The notes under the pieces are model-generated. The model saw only the letters and a program-made list of their open reading frames with translations. It did no database searches and had not been told where the DNA came from. A stretch of 64,000 nt of DNA from Cloacibacillus sp. (GTDB taxonomy: Bacteria > Synergistota > Synergistia > Synergistales > Synergistaceae), in the NCBI GenBank assembly GCA_036655895.1, contig JAVVPF010000006.1, forward strand, positions 621-64,620. Reading direction: 5' to 3'. Positions 1 to 64,000 of this stretch are shown one piece after another (position 1 is the stretch's first letter; every line of letters begins with the position of its first letter). The translations under genes were made by a program, and so were the position numbers.

Positions 1-1
1 G

Positions 2-694
2 TCTTTTAAAGAATATTTCGACAAGGTATTCGCTGCGCCGCAGAGTCTTGAAGCTCAGCAGATGATAGACAAGATATCCACTAATCACACCTTTTTCTTT
101 AGGGAGCCGTCATGTTTTGAGCACATGAAAAACACGGCGCTCCCGGAACTTCTCAAACGCGGAATAAAACAGATTTCGATATGGAGCGCCGCCGCCTCCA
201 CGGGCCAGGAATGTTACAGCATCGCGATGCTGCTTGACGATTATCTTCGGGCGCACAAATCGGAGGCTTCATTTACCGTAGTTGGGACCGATATCAATTC
301 GCAGGTCTTAAAGACCGCAGCCGCAGGCGTTTATCCGCAGTCCGAGTTTTTTAAAATACCTGCGGTCTTTCGCGGTCGTTACTGCACCCAGCGTTCCGAC
401 GGCTCTTTTGAGATCTGCGCCGATTTAAAATCCAAGATATCGTGGCATAAGAACAATCTTATTGACCCGACGAACGCCGTCTTCCGTTACCATCTTCTTT
501 TTTGCCGCAATGTAATGATCTATTTTGACGCCCCGACAAAACAAAAGCTGATGCAGAGGCTGCACCGCGCGATTTATGACGACGGCTATCTTTATCTGGG
601 CAGCACTGAGACTATCGACCCGGGGCGCAAATATTTTGCCTATATATCTCCCTCTGTTTTTGCAAAAAACAAGGTGACTAAATATGAGCGTTAG
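2..694 (+). CDS. cheR: CheR chemotaxis methyltransferase, 5'-truncated by window edge
   Basis: SAM-dependent methyltransferase that methylates glutamates of chemoreceptors, the adaptation step of chemotaxis. The reading frame is open from base 2, so the start lies outside the window. Visible are the CheR signature TNHTFFFREP, the SAM-binding loop SAAASTGQECYSIAM, the second-strand GTDINSQVL, the motif FCRNVMIYFD and the C-terminal LYLGSTET. The N-terminal helical domain is mostly missing. It heads the chemotaxis operon; its last 11 bases overlap cheB, so the two are probably translationally coupled. Confidence 0.95.
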   Translation, partial: SFKEYFDKVFAAPQSLEAQQMIDKISTNHTFFFREPSCFEHMKNTALPELLKRGIKQISIWSAAASTGQECYSIAMLLDDYLRAHKSEASFTVVGTDINSQVLKTAAAGVYPQSEFFKIPAVFRGRYCTQRSDGSFEICADLKSKISWHKNNLIDPTNAVFRYHLLFCRNVMIYFDAPTKQKLMQRLHRAIYDDGYLYLGSTETIDPGRKYFAYISPSVFAKNKVTKYER

Positions 695-1754
695 CGAGAT
701 ACGCCTCTTTATTTTAGAACGTTCTCCCAAGATGATGATACGGCTTCTTTCGTTTTTTGAGAGCAAGCTCGATATCCGCGTTGTGGAGGCAAATCAGGAT
801 GTCAACGCTTTTTTGAGCGAGGCTGGCAGTTTTGAGATGAAAACGCTGATGGGCCGTCTCAGCCCGGACGTCATAATTGTGGACCTGTGCGAGCCTATAA
901 AGCACGATTTGATAATACTGGCCAAGATAAGGGAGATGTCCTTCGTGCCAGTCATCGCCTTTACGTCGCTCGACCTCACGCGCAAGGAGGTTGCTGAGAT
1001 GGGCTTCTATTCCGTCGTGCACAGGCCGGCGCACGACGATGAGAACGACCTCGCGCCGTTTAACAGGATGCTCTACCACATAAGAAACGCCGCGTATTTG
1101 AACGCAGCGAAGAGCGCGCTTTCCGCGGATAGAAAAGGCGCCGTTTTAACGCAGCCGGCTCATCGAAGGTCCTCTTTTACCAGCTCGATACGGCTCGTCG
1201 CGATAGGGGCGTCGGCCGGAGGCACAGAGGCGCTTATGAAGCTCGTTTCCGGTTTTCCCGAAGATATGCCGTGCGTGCTCATCGTGCAGCACATCACGAA
1301 AGGCTTTGCCGGGATATTCGCTGAGCACCTTTCTAAAAAGGGTCCCATTCCCGCGCGCGTCGCCTTTGACGGAGCGCCCATCCAGCCAAATATCATCTAT
1401 GTAGCGCCCGACGACGCTCACATGCGTGTGGAGCGCTGCGGCATACAGTACACCATCAGGTGTACGTCGGAGGAAAAAATTTCTGGGCATCGTCCCTCCA
1501 TCGACGCTATGTTCAGCTCCGTCGCGGCGAGCGTGGGACGTTTTGCAATCGGGGTCATACTCACCGGAATGGGAAAGGACGGCGCGTGCGGACTGCTTGA
1601 AATGCGCCAGGCGGGCGCGGCTACGATAGGGCAGGACGAAGCGACATCGCTCATATACGGAATGCCCAAAGCGGCCTATACGCTCGGCGCGGTCGAAAAA
1701 CAGCTTCCGTTGGGCGATATAGCGGGAGAGATAAGCGATAAAATTTCCAAATAA
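684..1754 (+). CDS. cheB: CheB-type receptor methylesterase with degenerate receiver domain
   Basis: Removes methyl groups from (and may deamidate) chemoreceptors, opposing CheR. The C-terminal esterase (about residues 168-350) has the catalytic Ser177 in GASAGG, His203 in QHI and Asp299 in GMGKDGACG. Residues 1-140 look like a receiver: the phosphoacceptor position is kept (Asp67 in IIVDL), but the acidic pair at the start is replaced by LER and the conserved lysine by Arg (VVHRP), so phospho-control by CheA may be altered or lost. An AAGGTGA ribosome site lies inside the end of cheR. Family length is normal (356 aa). Confidence 0.93.
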   Translation: MSVSEIRLFILERSPKMMIRLLSFFESKLDIRVVEANQDVNAFLSEAGSFEMKTLMGRLSPDVIIVDLCEPIKHDLIILAKIREMSFVPVIAFTSLDLTRKEVAEMGFYSVVHRPAHDDENDLAPFNRMLYHIRNAAYLNAAKSALSADRKGAVLTQPAHRRSSFTSSIRLVAIGASAGGTEALMKLVSGFPEDMPCVLIVQHITKGFAGIFAEHLSKKGPIPARVAFDGAPIQPNIIYVAPDDAHMRVERCGIQYTIRCTSEEKISGHRPSIDAMFSSVAASVGRFAIGVILTGMGKDGACGLLEMRQAGAATIGQDEATSLIYGMPKAAYTLGAVEKQLPLGDIAGEISDKISK

Positions 1755-1872
1755 ATGCGAATAGAAAATAAATAAGAATAAATATCTCGTTTGAAATATG
1801 ATATTATATAACAATTAACAATTTTCGAAGATTTATCATAGGGGAAAAGGTTCGGTTGTGGGGAGGCCGCTG
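1755..1872 (+). promoter_or_regulatory. AT-rich gap between cheB and the HD-GYP gene
   Basis: About 100 bases of AT-rich DNA. TTGAAA at 1791-1796 could be a -35, but no convincing -10 sits at 16-18 bases, so an internal promoter is only possible. A GGGGAGG ribosome site at 1860-1866 lies 6 bases before the ATG at 1873. Confidence 0.3.
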
Positions 1873-3384
1873 ATGTCAAAATACAACATGCTGATTGCCG
1901 ATGATTCTGAACTGAACAGGGCCGTTCTGCATAAAATATTTGCGCCGGAATACAATATTTCCGATGTCTCTGACGGTTCTGAAGCAATGGAATATATCAT
2001 AAAAAACGGAAAGACTCTGAACGTCGTGCTGCTGGATATTTATATGCCCAAGGCCGACGGTTTTGAGGTGCTGAAGGCGATGGCGCAGAGGAAGCTGCTC
2101 GATACCGTGCCGGTCGTCATAATAACGGGCTACGGCAATCCTGAAAACGAGGAGCTGTGCCTTGAGATGGGCGCCTGCGATATCATCAACAAGCCCTTCA
2201 ACGCTGGGACGATAGTCCGGCGCGTGCGCAACGTCGTCCAGGCGTGCCAGCACAGGAACAAATTAAAGGAGATAGCGCTCAGCCTTGAAAACAAGCTTCA
2301 GCGCAGCTTAGTCAATATCATAGATACTCTTTCCACCATCATTGAATACCGTAATCTTGAATCGGGCCAGCACATCGTGAGGACAAGGCTTTATACAAAG
2401 ATACTGCTGCGCGAGGTGGCCGCGGTAAATCCGGCCTACGGGCTGACGGACGAAAAGATAGCGGCCATATCAAGCGCCGCCGCGCTTCACGACGTAGGCA
2501 AGATAGTCATACCTGACGCCATCCTCAACAAACCTGGCAGGCTGACGCCGGATGAATTTGAGATAATGAAGACGCACGCGGCCGAGGGCAGCGCGATAGT
2601 CGGCCATCTTGGCAACGACCACCATGAGGAATATCTGCGCTATGCGCATGAAATAGCGCTCTGCCATCACGAAAGATGGGACGGAGGCGGTTACCCCTGC
2701 GGGCTTGCGGGAGGCGCGATACCTCTTTCCGCGCAGGTGACGGGCGTAGTCGACGTTTACGACGCGCTTACGACAAAACGCGTCTACAAGCCGGCCTACT
2801 CCCACGATAAAGCTGTGGAGATGATAGTAAACGGCGAATGCGGAGTTTTTTCGGCTGAGATGATGGATTGTTTTCTAAGCGCCGCGCCAAAATTCAAGGT
2901 GCTCGGCGACCGCTACAGCGACGACGCGGAGGAAAACAGGCTTGAGGTGCCTGCGAACAATCTCAACGCGCTGTGGGAGGCGTCTGAGGGCGACGCGGCG
3001 GATATCTCCTGCGGCGCCTGTTTCAACGATGCGCTCGACAAATACGGAGAACTGTTTTTCAGAGTCGATATACCAAAAGGGCGCGTGTACTTCAGCAACC
3101 AGGACATAACGTCTTTTTCGGCCGCCTTTTCGCTCTCTTTTGAGGAACTGGATGAGATTCTTGCGCCGAACGTGCATTCCGACGACCTGTATAGTATAAA
3201 AAAACAGACGATGCTCATTGAAAGCGGAATAGGATGCGACGCTCTCGTCTTTAGATGGCATAACGGCGGCGGAGCTTTTAAAACGGTGCGGGAAGAGACG
3301 CATATATATAAGGACTCTAAAGGAACCGGCAGATACGCGCTCGGCGTGCTGAGCGTCACAAACGAATGTAGAGGTGGAGTTTAA
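1873..3384 (+). CDS. Response regulator: receiver + HD-GYP phosphodiesterase + PAS-like domain
   Basis: Predicted phosphorylation-controlled cyclic-di-GMP phosphodiesterase of the RpfG type. Receiver at about residues 1-125 with ADD near the start, LLDIYMP phosphoacceptor region, ITG and INKPF lysine motif. HD-GYP domain at about 140-320: ALHDVGKI holds the HD pair, HHERWDGGGYP the GYP motif, and DVYDAL follows. The last ~115 residues (FFRVDIPKGRVYFSN, then HSDDLYSI) resemble a PAS_3 fold. ATG 1873 is chosen over the GTG at 1858 because GGGGAGG at 1860-1866 is correctly spaced. Lying inside the che operon, it probably links chemosensory signalling to c-di-GMP; the PAS ligand is unknown. Confidence 0.88.
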   Translation: MSKYNMLIADDSELNRAVLHKIFAPEYNISDVSDGSEAMEYIIKNGKTLNVVLLDIYMPKADGFEVLKAMAQRKLLDTVPVVIITGYGNPENEELCLEMGACDIINKPFNAGTIVRRVRNVVQACQHRNKLKEIALSLENKLQRSLVNIIDTLSTIIEYRNLESGQHIVRTRLYTKILLREVAAVNPAYGLTDEKIAAISSAAALHDVGKIVIPDAILNKPGRLTPDEFEIMKTHAAEGSAIVGHLGNDHHEEYLRYAHEIALCHHERWDGGGYPCGLAGGAIPLSAQVTGVVDVYDALTTKRVYKPAYSHDKAVEMIVNGECGVFSAEMMDCFLSAAPKFKVLGDRYSDDAEENRLEVPANNLNALWEASEGDAADISCGACFNDALDKYGELFFRVDIPKGRVYFSNQDITSFSAAFSLSFEELDEILAPNVHSDDLYSIKKQTMLIESGIGCDALVFRWHNGGGAFKTVREETHIYKDSKGTGRYALGVLSVTNECRGGV

Positions 3385-3759
3385 GTGAAGAAGATTCTTA
3401 TTGTAGACGACGCGGTTTTTATGAGGAGCGTTATCCGCGGCATCCTTGAGAAGGGCGGCTATACAGATTTCTGCGAGGCGGAAGACGGCGTCGCAGCCTT
3501 TGAACGCTTTCAGGAATACGGGCCGGACCTCACCATTTTAGATATTACGATGCCGCGGCAGGACGGCATAGTCACGCTGAAGCAGATAATGGCTGAATCG
3601 CCCCAGGCCTGCGTCATCATGTGCTCCGCTATCGGACAGGAACAGCAGATAGTAAAGGCCGTTCAGTTGGGAGCGAAGGATTACATCGTGAAGCCTTTCA
3701 TGCCGGAGAACATGCTCCGCGTTGTGCAGCGTCACTTGAATGGCGAAGATGAAGAATAA
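3385..3759 (+). CDS. cheY: CheY response regulator
   Basis: Single-domain receiver (124 aa) that carries the phosphoryl signal from CheA to the motor or another target. All receiver landmarks are present: VDDAVFMR, phosphoacceptor in LTILDITMP, the switch region IMCSAIG and the lysine in DYIVKPF. GTG start directly follows the preceding TAA stop, with GGTGGAG at 3374-3380 as ribosome site. Overlaps cheC by about 20 bases. The match to stand-alone CheY of CheC/CheD-containing systems is strong. Confidence 0.93.
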   Translation: MKKILIVDDAVFMRSVIRGILEKGGYTDFCEAEDGVAAFERFQEYGPDLTILDITMPRQDGIVTLKQIMAESPQACVIMCSAIGQEQQIVKAVQLGAKDYIVKPFMPENMLRVVQRHLNGEDEE

Positions 3760-4381
3760 CGACGCGCGTCCCGAATCTATTGATGATTTTAAAAACGATG
3801 TGCTGAAAGAGATAGGCAACATCGGCTCCGGCCATGTGCTGACGGCGCTTTCCGCTTTCACGAACAAAGAATTTTCCCTCTGCGTGCCGGAGGTCGAATT
3901 TCTTGATTACGACGAACTTCCAGCGAGGCTGGGGTCGTCGGAGGAGCTACGCGTCAGCGTCGCGCTTAAAATTTCGGGCGACATAAGCGGCATGTTCATG
4001 TTCCTCGCCGACCGAGAGCTTGCTGGGGCGCTTCTTGAATCGGTCGGGCTTGCCGCCGACACGCGGGACGAGGCGTGGGAGGTGAGCGTCATGCAGGACT
4101 CGGCGCTGAAAGAGATCGGAAATATAATCTCAAACTCCTACATCAACGCTATATGCGAACTGACGGGGCTTGATATGACAGTCTCCGTGCCGGCGATGGC
4201 CGTCGATATGCTGGGTTCCCTGCTTGTGCTGCCCATCATCCACTTTGCGGTGACAGATTCAAAAATACTCTATGTGCACAGCGCCTTTCGCATCAACGGA
4301 GAGAACTATAACGGAAACGTCATACTCTTTCCCGACTACTCCTCTATGGAGACGCTGCTCGGAGCCATCGCGAAGTATTGA
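3740..4381 (+). CDS. cheC: CheC-type CheY-P phosphatase
   Basis: Dephosphorylates CheY-P and, in systems with CheD, forms a CheC-CheD complex. Both duplicated phosphatase helices are present: FKNDVLKEIGNIGSGH near residue 17 and DSALKEIGNIISNSY near residue 119, each with the conserved E-x2-N pair. 213 aa is the usual length. The start is uncertain: ATG 3740 or ATG 3749, neither with a clear Shine-Dalgarno, both inside cheY, suggesting coupled translation. The stop overlaps the cheD ATG (TGATG). Confidence 0.92.
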   Translation: MAKMKNNDARPESIDDFKNDVLKEIGNIGSGHVLTALSAFTNKEFSLCVPEVEFLDYDELPARLGSSEELRVSVALKISGDISGMFMFLADRELAGALLESVGLAADTRDEAWEVSVMQDSALKEIGNIISNSYINAICELTGLDMTVSVPAMAVDMLGSLLVLPIIHFAVTDSKILYVHSAFRINGENYNGNVILFPDYSSMETLLGAIAKY

Positions 4382-4896
4382 TGGATATCGTCCAGAAATT
4401 TTATGTAGGCATAGCGCAGCATAAGGTTGTCGCGGAGCCGGCGCTTCTTGTATGCAGCGCGCTTGGCTCCTGCGTCGCGGTCTGCCTCTACGATCCGTTT
4501 GCGCGTGTGGCAGGCGTCGTCCATATACTTCTGCCGGACGCGCGGCACACTTTGAAGCGTGAGAACCCGGATAAATTCGCGGACGCCGGCGTCGAAAGCC
4601 TCGTAGCAGAGATGGCCGGCATGGGAGCGCACAAAAAAAGACTGCGCGCAAAAATTGCGGGCGGCGCCTGCCTCTTTGACTTTGGCCCGCGCGGCTCTTC
4701 TTCCGATACGGAAATCACAGCCGCAGCCTCGATAGGGGACAGAAATGTAGAGGCGGTCAAAGCTGTGCTGGCTCTGCTCGGCATTCCCATCGTCGCGGAG
4801 GACGTCGGGGAAAGATACGGCCGCTCCGTCTATTTTAATTCGGACGGCGGCGCAATGAGGGTAAAAAGCGTAAAATCAGGAGAAAAGGAACTATAG
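4381..4896 (+). CDS. cheD: CheD chemoreceptor glutamine deamidase
   Basis: Deamidates glutamines on chemoreceptors and binds CheC. The catalytic Cys lies in ALGSCVAVCLYD and the catalytic His in VVHILLP; the conserved AKIAGGACLF and SIGDRNVEAV segments follow. ATG 4381 overlaps the cheC stop by one base; a TTG three bases earlier is less likely. Length 171 aa is typical. The cheC-cheD pairing is the Bacillus/Thermotoga arrangement of chemotaxis genes. Confidence 0.93.
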   Translation: MDIVQKFYVGIAQHKVVAEPALLVCSALGSCVAVCLYDPFARVAGVVHILLPDARHTLKRENPDKFADAGVESLVAEMAGMGAHKKRLRAKIAGGACLFDFGPRGSSSDTEITAAASIGDRNVEAVKAVLALLGIPIVAEDVGERYGRSVYFNSDGGAMRVKSVKSGEKEL

Positions 4897-4909
4897 GGGA
4901 GGCGCAGAG

Positions 4910-5347
4910 ATGGGCTTTTTCAGTAAGACACAGACGGAAAGCGCGCCTGAGGTGCAGTGTGTAAGCTATATCACCTTTAAATGCGGAGGCCAGGTGTACG
5001 GCATACCTCTTGAGTTTTTCCTGGAGATAACCGCCGTGCCCGAAATATCCAAACTGCCCGACACAAGCGGAGTGACGGCGGGCGTTATCGAGCACAAAGG
5101 AAGCGCCTGCGTGGTGACGGACATGTCGATGAAACTGCTGGGGCGTCCGGCGCGCGTCACTGATAGAAGCTGTGTTTTGATATTGTCCGAAAACGGAGCA
5201 AAGCGGGGCTGCCTCGCGGAGGAGCCTGGCGAAATAATCAAGGTCCCGGCGAGCGGCATTGATAAAGAAACTACGGAGGGGTTCCGCCTCTGCCGTTTTG
5301 GCGGCAGAAACATTCTGCTGCCTGAGAAAAATATTTATTTGTCATAG
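4910..5347 (+). CDS. cheW: CheW-like coupling protein (first copy)
   Basis: Scaffold that docks CheA to chemoreceptors. A single CheW domain spans most of the 145 aa: CVSYITFKCGGQVYGIPL at the start, then VTAGVIEHKGSACVVTDM where the usual GxxNxRGxxxPVxD loop is expected. That loop has IEHKGS rather than NLRG, so the interaction surface may be specialised. GGGGAGG at 4896-4902 is the ribosome site. A second, more canonical CheW follows cheA at 9252. Confidence 0.88.
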   Translation: MGFFSKTQTESAPEVQCVSYITFKCGGQVYGIPLEFFLEITAVPEISKLPDTSGVTAGVIEHKGSACVVTDMSMKLLGRPARVTDRSCVLILSENGAKRGCLAEEPGEIIKVPASGIDKETTEGFRLCRFGGRNILLPEKNIYLS

Positions 5348-5373
5348 GCAAGTCCAAAGTACGGGAGGGTTTT

Positions 5374-7119
5374 ATGATGAGACATGGCAAGGAAAAGTTC
5401 AAGGCGTCGACGATCATGACGCTGTGTACGCTGGCGACCATAGTGCTCGTTGTTCTTGGCATTGTTGGGGCGGTCAACTGTCTGCAGCAATATAAGAAGA
5501 TGACGACCGACATCAACAGTCTGACGCGACTTCGCAACACTATCAAGGATTTTCTTTATGTAAACTACGAACAGCGCAACAACACGCAGCTCTTCGCGCT
5601 GACGCTGAAACCGAAATACCGCAACAGATGGTTTGATATGGATCGGCAGGGCGACAGGGCGCGTATAGCGAACGAACTGCGCAGCGTAGGCCTCGACTCG
5701 AAAGAAAACGCGCTGCTTACCGAGGTGCTGCGTCTGGCGGCGCTTGCCGCCGAGGAACAGGAAAAGGCGCTCCGCGTCGACGAAAAAAGCGGCGTCGACC
5801 TCTCGTCTGCGGCTATGGTGTCAGGCCGCGTCGTAAACCAGCAGGCCTACGACGAGCTTACTCGCGCCGCGGCGGAGATAATCGGCACAGACCGTTATCA
5901 GTCGCAGCAGGAACAGCTTTTCGACGCCTTTACGAAGCTTCAGGAATCTATGTTAAAGCGCGTGCTGGGCGGACTTGCGGCGTCGCAGAACGTGATGAAG
6001 CAGTGGCTGCTCTTTGAAATAGCGATACTTGTAGCGCTTCTGCTCATGGTGCTCATTGTGCATTGCGCGGTCAGAAGACGCATGATCACTCCAATGCAGG
6101 TTATCGAAAAACATTTCGCAAAAATAACGGAGGGCGACCTCCACACGCGCATCACGCTGAACGAGGACAATACTGAGACGGGGCAGCTCGTGGCCGCCGC
6201 CAACAAAATGCAGGACATGTTCAGCCGGTATATCAAAGAGGTGGAGGTCGTGCTGCATGAACTTTCGCGCGGAAACCTCAACCAGAGCGTGAGCGACGAT
6301 TTTATCGGCGATTTCGTGAAGATAAGGGAATCTCTGTCTCAGATAATCACCTCGTACAAAGCAAGCTTCGCTGAGATAAACAACGCGGCGTTCGAGGTAT
6401 CAAACGGTTCTGAACAGATAGCGATGAGCTCTCAGTCGCTTTCGGAGGGCGCCACGGAACAGGCGAGCACCATCCAGGAGCTTACCGCGAACGTAAACGA
6501 AGTTACCGCCAGAATAAGCGAGACGGCGGAGAACGCGGAGGGCGTAAAGGGCGCGGCTATCGAGATGACTACGGTCATCAAAAACGGCAGCCAGTCGCTT
6601 TCAAAGCTCGTACAGGCCATGAAAGACCTCAACAAATACTCGTCGGACATATATAAAATAGTCAAGACGATAGACAACATCGCCTTCCAGACCAACATCC
6701 TGGCGCTCAACGCCTCAGTCGAGGCGGCGCGCGCCGAGCAGAACGGAGCCAGCTTCTCCGTCGTAGCCGACGAGGTGAGGGCGCTTGCGGCGCAGAGCGC
6801 GAAATCCGCGCAGGCGACGGCGCAGCTCATCGAAGACACTCTCAATACGATAAAAGAGGGCGGCGAGATAGCCTCTGCTACGGAAGACGTGCTCAGCACC
6901 ATCGTAGACCGGTCGGAGAACGTGCAGCACCTTGTCACGAAGATAACCGAGGCTATGGAATCGGATTCTGTCGCAGTTCAGCAGGCTCTGTCGAGCCTTG
7001 AACAGCTTTCGTCGATAGTGCAGGCCAACTCCGCAAGCGCGGAGGAGACGGCCGCCGCCTCCGAGGAGATCTCGGCGCAGGCCGCGGCGATGATGGACCT
7101 TGTCAAAAAATTCAGCTGA
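5374..7119 (+). CDS. Methyl-accepting chemotaxis protein
   Basis: Transmembrane chemoreceptor of 581 aa. TM1 at about residues 14-35, a ~170-residue mostly helical periplasmic sensor, TM2 at about 209-231, HAMP to about 285, then the long cytoplasmic coiled coil. The hairpin tip is near residue 434 (IAFQTNILALNASVEAARA). The usual GEQGKGFAVVADEVR stretch reads EQNGASFSVVADEVR here, a small departure from consensus. ATG 5374 or ATG 5377; GGGAGGG at 5363-5369 fits 5377 slightly better. The ligand cannot be told from sequence. It sits between cheW and cheA and is probably a dedicated receptor of this array. Confidence 0.93.
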   Translation: MMRHGKEKFKASTIMTLCTLATIVLVVLGIVGAVNCLQQYKKMTTDINSLTRLRNTIKDFLYVNYEQRNNTQLFALTLKPKYRNRWFDMDRQGDRARIANELRSVGLDSKENALLTEVLRLAALAAEEQEKALRVDEKSGVDLSSAAMVSGRVVNQQAYDELTRAAAEIIGTDRYQSQQEQLFDAFTKLQESMLKRVLGGLAASQNVMKQWLLFEIAILVALLLMVLIVHCAVRRRMITPMQVIEKHFAKITEGDLHTRITLNEDNTETGQLVAAANKMQDMFSRYIKEVEVVLHELSRGNLNQSVSDDFIGDFVKIRESLSQIITSYKASFAEINNAAFEVSNGSEQIAMSSQSLSEGATEQASTIQELTANVNEVTARISETAENAEGVKGAAIEMTTVIKNGSQSLSKLVQAMKDLNKYSSDIYKIVKTIDNIAFQTNILALNASVEAARAEQNGASFSVVADEVRALAAQSAKSAQATAQLIEDTLNTIKEGGEIASATEDVLSTIVDRSENVQHLVTKITEAMESDSVAVQQALSSLEQLSSIVQANSASAEETAAASEEISAQAAAMMDLVKKFS

Positions 7120-7149
7120 TGCGCCTGGCGGATCAAAGGCGGTGATGCA

Positions 7150-9252
7150 ATGGCGGACAACGGAGCTTTCAACGAGCAGTTTTTAGACCTCTTTATCTTT
7201 GAGACGGGGAAGTACCTTGACGAAGTCGACGGGATACTGCTCTCTAACGAAAGAAAAAAGAGCTTTACGGAAGAAAACATAAACGACCTCTTCCGCGTAA
7301 CGCACACTATAAAGAGCACCGCGGCCATGATGGGCTACGACATCCTTTCGTCGTTCTCTCACAAGCTGGAGGATCTTTTTTCAGCGATACGTGCGATGGG
7401 CAGCCGCGCGGGCGGCCTTGACGAAAAGCTCTTCGACCTCCTCTTCAACTCGCTGGAGGCGATGCGTCAGGAGCTGAAGCGTTCGCCCGGCGTGGAAGAC
7501 GGCTCTGAGAGCTTTGAAGGGCTTACGCTTGAAATAGCGCGCATTACCGACGCGATGAGCGCGGAGACGAAAAAGCCGCAAAACGCGGACGGCGGCGCGG
7601 CCCTTGCCTCCCTCCGCGTCACGCTCGAGCCTGGCTGCGCAATGGCCGGCATCCGCGCCTTTATAATCTGCACGCAGCTGCGCCAGATATGCCCGGAGCT
7701 GACAAGCGACCCGGAAGATATGGAAAACCGGCCGGAGACGGCGGATGAGATATTAAAAAACGGCTTCACTGTGACCTTCCCTGCGGAACATCTTGAGAAG
7801 ATGATGCGCAAGGCCTCGTCGGAGCTTTATGTACAGCGCGTAGAAAACGTGGAACGCGCAGAAAACGCCTGCGCCGATACGGACGCGGCGCTTGCGCGGG
7901 AGCCCGCTCCATCCGATGGGAAATCTGAGGCGCAGCGGGCGCCCGAGGAAGAGAAGCCCGCGCCGCCTGCCTCGCAGCCCGCGCCTTCACAGCCGGCCTC
8001 TCCGCCTCCCGCGCAGGAGGAGCCGTCCTCCTCGTCTTCTGACGTCTCGCAGCCGGAGGCTTCGTCGGACAAAATGATAAACGTCTACCTCTCAAAGCTG
8101 GACAAGCTTCAGGACATAACGGGAGAGCTTGTCATAGCGGAGTCCATCGCTGAGAGCGCCGTGCTCTCGTGCGAGGGGCTCTCGGAGAACGCGGCGGCCG
8201 CCATCACGAGGCTCAAAAAACTGACGGACGTCATGCGCTCCGTCATAATGTCGCTGCGCATGACGCAGCTCTCCGACCTTTTTCGCAAGATGCACAGGGT
8301 GACGCGCGACACGGCGCGTAAGCTTGGCAAAGAGGTGGAGTTTGAGGCGGACGGCACGGACAACGCCGCGGACAAGCGCATCATCGACGAGCTGAGCGAC
8401 GTGCTTTCACACGTCGTACGCAACGCCATCACGCACGGCATCGAAAGCGCGGAGGAACGCGCCGCGATGGGCAAGCCGGCTGTGGGACATATAAAAATGA
8501 CGGCGCGCAACACCGGAAACGGAATAATAATCACCATAGCCGACGACGGGCGCGGCATCTCCCTGCCGCTCGTCATAGAGGCGGCGCGCAGAAAAGGGCT
8601 GCCCCTCAAAGAGACGGCCAACTACACAAGCGGCGAGATATTGCAGCTCCTCATGACCTCCGGCCTCTCTACGAACCAGAGCGTAGACCAGTATTCAGGC
8701 CGCGGCGTAGGGCTTGACGCCGTAAGGGTCGCGGTAAAAAAACTGCGCGGCACCATAACGCTAGAGACGGAGGAGGGGCGCGGCACCTGCTTCACCATCA
8801 GCATACCGCAGACTCTCGCGATAATGGACTGCATCAAACTTGAAGCCGCGGGCAGCCTCTATATGCTGCCTGTCTCGGACATCTATAAAATAGTCGTGCC
8901 CGAAAATAAAAATCTTCTGACGCTGCCGGACGGCACGCAGCGGCTGCTCTTTAAGGGATTCACCATACCGCTTCTGCGGCTGGACCTCCTCTTCGGCCTT
9001 CCGCGCGGCGAACAGGACTTTGAGCGCGGAATAATCATAGTGATCGAAGGCGAAGAAAACGCCTGCGCCGTCTACGCGGACAGGCTGACGGGCCAGCAGC
9101 GCGCCGTCATAAAGCCTATGCCGCGCTTTCTGCGCTATTTCAACACGGAACAGACGGGCATCTCTGGCTGCACCATTTTAGGCGACGGCAGCATAAGCCT
9201 CATAATCGACGCAGAGGCGATGCTTGCAAGAGCGGAGGAGATGATGCTGTGA
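7150..9252 (+). CDS. cheA: CheA chemotaxis histidine kinase
   Basis: Autophosphorylating kinase that feeds CheY. P1/Hpt domain with phosphorylated His52 in THTIKSTAAMMGYD; a P2-like region at about 150-225; a Pro/Ala/Ser-rich linker at about 240-305; P3 dimerisation helices to about 370; the ATPase with N-box HVVRNAITHGIE (about 420), G1 IADDGRGIS and G2 GRGVGLDAV (about 517); and a C-terminal CheW-like P5 domain. 700 aa is in the normal range. The TGA stop overlaps the next ATG. Confidence 0.95.
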   Translation: MADNGAFNEQFLDLFIFETGKYLDEVDGILLSNERKKSFTEENINDLFRVTHTIKSTAAMMGYDILSSFSHKLEDLFSAIRAMGSRAGGLDEKLFDLLFNSLEAMRQELKRSPGVEDGSESFEGLTLEIARITDAMSAETKKPQNADGGAALASLRVTLEPGCAMAGIRAFIICTQLRQICPELTSDPEDMENRPETADEILKNGFTVTFPAEHLEKMMRKASSELYVQRVENVERAENACADTDAALAREPAPSDGKSEAQRAPEEEKPAPPASQPAPSQPASPPPAQEEPSSSSSDVSQPEASSDKMINVYLSKLDKLQDITGELVIAESIAESAVLSCEGLSENAAAAITRLKKLTDVMRSVIMSLRMTQLSDLFRKMHRVTRDTARKLGKEVEFEADGTDNAADKRIIDELSDVLSHVVRNAITHGIESAEERAAMGKPAVGHIKMTARNTGNGIIITIADDGRGISLPLVIEAARRKGLPLKETANYTSGEILQLLMTSGLSTNQSVDQYSGRGVGLDAVRVAVKKLRGTITLETEEGRGTCFTISIPQTLAIMDCIKLEAAGSLYMLPVSDIYKIVVPENKNLLTLPDGTQRLLFKGFTIPLLRLDLLFGLPRGEQDFERGIIIVIEGEENACAVYADRLTGQQRAVIKPMPRFLRYFNTEQTGISGCTILGDGSISLIIDAEAMLARAEEMML

Positions 9253-9731
9253 TGAAAAACAGCCAGAACGAAGCGCTAGTCTTCGACCTTTCCGGGCGCA
9301 GCTTCGCGGCGGAGCTGCGGTATATCGTTGAGACGGTGCAGGCGCTTCCGATAACGGGCGTCCCTATGCTTCCGCGCTATATTCTCGGAGTGTCGAACCT
9401 GCGCGGCAACATCATCCCGGTAATAGACCTTGAAGATTTTTTTAAGGAAAAGGCGGGACAGGCGCGGGACGTGCAAAAGGAACGCGAAGGAAACAGCTGC
9501 GTAATAGTGCTGCGCTGCGAAGAATCTATCTTCGCCGTGCTCGCCGACAACGTGCTGAGAGTGGAAGAGACGAAAAAAAATCTCCTGAACGAAGGCGCGG
9601 CTCAGTCCAGAGGAAGCGGCTTTGAAAAATATGTAAAGGCCTCGCTCTCAGACGGCGACGGCGTTATCTTCGTGCTGGACATCGCAAAGATATTTGAAGA
9701 GATGACCGGCGAAAGCTTGGAGACAGACTAA
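9252..9731 (+). CDS. cheW: CheW coupling protein (second copy)
   Basis: CheW domain protein of 159 aa with the canonical loop ILGVSNLRGNIIPVIDL, which the first copy at 4910 lacks. ATG 9252 overlaps the cheA stop (TGATG), so it is coupled to cheA and is probably the main CheA-receptor adaptor. A GTG at 9249 is an alternative start. It is the last gene of the chemotaxis operon. Confidence 0.92.
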   Translation: MKNSQNEALVFDLSGRSFAAELRYIVETVQALPITGVPMLPRYILGVSNLRGNIIPVIDLEDFFKEKAGQARDVQKEREGNSCVIVLRCEESIFAVLADNVLRVEETKKNLLNEGAAQSRGSGFEKYVKASLSDGDGVIFVLDIAKIFEEMTGESLETD

Positions 9732-9732
9732 T

Positions 9733-9764
9733 AAAAAAGGCCCGAGCGCGCAGCGCTCGGGCCT
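9733..9764 (-). terminator. Intrinsic terminator, best oriented for the - strand
   Basis: A perfect 12-bp stem (9738-9749 with 9753-9764, 3-base loop). Read on the - strand it is followed by six T residues, so it terminates the small exported-protein gene at 9781-10242. The same hairpin, without a T-run on +, may also stop the che operon. Confidence 0.85.
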
Positions 9765-9780
9765 CATAACGTCATGCGCC

Positions 9781-10242
9781 CTATTTCATGTTTTTAAGAA
9801 GCGTCTCCGCCGCGTCTGTCAGGTCTTTTTCAGTCGCTACCTGCGATTCGAGCGTAAGCACTCCGTCGCCGCGCACCAATACGAGGCTGTAGCCCACGAC
9901 GGGCCTGTACTCGAGAACGGCCTTCTCGCCGCCCACCGTAACGTTAGTGGAAGTCTCACCGCCCCAGATCTCGCCGCCGTTGTTGGACATCTCATTTGGC
10001 TGCCAGCCCTTCGCTGCGGCTCCGTCCACCCATATAGCGCGGAACGGCACGCCCGCGATGGTCCTGTAGCTGCGTTCGTACCACGTGCCCTTATTGCCGG
10101 AGATGGCGCCCAGCTCAGTAGTCCTTATCTGTCCGTTCTCCCAGCCCTGTATATCAGGCAGCTTTTGACCGCCGCAGGCCACGGCCGCAGACGCTACCAA
10201 CAATACAGCCGCCGTTAAAAATAATATCGTCCTTTTAAACAA
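9781..10242 (-). CDS. Small exported protein of unknown function
   Basis: I do not recognise the family. The TTG at 10242 is chosen because GGAGG at 10255-10251 lies 8 bases upstream; the GTG at 10251 would overlap that site. The product (about 153 aa) starts with a signal peptide (MFKRTILFLTAAVLLVASA) ending in AAVACGG, a weak lipobox that could make it a lipoprotein. The mature part is rich in Gly/Trp/Thr and ends in a helix (ATEKDLTDAAETLLKNMK). It has its own promoter at 10280-10308 and terminator, so it is monocistronic. Confidence 0.75.
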   Translation of the reverse strand: MFKRTILFLTAAVLLVASAAVACGGQKLPDIQGWENGQIRTTELGAISGNKGTWYERSYRTIAGVPFRAIWVDGAAAKGWQPNEMSNNGGEIWGGETSTNVTVGGEKAVLEYRPVVGYSLVLVRGDGVLTLESQVATEKDLTDAAETLLKNMK

Positions 10243-10279
10243 GATCTGCACCTCCGCAAATGTTTCTCTGTTATTATTA

Positions 10280-10308
10280 ATTATAGAGCATAAGTAGTTT
10301 GATGATAA
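10280..10308 (-). promoter_or_regulatory. Promoter of the small exported protein
   Basis: On the - strand, TTATCA (10308-10303), a 17-base spacer, then a perfect TATAAT (10285-10280). This fits transcription of the gene starting at 10242 with a leader of roughly 30 bases. Confidence 0.65.
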
Positions 10309-10430
10309 AATTGTTTTTGCTGATTATACTAAACGTAAAATCCGCTGATTTAAGACGGCGGTCGGAGTCGTTATTTTCTGCGTCAAACGGGCGGCCGCGG
10401 CGCGGTCTTGCGTATGACAGGCTGCCGCAC

Positions 10431-10460
10431 GTGGCAAGTTCAAAGAAAAACAGATATAAT
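10431..10460 (+). promoter_or_regulatory. Promoter of the miaB operon
   Basis: GTGGCA (10431-10436), 18-base spacer, perfect TATAAT (10455-10460). It lies downstream of the ATG-like codon at 10408, which argues that the true miaB start is the TTG at 10495. Confidence 0.5.
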
Positions 10461-10494
10461 TGCCTTCGTAAAACCATTTGAAGGGGATAGTTAT

Positions 10495-11814
10495 TTGCAT
10501 AAATTTGCGATAAAAGTTTTTGGTTGTCAGATGAATTCATACGACGGAGACAGGCTGCGCACCGCGATGCTGCATCAGAACTGGCGGGAGTGCGCGGAGG
10601 AAGAGGCAGACGTCGTCATAATGGTGACGTGCAGCATCCGCGAGAAGGCGGAGCAGAAGGCGGCAAGCGAGATAGGGCGCTGCGACGTCCAGCGGCGCAA
10701 AAGGGGCGGCCCCGCCGTCGTGCTCGTAGGCTGCATGGCGCAGCGCATAGGACGCGAGATGGCGAAAAAGTTTCCATGCGTCAAGCTCGTCTTTGGGCCG
10801 CGCCATCTTGGGCTCGTGCCGCAGGCGATAGCAGAGATGACCGACGACGCTCCAGCGCGCTTTTTCATGGACGACGACCCGCGCGCGCTGCTTGACCTCG
10901 AGGTCATCCCGACGGCGCGCACAAATCCGTTCAAGGCCTTCGTCACTATAAGCTACGGCTGCGACCGTTTCTGCTCCTACTGCATCGTGCCGTTCGTGCG
11001 CGGACGGCTTCAGTCCCGTGCGCCGGAGGAGATACTCAAAGAGACGCGGATGCTGATAGACGGAGGCGTGAAGGAGATAACCCTGCTTGGGCAGAACGTA
11101 GACGCCTACGGCAAAGACTTCACTAACGGATACGGCTTCGCCTCTTTGCTTAAAGACACGGCAAATCAGGATGGACTGATGAGGCTGCGCTTCGCCACGT
11201 CGCACCCGAAGGATTTTGACGAGGACATCTTGGAGGTCATGCGCGAAAGGGCCGACATCTGCCGCGCGATAAACCTCCCAGTGCAGGCGGGAAGCGACGA
11301 AATACTGCGCCAGATGAACAGGGGCTACACATCAGGCCAGTACCTGGCTCTTGTGGACAAGATACGCGCCGCGCTGCCGGACGTCAGCCTCACGACGGAT
11401 CTCATCGTAGGCTTCCCCGGCGAGACTGATGACGACTTCCGCGCCTCATGCCGGATGCTCGAAGAGGTGAAGTTCGACATAGTGCACACCGCGGCCTATT
11501 CTCCGCGCGAAGGCACGCGGGCCGCGATGATGGACGGGCAGATAGAAAGCCGCGTGAAGGCAGCGAGGCTCAACGAGATAAACGGGATACAGGCGCGCAT
11601 AGCGAGAAACTCAAACGAACAATACGTCGGGCAGCGCTTTGAGATGCTGGCGGACGGCTTTGCGCCGCGCGGAGAGGGCAAGATACAGGGACGCACCATG
11701 ACGGACAAAGTCGTCATAATAGACGGCGATCAGTCGGACTTCGGGCGTCTTATCCCCGTGGTCGTGACGCGCGCGAGCCACTGGTCGCTAGAGGGAGAAA
11801 GGAGCGACGTCTGA
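10495..11814 (+). CDS. miaB: MiaB tRNA-i6A37 methylthiotransferase
   Basis: Radical-SAM enzyme that converts i6A37 to ms2i6A37 in tRNAs reading U-starting codons. N-terminal UPF0004 domain with three Cys for the auxiliary cluster (GCQMN, TCSIR, GCMAQR), radical-SAM motif CDRFCSYC, substrate-binding segments VQAGSDEILRQMNRGYT and TDLIVGFPGE, and a C-terminal TRAM domain. TTG 10495 is chosen: the protein then begins just before the conserved KVFGCQMN, and AAGGGGA sits 8 bases upstream. The stop overlaps the comEA ATG by one base. Confidence 0.93.
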   Translation: MHKFAIKVFGCQMNSYDGDRLRTAMLHQNWRECAEEEADVVIMVTCSIREKAEQKAASEIGRCDVQRRKRGGPAVVLVGCMAQRIGREMAKKFPCVKLVFGPRHLGLVPQAIAEMTDDAPARFFMDDDPRALLDLEVIPTARTNPFKAFVTISYGCDRFCSYCIVPFVRGRLQSRAPEEILKETRMLIDGGVKEITLLGQNVDAYGKDFTNGYGFASLLKDTANQDGLMRLRFATSHPKDFDEDILEVMRERADICRAINLPVQAGSDEILRQMNRGYTSGQYLALVDKIRAALPDVSLTTDLIVGFPGETDDDFRASCRMLEEVKFDIVHTAAYSPREGTRAAMMDGQIESRVKAARLNEINGIQARIARNSNEQYVGQRFEMLADGFAPRGEGKIQGRTMTDKVVIIDGDQSDFGRLIPVVVTRASHWSLEGERSDV

Positions 11815-12515
11815 TGGCCTTTAGACATTCCGGCAAGCTGCTGGCGGCGGCGGGCGTTCTCTGCTTTGCGCTGGCCTTCGTGCTGCTGGGCTCGTTCAAG
11901 GGAGAGTTTGGAAAAGACACGGCAGGCAAAGGTTCTGTGCCGCCTATGATGCAGGATACGATAGACGTCACGCCGTCAAAGACGGCGGCCGACGGGCCGG
12001 ACGACGCGCCGAAGCAGATAGCGGCCACGGAGCCAAACGCAGACGAAAACGGCGCGAAATGGGTCGTCTATGTGACCGGCGCCGTAAAAAGGCCCGGCGT
12101 CTACGAGGTCGCGCCCGGCGCGCGCGTCTATGAGGCGCTTAAAGCGGCGGGCGGTTTCTCCGATTCGGCAAATCAAGAGGCCGTCAATCTCGCGGCAAAG
12201 CTTCAGGACGGCCAGCAGATAAAATTCTTGAAAAAGGGTGAAGCGCCAGCTGCCGCCGCGCCCGCGCAAGCCGGCGCAGGTACGGTGCGGCAGACGCCGC
12301 AAAGCGCGGAGCTGCCGCCACGCATAAATATCAATACGGCGCAGCAGAGCGAGCTTGAAACGATACGCGGCGTCGGCCCGAAGACGGCGCAGGCCATCAT
12401 AGAATACCGCACCGCAAACGGCCCCTTCGCGCGCGCGGAGGACATCATGAACGTCAAGGGCATCGGCCCCAAAAAATACGACGCTATGAAAGAACGTATC
12501 AGCGCGGGTAACTGA
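11814..12515 (+). CDS. comEA: ComEA-like DNA-binding competence protein
   Basis: Membrane-anchored double-stranded-DNA receptor for natural transformation. A transmembrane segment at about residues 9-27, a low-complexity linker, a SLBB domain at about 82-135 (VTGAVKRPGVYEV, VYEALKAAGGF), and a C-terminal helix-hairpin-helix pair (ININTAQQSELETIRGVGP). 233 aa is the usual length for the SLBB-HhH form. It is followed by comEC, the usual order of the come locus. Confidence 0.9.
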   Translation: MAFRHSGKLLAAAGVLCFALAFVLLGSFKGEFGKDTAGKGSVPPMMQDTIDVTPSKTAADGPDDAPKQIAATEPNADENGAKWVVYVTGAVKRPGVYEVAPGARVYEALKAAGGFSDSANQEAVNLAAKLQDGQQIKFLKKGEAPAAAAPAQAGAGTVRQTPQSAELPPRININTAQQSELETIRGVGPKTAQAIIEYRTANGPFARAEDIMNVKGIGPKKYDAMKERISAGN

Positions 12516-12609
12516 GATAGATATTTTCGGCAGGCGGGAGGCCGCGGCAAGCTGCGGCCCGCTGGCTGAAGCGCCCGCCTTTCTCGTTCTCTTATGTTCG
12601 TCGCTTGCC

Positions 12610-13974
12610 GTGTGGCTCGCGCAGTTTTGCGCGCTTTTTGCAGCGGCCGCGGCCTCCGTGCTTATCACAGCCGCGCTTGCTTTCTGCACGGCGCGCCGCT
12701 CTCCGCGCGGCTTTTACGCGGTGTTTGCGGCGGTCGTCGTCTGCTGTGCCTTTGCCTCGTCGTTGTGCCTTGCGCGGCTTGTGCAGGACGAGCCCTTTCC
12801 TGATTCCGCGAAGTTTACGGCGCGCGTGCTTTTGGTGCGTCCCTGGGGACGCAGCGCGGCGCTTCTGCTTGAGACTCCGTATGGACGAGCCGCGGCCTAC
12901 GTGCCGCAAAAGGAGGCGCCTAGGGCGGGCGCTGAGGTTTTTGTACGCGCCGCGTCGTTTGAGTTCAAAAAAGCGGAACGTCCCGGCGGCTTTGACGAAC
13001 GCTTTTACTGGCGCGCGCGAAATGCGTCGCGCCGCCTCGTCGTCTTTGAGATGAAAGAAACCGGCGCGCCGCGCGGGCTTGCCGCCTGGCGGGCGCGCGT
13101 TGAACGGGCCTTCGCCGAAAAGCTGCCGCCGCTTTCTTCTGCGTACATGGCTGCGCTTACGACAGGCGCGCGCGACGACGACATACAGGAGCTCCACAAA
13201 AAAGCCGGAACCTCGCATCTTCTTGCCATCTCTGGGTTCCATGTTGCGTTGCTTGCAGGCGCGCTCTTCTGGCTATTTGGAAAAAACCTTCGCGGCGCGA
13301 TCGTGGTCTCGGCCGCGATATGGCTTTATGTAGCGGCGGCAGGCGCTCCGGCGGGCGGCCTTCGTGCCGCGCTTATGACGGAACTGTGCCTAGCCGCCTT
13401 TTTAGCGGGAAGGCCGCGCTCTGCCTTCAACGGCGTAAGCTGCGCCGCGCTTTTTTTGCTGCTTTGGAACCCGTGGTACTTTTTTGACCTTGGCTTTCGT
13501 CTCTCCGTGCTTGCCGCGCTGTTTATATCGGCCGCGGCCTCGGTCGTTCCTCAAAACTGGAAGGGCGCGGCGGCCGTCGCCGTCCTCGTATGGTTCGTTA
13601 CAGCGCCGCTCACCGCCAGCGCCTTTGGCCTCATCCCCATGGCGGGGCTTGTGCTGAACATTGTAGCCGTGCCGTGGTTTTCTCTTCTCTTTCCGCTCGT
13701 TGCGCTGCTTTCGCTGCCGGCGCTGGCTGGGCTTCCCTTTGCGCGGCTTGCGGCAGCCGCGTCGGAGGCGCTGCTTTTATTTTCGCACAAGGCGCTTTCG
13801 GCCGGTTCTTCGCTCGTTCCGTGGGCGGCCGGCCCATCGTCCGCGCTCACGGCGGCTGCGCTTGTCATTTTTATCTGCGCCGTCTGCGCGCGCTGCCGTG
13901 TAAAAATGGAAACGGCGCCTATTCTCTGCGCAATTTTTCTCTTTATCCTACTCTATTGCCCTTCGATGTTGTAA
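12610..13974 (+). CDS. comEC: ComEC/Rec2-family DNA uptake channel, short form
   Basis: Polytopic membrane channel that carries single-stranded DNA into the cytoplasm during transformation. N-terminal membrane segments, an OB-like DUF4131 region (about 70-160) and the competence core with the signature HLLAISGFHVALLAG are present; at least eight further hydrophobic helices follow. The C-terminal metallo-beta-lactamase-like domain found in many ComEC proteins is absent. The start is doubtful: GTG 12610 is the first usual start codon, but the frame stays open back to the comEA stop and encodes a hydrophobic stretch (APAFLVLLCSSLAVWL), so a rare upstream start (CTG 12562 or ATT 12523) may be used. 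Confidence 0.82.
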   Translation: MWLAQFCALFAAAAASVLITAALAFCTARRSPRGFYAVFAAVVVCCAFASSLCLARLVQDEPFPDSAKFTARVLLVRPWGRSAALLLETPYGRAAAYVPQKEAPRAGAEVFVRAASFEFKKAERPGGFDERFYWRARNASRRLVVFEMKETGAPRGLAAWRARVERAFAEKLPPLSSAYMAALTTGARDDDIQELHKKAGTSHLLAISGFHVALLAGALFWLFGKNLRGAIVVSAAIWLYVAAAGAPAGGLRAALMTELCLAAFLAGRPRSAFNGVSCAALFLLLWNPWYFFDLGFRLSVLAALFISAAASVVPQNWKGAAAVAVLVWFVTAPLTASAFGLIPMAGLVLNIVAVPWFSLLFPLVALLSLPALAGLPFARLAAAASEALLLFSHKALSAGSSLVPWAAGPSSALTAAALVIFICAVCARCRVKMETAPILCAIFLFILLYCPSML

Positions 13975-14016
13975 AATATAAAAATTGACCGTATAACGGA
14001 TTTGGAGGAATTAACC

Positions 14017-14784
14017 ATGCTCCTTGTCTTTGACATTGGGAACACGAATACTGTAATGGGGATCTACAAAGGAAGCGAGCTTGTCAAGCAATGGAGGCTC
14101 ACCTCAAAGAAGCAGACGGCGGACGAAGTCGGCTTTATGATACTGGGACTGCTTTCGGCCTCCGGCATAAATAAAGAGGAGATAGAGGGAGCCATCTTTG
14201 GAAGCGTCGTCCCGTCGCTGGACGAGATGTTCCTCGAAGGCGTGCGCAAGTACATCGGCGTCGAGGCCATGCGCGTCTCCCCGCGCCTCAACACGGGGCT
14301 TACGATAAAGATGAAAAACCCTACGGGGCTTGGCGCGGACAGGCTGCTGAACGCGGTGGCGGGAATTGCGAAATACGGCGCGCCGCTCATAGTAGTCGAT
14401 CTCGGCACTGCGATAACCTTTGACGTGATCTCGCAGGAGGGGGCCTACCTTGGCGGCATCATAGCGCCGGGCATGGAGCTCAGCATGGAATCGCTCTTCT
14501 CGCGCACGGCGCAGCTGCCGCAGATAGAGCTTTGCGCGCCCGAGCATTACATAGGCGGAGATACGACCGAGGCCATCCAGTCCGGCATCATATACGGCAC
14601 TGTGGGGCTTGTGGACAAAGTTATAAAGGGCGTCTTCAAAGAGCTTGGCGGCCCGTGCAGAGTAGTGGCCACCGGCGGACACGCGCCGATAATCTCAAAA
14701 TATTCAAACCGTGTGGATACAGTGGACCAGTGGCTGACGCTGGACGGTCTTCGGATACTTTATGAGCGAAGCCGCGAAAAATAG
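14017..14784 (+). CDS. coaX: Type III pantothenate kinase
   Basis: Phosphorylates pantothenate, the first committed step of coenzyme A synthesis. Phosphate-binding DIGNTNTVMG at the N-terminus, the NPTGLGADRLLNAV motif and VVDLGTAITFDV are all type III hallmarks. ATG 14017 is preceded by GGAGGA at 14005-14010 with good spacing; TTG 14002 would overlap that site. The end overlaps the following dihydrouridine synthase gene by 23 bases. Confidence 0.94.
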   Translation: MLLVFDIGNTNTVMGIYKGSELVKQWRLTSKKQTADEVGFMILGLLSASGINKEEIEGAIFGSVVPSLDEMFLEGVRKYIGVEAMRVSPRLNTGLTIKMKNPTGLGADRLLNAVAGIAKYGAPLIVVDLGTAITFDVISQEGAYLGGIIAPGMELSMESLFSRTAQLPQIELCAPEHYIGGDTTEAIQSGIIYGTVGLVDKVIKGVFKELGGPCRVVATGGHAPIISKYSNRVDTVDQWLTLDGLRILYERSREK

Positions 14785-15799
14785 ATTAAAAGAGCGGGGC
14801 TTTGACGCGGCCCTTCCCGGCTTTCCGCGCGAAATAGGCGGCGTCGCCGTTGAAAATCCTATATGGCTTGCGCCTCTTGCCGGAATAACCTTCGCCTCTT
14901 TCCGGCGCTTTCACCGGATGATGGGCGCGGGGCTGGTGCATACGGAGATGGTAAGCGCGCTTGGGCTCATCCACAACGGGCGCAAAACAAAAGAACTGCT
15001 CTGCCGCACAAACGACGAAGGCCCGTGCGCGCTTCAGCTTTTTGGCGCAAAGGCGGACGACGTAGCGCGCGGCGCGGCATTCGCGCTTGAGAATTACAGC
15101 TTTGAGGCGCTTGAGATAAACATGGCCTGCCCGATGCCCAAGGTGACGAAAAAGGGCAGCGGCTCAAAGCTGATGGAATATCCGAATGAGGCGGCGGCTA
15201 TGATGCGCGCGCTGAAGGGCTTCGGCCTGCCGGTGTGGGCAAAGATACGCGTCATGCCCGGTGCGGACGTGGAAGAGACTGCGGCCTTCAGCGAAAGGCT
15301 CTTTGAGGCTGGCGCGGATTTTATCTTCGTCCACGGCAGAACTCCGTCGCAGAGATACGAGGGCGTGGCCGACCGCGACGCGGTAGGCCGGATAGCGGTG
15401 CGCTTTCCGGGGCGCATCGGCGGAAGCGGCGACTGCTACACGCCGCGCGACTTTGAGGACTACCTTGAAAGAGGATGCGCCTCGGTACTCGCCGGACGCG
15501 GCATACTGCGCGACGCCTTTTTGATAGCGGAGACGCTGAGGCAGCTTGGCGCAAATGTCCCGCAGGAGCTTGCCGCCCCAACGGCTGCGGCGCAGGCCGA
15601 GATGCTCATTGAGCTGGGAGAGGCGATATGCGCCGCCGAAGGAGAGCCGCTTGCGATGACGATAGCGCGCAGGATGCTTGGCGCGCTCTTCAAAGGTTTT
15701 CCCGGAGCCGCTCAGCTGAGGCGTGAAGGCGCTATGACCAAAAGCTGGGGCGAGCTTGCGCCGCTTTTGAGAAACTGGCGTCCGACAGAACTTGAATAA
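14762..15799 (+). CDS. dus: tRNA-dihydrouridine synthase
   Basis: FMN-dependent reductase that makes dihydrouridine in tRNA. TIM-barrel landmarks: IWLAPLAGIT at the N-terminus, NMACPMPKVTKKGSGSKLM with the catalytic Cys (Ala replaces the common Gly before it), VWAKIRVMPG, and HGRTPSQRY. The FMN phosphate loop is IGGSGDCYT. 345 aa is normal for the DusB-like group. ATG 14762 lies inside coaX, giving tight coupling. Which uridine is modified cannot be decided here. Confidence 0.9.
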   Translation: MSEAAKNRLKERGFDAALPGFPREIGGVAVENPIWLAPLAGITFASFRRFHRMMGAGLVHTEMVSALGLIHNGRKTKELLCRTNDEGPCALQLFGAKADDVARGAAFALENYSFEALEINMACPMPKVTKKGSGSKLMEYPNEAAAMMRALKGFGLPVWAKIRVMPGADVEETAAFSERLFEAGADFIFVHGRTPSQRYEGVADRDAVGRIAVRFPGRIGGSGDCYTPRDFEDYLERGCASVLAGRGILRDAFLIAETLRQLGANVPQELAAPTAAAQAEMLIELGEAICAAEGEPLAMTIARRMLGALFKGFPGAAQLRREGAMTKSWGELAPLLRNWRPTELE

Positions 15800-15834
15800 A
15801 AATTTACTCGATTTGGTTTTAAAGAGGCCGTTCG

Positions 15835-17394
15835 ATGCTTCGTCCGGCTGATAATTATAAACAGGATGTGATCCCAATGGCAGAAGAAAAGAAGATCGAA
15901 CAGCAGCAGCAGACGACAATGCCCGAGGAGGAGATATTTCGTCAGCGTAAAGACAAGCTGATGCGCCTCCGCGCGGAAGAGGGCTACGACCCCTATCAGC
16001 AGGATCATTACGAGGTAAAGCATACGCTTGCCCATGTGAAAGAACATTTCGACGGCCTTCAGCCCGAAGAATGGGCCACGGACGAAATTCAGACGGCCGG
16101 CCGCATCATCGTGCTGCGCCGCCACGGAAAGACCGCCTTCGCCACCTTTGAAGACGAGCACGACAGGCTCCAGCTCTGCTTCCAGTTTGACGTGCTTGGC
16201 GAAACGGACTACGCCTTTTTCAAAAAATGGGTAGACGCGGGAGACTTCATCGGCCTCGTAGGCGTCCCCTTCCGCACGCAGCGCGGCGAGCTTACGCTCT
16301 CCGTCAAAAAGTTCACGCTGCTTTCAAAGGCGCTTCGCCCGATGCCCGAGAAATACCACGGGCTTAAGGACATGGAGGTGCGCTACCGTCAGCGCTACGC
16401 CGACCTTATAGCTAACCCCGAGGTGCGCGAGACCTTCCGCAAACGCACAAAGATAATACAGACCTTCCGCCGCGTGCTCGACGCGCACGATTCGCTGGAG
16501 GTGCAGACGCCGATACTTGCAACAATAGCGGGCGGCGCCAACGCGCGTCCCTTTGTGACGCATCACAACACGCTCGACATAGATATGTACATGAGGATAG
16601 CGACGGAGCTCTACTTAAAGCGCCTCGTCGTCGGCATGATGGGCCGCGTCTACGAGATCGGCCAGCAGTTCCGCAACGAGGGCATGGACCAGCGCCACAA
16701 CCCTGAGTTCACGACGCTTGAAGTCTACTGGCCCTACGGCAACTACGTTGATATGATGAACCTGGCCGAAGAGCTGATAGTGGCAAGCGCCGACGAAGTA
16801 GGCTCGCGCGTAGTAAACTATCAGGGCGTCGAGCTGAACCTGAACCCGCCGTTCCGCCGCGCAACAATGACGGAGCTTGTCACCGAGCACACCGGAATAG
16901 ATTTTGCCGCGATAACCGACGAAGAGGCGCGCCGTCAGGCCGCTCTGCGCGGGCTTGAAGTGAAGCCTACGGACACCCGCTTTGACCTCCTCCCCGTATT
17001 CTTTGAGGAATATGTGGAAGAAGAGCTTATTCAGCCCACATTCGTAATAGGACACCCGACGGTCATATCGCCGCTTTCAAAGCGCAACAAAGAAAACCCA
17101 GACATCACCGACCGCTTCGAGCTCTTCATCAACTCATGGGAGGTTGCGAACGCCTTCAGCGAGCTTAACGACCCGCTCGACCAGCGCGAGCGTTTCCTCG
17201 ACCAGGCGCGCAAAAAGGCCGAAGGCGACGACGAGAGCCACCCGTTTGACGAAGATTTCATAAACGCGCTCGAATACGGGCTGCCCCCGACCGGCGGGAT
17301 GGGCATCGGCATGGATCGCGTCGTCATGCTGCTGACAAATTCAAAGAGCATCAGAGACGTGCTCTTCTTCCCGACGATGAGGCCGAAGGATTAA
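15835..17394 (+). CDS. lysS: Lysyl-tRNA synthetase (class II)
   Basis: Charges tRNA-Lys. N-terminal OB anticodon-binding domain (about 70-175) and class II catalytic core with motif 2 FRNEGMDQRHNPEFT and motif 3 GLPPTGGMGIGMDRVVML. 519 aa is slightly long because of a Gln-rich N-terminus. Two starts are possible: ATG 15835 with AAGAGG 7 bases upstream (used here) or ATG 15877, which would remove 14 residues and give a more usual N-terminus (MAEEKKIEQQQ). Confidence 0.93.
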   Translation: MLRPADNYKQDVIPMAEEKKIEQQQQTTMPEEEIFRQRKDKLMRLRAEEGYDPYQQDHYEVKHTLAHVKEHFDGLQPEEWATDEIQTAGRIIVLRRHGKTAFATFEDEHDRLQLCFQFDVLGETDYAFFKKWVDAGDFIGLVGVPFRTQRGELTLSVKKFTLLSKALRPMPEKYHGLKDMEVRYRQRYADLIANPEVRETFRKRTKIIQTFRRVLDAHDSLEVQTPILATIAGGANARPFVTHHNTLDIDMYMRIATELYLKRLVVGMMGRVYEIGQQFRNEGMDQRHNPEFTTLEVYWPYGNYVDMMNLAEELIVASADEVGSRVVNYQGVELNLNPPFRRATMTELVTEHTGIDFAAITDEEARRQAALRGLEVKPTDTRFDLLPVFFEEYVEEELIQPTFVIGHPTVISPLSKRNKENPDITDRFELFINSWEVANAFSELNDPLDQRERFLDQARKKAEGDDESHPFDEDFINALEYGLPPTGGMGIGMDRVVMLLTNSKSIRDVLFFPTMRPKD

Positions 17395-17406
17395 GCGCGG
17401 CCCGGC

Positions 17407-19479
17407 TTGGAAAAAGAACTGAGTGCGGCAATGACAATGGCACTGCCCTCATCCGAAGAATCGAAAAAAAGAGCGGAGCTGCTGCGCGGCGAGATCGAAC
17501 GCCACGCGCGGCTCTACTACGCGCAGGACGCGCCGGAGATATCCGACTTTGAGTACGACAGGCTCATGCGTGAACTGCAAGAAATAGAGGCGGCGAGCCC
17601 GGAGCTTGTAACGCCGGATTCGCCGACGCACAGGATAGGCGCCGCGCCGCGCGACGGCTTTGTGAAGGTGGAGCACGCCTCTGCCATGATGAGCCTCGAC
17701 AACGCGCTCGACCGAGAGGAGCTTGCCGTATTTTACACAAAGCTCTGCGAGGCGCTCCACGAAGAAAACGTTCCCGTCCTCTGCGAACCTAAAATAGACG
17801 GCCTCGCCGTCTCGCTCGTCTACGAAGACGGCCTATTTTCAAGCGGAGCCACGCGGGGCGACGGCAAAGTGGGGGAGGATGTCACAGCGAACCTCAGAAC
17901 GATAAAAACGCTTCCCCTGCGGCTTGCGCACCCGATACCCGGACGCTTTGAGGTGCGCGGCGAGGTCTGCATAGACAAAAAAGGCTTTGAGGCGCTCAAC
18001 GCGGCGCGCGAAGAACGCGGCGAGAGCCTCTTTGCAAACCCGCGCAACGCGGCGGCGGGGAGCCTCCGCACGCTTGACCCTAAAGAGACGGCGCGCAGAA
18101 ATTTAAAGATATATCTTTATCAGATAATCGACCCGGAGAAATACGGGATAACGACGCAGCGTCAAATGTTGGAAGAGATAGCCGCACTTGGGCTGCCTAT
18201 GCAGGGCGAAGACAGGCTTTGCCACTCGCTTTCGCAGATATACGACTACCTTCTGCAATGGGAGACGAAGCGTTTTGAGCATCCCATAGACACAGACGGC
18301 GTAGTTGTGAAATTAAACGACATTGCGCTGCGCCTCGTGCTGGGCATCACGTCAAAGGCGCCGAAATGGGCCGTCGCCTTTAAATTCCCGCCCGAGGAAA
18401 AGCTGACGCGGATACAAAACATCGAAGTTACGGTGGGCCGCACGGGAGTGTTGACTCCTACCGCAGTATTCGACCCTGTGCATTTGGCCGGCACGATAGT
18501 CCGCCGCGCCGGGCTGCACAATCAGGACGACATCGACAAAAAGGACGCGCGCGTGGGCGACTATATATGGGTGCGCAAGGCGGGCGAGATCATCCCCGAG
18601 GTGGTCCGCGTCGAATACGACAAACGCCCAGACGGCACGGAGCCGTTCAAAATACCGGATATATGTCCCGTCTGCGGCTCGCACGCGGTGCGGCTGCCCG
18701 GCGAGGCCGCAATAAAATGCACGAACAGCGGATGCCCCGCTCAGGTGAAGGAGCGCATCATCCACTTCGCCGCTCGCGGAGCGATGGACATAAGCGGCAT
18801 GGGCGACAAATTGATAGACCGTCTCGTCGAGCTCGGGCTGCTTCACAACTACGCCGACATCTACAGCCTCACCGCGCCGGAACTTGCGGTGCTTGACCGC
18901 CTTGGCGAAAAATCGGCGCAGAACATTATAAACGCGATAGAAAAATCAAAGAGCCGCCCGCTTGGAGCTTTGATAGGCGCTCTTGGCATAAGCAGCGTCG
19001 GCGAAAAGACGGCGGAGGACCTTGCCGCGCGCTTTGGTTCGATAGAGGCGCTGCAAAAGACCGCGCGCGACAACGAGCCGGAGCTGGAACTGACGGACGG
19101 CATAGGCGAAGTTATAGCGCAGTCGCTTCACGCGTGGTTCTCGGAGCCGCACAACGAAGAGATGCTGGCGCGCCTTAAGGCCGCCGGAGTGAACTTTGAA
19201 TCGCACGCGCCAAAAGTAGACAAAACGCTGCTTCCGTGGAACGGCCTGAAATTCGTGCTCACCGGCGAGCTTGCGAAGATGACGCGGCCCGTGGCGGAGG
19301 CCAAAATAAAATCTATGGGCGGCGTTGTGGCGGGCAGCGTCAGTAAAAAGACGAGCTTTGTCGTAGTGGGAGAGGCGCCCGGAAGCAAGTATCAAAAGGC
19401 GCTCGCGCTCGGCGTGCCGGTCCTTGACGAAGAACAGTTTGAGAAAAAATTAAAAGAGGCCGCAGAAGAGGCGAAATGA
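17407..19479 (+). CDS. ligA: NAD-dependent DNA ligase
   Basis: Seals nicks in replication and repair. Ia/adenylation domain with the nucleotidyl-accepting Lys in CEPKIDG, OB fold, Cys4 zinc finger (CPVCGSHAVR ... CTNSGCPAQ), HhH repeats and a C-terminal BRCT domain (GLKFVLTGEL ... SVSKKTSFVVVGE). Length (690 aa) is typical. The start is uncertain: TTG 17407 or ATG 17431/17437, none with a good ribosome site; family alignment favours the ATGs. Confidence 0.94.
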   Translation: MEKELSAAMTMALPSSEESKKRAELLRGEIERHARLYYAQDAPEISDFEYDRLMRELQEIEAASPELVTPDSPTHRIGAAPRDGFVKVEHASAMMSLDNALDREELAVFYTKLCEALHEENVPVLCEPKIDGLAVSLVYEDGLFSSGATRGDGKVGEDVTANLRTIKTLPLRLAHPIPGRFEVRGEVCIDKKGFEALNAAREERGESLFANPRNAAAGSLRTLDPKETARRNLKIYLYQIIDPEKYGITTQRQMLEEIAALGLPMQGEDRLCHSLSQIYDYLLQWETKRFEHPIDTDGVVVKLNDIALRLVLGITSKAPKWAVAFKFPPEEKLTRIQNIEVTVGRTGVLTPTAVFDPVHLAGTIVRRAGLHNQDDIDKKDARVGDYIWVRKAGEIIPEVVRVEYDKRPDGTEPFKIPDICPVCGSHAVRLPGEAAIKCTNSGCPAQVKERIIHFAARGAMDISGMGDKLIDRLVELGLLHNYADIYSLTAPELAVLDRLGEKSAQNIINAIEKSKSRPLGALIGALGISSVGEKTAEDLAARFGSIEALQKTARDNEPELELTDGIGEVIAQSLHAWFSEPHNEEMLARLKAAGVNFESHAPKVDKTLLPWNGLKFVLTGELAKMTRPVAEAKIKSMGGVVAGSVSKKTSFVVVGEAPGSKYQKALALGVPVLDEEQFEKKLKEAAEEAK

Positions 19480-19537
19480 CCGCAAGCCTCGCGCGGCTGC
19501 ATATACAGACCCTCATTTCAGGAGGTATGACGAACAG

Positions 19538-19858
19538 ATGATAAAACAGATGGAAATGGACAAGGAACGCCTTAGCGAGGTGCTTACGCTCTCACGCATC
19601 GGCCTTCCCGAAGATAAGTATCAGGAGGTGCTCGACCGCGTCAACGACATTCTGCGCATGTGCGACAAAATGCGGGAGCTTGCCGACGACGACGCGGCGC
19701 CCTTTGAATGGGACGTCAAAAAAGCGCCGGGACGCCGCGCCGACGAGCCTGTCAAATGGGACGGCCGCGACGCCTTCCTTGACGGCGCGCCTGTGCGCGA
19801 CGGAGATTTCTTCCGCGTGCCTCGCATCATAGCGCTTGAAGACGAAGGGGAGGAATAG
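19538..19858 (+). CDS. gatC: GatC subunit of Asp/Glu-tRNA amidotransferase
   Basis: Small subunit that stabilises GatA on GatB in the amidotransferase that converts Glu-tRNA(Gln) or Asp-tRNA(Asn). 106 aa. The N-terminal helix (LSEVLTLSRIGLPEDKYQEV) and the extended C-terminal arm rich in Asp/Pro are GatC-like, and it is followed by gatA and gatB. An AGGAGGT at 19520-19526 lies 11 bases before ATG 19538; ATG 19550 is an alternative. Confidence 0.88.
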   Translation: MIKQMEMDKERLSEVLTLSRIGLPEDKYQEVLDRVNDILRMCDKMRELADDDAAPFEWDVKKAPGRRADEPVKWDGRDAFLDGAPVRDGDFFRVPRIIALEDEGEE

Positions 19859-19860
19859 CG

Positions 19861-21333
19861 ATGGACTTCCAGAAACTTTCGGCGCGCGAAATAGCGGCCG
19901 GCGTCAAGGCCGGAAAATTCACGGCCGTTGAGGCCGCCCGCGACGCCATAGAGCGCATCAAAAAATACGACAAAAAATATAATTCCATAGTGACGCTCTG
20001 CGAAGAGCGCGCGATGGCGGAGGCGGAAGCGATAGACGCCGCCGTTGCGCGCGGCGAAGAGACCGGCCCGCTTGCCGGCGTTCCCTACGCCGTAAAAGAC
20101 AACTTCTGCACACAGGCCATAGAGACGACCTGCGGCAGCAAAATGCTCAAAGGATGGCTTCCCCCGTACGACGCAACCGCCGTCAAAAACATGAAGGAAG
20201 CTGGCGCCGTCCTCGTAGGCAAAGCCAACATGGATGAATTTGCTATGGGCAGCACCACGGAAAGCTCCGTCTTCGGCCCGACGCTCAACCCGCGCGACAC
20301 AGGACGCGTACCCGGAGGCAGCTCCGGCGGAAGCGCCGCCGCGGTGGCGGCGGGCTTTGTCCCGATAGCGCTGGGCAGCGACACGGGCGGCTCTGTGCGT
20401 CAGCCCGCCGCCTTCTGCGGCGTGCAGGGCATGAAGCCCTCGTACGGACAGATAAGCCGTTACGGGATAGTAGCCTACGCCTCGTCGCTCGACCAGGTGG
20501 GCGGTCTTACGAAAAATATCGCAGACATGGCGCTCGTCATGGAGGCGCTTGCAAAGCCCGACGACAACGACACCACCTGCGACGCCTACGAACGGCCCTC
20601 CTTTACAGCCGCCGTCTCGGGCGCGTCGCTTGCCGGCAAAAAAATCGCCGTGCTAACAGGCTACGACCGTGACAGCATAGACAAGCCGCTCGTTGAGGCG
20701 GCCGACCGCGCGGTAGAGATATGCCGCGCCGCCGGCGCTGAGATAATCGAAGCCTCGCTGCCCGTGACGATGGAACACACGGTCGCCTGCTACTACATGG
20801 TGGCGCTTGGCGACGCAAGCTCGAAACTGGCCTGCTACGACGGCATGCGCTACGGCCATCACGAAGACGGCAAAAACCTCTCCGAGATGTACAAAAGAAG
20901 CCGCATGGAGGGCTTCGGCGAAGAGGTGCGCAGGCGGATACTCGTCGGCACCTGCATACTGACGCGCGGCTACTACGAAAACTATTTTGTGCCGGCTACG
21001 AAGGTGCGCCAGCTCATATCGAACGAATTTAAAGAACTCTTTAAAAAGGCCGACGCCCTCATCTGTCCGATAGTGCCGGCGCTTGCCTACAAACGCGGCC
21101 TCGTCGAAGAAGATCCCGTGAGGATGTACCTTGGCGACGTCTTCACCACTATGGCGAACCTCGCGGGCCTTCCCAGCGTCAGCATAAACCTCGGCTTCAC
21201 GCCGGAGGGGCTGCCGACATGCGTGCAGATGCTCGCGCCGCGCTTTGGGGACGCAGAGCTGCTTTCATGCGCCGCCGTCATCGAAAATGCGGCGGGCGCG
21301 CCCGAACCGGTGACAGAGAAGGAGGGCTGCTGA
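19861..21333 (+). CDS. gatA: GatA amidase subunit
   Basis: Hydrolyses glutamine to give the ammonia used for tRNA-dependent amidation. Amidase-signature family: the Lys of AVKDNFCTQAIETTCGS and the Ser-cisSer-Ser triad in GGSSGGSAAAVAAG and GSDTGGSVRQPA are intact. 490 aa, standard. GGGGAGG at 19848-19854 precedes ATG 19861. Presence of GatCAB implies indirect charging of Gln- and/or Asn-tRNA. Confidence 0.96.
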   Translation: MDFQKLSAREIAAGVKAGKFTAVEAARDAIERIKKYDKKYNSIVTLCEERAMAEAEAIDAAVARGEETGPLAGVPYAVKDNFCTQAIETTCGSKMLKGWLPPYDATAVKNMKEAGAVLVGKANMDEFAMGSTTESSVFGPTLNPRDTGRVPGGSSGGSAAAVAAGFVPIALGSDTGGSVRQPAAFCGVQGMKPSYGQISRYGIVAYASSLDQVGGLTKNIADMALVMEALAKPDDNDTTCDAYERPSFTAAVSGASLAGKKIAVLTGYDRDSIDKPLVEAADRAVEICRAAGAEIIEASLPVTMEHTVACYYMVALGDASSKLACYDGMRYGHHEDGKNLSEMYKRSRMEGFGEEVRRRILVGTCILTRGYYENYFVPATKVRQLISNEFKELFKKADALICPIVPALAYKRGLVEEDPVRMYLGDVFTTMANLAGLPSVSINLGFTPEGLPTCVQMLAPRFGDAELLSCAAVIENAAGAPEPVTEKEGC

Positions 21334-21334
21334 A

Positions 21335-22795
21335 ATGAGCAGGAACGTTGTTATAGGACTTGAAATACATTTGCAGCTCAAGACAAAGACAAAGCTCTTC
21401 TGCGGCTGCTCGACAGACTACATCGGCGCCACGCCGAACACCAACGTCTGCCCCATCTGCCTGGCCGTTCCCGGCTCGCTCCCCGTCATAAACGACCACG
21501 CCGTAGACCTCGCCGTGAAGATGGGCCTCGGCCTGCACTGCGACATAAAAGACAAGACGCGCTTTCACCGCAAGCATTATTTCTACGCCGACCTGCCCAA
21601 GGCCTATCAGATAACGCAGTACGAGCACGCCATAGCTCAGGGCGGCTACCTCGACATAGTGGCCGACGGCAAAGAAAAACGCGTCCATCTCGACCACCTT
21701 CACCTTGAAGAGGACGCGGGAAAGCTGGTCCACCCAACATCGGACGGACGTCTTTCCGGCGCCGCCTACTCGCTAGTTGACTACAACAGAGGCGGAATGC
21801 CTCTTTCTGAGATAGTCTCCATGCCCGATATGAACTCTCCGGCGGAGGCCATAGCCTACATCACGCAGATACGCCAGCTCGCGCGCTACCTTGAGGTCTC
21901 CGACGGAGAGATGGAGTCCGGCTCTCTGCGCGTAGACGTCAACGTCTCGCTCTCAAACGCGGACGGCTCGCTCGGCACGCGCGTAGAACTGAAAAACATA
22001 AACTCGCTGAAATCAATAGAGCGCGCGCTTGAATACGAGATAGCGCGCCAGAACCGCGTGCTCGACGAAGGCGGCCAGCTTGTGCAGGAGACGCGCCTTT
22101 GGGACGACGCGGCCGGCGTCACCCGCTCGATGCGCAGCAAAGAGGGCGCGCGCGACTACCGCTACTACGCGGAGATGGACCTTGCTCCTATCGACGCAAA
22201 GCCCGACTACGTAGAAAAAATCCGCGCGGCGATGCCTGAAATGCCGTGGGACAAACGCGCGCGCTTCACGGAGCAGTACGGAATAAGCTTTGAAGAGAGC
22301 CAGCAGCTCACAGAACAGCGCGAGACGGCGGACTACTTCGAGGCGCTTGTTGCATCAGGCGCGCCCGCCGTGAAAGCCGCGAACTGGATGCGAATGGAGG
22401 TGCAGCGCATCCTGCGCGACGCCGGCATGGAGATAACCGACTTCCCTGTAGCGGCGAAAGAGCTTGGCTCGCTCATCGCCAAAGTCGAAAGCCGCGACCT
22501 TTCAAACACGCAGGCAAAAGACGTGCTGGGCGCCATGTACGACGGCGGCCTCTCGCTTGACGCCGCGCTGAAAAAATGCGGGGCGGCGGGCGGCAGACTT
22601 ACCGCGGAGGCGCTTTGCGCCGTAATATCCAAAATATTTGCCGAGCAGCCCGGAGCCGTTGAAACGATCAAAAACGGCGCGGACAAAAAAGGCGCGAAGC
22701 AGAAATTCCTTCAGGGCCTCGTCATGCGCGAGACAAGAGGGAGCGCAGACCCGACGGAAGTAGCAAAAACGCTGGCCGAAATGCTGGCCAAATAA
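21335..22795 (+). CDS. gatB: GatB tRNA-binding kinase/amidotransferase subunit
   Basis: Activates the misacylated tRNA with ATP and transfers ammonia. N-terminal GatB core begins VIGLEIHLQLKTKTKLFCGC and carries the Zn-binding Cys pair (CGCS, CPICL), the GGMPLSEIVS segment and ELKNINSL; the C-terminal YqeY-like tail domain is present (about 330-486). AAGGAGG lies about 10 bases before ATG 21335. Last gene of gatCAB. Confidence 0.96.
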   Translation: MSRNVVIGLEIHLQLKTKTKLFCGCSTDYIGATPNTNVCPICLAVPGSLPVINDHAVDLAVKMGLGLHCDIKDKTRFHRKHYFYADLPKAYQITQYEHAIAQGGYLDIVADGKEKRVHLDHLHLEEDAGKLVHPTSDGRLSGAAYSLVDYNRGGMPLSEIVSMPDMNSPAEAIAYITQIRQLARYLEVSDGEMESGSLRVDVNVSLSNADGSLGTRVELKNINSLKSIERALEYEIARQNRVLDEGGQLVQETRLWDDAAGVTRSMRSKEGARDYRYYAEMDLAPIDAKPDYVEKIRAAMPEMPWDKRARFTEQYGISFEESQQLTEQRETADYFEALVASGAPAVKAANWMRMEVQRILRDAGMEITDFPVAAKELGSLIAKVESRDLSNTQAKDVLGAMYDGGLSLDAALKKCGAAGGRLTAEALCAVISKIFAEQPGAVETIKNGADKKGAKQKFLQGLVMRETRGSADPTEVAKTLAEMLAK

Positions 22796-22807
22796 CGGAG
22801 TGATTTT

Positions 22808-22860
22808 GAGGGTTCCGTCAATAGAGGCCTCACATTGAACGTATTATTGACGGAACTCTC
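22808..22860 (+). repeat. Long inverted repeat in the leader of the EF-G-like gene
   Basis: Arms 22808-22823 and 22845-22860 pair over 16 bp with a single G-T; the 21-base loop itself contains the palindrome GAGGCCTC (22824-22831). No T-run follows, so it is not a standard terminator. It may be a leader RNA hairpin or an operator for the gene at 22934. Confidence 0.7.
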
Positions 22861-22933
22861 CAAAGCAAGTATTATCAATAGGTCATAGCGAATCATTATA
22901 AGAAGCTTCAACAGCACAGAAGGAGTGAAAGTA

Positions 22934-25021
22934 ATGGGGACACGTAAACCGGAGGACATTCGCAGCATTGCGCTCATTTCACATGGAGGCGCTGGCAAGA
23001 CCACTCTCAACGAAACATTTCTTTTTGACGCGGGACAAATTTCCCGCCTAGGACGAATCGAAGACAAGAACACAGTCTCTGACTTTGATTCAGAGGAACA
23101 GAAGCGCGGCATTTCAATAAGCACAACTCTTTCAACAATCCCGTACAAAAATAAGACCTTATATGTCATGGACACGCCCGGCTTTGCCGACTTTGTCGGA
23201 GAGCAGCGCTGCGCGATGCGCGTGGCCGACGGAGCGCTCGTCCTCGTGAACGCCACCGCTGGCGTCGAAGTGCAGACGCAGAGCGTATGGGAATTTGCCG
23301 AGACCTTTGAAACGCCGGCAATATTCTTCATAAGCAAACTTGACAGAGAAAATACCGACTTTGACGAAGTCGTAGATGATATACGCGAAAACATTTCCGA
23401 GCGCGCAACGCCGCTCTTTCTGCCGATAGGCCGCGAACTCCAGTTCAAGGGGCTAGTCAACGTCCTCACCGGCAAAGCCTATATGTACAAAGGCGACGGC
23501 ACAAAAGATTTCACAGAGTGCGCCGCCCCCGCGGAGATGGAAGAGGCCATCGCCTCCGCGCGTGAAACGCTCGTAGAGCGTGCCGTCGAAGCCGACGACG
23601 AACTGATGATGCGCTACCTTGACGGAGAGGAAATATCAATAGAAGAACTTCTCGGCGTGCTGCGCAAAGCAATATGCGCGCGCTCCATATATCCCATCAT
23701 CCCGGGCTCCGCTACGCTGAACGTAGGCGTGCAGCAGCTCATGGACGTCATCGTCGACTACATGCCGTCGCCGAAGGACATGCTTAAACGCGCGGCGCTC
23801 AAAGGTGAAGAGGTCGTAAACATCCCGCCCGACGAAAACGGACATTTCCTCGCCTTCGTCTTCAAAGTCATGGTCGACCCCTATGTAGGCAAACTCTCGT
23901 TCGTCAAAGTATTCTCGGGCCACATGACGAGCGACCAGACCATCTACAACGTCACGCAGGAACAGGAAGAGCGCGTAAGCTCCTTCCGCCTCATGAAAGG
24001 CAAAGACAGCGTTGAAACAAAAGAAATAATCCTGGGCGACATCGTAGCCATCCCGAAGCTTGAAAGCACCATCGCGGGAGATACGCTCGGCCTCAAGGGC
24101 GAAGTGCTCCAGTTCCGCCCGATACAGTTCCCGAAGCCCGTCTACAGCGTAGCCGTAGTTCCAAAAAGCCGCGCCGACGAAGACAAGCTCGGAAACGCCA
24201 TCACAAAGACGCTCAAAGAGGACCGGACTCTCTCCTACACGAAAGACCCGGAGACGAACGACGCCGTCCTTTCAGGAATGGGCGACATGCACCTCGACAT
24301 CATGCTCTCAAAGATAAAAGAACGCTACAAAGTAGACCTCGAAACGCGCACCCCGAAAGTTCCCTACCGCGAGACGATAAAGAAAAAGGCGAGCGCCCAG
24401 GGCAAACACAAGAAACAGTCCGGCGGACGCGGCCAGTACGGCGACGTCTGGTTTGAGCTCGCTCCTCTTGAAAAGAACGCCGGCATCGAATTTATCGACC
24501 GCGTAGTCGGAGGCGCCGTACCGCGCAACTTCATCCCGGCCGCGGAAAAGGGACTTCGCGAAGCCGCCGCGCGCGGATTCCTCGCGGGATACCCGTCAAC
24601 AGACTTCTCCTGCGCGCTATTCGACGGTTCCTACCACGACGTCGACTCATCTGAAATGGCCTTTAAAATCGCGGCCAGCATCGCCTACAAAAAGTGCATG
24701 GAACAGGCAAACCCGATACTGATGGAGCCCGTCATGAACGTAGTCGTGACGGTGCCGGAGGACTGCCTCGGAGACGTCATGGGCGACTTCAACAGCCGCC
24801 GCGGACGCATCATGGGCATCGACAGCGAAGGCAAACTCCAGATAGTCAAGGCCCAGTGCCCGCTGTCAGAAATGTTCCGCTACGCCATCATCCTGCGCTC
24901 AATGACCTCGGGACGCGGCTCCTTCTCAATGGAATACAGCCATTACGAAGAGGTGCCCGGCGACATAGCCAAAAAGGTCATCGACCAGGCCGCGAAGGAT
25001 CGCAAAGAGGAAGAAGAATAG
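22934..25021 (+). CDS. EF-G-like translational GTPase (EF-G2 type)
   Basis: Paralogue of elongation factor G. P-loop SHGGAGKTTL (canonical EF-G has AHIDAGKTT), switch II DTPGFADF, and a G4 motif SKLD where NKMD is usual. Domains II-V are complete; domain IV includes GKHKKQSGGRGQYGDVW and the C-terminus has NSRRGRIMGID. 695 aa. ATG 22934 is preceded by AAGGAG at 22920-22925. The GGAGK P-loop places it in the EF-G2-like subfamily, whose role (translocation, recycling or stress) is unsettled. Alone in its transcription unit, between a leader hairpin and a terminator. Confidence 0.88.
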   Translation: MGTRKPEDIRSIALISHGGAGKTTLNETFLFDAGQISRLGRIEDKNTVSDFDSEEQKRGISISTTLSTIPYKNKTLYVMDTPGFADFVGEQRCAMRVADGALVLVNATAGVEVQTQSVWEFAETFETPAIFFISKLDRENTDFDEVVDDIRENISERATPLFLPIGRELQFKGLVNVLTGKAYMYKGDGTKDFTECAAPAEMEEAIASARETLVERAVEADDELMMRYLDGEEISIEELLGVLRKAICARSIYPIIPGSATLNVGVQQLMDVIVDYMPSPKDMLKRAALKGEEVVNIPPDENGHFLAFVFKVMVDPYVGKLSFVKVFSGHMTSDQTIYNVTQEQEERVSSFRLMKGKDSVETKEIILGDIVAIPKLESTIAGDTLGLKGEVLQFRPIQFPKPVYSVAVVPKSRADEDKLGNAITKTLKEDRTLSYTKDPETNDAVLSGMGDMHLDIMLSKIKERYKVDLETRTPKVPYRETIKKKASAQGKHKKQSGGRGQYGDVWFELAPLEKNAGIEFIDRVVGGAVPRNFIPAAEKGLREAAARGFLAGYPSTDFSCALFDGSYHDVDSSEMAFKIAASIAYKKCMEQANPILMEPVMNVVVTVPEDCLGDVMGDFNSRRGRIMGIDSEGKLQIVKAQCPLSEMFRYAIILRSMTSGRGSFSMEYSHYEEVPGDIAKKVIDQAAKDRKEEEE

Positions 25022-25040
25022 TACCTTAATACAAATCCGC

Positions 25041-25073
25041 AAGAGGGCGTCCGTCATGGACGCCCTCTTTTTA
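25041..25073 (+). terminator. Intrinsic terminator after the EF-G-like gene
   Basis: Perfect 12-bp stem (25041-25052 with 25058-25069), 5-base loop, followed by TTT. It separates the EF-G-like gene from the MFS gene. Confidence 0.85.
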
Positions 25074-25086
25074 AGAGGCCGGCATA

Positions 25087-26229
25087 ATGAAAAACATAAA
25101 ACAGATAACGCTCATATTTCTCGCCTACTACGGCATAACGTGCTTTTCAAACATCTATTTCATCTTCGGCCCGTTCTATGAAAAAATGGGCGCGACCCCG
25201 CAGCAGACGGGCCTCTTCCTGAGCCTCTTCTACTTCGTCATGCTCATCTGCCGCCCGCTTGGAAGCAAAGTGATGGAAAAATTCGACATCAGACGCGCGC
25301 TTGTCGGCAGCTCCGCGCTCTGCGCCGCGGCCTCCGTAGGCGTCGCGCTTTCGCTGCACTGCGTGCCGCTGCTGCTCTTCTTCCGCGCACTCACAGGCCT
25401 CTGCGTCAGCGTATTTGCCGTCTCAGCCATCGCCGCCCAGTCTCTCTTGCTTGACGAAAAGGCGCGCGGCTTTGGCTTCGCGCTCTTCACCACCGGCTCG
25501 CTGCTGCCTATGGCCACCATCGTTCCCTTCTGCGACTGGCTCCAGCAAAATAATTACGACACGCTCTACCTGTGGCTTCCGGCGGCGACGGCCCTTCTCT
25601 GCACGGCTGTAAGCTGGCCCGTCAAGAATTTGAATTATCACGGCGAACACAAAAAAGCGTGGGGGAGCTACGCGGACCTGCTCAAAACACCCGCCATCCC
25701 AGCGCTGCTCGCCACCGCTATGGTCATGTCGCTCGCCGACGCAATGACGCTCTCCGTGGCCTCGCTTGCGAACGAACGTTTCATTACGGTATCCGCCTTC
25801 ATGATAGCCTCCTCTCTCGCCGGCATCGCCATCAGAACTATAGCCTTCAGCCTCATCGCTAAAATCCCCCGCGTACACCTCGCCGCACCGGCCGCGGCAC
25901 TTATGGGCGCGGGACTTATCGGCCTCTCGCTTTCCTCAGGAGGCGCCGCCTTTATGGCCTTCGGCGCGCTCTTTGGCATAGGTATAGGCATTGGCTTTCC
26001 AGTCGACCTCGCGCTCGTGGGCGACCTGCTCGCCCCGGAATACCGGCCAAAGGCGACGGGCCTAGTGCTTCTTGTCATCGACATAGGCTGGATGATAAGC
26101 CCGCTCATCTTCGGCTTCTTCTCGCCCGTCATAGGCGCCACGTGGACCTTCCGCGTAATGGGCCTCTTCGTCGTCTCAGCCGCCGCCGCCCTCTATCTGC
26201 AATTCTGGAGAAAATGTAAAATAGGCTGA
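25087..26229 (+). CDS. Major facilitator superfamily transporter
   Basis: Inner-membrane secondary transporter of 380 aa with about 12 hydrophobic helices. The loop between helices 2 and 3 reads CRPLGSKVMEKFDIRR, equivalent to the MFS GxxxDRxGRR signature, and the second half has the related FGIGIGIGFPVDLALVGDL. Ends abruptly after helix 12 (LQFWRKCKIG). Substrate cannot be assigned; drug-efflux or small-metabolite carriers of this size are common. AGAGG lies before ATG 25087. It has a terminator upstream and its own unit. Confidence 0.85.
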   Translation: MKNIKQITLIFLAYYGITCFSNIYFIFGPFYEKMGATPQQTGLFLSLFYFVMLICRPLGSKVMEKFDIRRALVGSSALCAAASVGVALSLHCVPLLLFFRALTGLCVSVFAVSAIAAQSLLLDEKARGFGFALFTTGSLLPMATIVPFCDWLQQNNYDTLYLWLPAATALLCTAVSWPVKNLNYHGEHKKAWGSYADLLKTPAIPALLATAMVMSLADAMTLSVASLANERFITVSAFMIASSLAGIAIRTIAFSLIAKIPRVHLAAPAAALMGAGLIGLSLSSGGAAFMAFGALFGIGIGIGFPVDLALVGDLLAPEYRPKATGLVLLVIDIGWMISPLIFGFFSPVIGATWTFRVMGLFVVSAAAALYLQFWRKCKIG

Positions 26230-26281
26230 CGGAGAGAAGAAGAAAAATGATATAATCCAGATAAAATCGGCGCCGCATGCA

Positions 26282-26312
26282 GGCGTTTCCCTGCTGGGTT
26301 ATAATAAACGCC
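26282..26312 (+). promoter_or_regulatory. Promoter with flanking dyad upstream of the pilin gene
   Basis: A perfect TATAAT (26300-26305) lies inside a 7-bp inverted repeat, GGCGTTT at 26282-26288 and AAACGCC at 26306-26312. No good -35 is visible, so the promoter may need an activator or be repressed through the dyad. A second TATAAT at 26251-26256 with CTGACG at 26226-26231 (19-base spacer) is a weaker alternative. Confidence 0.4.
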
Positions 26313-26344
26313 CGATTGTAACTACATAGGAGGTGTCTCTTAGG

Positions 26345-27184
26345 ATGAACTTTCGATACAATAAAAAATCACAGGCATTCACGTTGGTGGAACTTTTAAT
26401 AGTGCTCATAATCATAGGAGTGCTTGCGGGGGGCCTCTGGCTCGCCTTCGGCGGCTCGGACGCCAAAGCCCAGGAGACCGCCTGCCTCGGAAACCGCGAG
26501 ACGATAAAAACGGCCTGGTCGATGCACAAATTCGCTAACGGTAGCCCTGTCGACTTAAATACATTTGTCACCAACAGCAATTACAAAGAATTTGTAGACA
26601 GCGGCAACTGTGCGTGTCCCACGACGCACAAAGCATACACCGTTGTAGATGGCCAAGTTTACTGCGAGGAGCATAGTTCCTCTCAAGCAGAGGCGTCCGT
26701 GAGAGATTATATAGCGTTGAAAGATGCCGATACCTTGAAAAATGGTAGCACAGCCGAAATATTAGTAATCATGGATTCATTAAATAAATTGCTCACAGAG
26801 GCGATGAAAGATTATAAGATTGATTTTAACGGCGAATTCAATAAAACCAGAATAAACGAAATGCTGGCAGCATTAAGTAAAAACGAAGCTATTGCTAAAT
26901 CCAATATTAAAGATTTTTTGACAACTGGCACAGGTGGAACTCTGTCTGATTATGCCATAGGATTAAACAGCAGCAAACAATTTAACGCACTAATGGTTAA
27001 GTCAGGTAATGATGTGTATGTCGTCTATGCTAATGGTGCGGTTTATTATTGCGCAAACCAGCACAGCGCAGATAGTAAGTCTTATTTAGCAGATCAAGCT
27101 AAAGCTGATGCCTACTGCGTTGATGGAGCCACGGTTATGGTTAACGGCACACCGGCCCCATCCAATTGGAAAAAGGTTAGGTAG
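26345..27184 (+). CDS. Type IV pilin-like protein with AT-rich variable C-terminal part
   Basis: Prepilin with leader peptide, cleaved before Phe in SQA-FTLVELLIVLIII; Glu5 and the hydrophobic N-terminal helix are conserved. 279 aa, long for a pilin. The first ~110 codons match the GC-rich neighbourhood, but from about 26680 the DNA turns AT-rich, and the encoded part is unlike any family I know. Two Cys-containing segments recur (VVDGQVYCEEHSS and ANGAVYYCANQHS), suggesting an internal repeat or paired disulphides. AGGAGG at 26328-26333 is 11 bases before ATG 26345. Probably a surface pilin or pseudopilin with an exchanged head domain. Confidence 0.8.
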   Translation: MNFRYNKKSQAFTLVELLIVLIIIGVLAGGLWLAFGGSDAKAQETACLGNRETIKTAWSMHKFANGSPVDLNTFVTNSNYKEFVDSGNCACPTTHKAYTVVDGQVYCEEHSSSQAEASVRDYIALKDADTLKNGSTAEILVIMDSLNKLLTEAMKDYKIDFNGEFNKTRINEMLAALSKNEAIAKSNIKDFLTTGTGGTLSDYAIGLNSSKQFNALMVKSGNDVYVVYANGAVYYCANQHSADSKSYLADQAKADAYCVDGATVMVNGTPAPSNWKKVR

Positions 27185-27388
27185 GAAGGTCATTCGGTAG
27201 TGGCTGGATAAGCGTTAAGTGTTATTTGAGGCGTAGATTGAGAGGTGATTTTTCTATATAAACTAATCACCTCGGAGTAACCGACGCCGTGTTGATGATA
27301 TTAAATTTCTTGCCGTTTTCTTTTGTTAAAGTTTTTGATGAAGTATCATGATATCAGCTGCAAACAGGGAACCGCGCCCTCCCCAGAG
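27185..27388. other. Intergenic region between convergent genes
   Basis: 204 bases, AT-rich, between the pilin (+) and a membrane protein (-). A 9-bp perfect inverted repeat (GAGGTGATT at 27242-27250, AATCACCTC at 27265-27273) may be a terminator, though no T-run follows on either strand. Nothing else recognised. Confidence 0.5.
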
Positions 27389-27685
27389 TCAGCATCGAGA
27401 TATCTTGATCGCCTTGCCTTCGTCTATCCGGTAGTTTCTGTAATAGAGCGCGAGGTCGCAGAGGACTAGCGTGGTGTTTAGCGTGTATGGGATGAGCAGG
27501 TAGGCGCTTGTGTTGGCAAACAGCACTTTGGCGATCCCAGCGGCGTATCCTACTAGGATGATGAGCATGAAGGAGAGGCTCTTGCCTTTTCTCGTGCGGC
27601 TGACCCATGACTTGTAGATTGAGGCGGGCCACGCCGCGGCGAAGCAGAGCAGCATCACTGTTTCGAGTATGGAGCTTAAATACAT
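27389..27685 (-). CDS. Small three-helix membrane protein, PQ-loop/SemiSWEET-like
   Basis: 98 aa with three predicted transmembrane helices (about residues 5-25, 38-57, 64-85). The segment AAAWPASIYKSWVSRTRKGK has the shape of the first helix and loop of PQ-loop/SemiSWEET-type half transporters, with WP in place of PQ. Such proteins dimerise to form a small-solute transporter. AAAGGAA precedes ATG 27685. Function assignment is by resemblance only; substrate unknown. Confidence 0.6.
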   Translation of the reverse strand: MYLSSILETVMLLCFAAAWPASIYKSWVSRTRKGKSLSFMLIILVGYAAGIAKVLFANTSAYLLIPYTLNTTLVLCDLALYYRNYRIDEGKAIKISRC

Positions 27686-27736
27686 TTTTATCTGTTCCTT
27701 TCACGTATATATCAAAATTTTCGTTTATTATACCCT

Positions 27737-27770
27737 AAAACGCCGCGCCTTTGGGTGCGGCGCGGCGTTT
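27737..27770 (-). terminator. Intrinsic terminator for the 27786-28736 gene
   Basis: Perfect 12-bp GC-rich stem (27738-27749 with 27759-27770, 9-base loop). On the - strand it runs into TTTT, just past the stop of the gene at 27786. A TATAAT on the - strand at 27733-27728 immediately downstream may start the next gene. Confidence 0.75.
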
Positions 27771-27785
27771 GCAAGCGGCCTGACG

Positions 27786-28736
27786 TTACGCGAACGCTGT
27801 CATTCTCTTTGCCGCGTGCGCCGTCTGCGGCAGCAGCTCCCATATCAGCTCGCGCTTCTCTGTCACGTTTTGAAGCGCTTCAAAGGAAATAGTCCATATC
27901 TCGCATGGCTCGGCCTCTTGTGGGATTTTTGTAAAGAGGGGAGCCAGCTCCCGTGCAAGTTCTGCCGCGCGTTCTTCTTTTTCCGTGACGAAGACGAGCC
28001 AGCAGACGCTGTCCTGCTCCTGCGTGTCTATGTCGAAGTAGCCGGGGAGCATGACGCGGCGCTCCAGCGTCGTCCATCTGAAAAATTCGGAGGCCGTGCG
28101 CGCGGCCGAGGCGCTTTCTTCGCAGAAGACGAAGAGGAAGCGGTCCGCGTTTATGAGGCGCAGCGGGTCGTGCGGGTGGCCTTTGAAGTCCGTATAGTGG
28201 ATGTAGTCGTAGTAGCAGATGTAAAGAAGGTCCGGCGTAAAACCGCCCATGTTTTTTTCGTTTGCGGCAAGCCACGCCGCGGTCTTTTTTGCGTAACGCT
28301 CCGTTGTGCGGCTTTTCAGCCCTACTGTGGGAAATTCTTCGAGCATCTTTTGATAGGCTTCGTTTTGCGTGTAGCTCCAATCCACGCAGCGGTCGCTGGG
28401 GAATATTTTAAGTTTCTGACTGTTGAGGTATTTTTTTATGCCCCAGCGCTGCGCGTGCTTTTTGTTGAGCAAGTCCATCAGTTCCGCAGCGCGCGCCGCT
28501 TTTGCGGGTGCCTCGGGTCGCCCACCGGGCGCATCTTCTATATAGGAGGCTTTCGCGAGCGGCGCAAAGCGCGCCGCGCCCTCTTCGGTAAGAAAGAAGC
28601 AGCCGTCTTTTTCGGCAACGAGCCCCGCCTCTTTGAGTTCCTCCAAAGATGATATATCCTCGTTTTCTCGGCGCAGCATTTCAACGGTCCAGCATGGATG
28701 CAGAGAGTCGAAGCGAAGCAGCAGGTTTTCGTCCAT
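27786..28736 (-). CDS. Unknown protein with a winged-helix-like N-terminus
   Basis: 316 aa, family not recognised. Residues 1-60 look like a winged helix: SLEELKEAGLVAEKDGCFFL resembles a recognition helix followed by a beta wing. The centre is rich in Tyr/Trp/Phe (YICYYDYIHYTDF), and the rest alternates beta-like and helical stretches without catalytic motifs. No signal peptide or membrane helix. AAAGGAG lies upstream of ATG 28736 and a terminator follows, so it is a single-gene unit. A DNA-binding or regulatory role is possible but unproven. Confidence 0.65.
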   Translation of the reverse strand: MDENLLLRFDSLHPCWTVEMLRRENEDISSLEELKEAGLVAEKDGCFFLTEEGAARFAPLAKASYIEDAPGGRPEAPAKAARAAELMDLLNKKHAQRWGIKKYLNSQKLKIFPSDRCVDWSYTQNEAYQKMLEEFPTVGLKSRTTERYAKKTAAWLAANEKNMGGFTPDLLYICYYDYIHYTDFKGHPHDPLRLINADRFLFVFCEESASAARTASEFFRWTTLERRVMLPGYFDIDTQEQDSVCWLVFVTEKEERAAELARELAPLFTKIPQEAEPCEIWTISFEALQNVTEKRELIWELLPQTAHAAKRMTAFA

Positions 28737-28876
28737 TTTATATCGTCTCCTTTCTGTTTTAGGCGGCGGCGATATTATGTCGGCCGCAAATCCAGCATAA
28801 CATATTTTGCTTTAAAATTCCCGCGGATGATTTTCACTAAATGGGAAAAATTAGTGATAAAAATCAAAAATTCCGC

Positions 28877-28905
28877 TTGACCCTTGTAATAAAGTGGAAT
28901 AAAAT
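28877..28905 (+). promoter_or_regulatory. Promoter of the rrf2-fadL unit
   Basis: TTGACC (28877-28882), exactly 17 bases, TAAAAT (28900-28905): a good housekeeping-type promoter about 40 bases before the regulator's proposed start. Confidence 0.75.
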
Positions 28906-28918
28906 ATCCATTATTCCA
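28895..28918 (+). promoter_or_regulatory. Candidate Rrf2 operator
   Basis: Perfect 8-bp inverted repeat, TGGAATAA (28895-28902) and TTATTCCA (28911-28918), 8 bases apart, covering the -10 element. Position fits autorepression by the Rrf2 protein encoded immediately downstream. Confidence 0.55.
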
Positions 28919-28946
28919 TTATATCTTTGGGAAAGGGGAAATTAAG

Positions 28947-29435
28947 CTGAATCCAATCGTAGACCTGCCGGAACCGCTGCTTCTTGGCCTGCACGCACTG
29001 GGCGAACTTGCTCAGGAACCTGACAGGTGTCTCACGACGCAGCAGGTGGCCGCGCTGCTCGGTACGACGGAGCCTCATCTTTCAAAAGTTTTGCAGCGCC
29101 TCAACAAAGGCGGCCTTATAAAATCTGTTCGAGGCCCGGGCGGCGGTTACAAGCTGAACTGCGTGCCCGCGGAGACGCCGCTTTATTCTATTTTTGTCCT
29201 TTTGGGCGGCCCCTTTGAAGCGAGGGGATGCAGCTTGGCCGGCTGCCGAGAGCACAAATGTTTCATCGGCGACATGGTCGACGAGCTTTCGCGCGCTCTC
29301 TTTCGTTATCTTGAATCACGCACGCTTGCGGACTTCACCTCTTATTATTCTTCCGGCACAGACGTAAGCATCGAAATTTCCGTTATCACCCCCAGCCTGG
29401 GGCAGAAGCACCCAAATTTTGGGAAAATAAACTAG
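28947..29435 (+). CDS. Rrf2-family transcriptional regulator, probable Fe-S sensor
   Basis: Winged-helix regulator of the IscR/NsrR family. A complete HTH (TTQQVAALLGTTEPHLSKVL) and wing (RGPGGGYKL) are only recovered if translation begins upstream of the first usual start codon (GTG 29046). The best site is CTG 28947, with AAAGGGG at 28932-28938 eight bases upstream; this gives a 162-aa protein. Three Cys in CSLAGCREHKC (spacing x4, x4) could bind an Fe-S cluster, compared with x5, x5 in IscR. A dyad over its promoter suggests autoregulation. The FadL-like gene 24 bases downstream is its likely co-regulated partner. Confidence 0.82.
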   Translation: MNPIVDLPEPLLLGLHALGELAQEPDRCLTTQQVAALLGTTEPHLSKVLQRLNKGGLIKSVRGPGGGYKLNCVPAETPLYSIFVLLGGPFEARGCSLAGCREHKCFIGDMVDELSRALFRYLESRTLADFTSYYSSGTDVSIEISVITPSLGQKHPNFGKIN

Positions 29436-29459
29436 AAATACAGAGAGGATCGTGTTCAT

Positions 29460-30794
29460 TTGAAGATTTTGAAAGGTATTGCCTGCGCTTTGGCCCTCCT
29501 TTGCGCGGCGCAGACGGCGGCATTTGCGGAAGGCTTCGGCGTCTATGAGTGGAGCGCGTCGGGAACCGCTATGGGAGAGGCCTACATGTTCGGCGAAAAC
29601 GACCCGGCCGTGCTCGCCTACAACCCGGCCCAGATAACAAAGCTGGACGGAAAATATATGAGCATTGGTACAAGCTGGGTCAACCCGGCGGTTTCCAGCT
29701 CATTCAACTTTATGGGCAAACCGGAACAGGATTGGGACAACGAATACAGCCCCGCAGTTATTCCTTATTTCTATTACGCGCAAAAAGCCGGTAAAAATTC
29801 ATGGTGGGGCCTCGCCCTCTTCGCGCGCTACGGCAACCAGATAGAGTACGATGATATGTGGCCGGGACGCTACGACACGGTCTATTCTGGAATAAAGGGC
29901 CTAACGCTTCAGCCGACCTATGCCTTTAAGATCAACGACAAACTGTCGATGGGCGTCGGGCTGGACATCAACTACATTGAGCTTAGGATGAAAAAGGACG
30001 TTCCCTTGATAAAAGACCTGAGCAAATTTGGCGCATCTAAATCGTCATATCTTGCGGATACGCACTCCGATTTACAGGGCGACACTACGAGCATAGGCTG
30101 GGTCGCCTCCCTCATGTACGATTTCACACCCAAGACCTCTATGGCCGTTATGTATCGCGCGAGGGTCAAGCATACGATGGATGCCGACACAGATTTTGAT
30201 TATTCCATGACTCCATACGGCAGGGCCCTGATGGCCGCAAACCCGGCTGTTGGCAAACAACTGCTTGCCGGCCTTCCCCGTACATCCGGCTCGCATGGAA
30301 CCGTCACGCTGCCTGATTCCATCACCATAGGTTTGGGCCATAAGTTCAACGACAGAACGAGAATGGAATTGAGCGCTGTTTGGACGAACTGGGCCACCTA
30401 TGACAACCTCGACATCTATTTTGACGCCGCCGCGCTCAAGAACACGCCTGCGCTCGCAAGAAAAGACTGGAAGGCCTCGTGGCGCCTTGGAGTAGGCATT
30501 GAGCATAAACTGAGCGATAAGTGGAGCATTATGGGCGGTTATGTCTTTGACCAGAGCCCCGTTCCCTACGACACGATGGATTTCACCGTTCCCACAGGCG
30601 ACCGCCACAGGGGAAGCATAGGCTTTAAATATCGTCCGAACGCGAACGGCGAGTTGGCCTTTGCCTACAGCGCGATATGGGCTGGCACAAGAGACGTATA
30701 TTCGCATGTAGGCAATATGGACTTCACCTCGGCGCATCTGCACGACGGCCTTACTCAGATCGTTTCGCTCGGCTACACCATCAAACTTAAGTAA
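29460..30794 (+). CDS. FadL/OmpP1-family outer-membrane channel
   Basis: Outer-membrane beta-barrel for hydrophobic compounds such as long-chain fatty acids or aromatics. Signal peptide of about 23 residues ending AAFA, then the FadL N-terminal plug region (SASGTAMGEAYMFGENDPAVLAYNPA, split here as SASGTAMGEAY and NDPAVLAYNPA), followed by amphipathic strands with a final Leu-Lys end (SLGYTIKLK). 444 aa is normal. TTG 29460 start with GAGAGG upstream. It shows the cell has an outer membrane. Co-transcribed with the Rrf2 regulator; a terminator follows. Confidence 0.85.
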   Translation: MKILKGIACALALLCAAQTAAFAEGFGVYEWSASGTAMGEAYMFGENDPAVLAYNPAQITKLDGKYMSIGTSWVNPAVSSSFNFMGKPEQDWDNEYSPAVIPYFYYAQKAGKNSWWGLALFARYGNQIEYDDMWPGRYDTVYSGIKGLTLQPTYAFKINDKLSMGVGLDINYIELRMKKDVPLIKDLSKFGASKSSYLADTHSDLQGDTTSIGWVASLMYDFTPKTSMAVMYRARVKHTMDADTDFDYSMTPYGRALMAANPAVGKQLLAGLPRTSGSHGTVTLPDSITIGLGHKFNDRTRMELSAVWTNWATYDNLDIYFDAAALKNTPALARKDWKASWRLGVGIEHKLSDKWSIMGGYVFDQSPVPYDTMDFTVPTGDRHRGSIGFKYRPNANGELAFAYSAIWAGTRDVYSHVGNMDFTSAHLHDGLTQIVSLGYTIKLK

Positions 30795-30825
30795 CGACTG
30801 CACCAAATAAGAACCTGAATTTCAC

Positions 30826-30858
30826 GCGGCCCGCGTTTTTTTGGCGGGCCGCTTTTTT
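30826..30858 (+). terminator. Intrinsic terminator after the FadL-like gene
   Basis: 9-bp GC stem (30826-30834 with 30844-30852), 9-base loop, then six T. Confidence 0.9.
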
Positions 30859-30893
30859 AATATTCTGAAATTGTCGGTTTTATCTCCAAACTC

Positions 30894-30921
30894 TTGTCAA
30901 TTTAAATTAAAGTTGTATGCT
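30894..30921 (+). promoter_or_regulatory. Promoter of the PEP carboxykinase gene
   Basis: TTGTCA (30894-30899), 16 bases, TATGCT (30916-30921), in AT-rich DNA just after the preceding terminator. Confidence 0.55.
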
Positions 30922-30951
30922 ACACCTGTGTGCGGGTAATGTAAAGTGTTT

Positions 30952-30973
30952 GTTACTTTTTTCTTAAAGTAAC
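30952..30973 (+). promoter_or_regulatory. Dyad in the PEP carboxykinase leader
   Basis: GTTACTTT (30952-30959) and AAAGTAAC (30966-30973), 6-base loop, roughly 30-45 bases into the leader. It may be a regulator site or an RNA hairpin; it has no T-run of terminator type after it. Confidence 0.4.
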
Positions 30974-31018
30974 GATATTCAGCTTAATATGGACAGAACT
31001 TTGAGGAGGAAATTTTTC

Positions 31019-32677
31019 ATGGCAACGCAGGGTCATTTTGTAGATTTGGAGAGCTTTAAAAGACTCAACGCCACACCAATCAGAACAACCATCGAGACGG
31101 CCTTCTATGGCAACAATGTAACTCCGGCAGACGACCTTAAGATGGCTTACGACATTGCAAAAAACAGCCCGGGAACTGTCGAGCTGACCGGTATGCCCGT
31201 ATTTCGCCCCACGGAGCTTGGACTCCCTGAAGATTCAAACGTTCTGCTTTTTAACGACGGTGCGATCTTTGGACGCTGCGCCGCGGCGCGCAGGATAACG
31301 GGCCAGCCCGGCGTATCTGTGCCGGAAATGGCGACTCTTATCCGCGAGGCCATACACAACGGGCGTTTCCGCCGCTTCTATTCAGCGCAGGCGGTGATCG
31401 GCCTTGACGAGGACTTCATGGTCAAAGCGCACCTTATGACCCCAGAGGGCTTTGAAAACAACCTTTACAGTTGGATGCTGAACTTCCAGTATCTGAACGA
31501 AGAGTACGCTAAACGTTACGCGAACTCGCGCGACCTGCCAAACGACGGAGACCTTTTCGTCTACACAGACCCATATTGGACGCACCCCGACTATCCGCTT
31601 GGTCTCGCCTTCTTCTCGCCAGAGCAGAACTGCGCCGCCATCCTTGGAATGCGCTATTTCGGCGAGTTCAAGAAGGGGACGCTGACGCTCGCCTGGGGAG
31701 CCGCCGCGCGCAACGGATACGCCTCATGCCACGGCGGACTGAAACGTTACAAGCTTAAGGACGGCAGCGACAAAAAATACGTCCTCGCGGTATTCGGTCT
31801 CTCCGGCTCTGGAAAGTCCACCATCACTCACGCGAAGCACAACGATAAATACGACGTGACGGTGCTGCACGACGACGCCGTTATCATCAACGTCAAGGAC
31901 AAATACGCGATAGCGCTTGAACCGGCCTACTTTGACAAGATGCAGGATTACCCGATAGGCTGCCCAGACAATAAGTATCTGCTTTCATTGCAGAACTGCG
32001 GCGTCACAGTCATGGAAGACGGCAAAACAGTCGTCGTCAGCGAAGACATCCGCAACGGCAACGGACGCGCCGTGAAGTCGCGCTTCTGGTCGCCGAACAG
32101 GATAGACCGCATCGACGAGCCGCTCAACGCCATTTGCTGGCTGATGAAGGACCCGACTCTGCCCCCCGTCGTCAAGCTTACAGGCCCCGCGCTTGCCTCT
32201 GTTATGGGTTCGACGCTGGCCACGAAGCGCACTTCGGCTGAGCGCCTCGCCCCCGGCATCGACCCGGACGCGCTCGTCATCGAAAGCTACGCAAACCCGT
32301 TCCGCACCTATCCGCTTGCTATGGACTACATCCGCTTCCGCACGCTCTTTGAGGACGGAGTGGAGTGTTACATCATAAATACCGGCTCGTTCATGGACAA
32401 GAAGGTCGAAAAGAACACGACGCTTTCCATCCTCGAATCTATAGTCGAGGGGAAGGCAGAATGGAAGAGCTTCGGCGGCGTCCCTGGGATGGAGCTTATG
32501 GAGGTTCCCGGCTTTGTTCCCGACTTTACCGACTGGACCTATAAGCAGCAGTTTACAAACAGGATGAACGACCGCCTCGCCTTTATAAAATCACGCGACA
32601 CGGAAAAGGGCGGCATCGACGCGCTCCCGCCGGACGCGCTGCGGGCGATAGAAAATGTGATCACGTCGCTTAAGTAA
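31019..32677 (+). CDS. pckA: ATP-type phosphoenolpyruvate carboxykinase, divergent
   Basis: Interconverts oxaloacetate + ATP and PEP + CO2 + ADP; in fermenters it often runs either way. The nucleotide loop is GLSGSGKST (family GLSGTGKTT), followed by LHDDAVII. Metal/substrate ligands are recognisable upstream: Lys in GEFKKGTLTL and His in YASCHGG. LPPVVKLTGP and the Thr-rich segment MGSTLATKRTSAE match the C-terminal half. 552 aa, slightly longer than the usual ~535. ATG 31019 has AGGAGG 9 bases upstream; ATG 30989 lies before that site. Divergence means a related kinase activity cannot be excluded. Confidence 0.8.
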   Translation: MATQGHFVDLESFKRLNATPIRTTIETAFYGNNVTPADDLKMAYDIAKNSPGTVELTGMPVFRPTELGLPEDSNVLLFNDGAIFGRCAAARRITGQPGVSVPEMATLIREAIHNGRFRRFYSAQAVIGLDEDFMVKAHLMTPEGFENNLYSWMLNFQYLNEEYAKRYANSRDLPNDGDLFVYTDPYWTHPDYPLGLAFFSPEQNCAAILGMRYFGEFKKGTLTLAWGAAARNGYASCHGGLKRYKLKDGSDKKYVLAVFGLSGSGKSTITHAKHNDKYDVTVLHDDAVIINVKDKYAIALEPAYFDKMQDYPIGCPDNKYLLSLQNCGVTVMEDGKTVVVSEDIRNGNGRAVKSRFWSPNRIDRIDEPLNAICWLMKDPTLPPVVKLTGPALASVMGSTLATKRTSAERLAPGIDPDALVIESYANPFRTYPLAMDYIRFRTLFEDGVECYIINTGSFMDKKVEKNTTLSILESIVEGKAEWKSFGGVPGMELMEVPGFVPDFTDWTYKQQFTNRMNDRLAFIKSRDTEKGGIDALPPDALRAIENVITSLK

Positions 32678-32702
32678 ACGACGGCTGATAAATAAACAAC
32701 GC

Positions 32703-32746
32703 GCCGCCTTCGGAAAGATTCTACGCCGAAGGCGGCCTCTTTTTAT
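32703..32746 (+). terminator. Intrinsic terminator after pckA
   Basis: Perfect 11-bp stem (32703-32713 with 32726-32736), 12-base loop, tail CTCTTTTT. The T-rich complement on the other side may also stop the convergent opp operon. Confidence 0.85.
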
Positions 32747-32806
32747 CGTAAGGCGGAGCTGCGGAAGAAGTTTTTGCAGTGCGCTGATAAAAAAATGACC
32801 GCGCCG

Positions 32807-33610
32807 TCAGGCGAATTTCGGCAGCGCGTCAAGCAGCGCCCTTGTGTAAGGGTGGCGCGGATTTTTCAGCACTTCGCAGGCGGCTCCGCTTTCGCATAGC
32901 TTTCCATCTTTTAGCACTATGATGTTTTTTGCGGCGCGCGCGGCAAGCAGCAGGTCGTGCGTAACGAAGAGCATCGACATTCCCGCCTCCGTGCGGCGGC
33001 GCAGCACCTCTATTATTTCGCCGCGCGTGGAGGCGTCCTGCATTGAGGTTGGCTCGTCGCACAAAAGCAGCTCGGGACAAAGCGTCAGAGCGCGCGCAAG
33101 CTCCACGCGCTGGCGTTGGCCCCCGGAGAGGCCGACGGCGCGTGAGTTCAATATCCTTTCGTCTGTGAGCCCTACCTCGGCAAGCAGCGACTGCGCGCGG
33201 GCTCTGCGTTCTTCTTTTGAGCCGCGCACGTTTGCTATGACCTCCGGCTCCATGACCGCCTCTATTACGGAGAGGCCCGGCGGCAGCGCGCCGTACGGGT
33301 CCTGCGGGACATAGCCGCAGCGCCTGCGCAGAGCTCTTAGCTCGGAGGCTGAAAGTTTCGCCGTGTCGCGGCCAAAGAGGGAGACTGTGCCCGACGTGGG
33401 AGGGATGAGCGCCATCACGGCGCGTAGTAGCGTGCTTTTGCCGCTGCCCGATTCCCCCACGATGGAGAGCGTTCCGCCCCTTTCAAGCATAAGTTCGAGG
33501 CCGTCTATCGCGCGGTTTTTATGTTGTGCGCCTCGTGATTTGAAATCTATCGTAAGTCCTTTTATCTCGACTGCTTTGTTGTTTTCCGTGGTCGCGGTCA
33601 TATCGTTCAC
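32807..33610 (-). CDS. Oligopeptide ABC transporter ATPase, OppF-like
   Basis: ATP-hydrolysing subunit of a peptide-type importer. Walker A GESGSGKST, Q-loop VPQDPYG, signature LSGGQRQRVELARAL, Walker B LLLCDEPTS and H-loop FVTHDL are intact. The C-terminus NPRHPYTRALLDALP is the OppF/DppF-type tail. 267 aa is shorter than typical OppF (about 320). Starts at GTG 33610, directly after the stop of the preceding ATPase gene; ATG 33601 is an alternative. Last gene of the operon. Confidence 0.92.
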   Translation of the reverse strand: MNDMTATTENNKAVEIKGLTIDFKSRGAQHKNRAIDGLELMLERGGTLSIVGESGSGKSTLLRAVMALIPPTSGTVSLFGRDTAKLSASELRALRRRCGYVPQDPYGALPPGLSVIEAVMEPEVIANVRGSKEERRARAQSLLAEVGLTDERILNSRAVGLSGGQRQRVELARALTLCPELLLCDEPTSMQDASTRGEIIEVLRRRTEAGMSMLFVTHDLLLAARAAKNIIVLKDGKLCESGAACEVLKNPRHPYTRALLDALPKFA

Positions 33611-34384
33611 CTACAGCATCGCCGCAATTAGCGCCTTTGTGTGCGCCTCGCGCGGTGCTTCTATTAGATTTTTCGGGCTGCCGTTTTCGATGAGCCGTCC
33701 GTCCTTCATCACAAAGAGCATGTCGCAGGCGGAGGCGGCAAGCGGCAGGTCGTGAGTGACGAGCAGCACTGTGAGCTTTTTGTCGCGGCGCAGGCGCTCC
33801 AGCAGCTTTAATATGGCGGCCTGCGTTATGACGTCGAGCGCCGTCGTAGGCTCGTCCGCCAGCACAAGCTTTGGCGCGCATGAAAGCGCAAGCGCTATGG
33901 CGGCGCGCTGCTTCTGCCCGCCGGATAGTTCGTGCGGGTAGCGTCGCGCCGTATCCGCCGGAAGCTCGACTTCGGCAAGCAGCTCCGTTATCCTCTGACG
34001 CGCGCCGTCGCCCTTTAGTCCGAGATGGACATAAAGCACCTCTTCTATGTGCCGGCCTATGGTTATTACGGGCGTGAATGAGTTCAGCGCCCCCTGCGGT
34101 ATGAGCGCGATCTCACGCTGGCGCAGCCGCGCCAGCGTCTCTTCCGGCGCGTTCAATATGTTGTTTCCCCTGTATGATATTTCGCCGCTTGCGAAAGCGC
34201 CGGACGGAAGCAGCCCAAGCAGCGTCATCAGCACGGTGCTTTTGCCGCTTCCTGATTCTCCGATGAGGGCGCTGAAGGATTCTTCCGGCAGCGAAAGCGA
34301 CAGGTCACGGACGGCACGGCCGTCCGCCGATGAGCTCTCTTTTACGTTGTATGTGACGTTTAGGTTTTTTATTTCTAGCATCAT
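33611..34384 (-). CDS. Oligopeptide ABC transporter ATPase, OppD-like
   Basis: Partner ATPase of the gene above. Walker A GESGSGKST, Q-loop ALIPQGALNSF, signature LSGGQKQRAAIALAL, Walker B LVLADEPTT, H-loop LVTHDLPL. ATG 34384 (or 34381) overlaps the permease stop, ATGATG, so translation is coupled. The frame stays open upstream for 174 codons, but that part only mirrors the permease gene. 257 aa. Confidence 0.92.
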   Translation of the reverse strand: MMLEIKNLNVTYNVKESSSADGRAVRDLSLSLPEESFSALIGESGSGKSTVLMTLLGLLPSGAFASGEISYRGNNILNAPEETLARLRQREIALIPQGALNSFTPVITIGRHIEEVLYVHLGLKGDGARQRITELLAEVELPADTARRYPHELSGGQKQRAAIALALSCAPKLVLADEPTTALDVITQAAILKLLERLRRDKKLTVLLVTHDLPLAASACDMLFVMKDGRLIENGSPKNLIEAPREAHTKALIAAML

Positions 34385-35556
34385 TTCGCGTTGAGCCTCG
34401 GATCTATCTTTTCCTCCAGGAATTTCCCCATATCCAAAAATATGAGACAGACCGCCACTATGCCAAGGCCCGGAGGCAGCAGCAGCCACCACGCGCCCTC
34501 CGTGAAGGCTCCGAAGGAGTGCGCTTCGTGCAGCATTCGCCCCCATGAGATGAGGCGCGGATCGGAGAGGCCAAGGAAGGCAAGCCCGGCCTCGGAGAGT
34601 ATCGCGCCGGGCACTCCAAGCGCGATGTTTGCAAGCAGTATAGGCGCCGTCTCCGGCACGAGGTGGCGCCGCAGGATATAGCCGCGTTTTGCGCCAAGCG
34701 CGCGCAGCGCCTCGACCCACGGGCTCTCGCGCACCGTCAGCACCAGCGCGCGTATAGAGCGCGCCGTCCCCATCCATGAGAATATCGAAAGTATCAGAAC
34801 GAGCTGCCAGAGGCCCTTTCCCCAGATGCCGGCGAGCACCATGAGGATGGGCAGCGTCGGAATGGAAAGAAGGATGTCTACAAACCGCATGATGAGCGCG
34901 TCGCACCAGCCGCCGATGTAGCCCGCCGCCAGTCCGAAGCCCATGCCCAGCAGGCTCGCTATGACAGTCGCCGCAATGCCGATGATGAGCGAGGTGCGTA
35001 TGCCGTAGATGAGCAGCGTAAAGACGTCGCGGCCGCGCTGGTCGGTGCCGAGCAGCCCCTGACGCTCTCCGGGCAGCGAGAGCGAAAGCTCCGCGCGCGC
35101 CGCTCCTGTGACGTGAAGGCTGTACTTGCCGTGCGTGGGGAAGAGGCGCGATGTGCTTTTGCTGACAAGGGGCAGCCCGATGCGTTGTTTGAAGATCATG
35201 TCGCGCCCGTCCATGTTTATCCAGTAGACGGCGCTGCCGCTAAGTTCGTCAAGCAGGATGTCGCCTTCCGGCGTGCGCCAGATTATTTTTACCGCGGCGC
35301 CGCGTGCCGCCTCAATTTTGCCTGTTAGCGAAAATATCGCAGGAGGCCCGCAGTTCCAGTCTATCTCCACGCCGTTCAGCTTCGTTTCGTAGCTTTGCGT
35401 TGCGGAGAGGGTGCCCGCACGCCACCAGACGGGACGCGCAAACGGAGCGCCAGCCAGCGTGTATGGAGACTGCGGGAGTAAAAACGGCCCCGCCGCGCCT
35501 ATGAGCGAGATCAATATGAAGGCTATGACGCTTTTTCTTGTAAGTATCTCCTTCAT
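34381..35556 (-). CDS. OppC-like ABC permease with a large extracytoplasmic insert
   Basis: Membrane subunit of the peptide importer. TM1 at about residues 10-28, then some 130 residues of soluble, partly beta-rich sequence (about 35-165) before the linker LLGTDQRGRDVFTLLIYG that normally follows TM1 closely. The remaining five helices and the EAA loop (EALRALGAKRGYILRRHLVP) are standard. 391 aa against about 300 for most OppC proteins; YejE-type permeases also have an enlarged loop. ATG 35556 overlaps the oppB stop. Confidence 0.9.
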   Translation of the reverse strand: MKEILTRKSVIAFILISLIGAAGPFLLPQSPYTLAGAPFARPVWWRAGTLSATQSYETKLNGVEIDWNCGPPAIFSLTGKIEAARGAAVKIIWRTPEGDILLDELSGSAVYWINMDGRDMIFKQRIGLPLVSKSTSRLFPTHGKYSLHVTGAARAELSLSLPGERQGLLGTDQRGRDVFTLLIYGIRTSLIIGIAATVIASLLGMGFGLAAGYIGGWCDALIMRFVDILLSIPTLPILMVLAGIWGKGLWQLVLILSIFSWMGTARSIRALVLTVRESPWVEALRALGAKRGYILRRHLVPETAPILLANIALGVPGAILSEAGLAFLGLSDPRLISWGRMLHEAHSFGAFTEGAWWLLLPPGLGIVAVCLIFLDMGKFLEEKIDPRLNAK

Positions 35557-36527
35557 TGCATCCGGCCCTCCACGCGCACGCGCGGGTCCACGAGGCCGTA
35601 GGCCGCGTCCGCGAGAAGATTGCAGAAGACGGTGATGAGCGCAAGCAGATAAAAGGCCGCGCCCGCGCTGGGGTAGTCGTTTCCAGATACCGCGTCAAGC
35701 AGGAAGGTGCCGACGCCGTGCAGCGAAAAGACGGATTCCGTGATGACCGCGCCAGAGACGAGGCCTGGTACGGACATCAGCAGTATCGTAAGTATCGGCG
35801 GCAGGATGGTGCGGAAGGCGTGCCAGACGACGCGGCTTTTTGAAAGCCCGCGGGCGCGAGCCATCAGCGCGAAATCTTCGTTGAGCGCGCGCACCATGAG
35901 GTTGCGCACGTAGAGCGCCCAGCCGCCGAAGCCCATCAGCGCAAGCGACAGCACAGGCAGCGCCATGTGCCAGCCGTAGTCGGCTATCACGTTCAGGAAG
36001 CCCTGCGGAGAGGGCACGGAGAGCGTGCCGCGCAGCGGGAAAATAGGCAGCGCCTTCGCGAATATCATAAGCAGCACGAGCTGCACGAAAAAGCTTGGGA
36101 ACGACGAGGTGACGGCGCTTGCGCGCAGCACGATGCGCTCCGCGAGCTTTCCGCGGTCAATCGCCGCCTTGATGCCAAGCCATATTCCAAGCGCCGCGGA
36201 AATTATCATAGAGCTTACGGTGAGAGTCAGCGTCACGGGCAGACGCGAAAGAAGCTCGTCCCAGACAGGCTTTCTGCTGAGGAATGAAAGCCCGAACTGG
36301 AAGGTGAGCATCTGGCGCAGATAGAGCGCGAACTGTTCCCACATGGGCTTGTCAAGCCCGTATATGGCGCGCAGGTTGGCCTTCGCCTCAGGCGAGAACG
36401 ACGGGTCTATTATTGTGCTTACGGCGTCTCCCGGCATGAGCCGGAAGAGGACGAAATTCAGCACAAGCACCGCGGCGAGCACTACGACGGATGAAAGCGC
36501 GCGTTTTAAAAGCCACCGCCAGCTCAT
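35553..36527 (-). CDS. OppB-like ABC permease
   Basis: Six-helix membrane subunit. N-terminal FRLMPGD motif after TM1, YGLDKPMWEQFALYLRQML, and the EAA loop MARARGLSKSRVVWHAFR are all OppB/DppB hallmarks. 324 aa, usual size. Starts within the last bases of the binding-protein gene (ATGA overlap) and ends in an ATGA overlap with oppC. Confidence 0.93.
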   Translation of the reverse strand: MSWRWLLKRALSSVVVLAAVLVLNFVLFRLMPGDAVSTIIDPSFSPEAKANLRAIYGLDKPMWEQFALYLRQMLTFQFGLSFLSRKPVWDELLSRLPVTLTLTVSSMIISAALGIWLGIKAAIDRGKLAERIVLRASAVTSSFPSFFVQLVLLMIFAKALPIFPLRGTLSVPSPQGFLNVIADYGWHMALPVLSLALMGFGGWALYVRNLMVRALNEDFALMARARGLSKSRVVWHAFRTILPPILTILLMSVPGLVSGAVITESVFSLHGVGTFLLDAVSGNDYPSAGAAFYLLALITVFCNLLADAAYGLVDPRVRVEGRMQ

Positions 36528-38197
36528 TTCGCGCCGCCTTTTAACATTCTAAAATTGGGGTTGCGCCGCATTATCACATATTCGCCGGGCTTGTAATTTT
36601 TCAGCGTGAACGGGCCGCTGCCGACCAGGCCGTATGGGCCGTATTTTTCTTTTTTATCGAGCGGGTCCCAGTTCTGCCAATCCTTTATTTTGTCCACGAC
36701 CTTTTTGGGAAGGCAGGGAAGCCCCGCGATGTTGTCGAGATACCAGTAGCTCACGCCGTTCATCGAGACGCGCAGCGTAAGGTCGTCCGGGGCGTCTATG
36801 CTTTTTATATTTTTTACCGCGTCAAAGAAGCGAGGTATCTTGTTTTTTTGCAGGAACTCCGCCGTCGCTTTTATGTCGCGCGCGGAAAGGCGGCTTCCGT
36901 CGCTCCATTTAAGGCCCTTTTTTATCTTAAAGACGAGCTCCGTATGAGCGCCCGCCTTGTCGTTTATCGTGCGCACCTGCCACGACTCCGCGATGGCCGG
37001 CATGTTTTCAAGCGTATACGGGTCGACGCCGGTCATAGATTCGTAGATCATCCCAAGCACCTGCCACGAATAGGCGGACGAGGCGGAGAATGGGTTCAGA
37101 TTGCGCGGCTCTTCCGGCAGCAGCATCACGAGCGGGCGCATTTTTCCGTCGCGCGGCTCCGCCGTAAGCAGCGTCCAGACGTTGTCCGCCGTCATCTTAT
37201 CTGTGGAAAAGATATTCTTCCATTTTTTTGAGACGGCGGAGACGGAGATGCGGCTGTAGATGGGCACGGTCGGCATCAATTCAAGCAGCAGCCGCTGCGC
37301 GCGAGCCGACGCCGCCTGCGCCGCCGCCTTGTCCGGCGCGAAACGCAGCGCGGAAAGAGAGGCGTCCAGCCGCTTGTCTTTTATGCCGCTTACGTTGTAG
37401 CCGCCCTCGACGCTCATTGAGCTGTGATAAAAGCTGAAAAGGGAATCAGGGTCGCGGCCCATGCTCCACGCAAGCACCGCCATTGAAAAATCCTTCCTGT
37501 CGAGGCGCGATATGAGCGCGGAAAAATCTATAGGGTCCACCTCGACCGGAAAGCCTACGGCGCGCAGAGAGTCCGCGATAAGCTCTGCAAGCTCCGCCGT
37601 AGTAGGCGCTACGCGCGCCATAGGCGTCATAAGCTTCATGGGCGCGAGCGCATGGCCGTTTGGCGCGACAAGCGTTCCCGCGATGTCCCATCTGTAGCCT
37701 TTTTTCTTGAGCAGCGCGCGCGCCGCCTGAGGGTCGTATATGTCCTCCGTGCTGTTTGGCAGCGCCCACGGAGAAACGGGAGGAAGCCACGAATTGATAG
37801 GTTCGCAGTAGCCGGAGAAGATCATGCGCACGATGCTGTTTCTGTCTATCGACATCGCGGCGGCGCGGCGCAGATCCTTGTCCTTCCACGGTATCGACGC
37901 GTCGTTCAAAATCAGGAAAAAGGCGTGCATACCCCGCGCAAGCGAGAGTTCTATGTTTTTATTCGTGCTCAGCCGGTCTATGTCGGAGGGGCGCGCGATG
38001 TCGCTCAAAATGTCGAGTTCTCCGGCCTCCGCCGCCATTATCTGCGCGTCGGGGTTTGCTATTATGAGCATGGCGACCTCTTCTATCTTCGGGCCGCGGA
38101 CTGCGTTCAGGTCAAGCTTCGCGGCGCGGCCCGCGCCGGCGGCCGCTAAAATAAAAATTATGGCAATGATGGGCACATATAGTTTTGCAAATTTCAC
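36524..38197 (-). CDS. Circularly permuted OppA/DppA-type solute-binding protein
   Basis: Periplasmic substrate receptor of the neighbouring importer, family SBP_bac_5, but in swapped order. After a signal peptide (cleavage near GRA-AKL, residue ~26), residues ~28-346 match the second half of the family: EEVAMLIIANPDAQIMAAEAG, LRRAAAMSIDRNSIVRMIFSG, YDPQAARALLKKKGY. Residues ~347-557 match the first half: MLLPEEPRNLNPF, YESMTGVDPYTLENMPAIAESW, FKIKKGLKWSDGSRLSARDIKA, GSGPFTLKNYKPGEYVIMRRNP, and then the protein stops where the normal order would begin the second half. The length (557 aa) is that of one complete protein. GTG 38197 start; it overlaps oppB by 4 bases. Confidence 0.88.
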   Translation of the reverse strand: MKFAKLYVPIIAIIFILAAAGAGRAAKLDLNAVRGPKIEEVAMLIIANPDAQIMAAEAGELDILSDIARPSDIDRLSTNKNIELSLARGMHAFFLILNDASIPWKDKDLRRAAAMSIDRNSIVRMIFSGYCEPINSWLPPVSPWALPNSTEDIYDPQAARALLKKKGYRWDIAGTLVAPNGHALAPMKLMTPMARVAPTTAELAELIADSLRAVGFPVEVDPIDFSALISRLDRKDFSMAVLAWSMGRDPDSLFSFYHSSMSVEGGYNVSGIKDKRLDASLSALRFAPDKAAAQAASARAQRLLLELMPTVPIYSRISVSAVSKKWKNIFSTDKMTADNVWTLLTAEPRDGKMRPLVMLLPEEPRNLNPFSASSAYSWQVLGMIYESMTGVDPYTLENMPAIAESWQVRTINDKAGAHTELVFKIKKGLKWSDGSRLSARDIKATAEFLQKNKIPRFFDAVKNIKSIDAPDDLTLRVSMNGVSYWYLDNIAGLPCLPKKVVDKIKDWQNWDPLDKKEKYGPYGLVGSGPFTLKNYKPGEYVIMRRNPNFRMLKGGAK

Positions 38198-38208
38198 CTG
38201 TCTTTTTG

Positions 38209-38784
38209 TTACTCCTTTGAACTTTTTACGACGATCTCGCGTCCCGGGATCGGCCTGCCCGTCACAAGCTGCAAAATCAGCCGTCCGGCGAGCACCCCCG
38301 TCTCGAATGTCGGTTCGTCGGAGCTCTCCTCCATTGTGACGGAGCAGCAGTCCGGCGCTTTGAATCCGAAGGTGACGGCGGGGACGTTCAGCTCGTCCGG
38401 GAAACTTGCGGCATCACACCAGACTATACCCTCGGCGTGTCGCTCGTAAAGGGAACTTCTTACATTTTTTGCACGCAGGGGATTGTTTTGCGTCGATTTC
38501 AGTAAAATTTCATAGGAAGAGTTTGAAAAGGCGCGGTCAAGCCCCGCGAGAAAGGCGCCGAGCCACGGCCTGTTCAGGTCGCCTACGACGACGCCGACCA
38601 GCCCGCTTTTATGCGTGGAGAGGCTGCGAGCGCTGCGGTCGAGCCTGTAATCCAGCGCCCGCACGCTCTCCATCACCTTTATTTTCGTCTTTTCGGAAAT
38701 TCTGTGGTCGCCGCGCAGCACCCTGCTGACAGTAGCCTTGTCAACGCCGGCGCGCTCCGCGACCTCCTGCATAGTGACCTTCAT
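38209..38784 (-). CDS. LacI-family regulator with an internal deletion
   Basis: Residues 1-60 form a complete LacI headpiece (TMQEVAERAGVDKATVSRVL, hinge YRLDRSARSLSTHKS). Residues 61-140 match the first N-subdomain segment (GLVGVVVGDLNRPWLGAFLAG, GIVWCDA, VPAVTFGF). The chain then jumps to the very C-terminal segment (ETGVLAGRLILQLVTGRPIPGREIVVKSS). About 140 residues normally forming the C-subdomain are missing: 191 aa against about 330. It sits 11 bases before the binding-protein gene and has a LacI-type operator at its own start, so it is probably the local, autoregulated repressor. Confidence 0.83.
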   Translation of the reverse strand: MKVTMQEVAERAGVDKATVSRVLRGDHRISEKTKIKVMESVRALDYRLDRSARSLSTHKSGLVGVVVGDLNRPWLGAFLAGLDRAFSNSSYEILLKSTQNNPLRAKNVRSSLYERHAEGIVWCDAASFPDELNVPAVTFGFKAPDCCSVTMEESSDEPTFETGVLAGRLILQLVTGRPIPGREIVVKSSKE

Positions 38785-38804
38785 GCGAAACCAGCACCTC
38801 TTTA

Positions 38805-38818
38805 TGCAACCGATTGAA
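38805..38818 (-). promoter_or_regulatory. LacI-type operator at the opp operon start
   Basis: TGCAACCGATTGAA, an imperfect dyad centred on CG as in LacI-family operators. It lies just downstream of the -10, over the expected transcription start. Confidence 0.55.
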
Positions 38819-38821
38819 TGA

Positions 38822-38850
38822 ATTATAACAGATTGCAGAGAGGGCGTAAA
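38822..38850 (-). promoter_or_regulatory. Promoter of the lacI-opp operon
   Basis: On the - strand TTTACG (38850-38845), 17-base spacer, perfect TATAAT (38827-38822). Confidence 0.7.
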
Positions 38851-38854
38851 ATGT

Positions 38855-39301
38855 TCAGCGGGAACTTTCTAAATAGTAGCGCGCCTCGGGTGGCACTTGT
38901 ATGTCGATGCCTGTCTTTTCCGCCATTTTCTCTAATTGACGCCATACGTCGCTATCTGTTCCATTTTTCGGTTCGTCGATGTGGCCGGCATAGGCGACCC
39001 AGAGATCGTTAGAGAGTTTTCCGACATAATAGGCGTTGCCTAGCTTTGCGCCGTCCAGATATTTATCCAGCGAATTGGGTGACCCCATAAATATTCTTGT
39101 GTCCATCGGCAATTTTCCGTTTTCTAGCTGATACATGATGACCGCGCTTTTCAGAGTCCTCAGGTTCGACACTATCCTTGTAGCCTCCGCCTTGGCGATG
39201 ACGCCTGTGGTCGCCAGCATCATCATCCCGGCCAGTATGCCTATTATGATTATTACGATAAGCAGCTCCACAAGGGTGAAGCCTTTTCTCCCCGCGCCCA
39301 T
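38855..39301 (-). CDS. Type IV pilin-like protein (short)
   Basis: 148 aa prepilin: GRKG-FTLVELLIVIIIIGILAG gives the processing site, Glu5 and the N-terminal helix. A GspG-like core follows (EATRIVSNLRTLKSAVIMYQ), then a short beta region. GGGAGGG lies upstream of ATG 39301. It is isolated from pilus assembly genes; the gene at 26345 is a longer relative sharing the N-terminal type. Could be a minor pilin or a pseudopilin of a type II-like system. Confidence 0.85.
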   Translation of the reverse strand: MGAGRKGFTLVELLIVIIIIGILAGMMMLATTGVIAKAEATRIVSNLRTLKSAVIMYQLENGKLPMDTRIFMGSPNSLDKYLDGAKLGNAYYVGKLSNDLWVAYAGHIDEPKNGTDSDVWRQLEKMAEKTGIDIQVPPEARYYLESSR

Positions 39302-39369
39302 AGTTTTGCCCTCCCAAAATTTAATCTCGCGTAGTTGTCACAATAATACCATTCTATACGAAACGGGGC

Positions 39370-39396
39370 AAAAAAAGAACCGCCTTTCGGCGGCTC
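39370..39396 (-). terminator. Terminator after the thioesterase gene
   Basis: 8-bp stem with GAAA loop (39377-39396), followed on the - strand by seven T. Confidence 0.9.
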
Positions 39397-39437
39397 GGTG
39401 TTCGTCTGTTGTGCCGGTTGTCCGGCGCGGCAACGGC

Positions 39438-40172
39438 TTATCGCCAGCGTGACAGGAATTTGGCGTACTCTGTGTCGTCTGTCAGATGGCGGATGGAGTG
39501 CAGAAAAGAACGCCCGCCGTCCGCGGGTATTTCCTGCGTCAGGCAGCGCACTCGCGTTTTGGGGATGGGGTGGATATATTCTCCCTCCACAAAATGCGGC
39601 GCCATCTCCATCGGCACCGCCTCCGGCACAGTGTCGAGCGCCCAGCTGAAATAGACGGTGTGGTTCGTGTGGTCGTTTACGTCGAGGTCCTGCCAGCGCA
39701 CCTTCCACGTCTCTTCGATGTCGGGCGCGTCAAGCTCCTCTATCTTTGGATCCTGCGGCAGCGCGTCGGATATTTTTCCAAAAAGCGGAGCCATAAGCTC
39801 GCACCTGTCAAGCCGAATCGGGCGCTGTTTTTCAATGTCTATGAGCACCCACCATGTGTAGGCCGAGCCGAGGAATTTCCCCTGCGCGTCCCACAGCTTG
39901 AAACTTCTCAAAGAAAAGAGGTTGCGGTACGTCTCCGCGTAGGTTTTTATCCTGATGGCGCCGCTTTCCTTTGTGGGGCAGCTTTCAAGGTCCACGCGGT
40001 ATTTCCGCAGCACCCACGTCATGTTGTGCGCAAGCGTCTGGCGCACGGAAAGCCCGTACTTTGAGGCGTCAATGTCGGCCATCTGCTGGAACATCTCCAG
40101 CAGCACGGAGAATTTCACGCGCCCGCGCGGGTCGATGCCGCTGAACGGGAGCGTGTTTTCAAGCTCAGTCAT
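39438..40172 (-). CDS. Acyl-ACP thioesterase (FatA/FatB-like, double hotdog)
   Basis: Hydrolyses acyl-ACP to free fatty acid, ending chain growth. Two hotdog domains: the first with RVKFSVLLEMFQQMADIDA and TWVLRKYRV, the second with the catalytic segment RWQDLDVNDHTNHTVYFSW (conserved Asn and His). 244 aa, usual for bacterial members. ATG 40172 overlaps the preceding ligase gene by 8 bases, so the two are coupled. The role of free fatty-acid release in this cell is unknown. Confidence 0.88.
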   Translation of the reverse strand: MTELENTLPFSGIDPRGRVKFSVLLEMFQQMADIDASKYGLSVRQTLAHNMTWVLRKYRVDLESCPTKESGAIRIKTYAETYRNLFSLRSFKLWDAQGKFLGSAYTWWVLIDIEKQRPIRLDRCELMAPLFGKISDALPQDPKIEELDAPDIEETWKVRWQDLDVNDHTNHTVYFSWALDTVPEAVPMEMAPHFVEGEYIHPIPKTRVRCLTQEIPADGGRSFLHSIRHLTDDTEYAKFLSRWR

Positions 40173-41346
40173 CGAGGTAGTTGTCGAAATAGCCCTGTAT
40201 GTATATTACGGGCGTGCCCTTGTCGCCGGAGCCGGAGGTGAGGTCGCAGAGCGAGCCTATGAGGTCGGTCAGGCGGCGCGGCGTCGTGCCGAGCGTCGAA
40301 TGGCCGAAACGGTCGAGCGCGCCTTTTGCGCGTATCGCCTCTTTGACGGCCTCTTCGGGATTCCCGCCGCTTGCGTTGTCCGCTACGTATTTTAATTTGA
40401 TTTCTTTGGGCATTCCGCTTAGGCCGTCGGTGAAGCCAGGCGAGACTACAGGGTCCGCCAGCTCCCATATACCGCATACCGGGTCTTTGAAGGCGCCGTC
40501 TCCGTAGACGAGCACCTCCGTATCTATTCCCGAGCATTTTTTCAGCTCGTCCTTGAGCTTGTTGACGAAGGCTGTGCAGTCGCGCGGGAAGAGTTTCACG
40601 GAATTGTCGTTTGTGTAGTTTGAGCCGAGCAGGCCGTAGTTTTCGTTCCAGCCCATGCCGGGACGGTGCGGCTCGCTGCATATCTGGTCCATTGTGACGA
40701 CTTTTTTCGCTCCGCCCTTTTCCAGTATGTCGCGGTGTATCGTGCGCGCGTGGATGCTGGCCACGATCACTTGATCTGCGAACTTCAGCGCGGAGAGCGG
40801 GTTGTTTGAGAAATGGACGCTGACGCGCTCCGGCGCGATGCTTTTGTATAGCTGTATGTAGTCCACGCCCGTGAAGGGGTGCTTGTATTCTCCGAAGACC
40901 TCATAATATTCTTTTTCATCAAAGCATTCGCCGGAGAGATTTTTGTTGTTCAAGTAGTAGTTCATCGGCTCGATTATCTGGTTGCCCACTTCGTCCGACG
41001 GATAGGTGAGCACAACGTGCACGCGGCCCTTTATGCCGGCCACCATGCCGCGCAATAGCTGATGAAAGCGGTTGCGCGAAAGTATGGGGCAGATGACGGC
41101 TACGTCCCCATCGGGGAATTTTGCGGCGACGTCGTTTGAAATGTCCGCAAGCGTGACATAGTTGCCCTGTGAACGCGCCACGAGAGACTCTGTAACGCCT
41201 ATGACGTCTCCGTTGCGCATCTCAAATTTATCGCGCGGCGACTGAGCCGCCTTCACTATGCTTTCTGTGATTATTTTTATTATGTCGTCTCCCTGTGTGA
41301 CGACCGGCAGGCGAATGCCTCTGGAAACTGCGCCAACGTAACGCAT
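40165..41346 (-). CDS. CofE-like coenzyme F420-0:gamma-glutamyl ligase family protein
   Basis: 393 aa. N-terminal GIRLPVVTQGDDIIKIITES and NGDVIGVTESLVARSQGN resemble the CofE fold, which adds glutamates to F420-0. The C-terminal third (TSGSGDKGTPVIYIQGYFD) is also typical of the long bacterial subgroup. No F420 biosynthesis or F420-dependent enzyme is seen nearby, and this subgroup occurs in bacteria not known to make F420, so the substrate is open. AGAGGAACG before ATG 41346. Overlaps the thioesterase gene. Confidence 0.78.
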   Translation of the reverse strand: MRYVGAVSRGIRLPVVTQGDDIIKIITESIVKAAQSPRDKFEMRNGDVIGVTESLVARSQGNYVTLADISNDVAAKFPDGDVAVICPILSRNRFHQLLRGMVAGIKGRVHVVLTYPSDEVGNQIIEPMNYYLNNKNLSGECFDEKEYYEVFGEYKHPFTGVDYIQLYKSIAPERVSVHFSNNPLSALKFADQVIVASIHARTIHRDILEKGGAKKVVTMDQICSEPHRPGMGWNENYGLLGSNYTNDNSVKLFPRDCTAFVNKLKDELKKCSGIDTEVLVYGDGAFKDPVCGIWELADPVVSPGFTDGLSGMPKEIKLKYVADNASGGNPEEAVKEAIRAKGALDRFGHSTLGTTPRRLTDLIGSLCDLTSGSGDKGTPVIYIQGYFDNYLDD

Positions 41347-41422
41347 TATGATCGTTCCTCTCTGGAATTATATATTTTGAGTTACATCTTATTGTACCAC
41401 ACCTGACCAAAATAATACCAGA

Positions 41423-41470
41423 AAGCGAAGGCGGACGAGGCTAAATTTGTTCGCCCGTCCGGCTTCGCTT
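41423..41470 (-). terminator. Terminator-like hairpin after the [2Fe-2S] protein gene
   Basis: 15-bp stem with one mismatch (41423-41437 with 41456-41470), 18-base loop. The - strand tail is T-rich but not a clean run, so termination is probable rather than certain. Confidence 0.55.
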
Positions 41471-41546
41471 GATTTATTTTGTAAAGAAAGTTTCAAAACA
41501 CGCGTTTTCGCGCGGTTTGCGGCGTGCGCGCGCCGCAAAAGCGCCG

Positions 41547-41792
41547 CTATTTAGTGAGCGGGAGCACCTCGTCTTTGAAAAAATCTTCGACTTTATCGGG
41601 GTCCACGGAGCAGAATTTGTCGTTTACCGTAACGCAGACGCCCTCCTGGCATTTTCCCATGCAGAAGACGCCGCCCAAGTTTATTTTGTCTTTGAGTCCG
41701 TTTTCGGCTATCTGGAACTGCAGCCCCTCTACCACTCTGCGTGAGCCTTTTACGTGACAGGCGCTTCCGATGCAAACTTTGATTTTTATCAT
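41547..41792 (-). CDS. Thioredoxin-like [2Fe-2S] ferredoxin
   Basis: 81 aa, the size of a lone NuoE/HndA-type ferredoxin domain. Cluster ligands by position: Cys7 and Cys12 (CIGSAC), Cys44 and Cys48 (CMGKC), followed by QEGVCVTV. Such small proteins carry electrons for hydrogenases or other oxidoreductases. It lies 24 bases downstream of a phosphotransferase and in the same unit as adhE, so a redox link to AdhE or its electron carriers is possible but unproven. Confidence 0.85.
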   Translation of the reverse strand: MIKIKVCIGSACHVKGSRRVVEGLQFQIAENGLKDKINLGGVFCMGKCQEGVCVTVNDKFCSVDPDKVEDFFKDEVLPLTK

Positions 41793-41816
41793 AATAAAGA
41801 CCGACCTTTCATACCG

Positions 41817-42566
41817 TTATTCGTAATCGACTACGTTGACCCAGTAGAGCAGAAATTCGCGCTCCTCCGCCTTTCCGAGCGAAAGCCTTTCGGCGGCGCG
41901 GAGGGGTATCCATTTTTCTATATCCGATTTTGAGAGGCCGCTCTTGTTGCAGTAGAGCGCGGCGTATTTATCAGCGCCGTCTATGTCTCCGGCAAGCCAG
42001 AAGAGCAGGTAGGTGCGCGCGGCGTCGGCTGCGGGCGCGCCCTGTGCGGCGCGTTTCCAGTCAACTATATAGTCGCATCCGTCCTCCGTCACGATAAGGT
42101 TGCTAGGCGCAAAATCTCCGTGGCAGAGAGCGGCGCCGTCGGGAAGAGATTCCATGCGGATCATCAGGTCGTACATGGCGGTGCTTGAGAGCTCCGCGCC
42201 GCGGAAACTTTCCGCAAGGCGCTCTTTGAGCTTCGGAAGCGACGCGCCGTCCTTTGCGTTTATCATGATATGAGCCGCGGCGAAACGTTCCATATATTCG
42301 TCGAATTTTTCTGGCGCCTCTTCCATAAGGCGGTCGAGCGTCTTGCCCGGTATGTATTCGGTAACTATCGCCCATTTGCCGTCGGCCTTCGTCACTTCAA
42401 GTATCTTTGGAACGCGCAGGCCGCTTTCTTCGACCTTTGCGTGAGCCGCCGCCTCCGCGAGTATAGCGGCCTTTGCGTGGTCTTTGTCAAATACCTTTAT
42501 ACATTTGTCTCCGTCGCGGAAAACGGTTTTTGTGGTGCGGACCGCGATTATTTTTTCCAGCTTCAT
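41817..42566 (-). CDS. APH/choline-kinase-like phosphotransferase
   Basis: 249 aa small-molecule kinase fold. N-lobe with KCIKVFDKDHAKAAILAEAAAH (ATP Lys region), hinge IVTEYIPGKTL, catalytic loop LCHGDFAPSNLIV and metal-binding VDWKRA (Asp of DFG-equivalent). AGGAGGT precedes ATG 42566. It follows adhE by 12 bases. Relatives phosphorylate sugars, choline or aminoglycosides; nothing here points to resistance, and the substrate is unknown. Confidence 0.85.
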   Translation of the reverse strand: MKLEKIIAVRTTKTVFRDGDKCIKVFDKDHAKAAILAEAAAHAKVEESGLRVPKILEVTKADGKWAIVTEYIPGKTLDRLMEEAPEKFDEYMERFAAAHIMINAKDGASLPKLKERLAESFRGAELSSTAMYDLMIRMESLPDGAALCHGDFAPSNLIVTEDGCDYIVDWKRAAQGAPAADAARTYLLFWLAGDIDGADKYAALYCNKSGLSKSDIEKWIPLRAAERLSLGKAEEREFLLYWVNVVDYE

Positions 42567-42578
42567 CTCTGTTACCTC

Positions 42579-45194
42579 CTATTTGCCGTAGTAGGCTTTA
42601 AGGTACATCTCTTTTATTTCAGAAAGCAGCGGGTAACGGGGATTGGCGCCGGTGCACTGGTCGTCAAAGGCCTGTTCCGTCATTGCGTCGAGCGTTGAGA
42701 GAAAGGCCGCCTCGTCTATGCCGTATTCTTTTATTGTCTTTTTGATGCCGACGCGTTCTTTGAGGTCGTTTATCGCTTTGATGAGGCTCTCAAGTTTCTC
42801 GTCGGCGTTCTTGCCGGAAAGTCCCAGGTAGTCTGCAACCTCCGCGTAGCGCTCCTTGGTGTGCGGGTAGGCGTACTGCGGGAATGTCCCCATCTTGGGC
42901 GGCGTCTCCACTGCGTTGAAACGCAGCACATATTCTATCATCAGGGCGTTGGCCGTGCCGTGCGGCAGATGGTGGAAGGCTCCGAGCTTGTGCGCCATTG
43001 AGTGGCAGACGCCGAGGAAGGCGTTCGCAAAGGCCATTCCAGCCATAGAGGCGGCGTGCGCCATCTTTTCACGCGCGGTGGGGTCGTTTGCGCCGTTTTC
43101 GTAGGCGCGCGGAAGGTAGTCGAATATCGACCTGAGCGCGCGCAGCGCCATTGCGTCTGAGAACTCAGAGGCGAGCATAGAGGCGTAGGCCTCAAGCGCG
43201 TGCGTCACCGCATCTATACCGGAGGCGGCCGTCAGTCCCTTCGGCGCGTCCATCATCATGTCGGCGTCCACGATGGCCATGTTAGGCATCAGCTCGTAGT
43301 CGGCAAGCGGGTACTTCACGCCGGTCTTTTCGTCGGTTATGACGGCAAACGGCGTCACTTCGGAGCCTGTTCCGGCGGATGTTGGTACCGCGATGAAAGA
43401 TGCCTTTTCGCCCATCTTTGGGAAGGTGTAGACGCGTTTTCTTATGTCTACGAAACGCATCGCCATGTCAAGGAAATCAGCTTCGGGATGCTCGTACATC
43501 ACCCACATTATCTTGCCGGCGTCCATAGCCGATCCGCCGCCGAGTGCGATTATGCAGTCCGGGGCAAAGGCGCGCATAGCCTCCGCGCCTTCGCGGGCGC
43601 AGGCAAGCGTCGGGTCCGGGGCAACGTTGTAGAAGGTGGTGTGAGTGATGCCCATCTCGTCCAGCTTTTCAGTGATTGCCTTTGTATAGCCGTTGTTGTA
43701 AAGGAAGGAGTCCGTCACGATGAAGACCTTCTTTTTGCCAAGCACGTTCTTAAGTTCGCAAAGCGCCACCGGCAGGCAGCCCTTCTTTATATAGACTTTC
43801 TGAGGTGTGCGGAACCAGAGCATATTTTCTCTCCTCTCGGCCACGGTCTTGATATTCAGCAGATGTTTGACGCCTACGTTCTCCGAGACGGAGTTGCCGC
43901 CCCATGAACCGCAGCCCAGCGTAAGCGACGGCGTTGTGTCGAAGTTGTACATGTCGCCGATGCCGCCGTGCGACGACGGCGTGTTTACAAGCACGCGGCC
44001 CGTCTTCATGCGGCCCTTGAAATAATCGAGCTTCTCGCGCTCCGTGACGGCGTTCAGGTAAAGCGACGAGGTGTGGCCGAAACCGCCGTCCGCCACAAGC
44101 TGCTCCGCCTTTGCGACGGCCTCTTTAAAGTCCGCCGCACGGTACATGGCAAGGACGGGGGAGAGCTTTTCATGCGCGAACTCCTCGCTTATATCGACGC
44201 TCTCGACCTCGCCGATAAGTATCTTTGAACCTTCAGGCGCCTTAACGCCCGCCATCTGCGCTATCTTGCAGGCGCGTTGGCCTACTATCGCCGCGTTTAA
44301 CGCGCCGTTTACGATTATCGTCTTGCGCACGCGCTCCGTCTCCGCCTTGTTCAGGAAGTAGCAGCCGCGCGCGGCAAATTCCTTCCTGACCTCGTCGTAG
44401 ATTGTAGATAGCACGATGACGGACTGCTCAGAGGCGCAGATCATGCCGTTGTCGAATGTCTTTGAATGGATGATGGAACTGACGGCAAGCTTGATGTCGG
44501 CGCTTGTGTCGATGACCGCCGGAGTATTTCCCGCCCCTACGCCAAGCGCAGGTTTGCCGCTGGAGTAGGCCGCCTTCACCATGCCGGGGCCGCCAGTCGC
44601 AAGAATTATATCCGCGCTGTGCATCACTTCGTTTGTAAGTTCAAGCGACGGCACGTCCACCCACGCGATGATGTTCTGCGGCGCGCCCGCCGCCACAGCC
44701 GCGTCAAGCACGGTGCGCGCGGCAAGGATCGTCGCGTTCTTCGCGCGTGGATGCGGGCTTATGATTATCCCGTTGCGCGTTTTCAGAGCAAGCAGCGATT
44801 TAAAAATGGCGGTAGAGGTCGGGTTCGTCGTCGGAATGACGGCCGCTATTACGCCCACAGGTTCCGCAATGCGCTGCGTCCCGAAATATTTGTCTTCGTC
44901 TATGACGCCGCAGGTCTTGACGTCTTTATAATAGTTGTAAATATATTCTGAGGCGAAGTGGTTTTTTATAACTTTGTCTTCAAGCACGCCCATGCCGGTC
45001 TCTTCAAAGGCCGCGCGCGCAAGCGGTATGCGGGCTTTGTTTGCGGCCATTGCGGCGGCTTGAAAAATTTTGTCCACCTGTTGCTGTGTGAATCCGGCGA
45101 ATGCGCGCTGCGCTTCGCGGACCTCGTTCATCCTTGCCGCAAGCGCCTCAACGCTGTCAACTACGGCAAAGCTCTTTTCTGTCTCTTTTTTCAT
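42579..45194 (-). CDS. adhE: Bifunctional aldehyde/alcohol dehydrogenase AdhE
   Basis: Reduces acetyl-CoA to acetaldehyde and on to ethanol with NADH, re-oxidising NADH in fermentation. N-terminal CoA-acylating aldehyde dehydrogenase (about 1-440) with catalytic Cys in NGMICASEQSV; C-terminal iron alcohol dehydrogenase (about 460-871) with GGGSAMDAGK, the metal region HALEAYAS and GVCHSMAHKLGAFHHLPHG. 871 aa, standard. CAGGAG 9 bases before ATG 45194. First gene of a three-gene unit. Confidence 0.96.
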   Translation of the reverse strand: MKKETEKSFAVVDSVEALAARMNEVREAQRAFAGFTQQQVDKIFQAAAMAANKARIPLARAAFEETGMGVLEDKVIKNHFASEYIYNYYKDVKTCGVIDEDKYFGTQRIAEPVGVIAAVIPTTNPTSTAIFKSLLALKTRNGIIISPHPRAKNATILAARTVLDAAVAAGAPQNIIAWVDVPSLELTNEVMHSADIILATGGPGMVKAAYSSGKPALGVGAGNTPAVIDTSADIKLAVSSIIHSKTFDNGMICASEQSVIVLSTIYDEVRKEFAARGCYFLNKAETERVRKTIIVNGALNAAIVGQRACKIAQMAGVKAPEGSKILIGEVESVDISEEFAHEKLSPVLAMYRAADFKEAVAKAEQLVADGGFGHTSSLYLNAVTEREKLDYFKGRMKTGRVLVNTPSSHGGIGDMYNFDTTPSLTLGCGSWGGNSVSENVGVKHLLNIKTVAERRENMLWFRTPQKVYIKKGCLPVALCELKNVLGKKKVFIVTDSFLYNNGYTKAITEKLDEMGITHTTFYNVAPDPTLACAREGAEAMRAFAPDCIIALGGGSAMDAGKIMWVMYEHPEADFLDMAMRFVDIRKRVYTFPKMGEKASFIAVPTSAGTGSEVTPFAVITDEKTGVKYPLADYELMPNMAIVDADMMMDAPKGLTAASGIDAVTHALEAYASMLASEFSDAMALRALRSIFDYLPRAYENGANDPTAREKMAHAASMAGMAFANAFLGVCHSMAHKLGAFHHLPHGTANALMIEYVLRFNAVETPPKMGTFPQYAYPHTKERYAEVADYLGLSGKNADEKLESLIKAINDLKERVGIKKTIKEYGIDEAAFLSTLDAMTEQAFDDQCTGANPRYPLLSEIKEMYLKAYYGK

Positions 45195-45434
45195 AAATCA
45201 ACACTCCTGTCAGTCTGCCCAATATCAATGCCAACTTAACTAGTGAAAAATATCTCAATTCGTTGAGTTAATGATAACTTGCCGTATGAGAATAAAGAAG
45301 AGACGAGAAAAGAATATCGCTATGCAATTATCAATATAGCATTATCTATTTTTCCTAAAAGAAAAAAGTACGATAAAATTTATAGAGGAGCGTCAGAGAA
45401 GAAAAGAATGACCGCGCGCACCGTTTTCAAAAAA

Positions 45435-45468
45435 GCAGATAACGGTGCTAAAAAGACATGTTATCTGC
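45435..45468 (+). promoter_or_regulatory. Inverted repeat upstream of the AbiE genes
   Basis: GCAGATAAC (45435-45443) and GTTATCTGC (45460-45468), a perfect 9-bp dyad with a 16-base spacer. AbiEi antitoxins are known to repress their operon by binding inverted repeats upstream, so this is a candidate AbiEi site. Confidence 0.45.
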
Positions 45469-45506
45469 ATTGTTAGAAATGGTATTTTTATTTTTACGCA
45501 TTACAG

Positions 45507-45534
45507 TTGAAAAAAGAACCATTATGTGTAAAAA
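45507..45534 (+). promoter_or_regulatory. Possible promoter of the AbiE genes
   Basis: TTGAAA (45507-45512), 16 bases, TAAAAA (45529-45534), close to the ATG at 45559. Confidence 0.35.
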
Positions 45535-45558
45535 TGAAAATAAGAAGGCGGTGAGAAA

Positions 45559-46320
45559 ATGAAATATTATGGAAAGTTAGTTGAACTTGGCTGTTTTTCA
45601 CGCGAGGATGTAATTGCGCTTACAGGCACAGAGGCCGCGGCGCATTCGCTGCTGCGCGATTATTTGCGAAAGGGTCTGATAGAACGTGTGCGGCGCGATT
45701 TTTACGCCGTCATCAGCATAGAGACAAAACAGCCCATACCGACTCGTTATCAAATCGGTTCTCAAATTTTTGCGGATGCCTTCATCTCACATCACAGCGC
45801 GTTTGAATATTACGGATGTTCAAATCAGGTCTTATATGAAGTTTATGTCACTTCAAACAGCCGGTTTCAGGATTTTGAGTTTGATGGAGTTTCTTATTGC
45901 AGGGTGGCCTCGAAAGGTCGGATGATCCCAGCGCTGTCTGAGGGCGTTCGTGTGACCGATATCGAACGCACTGTTGTTGACAGCATAAACGATTTTGAAA
46001 AGATTGCGGGTGTTGAAGAAACGGTACGCTGTATCTCCCTCATACCGACGCTTGATGCGGCAAAACTGCTTGAAGCTCTGGACGTTTATGACAACGGCTT
46101 TCTTTATCAAAAATGTGGCTGGCTGCTCGAAGGCTTGCGCAATGTAATAGATTTACCGGATGATTTTTTTAAGGAATGCCGCCGCCATATTTCAAAGAGT
46201 AAGAAATACTTGACAAGAGAACGCCGCAATTTTGTTTTACATGAAGTCTGGAGCCTGTATGCCCCAGCCGATGTAAGTATACTGTTAAATAAAGGGACGG
46301 CAGACTATGATGCGGTTTGA
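45559..46320 (+). CDS. AbiEi-type antitoxin / transcriptional regulator
   Basis: Antitoxin of a type IV toxin-antitoxin (AbiE) system. An N-terminal winged helix (LTGTEAAAHSLLRDYLRKGLI) is followed by the AbiEi core: RVRRDFYAVIS, ISHHSAFEYYG, and VTDIERTVVDSI. 253 aa, usual. GC is lower than in neighbouring genes. Starts at ATG 45559 after GGCGGTGAG, and its last 14 bases overlap the toxin gene. Known AbiEi proteins neutralise the toxin without binding it and autorepress the operon. Confidence 0.88.
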   Translation: MKYYGKLVELGCFSREDVIALTGTEAAAHSLLRDYLRKGLIERVRRDFYAVISIETKQPIPTRYQIGSQIFADAFISHHSAFEYYGCSNQVLYEVYVTSNSRFQDFEFDGVSYCRVASKGRMIPALSEGVRVTDIERTVVDSINDFEKIAGVEETVRCISLIPTLDAAKLLEALDVYDNGFLYQKCGWLLEGLRNVIDLPDDFFKECRRHISKSKKYLTRERRNFVLHEVWSLYAPADVSILLNKGTADYDAV

Positions 46321-47275
46321 ACGCGTGGCTTTTGGAAGGCTGGCGCGTGAGCTTGGTTTTGTGCGTGACACATTTGAAAAAGTATGCCGCCTTGCCGATA
46401 TTTTAAAATGTATGGAAGACGACGCGCTGCTTTCAAATTTTCTTGCTTTGAAAGGGGGCACAGCAATCAATCTTACGATTTTGGACCTTCCGCGTCTTTC
46501 TGTGGATATAGATCTCGATTTTTCAGAAAATCTCCCACGCGACGAAATGTTCTCCACGCGTCAAAAAATTACAGAACGCCTTGAGAAATATATGAGAGCC
46601 TTCGGATATTCTTTAAGTCTGAAGTCTAAAAATTATCATGCGTTGGATTCATTTGTGTATGAATATCAAAATTTAGGCGGAATGAAAGACAATCTGAAAA
46701 TAGAAATCAACTACATGATGCGCTGTCATGTGCTTCCACCTTTGCGCAGACAGGTAAACATCCAGTGGTTGGACGATAGTCTGACAGTTTTGTGCGTGGC
46801 GCCGATAGAGATTTTTGCGTCAAAAATAGTGGCGCTGCTCAACAGAACAGCGCCGAGGGATTTATATGATATTCATAATATGCTGACGCGTGATTTGTTT
46901 GGGGCAAACGAGCAGGCCATGCTTCGTAAATGTGTGATGCTGTACAGCGCCATAGCTTCTGACTCTGTGCCGGAAAGTTTTGTTTTTGACAGTATTGCGC
47001 GCCTTAAGCAATATAAAATAAAAACTGATTTAATGCCTGTTCTGCGCCGAGGCGAGCAATTTAATTTAAACTATGTACAGAACGAGGTCATTGAATACCT
47101 ATCAAAACTATTGACGCCTGAAAAGGAAGAACTAAGCTTTTGGGAGGATTTTAACAGAAAAGAATATCGTCCAGAACTGCTCTTTGGCGACAGCGAGGAA
47201 TTTAAACGTATTGTCGATCATCCGATGGCGATATGGAAGTGCAGCGTTCGAGACGCAAATAAACAGCGCGGCTAG
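46307..47275 (+). CDS. AbiEii-type nucleotidyltransferase toxin
   Basis: Toxin of the AbiE pair, DUF1814/nucleotidyltransferase fold, 322 aa. Motif I LKGGTAINL followed by SVDIDLDF with the two metal-binding Asp; motif with Lys and Asp in EIFASKIVALLNRTAPRDLYDI. Family members halt growth by adding nucleotides to tRNA acceptor ends or similar targets and can give phage abortive infection. ATG 46307 (or 46310) lies within the antitoxin gene. Confidence 0.88.
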   Translation: MMRFERVAFGRLARELGFVRDTFEKVCRLADILKCMEDDALLSNFLALKGGTAINLTILDLPRLSVDIDLDFSENLPRDEMFSTRQKITERLEKYMRAFGYSLSLKSKNYHALDSFVYEYQNLGGMKDNLKIEINYMMRCHVLPPLRRQVNIQWLDDSLTVLCVAPIEIFASKIVALLNRTAPRDLYDIHNMLTRDLFGANEQAMLRKCVMLYSAIASDSVPESFVFDSIARLKQYKIKTDLMPVLRRGEQFNLNYVQNEVIEYLSKLLTPEKEELSFWEDFNRKEYRPELLFGDSEEFKRIVDHPMAIWKCSVRDANKQRG

Positions 47276-47293
47276 AAAATATTTCTAGCCGCG
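47267..47293 (+). terminator. Hairpin across the end of the AbiEii gene
   Basis: Perfect 12-bp stem (47267-47278 with 47282-47293), 3-base loop, containing the stop codon of the toxin gene. No clean T-run follows, so a factor-aided terminator or a protective 3' hairpin. Confidence 0.6.
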
Positions 47294-47460
47294 AGCTTCT
47301 TATGAGATGATGTCTGAAACTTATAAGGAAGAGCAAAGCAACTGGAGAATAAATATATAAAACTCAACTCCGCACACTTTGACAGACGGGTTGGCGGCGG
47401 GTGGGCGCTGGACCGGCGCAAAGGAACGTCTGTTGTGTCTAATGCAGCATGCCAAAATTT

Positions 47461-49068
47461 TTATTTTATCGCATTAGCCACTATCTCGGCGGCCTCTTCG
47501 TTTATCTTGGCAAGATGTTCTTCTCCCTTGAAGCTTTCCGCGTAAATTTTATAGATATCTTCTGTGCCGGATGGACGCGCGGCGAACCAGCCGTTTTCCG
47601 TCGTTACTTTGAGGCCGTCTATCGGCGCTCCGTTGCCTGGTGCGGCGGTCAGCTTCGCCGTGATTTTTTCTCCAGCGAGGCTCTCTGCCGATACGTCGGC
47701 GGGGGAGAGCTTTTTGAGGCGTTCTTTTTCTGCGCGCGTCGCGGGCGCGTCTTTGCGAGAGTAGAGCGGGCTTCCAAAGCGCCGCGTCATCGCCGCGTAA
47801 TGCTGCGCCGGGTCCATGCCGGTTACGGCGGTTATTTCGGCCGCGAGCAGGCTCATTATGAAGCCGTCTTTGTCCGTGCTCCAGGGGGTGCCGTTTCTTT
47901 TAAGGAACGAAGCGCCAGCGCTTTCTTCTCCTCCGAAGGCAAGCGTTCCGGTGAGCAGTCCGTCTACGAACCATTTAAAACCTACCGGCACTTCGTAGAC
48001 TTTGCGCCCAACTCCGGCCGCAGCGCGGTCTATCATGGAGCTTGAAACGAGCGTTTTTCCGGTCATAGCGGAGCCGTTCCATTCTTTTCGGTGGGTAAAG
48101 AGATATTCTATGGCCACTGCGAGATAGGCGTTCGGCTGCATGAGGCCGGACTTAGTTACGATGCCGTGGCGGTCGTAGTCTGGGTCGTTGCCGAAGGCGA
48201 TGTCGTATTTGTCTTTAAGCGCGACGAGGTTTGCCATAGCCCACGGAGAGGAGCAGTCCATGCGTATCTTGCCGTCGTGGTCGAGCGGCATGAAGGAAAA
48301 GGTCGGGTCGACCTTTTTGTTGACGACTTCGATGTCGAGGCCGTACCGTTCCGCTATCGGCTCCCAGAAGAAGATGCCGGAGCCGCCGAGAGGGTCCGCG
48401 CCTATTTTGAGGCCGGAGGCGGCGATCGCCTTCATGTCGATTATTTCAGCCAGCCCCCCTATGTACCGCGCGACGTAATCAATGAGCTTGACGTTTTGCA
48501 TGGAAAGCGCCTGTTTGAACGTCACGCGTTTTACTCCTGCGAGTTTTGCGTCAAGCAGATCGTTTGCGCGGTTTTCTATTATTTTTGTTATCTCTGTGCC
48601 AGCAGGACCGCCGCTTGGCGGGTTGTATTTGAAACCGCCGTCCTGCGGCGGGTTGTGGGACGGAGTGATGACGACGCCGTCCGCCGTGGGCGCGCCCTTT
48701 TGGCTGTTCCATTCAAGTATCGCGTGCGATATGACGGGCGTCGGCGTGTAGGTGAAACCTTGCTGCATACGCAGTTCTACGCCGTTTGCGGCAAAGACGC
48801 CAGCCGCGGTGCGCAGCGCCGCTTCGGAGAGCGCGTGCGTGTCCATGCCCATAAAAAGCGGCCCCGTTATGGCGCGCGCCGCCCTATATTCGCAGATGGC
48901 CTGCGAGACGGCTGCTATATGGTCCTCGTTGAAGCTGCCTTTCAAAGGCGTTCCTCTGTGCCCCGAAGTGCCGAACGAGACGCGCTGCGCCTTGTCGCCA
49001 GTATTTGGGCTTTCCGTGTAATAGGCTGTCATGAGCCTTGGTATATTTATGATAGGACGATCCGTCAT
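47461..49068 (-). CDS. pgm: Phosphoglucomutase (alpha-D-glucose-specific)
   Basis: Interconverts glucose-1-P and glucose-6-P for glycogen and envelope sugar synthesis. [15 protein letters not shown] at the N-terminus, active-site Ser in [16 protein letters not shown], metal loop DPDYDRHG, sugar-binding [10 protein letters not shown] and phosphate-binding [13 protein letters not shown]. 535 aa, the usual length of the E. coli-type enzyme. GGGAGGG precedes ATG 49068. Single gene, divergent from rmuC. Confidence 0.95.
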
Positions 49069-49189
49069 ATAAAACCCTCCCTTTTCGTTATTTCTTGTTA
49101 GCTGCTTTCTGTATCAATAATAACTCATATTTGTCCTTTGATAAACAAAGTTCGCGTTATAATATCGGGATAACGGAGGTGTTTGTGGT

Positions 49190-50557
49190 ATGCCTTTACT
49201 TTTGGGAATAGGCGCCCTGCTGATTCTTGCAGGCATTTACATTGTGATGTCGCTTTCGCGTTTTCGCGAAGGCGCGGGCGCCATGGAGCAGACGGCGCGC
49301 GAGCTGTTGACGCGGCTGCAAAAGATGGAGGGCCGTCTTGACGATTCGGAGGAACGCGTAGGCTCGGCGCTTGCTCAGATGCGCAAGGAACAGCGCGAGT
49401 CCGCAATCGACAACAGAAACGAACAGACGCGCAACATCGGGATATTCGGCGACGCACAGGCGCGGCGCATCAAAGAGATCGGCGATATGCAGCGAGAGAG
49501 CCTTACTGCGTTTTCGGGGCAGCTGACTGACATAAGCCGCCTCAACGAAGAGAAGCTCGAGGCTGTGCGTGAGACGGTTGAGAAAAAGCTCTCCGAGCTT
49601 TACAAAAGCAACGAGGAAAAGCTTGAAAAGATGCGGGCTACCGTGGACGAGCAGCTTCACTCTACGCTTGAAAAGAGGCTCGGCGAGGCCTTCGCCACAG
49701 TCTCCGAACGCCTGGAGCAGGTGCACAGGGGGCTTGGCGAGATGCGTGCGCTAACTTCGGATGTAGGCGATTTAAAGCGCGTGCTGGCAAACGTGAAGGT
49801 GCGCGGAAGCTGGGGCGAGATGCAGCTTGGCGCGCTGCTTGCGCAAATACTTACGAAGGAGCAGTACGAGGAAAACGTCTCGACGCGGCCCGGGAGCGCG
49901 GAGCGCGTTGAATTTGCCGTCGTGCTGCCTGGCGCGGGCGATGGCGGGAGCCGAGTGCTGCTGCCGATAGATTCAAAGTTCCCGCTTGAAGATTATCAGC
50001 GGCTTGTGACCGCCTCTGAAAACGCGCAGCCGCAGCAGGCGGCGGAGGCGCGCCGCGCGCTTCGTCTTAGGGTGCTTGCTGAGGCGGCGGATATTCGCAA
50101 CAAATATCTGGAACCGCCCTTCACCACCGATTTCGGCATACTTTACCTGCCGATAGAGGGCCTCTATGCGGAGGTGCTTCAGATAGACGGCCTCTGCGAG
50201 CAGATGTCGCGCGACTTCCGCGTCGTGCCGGCGGGGCCGACCACTATATGCGCGCTGCTCAACAGCCTTCAGATGGGCTTTAGGACGCTTGCCATAGAAA
50301 AGCGTTCCTCCGAGGTGTGGGCGCTTCTTGGCAAGGTGAAGAGCGAGTTTGAAAAGTTCGGAGAGGTGCTTGACAAGACGCGCCAGAAGATAGACCAGGC
50401 CGGCAAGGAGCTTGAACGCGCCGGCACGCGCACAAGGGCTATCAACCGCGCGCTCTCCGGCGTGCAGAAGCTTTCCTCGTCAGACGAAGCTCTGCCCGCG
50501 GTTTTTGACGCCGACTGTGAAAAAGAAGAAGAACGCGGCGATATAATTGACGATTGA
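49190..50557 (+). CDS. rmuC: RmuC-family DNA recombination protein
   Basis: Limits DNA inversion at short repeats; a nuclease-like fold anchored at the membrane. N-terminal hydrophobic segment (LLLGIGALLILAGIYIVMSL), long coiled coil to about residue 190, then the RmuC core with RGSWGEMQLGALL, LPIDSKFPLEDYQR, TTDFGILYLPIEGLYAEVL and AGPTTICALLNSLQMGF. 455 aa, typical. GGAGGT 9 bases before ATG 49190. A TATAAT at 49158-49163 is a likely -10. Confidence 0.93.
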   Translation: MPLLLGIGALLILAGIYIVMSLSRFREGAGAMEQTARELLTRLQKMEGRLDDSEERVGSALAQMRKEQRESAIDNRNEQTRNIGIFGDAQARRIKEIGDMQRESLTAFSGQLTDISRLNEEKLEAVRETVEKKLSELYKSNEEKLEKMRATVDEQLHSTLEKRLGEAFATVSERLEQVHRGLGEMRALTSDVGDLKRVLANVKVRGSWGEMQLGALLAQILTKEQYEENVSTRPGSAERVEFAVVLPGAGDGGSRVLLPIDSKFPLEDYQRLVTASENAQPQQAAEARRALRLRVLAEAADIRNKYLEPPFTTDFGILYLPIEGLYAEVLQIDGLCEQMSRDFRVVPAGPTTICALLNSLQMGFRTLAIEKRSSEVWALLGKVKSEFEKFGEVLDKTRQKIDQAGKELERAGTRTRAINRALSGVQKLSSSDEALPAVFDADCEKEEERGDIIDD

Positions 50558-50611
50558 TTGCAAACTGGCTATTATGGCTTATAAATAATCAATGAAAGGA
50601 AGTTTTGCAAT

Positions 50612-52009
50612 ATGAATAAAACTCTTCATGATATAGCTGACGCGCAGTTTGAGCCCATGCTTAGGGATCTTCGCGCATCAATATCCATTCCCAGCACTCT
50701 GGACGAGGCCGCGGCCACAAAAAAGGATCCGTTTGGGCCGAAGGTCTCCGCGGCGCTTGAACAGTTTCTTGCCTGCGCGGCATCGCTTGGCTTTGAGACA
50801 AAGAACATCGAAAACGCCGCAGGATGGGCGGAGATCGGTTCTGGCGACACGCTTGTCGGCATTCTGGCGCATCTTGACGTCGTGCCAGTCGGCGACCTGT
50901 CCGAGTGGAAATATCCTCCGTTTGCGGCGGAGGTGGCGGACGGCGCGCTTTGGGGCCGTGGCGTTGCTGACGACAAAGGGCCGGCCTTTGCCGCGCTCTA
51001 TGCGCTGAAGGCGGCATCCGATGCCGGCGTGCTGAACGGCAAGCGTTTTCGCGTCATCGTAGGCGGCGACGAGGAGAGCGGCAGCCGCTGTATGCGGCGC
51101 TATAAAGAGACGGAAGAGATACCGGCTTACAGTTTCTCGCCAGATTCGTCGTTCCCGCTCATAAACGCCGAAAAGGGAATGGCCAAGGTCATCTTCTCGA
51201 AGAAGATAATCAAAGAAGAAGAGTTTGCTGACCTTCCTGCGCTCGTATCACTTGCGGGCGGTTTCCGCTACAACGTCGTGCCCGACAGGGCGGAGGCGCT
51301 CTTTGAGGGCCTCTTCCCGGAAGAGGAGATGCGCCGCATATCTGAAATGAAAAATATCGAAGTCCGCGTCGAAGGCGCGCAGACGCGCGTCAAGGCCTTT
51401 GGAAAAACGGCGCACGCGATGGCTCCTCACACGGGAGAAAACGCGCTGCTTACGCTCTTTGCCGCCGTCGGCAGGCTCATGTGGAAGCCTGTAGAGGCAA
51501 AGGATTTTATCTGCGACATGGGCTTTCTTTTTGCCGACACCTACGGCAAAGAGGCGGGCATTGCAAAGAGCGACGAACTCTCCGGCCCGCTTACGTGGAA
51601 CGCGGCGATAGCCGATGTGACGCCTAAGTATGCGGAGCTTAAGGTGGACATACGCTATCCCGTCACCGTGAATTGGGACGAACTTTGCGCGGAGCTTAAA
51701 AATGCCGCAAAACGCGCGGACGCGGAGCTTGTTGTGGATATACACAGCGCCCCTCTCTTTGTGGACCCGAAATCGCCGCTCGTTGAAAAACTGCTGAAAG
51801 CCTACAAAAACGTCACGGGAATAGAGGCGCAGGCCGAAAGCACCGGCGGCGGAACCTACTGCCGTTCGATACCGAACGCCGTCTCCTTCGGGCCGAACTT
51901 CCCCGGAGAACCTGACCTCGACCACCAGCCCAACGAGATGATGACGCTCGAAAACCTGAGAAAGCTGCTGCATCTTTACGCGGAGGCGGTGGCGCTGCTC
52001 GCCGAGTAG
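50612..52009 (+). CDS. M20 family dipeptidase (PepV-like)
   Basis: Cytoplasmic zinc dipeptidase releasing amino acids from small peptides. Zinc ligands and catalytic residues: His in ILAHLDVVP, Asp in GVADDKGP, Glu pair in GGDEESGS, Asp in PDSSFPLI, and His in LDHQPNEMM. A lid domain occupies about 190-340. 465 aa, as in PepV. GAAAGGAAG before ATG 50612. Fits the peptide-based metabolism suggested by the opp operon and glycine reductase. Confidence 0.9.
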   Translation: MNKTLHDIADAQFEPMLRDLRASISIPSTLDEAAATKKDPFGPKVSAALEQFLACAASLGFETKNIENAAGWAEIGSGDTLVGILAHLDVVPVGDLSEWKYPPFAAEVADGALWGRGVADDKGPAFAALYALKAASDAGVLNGKRFRVIVGGDEESGSRCMRRYKETEEIPAYSFSPDSSFPLINAEKGMAKVIFSKKIIKEEEFADLPALVSLAGGFRYNVVPDRAEALFEGLFPEEEMRRISEMKNIEVRVEGAQTRVKAFGKTAHAMAPHTGENALLTLFAAVGRLMWKPVEAKDFICDMGFLFADTYGKEAGIAKSDELSGPLTWNAAIADVTPKYAELKVDIRYPVTVNWDELCAELKNAAKRADAELVVDIHSAPLFVDPKSPLVEKLLKAYKNVTGIEAQAESTGGGTYCRSIPNAVSFGPNFPGEPDLDHQPNEMMTLENLRKLLHLYAEAVALLAE

Positions 52010-52030
52010 GAGCGGGCTGCTATAAAATAA

Positions 52031-52080
52031 AGGTGCAAGAGGCGGCGAACTGGGATACCCGTTCGCCGCCTCTTGCGCCT
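52031..52080 (+). terminator. Bidirectional terminator between convergent genes
   Basis: 20-bp stem with one G-T pair (52031-52050 with 52061-52080) and a 10-base loop, flanked by A/T-rich tails on both sides. Confidence 0.85.
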
Positions 52081-52098
52081 TTACAGTATTTTGCCTTT

Positions 52099-53643
52099 TT
52101 AGGGTTTCGTATATTTTCCTATGAAAATTATTGCGCCGCTTCGGTTGTCCTTTATCAAATAGATGAAGGGGCGTTCGGCGCGGAATACCACTGCGTCGTT
52201 GTCCTGCGGAGGAAGCGACATCTTCATCATGATGACGGCGGTCGCGGCCGCAGCCTCGGTGCCCTCTTCACCTACCTCGATGAAGGTCTTGTGCAGTATG
52301 TTGCTGATGTAGATATTGTTTTCTCCCGTTATGCCGGAGAAGTTCGCCTCGCCGGCCTTGAAGGCGGAGGGCATCCCAAGCGCCGCAAGCACGGGCGCCA
52401 GTTCGTAGTCGTTTTCCTGCTTGAATTTAGGGAGGAAGATTTTAACGCGCCGGGGCGACATCGCCGCGAGCCATTCGTCGAACTGATTTGCGTTCATCGC
52501 CTTTTCAAGCGTCTGTATATTTGAGCTTTTGTCGGGCAGCAGCACTATCATCGAAAAACGGTCGTCCTTGTAGGGCAGCTCCACCATCTCAGCGTCGCTC
52601 AGTTTCGCGTAGTTCACTTTGTCGCCGGTGCGGCTCATGGTGACGACGTTCACGCTTTTTGCCGGCGTCGGCCAGAAGGCGCGCGGCTGGCTTTTTTCCG
52701 GCTCAAATTCCTCAAGCCACGAAGATTTGAAGTAGACGGCGTTGGCCAGCACCATTAGAGTGTTTTGGGTGAGGATGCCGGGCTGGATGATGTTTTCGAT
52801 TTTTTTGTTTGTCTGCTTTGAGACCCAGTTGTTTATCGTTTTGCGCGCCGCCTCGGGGCTTGCTTTGTAGTTCAGCGGCGTCATTTGAGCGTTGTACCAG
52901 TGTTTTACGGTCTGCGAAAATTCGGGAAGTATTTTCGTTCCCTTCGCGGGCCAAATGGAATTTGCAGCGCGCAGCTGCGCCGTATCCTGCGGGACGGCGT
53001 TCAGTTCGTTGATGAGCGCGCCCATGTTCTTATGAATATCGGGAACGAGGAAAAGCACCTTCGCCATCTGGGCCTCCGTCACTCCGCGAGCGCCGGCGTA
53101 GCACATAGAGAGGGCCGAGATGACGCTGTAGGGCGAGACGAAAAGGCTTTTATCCTTCTGCGCGGCGGCGAGTCTGCCGTAGAGGTCAAAGGTGAAGCCG
53201 TTTACCGCGGATGCCGCCTTTACTGTGAGCGCTTTCGGATTTGCGGAGAAATCGTCGTTTGTCTCTATGGCGCTGAGGCCAGCGCGCATCGCCGCCATCT
53301 CGATGTCGTTGCGTATGGTCTCATAATCGTAGCCCGCCTCTTTGAAATAGGGGCGGTAGGACTGCGCCAGCGTGCGCATAGCGGCGAGGCCGTCGCTGTC
53401 AAGCTTGTCGATCTCCTTTTCAACATGCTTGAGCGCCATGACGAGCATACTTACCACCTGCGGCTGAGTGAACGCGCTCTTTCCTGGCTCCACCTTTTCG
53501 TCGATTAGCCCCTTGTCGGAGAAGCTCCTCAGAAGATGGTAGGTCCAGTGGAACGGCGGAATAAGCTCCTGCGTCTGGGCCGAAGCGGCAAGCGGCATCA
53601 AGAAGGCCGCCGCCATCGTTAATATCAAAATTTTTAGTTTCAT
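52099..53643 (-). CDS. Exported serpin with N-terminal SLH-like domain
   Basis: Serine-protease inhibitor of 514 aa. Signal peptide of about 22 residues ending AASA; residues ~25-75 (PPFHWTYHLLRSFSDKGLID) resemble an S-layer-homology domain; a helical linker; then a full serpin from about 145 (SLFVSPYSVISALSMCYAGA). The reactive loop hinge EEGTEAAAATAV is the inhibitory-type hinge. Counting from it, P1-P1' is Met-Ser (codons 52221-52216), as in alpha-1-antitrypsin, predicting inhibition of elastase-like proteases. AGGAGGAAA precedes ATG 53643. Likely anchored to the cell envelope. Confidence 0.88.
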   Translation of the reverse strand: MKLKILILTMAAAFLMPLAASAQTQELIPPFHWTYHLLRSFSDKGLIDEKVEPGKSAFTQPQVVSMLVMALKHVEKEIDKLDSDGLAAMRTLAQSYRPYFKEAGYDYETIRNDIEMAAMRAGLSAIETNDDFSANPKALTVKAASAVNGFTFDLYGRLAAAQKDKSLFVSPYSVISALSMCYAGARGVTEAQMAKVLFLVPDIHKNMGALINELNAVPQDTAQLRAANSIWPAKGTKILPEFSQTVKHWYNAQMTPLNYKASPEAARKTINNWVSKQTNKKIENIIQPGILTQNTLMVLANAVYFKSSWLEEFEPEKSQPRAFWPTPAKSVNVVTMSRTGDKVNYAKLSDAEMVELPYKDDRFSMIVLLPDKSSNIQTLEKAMNANQFDEWLAAMSPRRVKIFLPKFKQENDYELAPVLAALGMPSAFKAGEANFSGITGENNIYISNILHKTFIEVGEEGTEAAAATAVIMMKMSLPPQDNDAVVFRAERPFIYLIKDNRSGAIIFIGKYTKP

Positions 53644-53841
53644 TAAATTTCCTCCTGTTTATAGGTGTGTCGCCAAATATTCAATTTACGGCTGCTCCGC
53701 ATGTGGCATAGATTATAGCCTAAAAAAAGAGAAAAAGCCCGTTATAATTGCCGCCATTGCGTCATAAACTTATTGGCAGGTGATAAAATTAGCCTGTAGG
53801 CAAAAGAATATCAGATACTCACAGGAGAGTGACATCTTAAA

Positions 53842-54666
53842 ATGAACGAACTTAGAGTAGACGAAGGTAAATGCACAAAGTGCGGCTTATGCGTGCGCCT
53901 GTGCCCGACGCAGATCATAAAATTCGGAGACTTCGGTTTCCCGGAGATGGACGAAAGACGTAAAAATCGCTGCATAGAGTGCGGCCAGTGCGTGCTTTTC
54001 TGTCCAGCCTGCGCGAACGACCTTTCATTTATGGAAAAAGAGAGACTTGTAAAGGTCGCGGATATAAAAATGCCGACGGACGAAGAGGCGCAGGACCTTC
54101 TGCGTACACGCCGCAGCATTCGCCAGTTCGACGAAAGGCCGCTTTCGCGCGACGAGCTCCATCGTATATTTGAGACGGTGCGCCAGGCGCCCACAGCCGT
54201 CAACGAACAGCCTGTGCGCTGGATAGTTTCTGACAGCCCTGACAAGACGAAGGAGATAACGAACCTCGTGCTCTGCTGGCTCCGCGAGGAGATATTCAAA
54301 GACCCGACAAGCCCTCAGGCGCTGCTTGGCGCCTCTATGATAGCGCACGCGAAGGAGGGGCGCGACCTGCTGCTGCGCGGCGCGCCGCACGCGGCGATCG
54401 CCGTCGTGCCGAAGAGCCATCGCTGGCCCGAGGACGGCGTCATAGCGCTCACCTATTTTGAGCTTTCGGCGCACGGTATGGGCGTCGGATGCTGCTGGGG
54501 CGGCTACCTCACCACCGCGATACGGAATTTCAAGGGCCTGCGCGAATATCTTGGCATAGGCGAGGACGAACACGTCTGCGGCGCGCAGATGTTCGGCTGG
54601 CCGAAGATAAGGCCGTCGCGTCAGTACGCGCCGCGCAGAGATGTAAAGATAGATTGGGTGAAATGA
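53842..54666 (+). CDS. Nitroreductase with N-terminal two-cluster ferredoxin domain
   Basis: 274 aa fusion. Residues 1-60 carry two [4Fe-4S] motifs (CTKCGLCVRLCP and CIECGQCVLFCP). The nitroreductase-type FMN domain follows: RTRRSIRQFDERPL binds flavin phosphate, QAPTAVNEQPVRW, and GVGCCWGGYL. Electrons pass from ferredoxin to FMN; the substrate is unknown. First gene of a tightly packed unit with the GTPase (ATGA overlap), thioesterase and pseudopilin genes. Confidence 0.9.
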   Translation: MNELRVDEGKCTKCGLCVRLCPTQIIKFGDFGFPEMDERRKNRCIECGQCVLFCPACANDLSFMEKERLVKVADIKMPTDEEAQDLLRTRRSIRQFDERPLSRDELHRIFETVRQAPTAVNEQPVRWIVSDSPDKTKEITNLVLCWLREEIFKDPTSPQALLGASMIAHAKEGRDLLLRGAPHAAIAVVPKSHRWPEDGVIALTYFELSAHGMGVGCCWGGYLTTAIRNFKGLREYLGIGEDEHVCGAQMFGWPKIRPSRQYAPRRDVKIDWVK

Positions 54667-56567
54667 CGCAAACCCGCACTCTGACCATCGGAGTGATGGC
54701 CCATGTGGACGGCGGAAAGACGACGCTTACGGAGCAGTTGCTTTTCAGATCCGGCGCAGTGCGCTCCCTTGGGCGCGTTGACGACGGCAGCGCCCACACG
54801 GATTTCATGGACTTTGAGCGCAGACGCGGCATCTCCGTGCGCTCTGCCTCCGCTCTCATACACTGGAACGACGCTAAGATTTTTATTATCGACACGCCGG
54901 GACACAGCGACTTTGCGGGCGAGGCGGAACGCGCCATGCGCGCCATAGACGCGGCTGTGGTGGTCGTCTCCGCCGTGGAGGGCGTCCAGTCGCATACGGA
55001 GCTTATATGCCGCTCACTTGAAGAGGCCGGCATCCCGGCCGTCTTTTTTATAAACAAGACGGACAGGACGGGCGCCTCAGTAGAGGATACGCTTTCCTCG
55101 CTTCGCGCGCTTTTGGGCGTAACGCCGCGCGCCGTGGATGTGGGCGACGACGAGGCGCTTGCGGAGGCGGCGGCCGAGTATGACGACGCGGCGCTTGAAA
55201 AATATTTTGACAAAGGCGCCGCCGCGTTTACGAAAGAGGAGCTGCTGCGGCTGCTTGCCTCCGCCTTTTATTCAAAAAAGCTCGTTCCATATATCAAAGG
55301 CTCCGCGTTAAAAGGCGAAGGCGTTGACGAACTTCTCTCACTGCTTGCGATGCTTGCTGAAAAAAAGAACGAAGATGGGCCGCTTTCAGGCGTCGTCTTC
55401 AAGGTCGAGCACAACGCAGCGCTAGGCCGCGTCGCCCATCTGCGACTTTTTTCCGGCACGCTGAAAAACAGAGAGGTCATTCGGGCCGCCTCCGGATGCT
55501 GTGAAAAGGTGACGCAGATTCGCGAAGTGACGGGCGCAAAAGAGTTCGACACAGGCATACTTTCGGCAGGGGAGGCGGGCGCCGTCTACGGACTCGCCTC
55601 TATCGCAAGCGGAGAGGTGATAGGAGAGCCGGCCTTCGTGCCGCCGCGAGCCGCGATGGCCTCTCCCATGCTCCGCGTAAAGATAGAACCAAAAGACGAG
55701 CAGCGCTATCCCGCGCTTGTCGCGGCTCTTGCGGAACTCTCCGCGGAGGAGCCGCTGCTTGACGTTATATGGGAGAAGGAAAGCCGCGAGCTGCTTGCGC
55801 GCGTCACTGGGCTTATCCAGATAGAGATACTGGAGGCCCTCTTAAAAGAGCGCTTCGCCATTGAAGCGAATATCAGCGCTCCGATGATCATATATAAGGA
55901 ACGGCCGTTGAAAAAGGCGCGAGGCTACGTGGAATATACAATGCCGAAGCCCTGCTGGGCCGTGATGGAGTTTGAGATAGAACCTCTTGCCCCCGGTTCT
56001 GGCGTAGTCTTTGAGAGCGTCGTAGACAACGACAAAATATTTACGCGCTATCAGGCGCAGGTGCGCCAGACGATACCGGAGGCGCTTCGTCAGGGGCCGC
56101 AGGGCTGGGAGACGACCGACTTAAAGATAACGCTGACAGGCGGGGAACATCACACCGTCCACACTCATCCGCTCGACTTTATGCTGGCTACGCCGATGGG
56201 CGTGATGGACGCGCTCGTAAACAGCGGAACGGAGCTGATGGAGCCTATTCAGAAATTCAGACTTGCGTTCCCCGAGGAATACAGCGGAAAACTTATAGGC
56301 GAAATAATCGCGATGCGCGGCCTCTTTGATACTCCCTCCGTGAGAAAGGGGACATTCACAATAGAGGGGCTTATACCGCTTGCCTCGAGCATGGATTTCC
56401 CGATACGGCTTGCGTCGCTTACAGGCGGAAGAGGTGCGTGGTCAGCTGCGGGCGCGGGGTACGCGCCCGCTCCGCCGGGCGAAGGGGCCGCCGTGCCATA
56501 CCGCGGCGTCTCGCCGCTTGACCGCGCGAAATATATTTTATATAAGCGAGGAGCGCTTGGAGCATGA
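54663..56567 (+). CDS. TetM-like ribosome-associated GTPase
   Basis: 634 aa translation GTPase closest in layout to the tetracycline ribosomal-protection family. P-loop AHVDGGKTTLTEQLL, switch II DTPGHSDFAGEAERAM, G4 NKTD; domain IV and the terminal segment LDRAKYILYKRGA align with TetM ends. In the decoding-site loop, where TetM has YYSPVSTPADF, this protein has HHTVHTHPLDF, so tetracycline protection is doubtful. ATG 54663 overlaps the nitroreductase stop. It may be a housekeeping ribosome-rescue or protection factor. Confidence 0.85.
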   Translation: MTQTRTLTIGVMAHVDGGKTTLTEQLLFRSGAVRSLGRVDDGSAHTDFMDFERRRGISVRSASALIHWNDAKIFIIDTPGHSDFAGEAERAMRAIDAAVVVVSAVEGVQSHTELICRSLEEAGIPAVFFINKTDRTGASVEDTLSSLRALLGVTPRAVDVGDDEALAEAAAEYDDAALEKYFDKGAAAFTKEELLRLLASAFYSKKLVPYIKGSALKGEGVDELLSLLAMLAEKKNEDGPLSGVVFKVEHNAALGRVAHLRLFSGTLKNREVIRAASGCCEKVTQIREVTGAKEFDTGILSAGEAGAVYGLASIASGEVIGEPAFVPPRAAMASPMLRVKIEPKDEQRYPALVAALAELSAEEPLLDVIWEKESRELLARVTGLIQIEILEALLKERFAIEANISAPMIIYKERPLKKARGYVEYTMPKPCWAVMEFEIEPLAPGSGVVFESVVDNDKIFTRYQAQVRQTIPEALRQGPQGWETTDLKITLTGGEHHTVHTHPLDFMLATPMGVMDALVNSGTELMEPIQKFRLAFPEEYSGKLIGEIIAMRGLFDTPSVRKGTFTIEGLIPLASSMDFPIRLASLTGGRGAWSAAGAGYAPAPPGEGAAVPYRGVSPLDRAKYILYKRGALGA

Positions 56568-57022
56568 AAAACGACAGCCACGAAATTATAAGCGATTTTG
56601 AGCTTGCCCTGGCAATGCGCGTACGTTACAGTGAGACAGACCAGATGAAAGTTGTCTACAACGCCAACTATCTCGACTGGTTTGAGGTGACGCGCACGGA
56701 ACTCTGCCGCAAATGGGGCGCGGCCTACACGGAGTGGGAGGAAAAAGGAATCATTCTTCCCGTAGTCGAAGCCTACTGCCGCTACAAGCACCCGGCGCGG
56801 TACGACGACGAGATAGAGCTTTGGGGGCGCATTACGGAGCTGAAGGTGCACAGCGTGAAGTTTGAATACAGGATAAAGCGAGCGCCGGACGGCCTCCTGC
56901 TTGCCGAAGGATGGACGAAGCAGGCGTGCGCAGACGCAGAAGGACGCCTCTTAAAAAAGGAGCACGGCTTTTACCTGTGGCTGAACGCTGAACTGGAAAA
57001 AAGGGCGAAAGCCGCGAAATAA
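56564..57022 (+). CDS. YbgC/4-hydroxybenzoyl-CoA-type acyl-CoA thioesterase
   Basis: Single hotdog domain, 152 aa. The family opening is MRVRYSETDQMKVVYNANYL, with Asp of ETDQM as catalytic residue and the helix LDWFEVTRTELCRK after it. Hydrolyses acyl-CoA esters; the true substrate is not deducible. Overlaps the GTPase gene by 4 bases. Confidence 0.9.
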   Translation: MKNDSHEIISDFELALAMRVRYSETDQMKVVYNANYLDWFEVTRTELCRKWGAAYTEWEEKGIILPVVEAYCRYKHPARYDDEIELWGRITELKVHSVKFEYRIKRAPDGLLLAEGWTKQACADAEGRLLKKEHGFYLWLNAELEKRAKAAK

Positions 57023-57025
57023 TCC

Positions 57026-57481
57026 ATGCGCCGCGGTTTTATGCTTTGTGAGCTTATCGCGGTCATCGTCATCATCTGCTCAGCGGCGGCAGTAGTTATG
57101 GTTTTGATGCCGCAGAAGAGCGAACGGCAGGTGGTGGCGGAAGAGGCGGCACGCGCCGCCTCTTGGTTCAAGTACCGTATGTCAAAGGCCGCAAGAGAAA
57201 GGGTCGCCTTCGACGTGCAGATGACGAGCGGCGGCATCAACGACTATGAAGCGACCGTAACATGGTATGGCGGCGCGATGTACATGAAGCACGAGAACTT
57301 TGCGTTAAAGGCGGCTGATTTGAACTACCTCGGCGGCGCGAGCCTGCTGACCTTTGACGGGCGCTGGCATACGATGACGCCGGCCGCGACGTTTGCGATA
57401 AAATCAAAGTCCAGAAGCGACATCCGCCTCTACATGACCATTTCTGGAACTGGCTATATTGATATAAGGGAAAAGCTGTGA
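57026..57481 (+). CDS. GspH/type IV pseudopilin-like protein
   Basis: 151 aa. Prepilin leader RRG-FMLCELIAVIVIICSA with Gly-Phe cleavage site and Glu5. The rest is a short soluble domain with beta-like repeats (YEATVTWYGGAMYM) as in GspH minor pseudopilins. It follows the thioesterase gene by 3 bases. No secretion machinery is nearby; it would have to work with genes elsewhere. Third prepilin in this window. Confidence 0.8.
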   Translation: MRRGFMLCELIAVIVIICSAAAVVMVLMPQKSERQVVAEEAARAASWFKYRMSKAARERVAFDVQMTSGGINDYEATVTWYGGAMYMKHENFALKAADLNYLGGASLLTFDGRWHTMTPAATFAIKSKSRSDIRLYMTISGTGYIDIREKL

Positions 57482-57537
57482 TAATCTGGTCCTTTAATAG
57501 ATAGAATAACTGTAGAGACAAACGGGAGCTGTTCGTC

Positions 57538-58149
57538 GTGGAAAATAAATCGTGGCAAAAAGAAATAGATTTTCATTGCAGGTTTGGGATATGGCCGTTT
57601 CAACGGAGCCTTGACATCACGCCGGCCGGTTTTTTGTACTGCGGCGAACTGATGCCGCTTAAGACCATCACGCGCATCAGATGGGGGATAGACCAAAAAA
57701 GAGGCGGCGTCTTTCCGAAAGTAGCCTACGTCGCTACCTTTGGCACGCAGACGCGGGAGTTCACCATAAAAACAAAGCAAAAAGATTTTTACGAGCACCT
57801 GACTCAGCGCATCTGGCGCGCCGTCGGCAAGAGGCTGATGGCCGACATGCTGGACGGACTGAAACAGGGCCGCGAATATAACTTCGGAGATTTCTCCGTG
57901 GCCGACACCGGCGTCACGATAACGCAAAAAAGCATATTTAAAGGCTCGCAGCCGGAGTTTTTCGGATGGGAGAGGCTCAAATGGGGAATAGTCAACGGCA
58001 ACCTCGTATTCACCCCCGCTGACGCCCCCGACAAGCTTCTCACAAGCGCGTCGTTTATATGGACCGACAACACTCACGTGCTCTCTGTGGCGCTTGCGCT
58101 GCTTCAGGAGAGCGCAAAGAAAAACCGCTTAAGCGCCATCGCGGACTAA
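57538..58149 (+). CDS. Unknown protein, possible PH-like fold
   Basis: 203 aa, no signal peptide or membrane helix. Residues 20-95 look like a PH-type beta sandwich (GFLYCGELMPLKTITRIRWG, FTIKTKQKDFYEHLTQRIW), and the second half repeats the pattern (GVTITQKSIF, GWERLKWGIVNGNLVF). No catalytic motif. GTG start with GGGAG upstream. Adjacent to the pseudopilin gene in the same direction; relationship unknown. Confidence 0.6.
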   Translation: MENKSWQKEIDFHCRFGIWPFQRSLDITPAGFLYCGELMPLKTITRIRWGIDQKRGGVFPKVAYVATFGTQTREFTIKTKQKDFYEHLTQRIWRAVGKRLMADMLDGLKQGREYNFGDFSVADTGVTITQKSIFKGSQPEFFGWERLKWGIVNGNLVFTPADAPDKLLTSASFIWTDNTHVLSVALALLQESAKKNRLSAIAD

Positions 58150-58183
58150 ACGCACAAAAAAGCAAGCGGCAAAGCCAACTCAT

Positions 58184-58227
58184 AACGCGGCGGCATTTCG
58201 GAAAACAGACCGAATGCCGCCGCGTTT
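58184..58227 (+). terminator. Terminator hairpin after the 57538-58149 gene
   Basis: About 17 bp with one bulged T (58184-58201 with 58210-58227), ending in TTT. Confidence 0.6.
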
Positions 58228-58271
58228 GGCGTGCGCGTCACGGCGAACGCCAAATTCATTAGTGCCGCAAC

Positions 58272-58307
58272 AACAGCCGGCGTGACTTGAACGTCACGCC
58301 GGCTGTT
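58272..58307 (-). terminator. Hairpin downstream of grdA
   Basis: Perfect 15-bp stem (58272-58286 with 58293-58307), 6-base loop, 20 bases beyond the grdA stop. Lacks a T-run on the - strand, so it may protect the grdA transcript end as well as terminate. Confidence 0.55.
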
Positions 58308-58326
58308 TAAAAAATTCTCGGTAAGA

Positions 58327-58803
58327 CTAAAGAACCGCCTTACTGTACTGTTCGCGCATGCCTTTGACGGCTGCTGCGAGCGCTTCGGGGTCGAGAACCA
58401 TTTCCATCATGGAAATCTGCTCTTCCCACTGCGCGGGGTCGCATTCTGAACGGATATCCTCATCAAATATGTGATATACGGGAAGTCCCAACGGGACTCC
58501 AGCAAGCGGGCCTGCGAAGGTCGGGTCGCCGTTTGTGACTGTTTCGCCGTAGATCTCTGCGCCTTCAGCGTCAGATGATCCAAGCACTACAACACAATTT
58601 TCGGCTCCAAACTTCTCAGCTGCGTCTTTGATACGCTGCTGATTCTGCAAGTCCATTGCTCCTGCCGCGGTTCAGACGAAGCACTCGGTGGCTGAGAAGA
58701 CTATGTCAGCACCTGAGTCCTTGAGACATGCTTCCATCGCAGGTCCCGGAACTCCGTCTCTTTCGCCAAGCAGGAGAAGTTTCTTATCTTTTAATTTGCC
58801 CAT
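58327..58803 (-). CDS. grdA: GrdA, selenoprotein A of glycine reductase (in-frame UGA)
   Basis: Small selenoprotein that receives the carboxymethyl group from component B and passes acetyl-equivalents to component C. The frame runs through TGA at 58674-58672, codon 44, giving [15 protein letters not shown]; Sec44 is the position known for GrdA. N-terminus [20 protein letters not shown] and the C-terminal half ([20 protein letters not shown]) match the family. 158 aa. AGGAGGTGT precedes ATG 58803. A SECIS hairpin must lie just 3' of the UGA (58671-58630) but was not folded here. Confidence 0.95.
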
Positions 58804-58841
58804 GGACAAGACACCTCCTATTTGAATTTTTTATTGCAAAA

Positions 58842-58861
58842 TCAAATGCCGGAGCATTTGA
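58842..58861 (-). promoter_or_regulatory. Hairpin between trxA and grdA
   Basis: 8-bp stem, 4-base loop, followed on the - strand by ATTTTGC. It could be a weak terminator, an attenuator or an RNA processing site that adjusts grdA level. Confidence 0.4.
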
Positions 58862-58881
58862 GATGTGCCAAATGGTTTGCC

Positions 58882-59205
58882 TTACTTCGTAAGGTTTTCG
58901 ATTTCCGCCCTGATCGATTCGGGGGTGCATTCTTCCTTTGAAAGGCGCTTTACCTCAACGCCGTCTTTCCAGAAGAGGAATGTGGGAAGTCCCATAACGC
59001 GGAAGCCCATCGCGACTCTCTTGTTTGTTGAGCAGTCGACAGAGGTGAACTTCACTTTGCCTTCAAAGTCTTTTTCCATATCGTGGTAGTGCGGCATGAG
59101 TCCCATGCAGGGAACGCACTGGGGGCCCCAGAAGTCTACTACTACGGGGATCGATGTTTCCTGACGCACTTCGGCGTCGCAGTTCTCTTTTGTAAGTGCA
59201 ATCAT
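58882..59205 (-). CDS. trxA: Glycine-reductase-associated thioredoxin
   Basis: 107 aa thioredoxin with active site WGPQCVPCMGLMP; the CVPC form, in place of CGPC, is found in thioredoxins linked to grd genes. The cis-Pro segment is GLPTFLFW. Reduces selenoprotein GrdA after each turnover. A thioredoxin reductase gene is not present in the window. Between grdX and grdA. Confidence 0.93.
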   Translation of the reverse strand: MIALTKENCDAEVRQETSIPVVVDFWGPQCVPCMGLMPHYHDMEKDFEGKVKFTSVDCSTNKRVAMGFRVMGLPTFLFWKDGVEVKRLSKEECTPESIRAEIENLTK

Positions 59206-59292
59206 TTTATTTGCCTCCTGTATAGTTAGATGAAACTAATTCTCACTTTTTATTATCATAACACTGGTGCGTGCTAATGTCGACTTTATTAA

Positions 59293-59697
59293 TTAATTTG
59301 ATATTTCAGTTTCGGCTTTGATTAGCATTGCGTCGCGCAGCGTCCTCTGAAGCATCTGCCTGTCGATGATGCCAAAATCTTCGCTTGGCTCCGGCAGGTT
59401 GTGGTTAGTTCTTTCAAATATATAACGTTCCTTGGCCTTCTCTATGGAGATAAGGCCGTCTTTGTCATATTGACGGTCGTTTTTTTCTACGGCGAGCGAC
59501 CTGTACGGGCCGCGCATTATCGGGACGTTGGGCGGCAGAGGCGCAGATACCAGTTTCCAGCCTTGCTGGAGCATCTCTTCCGTCTTGTCCAGTGTATCTA
59601 TCGGCGTGCCTTCGACCAAAATGATTTCATGCGGGACCGCCGCGTTGGTTTCGATCCAGGGGTTATTGGTGATTATGCGCATTTCAATCTCGGACAT
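59293..59697 (-). CDS. grdX: GrdX family protein
   Basis: 134 aa accessory protein of unknown biochemical role that accompanies glycine reductase operons. The opening IITNNPWIE, the central VEGTPIDTL and GWKLVSAPLPPNV, and PYRSLAVEK fit the family. GGGGG precedes ATG 59697. First gene of the grdX-trxA-grdA unit; the promoter lies at 59735-59763. Confidence 0.85.
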   Translation of the reverse strand: MSEIEMRIITNNPWIETNAAVPHEIILVEGTPIDTLDKTEEMLQQGWKLVSAPLPPNVPIMRGPYRSLAVEKNDRQYDKDGLISIEKAKERYIFERTNHNLPEPSEDFGIIDRQMLQRTLRDAMLIKAETEISN

Positions 59698-59734
59698 TTA
59701 TTAGCCCCCTTCTATTCGGCATTCAATGCCCTGT

Positions 59735-59763
59735 ATAATAATTTATTTTGAGGGAAAAAGCAA
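59735..59763 (-). promoter_or_regulatory. Possible promoter for grdX-trxA-grdA
   Basis: On the - strand TTGCTT (59763-59758), 17 bases, TATTAT (59740-59735), after the terminator that follows grdB. Confidence 0.5.
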
Positions 59764-59795
59764 AGGGTTTTTAGTGCAGAATAACAAAGAATAAG

Positions 59796-59826
59796 AAAAA
59801 TGGGCGGCGGGAAGCCGCCCATTTTT
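59796..59826. terminator. Bidirectional terminator between grdB and grdX
   Basis: 13-bp perfect stem (59796-59808 with 59814-59826), 5-base loop, with A5 and T5 built into the ends so that it works on both strands. It suggests grdEB and grdX-trxA-grdA are separate units or that read-through sets their ratio. Confidence 0.85.
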
Positions 59827-59834
59827 GTCTGAAG

Positions 59835-61148
59835 CTATTTCTTTTCGAAAATCGTCTGTTCTGTGATGGGTGTCTGCATTGCGGCGAAGGCGCGCATGAT
59901 GAGCTCTTTACGAGCGTCTCTGTCGACTTCGGGGCCGAGTTCCGGCTTGCCCGCGGGATGAGGGATCGCCACGCCGGGGACGATTCTGTTTGTTCCGACT
60001 GTGAGCATGATGGGAACTATTGTCGCTATCTGGACTACGGGAATACCTGCTGCGTTTTCAATTTCTCTTGTCATAGATGCACCGCATCTAGTGCAGGTTC
60101 CTCAGGTGGAGGTGAGGATCGCGGCGTCAACTCCAGCTTCTTTCAGACGCTTGCCGATCTCCTGGCCGAACTTCTCTCCGAACGCGACGGCTGTTCCTGT
60201 ACCTGTTGTGGTGTAGAACTTGTCGTGCAGTTTTCCGAAGACGCCCTCTTTCTCAAGCTCGCGCATGATGTCGAGAGGAACTACCACGTCGGGGTCGATG
60301 TTGGCCCACTGACGGTCGTAACCGCCGTGGATAGACTCGTAGTTTTCGGGGGTGAGGTTATCAAGCATTGAAATGTCGTATTCGCCGAAGCTCTCCGCCG
60401 ATGAGACGCGGATGTGGTCGGGGTTGCCCACGGGCACGATGCCGCCTGATGTTACGAGGGCGATCTTCGCGTGCTTCAGGTCTTTGAGGGGAGCTGCCGG
60501 CGGGATCTTCTTGAATGTCGGCATCTCGTATTCTGTCTGGAACTCTTCGCCTTTGAGCTTTTTGAGCAGCATCTCTACAGCGCGCTCAGCTCCGCTCTTC
60601 TCGTGGAAGAAGGATTTTCTCATGCCGCGGCTGAGGTAGCCTTCCTCTTTCGCGGGGCCCATCGGTTCGCCCTTCGCGAGTTTGAGGCCGAGCTTCGCCA
60701 TTACGGGGAGAGCCTTGCCCATGCCGCGCGCTGAATCAGCGCAGGGGACGATGTATGTCTTCTTGGAGTAGAGTTCGACTCCGGGGTTCTCATGGTACAT
60801 CGAGGTGACTGTCGGGATGCCGAGCTCCGCCGCGACTGTCGCCGCGATGTCGCCGCAGGCGAAACCGTAGCGGCCTGCGTTGAACGCGGGGCCTGCGATG
60901 AAGAGGTCGGGCTTCGCCGCCTTGATCATCTCAAGGCACTTCGCGCGGGCTTCTTCTGTATGTTCGCCGTAGAAGCCGTCGCCGCAGATGACTGTGGAGA
61001 CGATCTCAGCGTCGGCGCCGAGTTCCTGGTTGAGGCCGAGGCCGGGGCCGGCTACGCCTTCGCGGATCTCAGGCTGATGGTCGGCCTTTTCTTCTCCGCC
61101 GATACCGGCGTAGAACTGGTTGATATAATGTACAACTTTAAGTGCCAT
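59835..61148 (-). CDS. grdB: GrdB, substrate-specific selenoprotein B of glycine reductase (in-frame UGA)
   Basis: Component B subunit that binds the amino substrate. 437 aa with UGA as codon 349 (60104-60102): ILTSTUGTCTRCGASMTREI, the UxxCxxC redox motif of GrdB/GrdF/GrdI. N-terminus VVHYINQFYAGIGGEEKAD is conserved. Glycine (GrdB) versus sarcosine or betaine (GrdF, GrdI) specificity cannot be separated with certainty; pairing with grdE and grdA favours glycine. AGGAGGT before ATG 61148; 12 bases after grdE. Confidence 0.92.
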
Positions 61149-61160
61149 CTTAATTACCTC

Positions 61161-62450
61161 CTATATCCACTCGCAGCCGAGCTTGTTGAAGCCGATCTCT
61201 GCTGTGGAGGCGATGATTGACTGAAGCTCTACGTACATTGAGCCGTCGGGACGCAGGCTCTCTTCGGCTCCGCCGGAAAGGACCGCGATCGCTTCAGGAT
61301 ATCCGATAACTTTGTCCATCGCGGGAACTTCGATCATTTCGTTGACGTTGCCCGTTGAGATGAAGCCCGTAAGTTCAGGCGTGGCGTCGGCAAGGCTCTG
61401 GCTCGCGCCGTCCGTGCCGGCTGATTCGTCGGAGACGAGGACCGCCTTGATGCCGGCCTTCTCGAAATTCTTCGCGTTGAGGCAGAGGTCTGTGTCGGGG
61501 TTGCCGTAGCCTTCTTCTGAAACGATGACGCCGTCAGCGCCGAGCTGCTGGGCGATGTCAAGGTTCATCTGGGAGGCGCGGAGCTTGCCTGCGAGCACTG
61601 TGCTTTCCTGTGTCGGGATGACGCCGAGGAAGTTGATCTCTTTGCCGTGGCGCGCGTAAAGGGCCGCCACTATCGGGTTATGGCAGTGATGCCATGTTGT
61701 GTTCTTGTCGCACGCAGAGACGCAGTTTCCCGAGACCATCGCGCCGTCGAGAACTTCGTTCGGGTGGATGAGGGTCGGAAGCGAGGGACGAAGGTCCGCC
61801 GCGTAGAGGTATGTGTCGTGCAGAAGGCCCTGTGTGATGTTCATGCAGACATATACGACCTTCGGGAGTTCGGGGTACTTGTTGTTTTCTTCGAAGGTGC
61901 TGCCCTTTTCGTAGACGACGACTTCGTCGGCCTTTGCGCCCTCTTCCTCAGCGCAGCGCGCGAGGTAGACAGCAAGCTTCAGTCCAGCTTCGCGGAGGGA
62001 GGTCTCGTAAAGGTGCTTCTCGAGATTTTCTGTCGGCTCTACGGAGAGGACTATGTTGTATGTTGCAGAGAAGGGTGAATAGGGAGCCGCGGGGCCGCTC
62101 ATGTCGATGAAGCCCTCCTGGAAGGCGACGATGGGGCCGCATGTGATGACCGCCGCGCCGTCGAGGACCATTGTCTCGCCGTTGCCGGCCTTTTCCATGG
62201 GAGCCATGAAGCCCGGGAAGTAGTTGCCTTTGCCCATCTTCACGCGGGGTTCTACTGCGTCCTTGACGGGGATGATGCGGGTCTTTTCACCGGGGCGCGC
62301 AAAGTCGATGCTCACCTTGGCGAAGTTTCTGTCGTCTGCGACCACCGCTTCAGCCTCGCTCTTGTTCACGTAGAGCACGCCGTCTTTGACGTGGGTTTTG
62401 TCTGCAAAATCGAGTCCCTTAATATGGACCTTATGCAATTCCAAACGCAT
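61161..62450 (-). CDS. grdE: GrdE, component B proprotein
   Basis: Precursor that is cleaved to give two component-B subunits, the larger-fragment N-terminus carrying a pyruvoyl-type carbonyl made from Cys. 429 aa from ATG 62450 (AGGAGG 9 bases upstream; an open frame further upstream to 62534 is not used). The cleavage Cys is most likely Cys243 in VSGNCVSACDK, next to position 242 in the known protein. Conserved EEGYGNPDTDL and DESAGTDGASQSL lie in the C-terminal part. First gene of the grd unit, divergent from the regulator at 62641. Confidence 0.92.
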   Translation of the reverse strand: MRLELHKVHIKGLDFADKTHVKDGVLYVNKSEAEAVVADDRNFAKVSIDFARPGEKTRIIPVKDAVEPRVKMGKGNYFPGFMAPMEKAGNGETMVLDGAAVITCGPIVAFQEGFIDMSGPAAPYSPFSATYNIVLSVEPTENLEKHLYETSLREAGLKLAVYLARCAEEEGAKADEVVVYEKGSTFEENNKYPELPKVVYVCMNITQGLLHDTYLYAADLRPSLPTLIHPNEVLDGAMVSGNCVSACDKNTTWHHCHNPIVAALYARHGKEINFLGVIPTQESTVLAGKLRASQMNLDIAQQLGADGVIVSEEGYGNPDTDLCLNAKNFEKAGIKAVLVSDESAGTDGASQSLADATPELTGFISTGNVNEMIEVPAMDKVIGYPEAIAVLSGGAEESLRPDGSMYVELQSIIASTAEIGFNKLGCEWI

Positions 62451-62523
62451 TTTGCATTCCTCCTTATAAATGTTTGTATTTCCTGGATGTTTCAAACGGA
62501 GACTCTGTTTCGTCCCCCTTGTT

Positions 62524-62551
62524 TTCATATTCACATTCTACCCATAGTCAA
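62524..62551 (-). promoter_or_regulatory. Promoter of grdEB
   Basis: On the - strand TTGACT (62551-62546), 16 bases, TATGAA (62529-62524); leader of about 65 bases with no glycine-riboswitch features that I can see. Confidence 0.5.
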
Positions 62552-62640
62552 GTTAAAATACATTAGGCCTCAGAACATAAAAATATAGTATAATAAATAA
62601 CGAACTATGCTCTTGAATAAAACGACCGGGAGTGGCTGGC

Positions 62641-63819
62641 ATGTTTAAAAAGATGGCGCAGAATATAGCGGAGAGCGCAAGCGAAGTAATCGGCCGCGGC
62701 GTGCTTGTTACCGATGAAAACGCGATAATCATCGGGTGCAACATCAAAAAAAGGCTCGGGACCTTCCATGAACCTTCTATAAAGGTGATGAAGGACAACA
62801 AGCCCTACGTCACCTATTCGGAAGAAGCTAAAAAAACCCCGGGCGTCTATCCCGGCTACACGCTTCCGATACAGTTTTTCGATAAGGTGATAGGCTCCGT
62901 CTCTATAACTGGCATACCCGAAGAGGTGGAGCGCTTCGGGATGCTGGTGCAGAAACAGGCCGAGATAATGCTGCGCGAACAGGCCTTCCTTGAATCAAAC
63001 CTCATGCGCGAGCGCGCGCTGCGCGACCTTGTCGAAAACGTCGCCGCCTATGACGGCTCGCACAGTATGGGCGTCCTCGTCATGATGCAGGGCAAGGAGC
63101 TTGGCGTGACGCTCTCCAGATGCAAGGGGGCCGTCGTCGTCGAGATGAAAAAATGGAGGGACGATTCGAGCGAGAACGCCTATCAGACGATGGTGCGCGA
63201 ACTTCGCTCCGCCTTTTCACACCCGCGCAACATAATATGCCCTCAGCGCAACAGGAGGGTCACCATATTCGTCACGCCAAACCGTCCGGGAACGGACGAA
63301 GACGTCTCCCGAAATATAGAGGCAATAGCGCAGAGCTTTATAGAAGGCATTGAAAATAAGGGCATCACGGCGGATATCGCGGTCGGGTTTCCCGCAAACG
63401 ACCTGACGGGGCTTGCCATCTCGCTGCGCTCGGCGAGAGACGCTATGCGTCTTGCCGGGCAGCTCAAGCTGGCCGGCGTCATCGCGGCGCGTGCTCTGAC
63501 GAGCGAGGCGCTGCTCGACCTGCTGCCGGTGGGCAAGCGCGACGAATTTGCTAACCGAACGCTTGCGGGGCTGGAGGGGCGCAACGATTACGAAGAGATG
63601 CGCGACACCTTCCTCGGCTGGTGCGAATCGCCGTTTGCGAGCGGTGAGGTGGCCGACCGGCTCTCGATGCACAGAAACAGCCTCCAATACCGCCTGAAAA
63701 AAATACGCGCGCTCACCGGCAAGGACCCGTGGAACTTCAAAGACGCCTTTGAACTGTGGGCCGCTTTTGTGCTGAAAAACATAAGCACCGAAGACCCGGC
63801 GAAGCAGGAAGAAAAATAA
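62641..63819 (+). CDS. CdaR/PucR-type transcriptional regulator
   Basis: 392 aa. N-terminal diacid-recognition-like sensor (GVLVTDENAIIIG, YTLPIQFFDKVIGSVSITG), a central GGDEF-like degenerate region, and a C-terminal PucR helix-turn-helix (VADRLSMHRNSLQYRLKKIRAL). ATG 62641 has GGGAG 8 bases upstream; GTG 62632 overlaps it. A TATAAT at 62589-62594 is its likely -10. Divergent placement makes it the probable regulator of the grd genes; its ligand is unknown, sugar diacids in the type member CdaR. Confidence 0.88.
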   Translation: MFKKMAQNIAESASEVIGRGVLVTDENAIIIGCNIKKRLGTFHEPSIKVMKDNKPYVTYSEEAKKTPGVYPGYTLPIQFFDKVIGSVSITGIPEEVERFGMLVQKQAEIMLREQAFLESNLMRERALRDLVENVAAYDGSHSMGVLVMMQGKELGVTLSRCKGAVVVEMKKWRDDSSENAYQTMVRELRSAFSHPRNIICPQRNRRVTIFVTPNRPGTDEDVSRNIEAIAQSFIEGIENKGITADIAVGFPANDLTGLAISLRSARDAMRLAGQLKLAGVIAARALTSEALLDLLPVGKRDEFANRTLAGLEGRNDYEEMRDTFLGWCESPFASGEVADRLSMHRNSLQYRLKKIRALTGKDPWNFKDAFELWAAFVLKNISTEDPAKQEEK

Positions 63820-63858
63820 AGCGAAAGAGCAGAGCGCGCTTTTGCGCGGTGCTCGCGT

Positions 63859-63887
63859 TTGACCTCAATAAACGCTGTGTATATAAT
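63859..63887 (+). promoter_or_regulatory. Promoter of leuS
   Basis: TTGACC (63859-63864), 17 bases, perfect TATAAT (63882-63887). Leader of about 60 bases, too short for a T-box. Confidence 0.8.
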
Positions 63888-63952
63888 AGCGCAATGGCTT
63901 TAAAGATATATTTATTACAGATCATTTAAGAAGGTAAGAAGGAGAGATATAG

Positions 63953-64000
63953 ATGTCGTATGATTTTTCCGCCATAGAGCCAAAGTGGCAGAAGGAGTGG
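63953..64000 (+). CDS. leuS: Leucyl-tRNA synthetase, N-terminal 16 codons
   Basis: Cut by the window end. The first residues MSYDFSAIEPKWQKEW match the start of LeuS, whose first helix has the xxIExKWQxxW pattern. AAGGAGAG lies about 8 bases before ATG 63953. A strong promoter is just upstream. Confidence 0.85.
   Translation, partial: MSYDFSAIEPKWQKEW

Follow-up and report, generated by a model that had tools for sequence, protein, structure and literature searches.

A circularly permuted cluster C substrate-binding protein in a conserved Opp/Dpp-type importer operon of Synergistota

Receptors that nature has circularly permuted as a whole are, to our knowledge, rare. The substrate-binding proteins (SBPs) of cluster C, such as DppA, OppA, NikA and AppA, have a canonical chain order; three segments of the chain make up their domain I, with domains II and III between them (PMC11192437), and the N- and C-termini of the oligopeptide-binding proteins lie in close proximity within this domain (PMC10924461), in keeping with the suggestion, made in the preliminary description of the locus, that native termini of this family could be joined. 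A natural and conserved permuted SBP of an ABC importer has been described in Treponema, namely TpMglB-2 (Tp0684), designated "Type Ic / Cluster Bc"; its permutation was demonstrated by the crystal structure, and ligand binding and closure are retained (PMC4990184). TpMglB-2 is a sugar binder of cluster B (type I), in which about 100 residues have been moved and the chain makes an extra hinge crossing (PMC4990184). It is the one permuted ABC binding protein that we found described in the open-access literature, where no permuted member of cluster C was found; the earlier statement that no permuted member had been described thus stands for cluster C, but not for ABC binding proteins of another cluster. 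The protein analyzed here, encoded in a 64,000-nucleotide stretch of a Cloacibacillus genome (the window), is a real and conserved permuted SBP, probably of a kind undescribed in its cluster. It differs from TpMglB-2 in belonging to cluster C and in being cut inside domain I, with about 200 residues moved.

The SBP gene occupies positions 36524-38197 of the minus strand and encodes 557 amino acids from a GTG start codon, as originally read. In a Pfam profile search the SBP_bac_5 family (PF00496) matched the open reading frame in two pieces of swapped order, with profile positions 145-360 coming first (residues 35-257) and positions 3-141 coming last (residues about 368-550), together scoring 213 bits over the two stretches against a gathering threshold of 32.4. 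Each part of the profile is present once and the total length is that of one protein, as had been noted from the letters alone; PF00496 is the sole matching family, which separates the protein from the cluster B (type I) binders. The canonical linear order of the SBP_bac_5 segments is not found in this protein and, since profile positions 145-360 precede 3-141, it was filed as a permuted variant rather than as an ordinary member of the family. The chain begins with a putative Sec-type signal peptide (residues 1-26, KFAK...AGAGRAA, positions 38120..38197, minus strand), read from the sequence, and a hydrophobic N-terminal leader is present in nearly all the permuted relatives in the alignment. 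Whereas in cluster C SBPs of canonical order the signal peptide is not followed by the C-terminal half, here it directly precedes it: residues 27-338 (37184..38119, minus strand) correspond to PF00496 positions 145-360 and DppA positions 237-517 and comprise the rest of domain I, domain III and the last strands of domain I. A linker follows, in which the former C- and N-termini are joined; alignment and the rotation scan described below place it approximately at residues 339-352 (about 37142..37183, minus strand), a segment that includes the junction first proposed near residue 347 (base 37160). The canonical N-terminal half comes last (residues 353-557, 36527..37141, minus strand), matching PF00496 positions 3-141 and OppA positions 84-236, with the motifs PEEPRNLNPF ... 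GSGPF ... RNPNF in this order. The new termini fall inside a single loop, as had been expected, between RNPNF and GPKIEEV, which in the OppA precursor lies between residues 236 and 244.

Rotation restores the canonical order. When residues 351-557 were moved to the front, PF00496 gave a single match over profile positions 3-360 with 224.2 bits, and the rotated protein could be aligned in one piece, from end to end, with proteins of solved structure such as Lmo0135, placing it in the same family as the canonical cluster C proteins. E. coli DppA aligned with the unrotated protein as two swapped BLAST pieces (72.0 and 36.6 bits) and with the rotated one as a single alignment of 91.3 bits over 29-517; OppA and NikA behaved in the same way, being colinear once the SBP was rotated. 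When every cut point was scored against 10 canonical SBPs, six permuted proteins had their best cut at 350-380 and four canonical controls had theirs at about 0, and the score of the window protein rose from 177.7 to 256.6 at its best cut. The scan was scored by Smith-Waterman alignment, the best single HMMER domain being uninformative for most sequences because the alignment is split into two envelopes; the optimum is broad, as little of the score comes from the linker and the ends. Direct and rotated alignments having thus been compared, as the preliminary description had proposed, the rotated one is clearly better, and the circular permutation that it had put forward is borne out by the profile order, the rotation scan, the end-to-end alignments and the trees of both halves discussed below. 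The swapped order also has a practical consequence for annotation, as profile searches see such a protein as two broken matches, and permuted SBPs may be modeled wrongly or lost in alignment or AlphaFold pipelines that take colinearity for granted. An AlphaFold2 model of the permuted SBP, built from 7 sequences only, had a pLDDT of 45.8 and a pTM of 0.32; at such a pLDDT its Foldseek matches are not meaningful and were disregarded. From the rotated alignments, we infer that the mature protein would adopt the cluster C fold of an ordinary two-lobed trap.

The permuted SBP is the only binding protein of a complete operon, as first described, and this operon has the type and subunit set of the canonical cluster C systems; it encodes the parts of an Opp/Dpp-type ABC importer, namely one SBP, two permeases of the BPD_transp_1 family and two ATPases. 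All the genes lie on the minus strand: the OppB-type permease (35553..36527), with a 4-base overlap at the SBP stop codon; the OppC-type permease of 391 amino acids, identified by a profile match and carrying an extracytoplasmic insert (34381..35556); the OppD-type ATPase (33611..34390), whose start lies near MMLEIKNL although the listed reading frame extends further upstream; and the OppF-type ATPase, also matched by profile (32807..33610). Among the loci read, the order permuted SBP-OppB-OppC-OppD-OppF on one strand recurs wherever the contig is long enough, with few exceptions. One of these is a locus of genome G143 (L072), with approximately 3 kb between OppB and OppC; another is a locus of genome G152 (L071, 4339-), where on the stretch read the permuted SBP has no adjacent OppB-F, and after it come a relative of the gene at 40165-41346 of the window and an ATPase relative. 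As a clue to the substrate, no conserved neighbors were found beyond the five genes, most of the listed clusters being antisense reading frames. By analogy with such importers, a periplasmic solute would be bound by the SBP, whose docking on OppB/OppC would then drive uptake by OppD/OppF. The window genome encodes one further SBP_bac_5 protein, of canonical order.

The nearest relatives of the permuted operon have the canonical order. In the trees of the rotated SBP and of the concatenated OppB-C-D-F proteins, the permuted operon stands beside a clade of canonical-order operons with a support of 100 at the joining node; these sister operons come from Synergistota (G041 and G058, loci L117 and L118), a Streptomyces plasmid (L115), a Cytobacillus plasmid (L112) and a Halomarina plasmid (L116), and they differ in having an unpermuted SBP and an OppC of 291-348 amino acids that lacks the insert. 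Since both trees share this sister clade, the pattern is best explained by a single permutation in a shared ancestor. Very probably this ancestor belonged to Synergistota, and its descendants have kept the permuted SBP gene since. The usual route to a circular permutation is tandem duplication, fusion and trimming, and the gene may have originated in this way, although no intermediate of this route was seen. In such an event the former N- and C-termini would have been joined in domain I by the linker of about 14 residues, new termini would have been opened in a surface loop of the same domain, after RNPNF and before GPKIEEV, and the signal peptide would have been placed before the former C-terminal half. 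Given the layout of domain I and the closeness of its termini, domains II and III both stay intact when the old ends are joined and the middle segment is opened; with both domains contiguous, the motion of the trap should be unchanged. The permutation is ancient, spans ten families of one phylum and is maintained beside its own permeases; the presence of a canonical-order sister operon in the same phylum provides a natural experiment, one importer being available in a permuted and an unpermuted version whose folding, export, docking and release of substrate can be compared.

The permuted SBP is accompanied by a permease with an insert. The cognate OppC has about 390 amino acids and, in all 37 sequences aligned, an extracytoplasmic insert of about 110 amino acids, so that the distance from the first membrane segment to LLGTDQRGRDV is about 138 residues, against 25-31 in E. 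coli OppC, DppC and NikC. With its edges the insert covers residues 37-164 (35065..35448, minus strand) and is predicted to be an all-beta domain (AlphaFold2, pLDDT 79, pTM 0.71); no match better than chance was found in the PDB by sequence, and by fold only loose beta-sandwich likenesses were obtained, with TM scores of about 0.45 or less and none at E <= 0.001. In nine genomes, the similarity of the OppC paralogues to the cognate OppC begins only at about residue 144-169. Lying on the same side of the membrane as the SBP, the insert could help to dock or hold it. It is an evenly balanced question whether, on the contrary, the permutation was neutral and fixed by chance once, the insert being an independent and unrelated change. 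A permutation within one domain should keep the fold and the trap motion, which agrees with neutrality. Moreover, another OppC of the window genome, partner of a canonical SBP (L124 3724-5001, G000 C9), carries a different, unrelated insert of about 115 amino acids at the same extracytoplasmic loop; this loop evidently tolerates insertions, and an insertion there is not in itself unusual. Independence is, however, made less attractive by the absence of the specific insert from the paralogues examined and from the sister operons, and by its co-occurrence with the permuted SBP in 102 genomes (SBP only in 6, OppC only in 2); this co-occurrence is explained equally by co-inheritance, as both genes belong to one operon, and is no proof of interaction. 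An unrelated insert of about 115 amino acids is likewise found at this loop in an OppC of genome G015 (L131 8845-10131), again in an operon with a canonical SBP.

A different origin would be a chimera, in which halves from two different SBP genes were fused in an unusual order. When the two halves were analyzed in separate trees, the nearest canonical relatives of the N-terminal half were those of Cytobacillus and Halomarina and those of the C-terminal half the G041 operon, Streptomyces and Cytobacillus, a difference that would suit two parents, as would the lack of duplication by-products. Both halves nevertheless stand beside the same small canonical group, joined to it at a node with a support of 100; the permeases and ATPases take this position too, and every part of the SBP is present exactly once. 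As the halves join members of the same group, a permutation from one parent is favored, and the chimera appears improbable.

With regard to the substrate, residue D436 of E. coli DppA (mature D408) binds the amino group of the dipeptide and contacts the scoop loop of DppB (PMC12136057). This residue and OppA mature D419 align to residue 247 of the permuted SBP, within an otherwise invariant AWxxxRxPD motif, where 64 of 64 permuted proteins have G, S or T. A second alignment places a gap opposite D436; in neither alignment is there an Asp within the four residues after W244, and the stretch between W244 and R248 holds no conserved acid. The Asp at W+3 is also absent from those Cytobacillus, G041 and Streptomyces sister proteins that could be read, so its loss probably predates the permutation, and it is missing from some canonical members as well. 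The absence of the amine-binding Asp argues against ordinary peptide anchoring of the DppA/OppA style; it is therefore doubtful that peptides are taken up in that way, and the word "oligopeptide" stands here for the name of the family only. The missing Asp would also suit an SBP that no longer takes part in transport but serves as a receptor or chaperone, as would the G152 locus with its SBP apart from OppB-F; this is a very unlikely alternative in view of the strict linkage to a complete OppBCDF in nearly all the other loci and of the overlap between the SBP and OppB reading frames. We tentatively propose the term "cluster Cc" for what may, though this is less likely than not, be an ancient permuted cluster C SBP that co-evolved with a permease bearing a new extracytoplasmic beta domain, the importer having altered docking and probably a non-standard substrate.

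At a threshold of E <= 1e-40, the permuted SBP is present in 108 of 188 Synergistota genomes, belonging to 46 of 63 genera and 10 families, nearly always as one copy per genome. Full-length copies are colinear with the window protein, at 42-74% identity; in a few genomes all that was found of the gene was fragments at the ends of contigs or a copy with a broken frame. In 76 aligned sequences the junction is colinear and of near-constant length with few indels (consensus xxADNxWxLLxxEPxxGKxRPLxxxLxEEPRxLNP). The window genome is a 160-contig draft, but an artefact of assembly or annotation, or decay of the gene, is practically excluded and was rejected, as the swapped order is conserved across 108 genomes, among them the finished single-contig G015, G029, G049 and G057, in strongly conserved open frames of 540-600 amino acids, which also answers the objection of an assembly error raised at the outset. 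No SBP_bac_5 other than the permuted protein was found in G001 and G045. At the same threshold it was not found in 80 of the 188 genomes, indicating that it is dispensable or replaceable, or hidden in some by incomplete assembly. Our evidence on distribution covers Synergistota, other phyla being barely sampled: a scan of genome contigs by exact octapeptides retrieved 6 Synergistota loci of the more than 100 existing and thus says little on other phyla, and a tblastn search of 72,556 plasmids yielded, among the matches listed, only weak two-piece matches (25-28% identity); those retrieved and aligned had the canonical order. Two copies, in G158 C113 and G161 C1, have one in-frame stop or frame break and are possibly decaying genes or sequencing errors.

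Upstream of the operon, a gene for a short LacI-type regulator of 191 amino acids (38209..38784, minus strand) ends 11 bases before the SBP start, a neighbor kept in part of the Synergistaceae only. It consists of the DNA-binding domain and, of the 281 positions in the profile of the sugar-binding domain, only the first 70 or so. Related Synergistaceae have similarly short versions, of 194-211 amino acids, beside the same operon, and the second lobe of this regulator therefore seems to have been lost.
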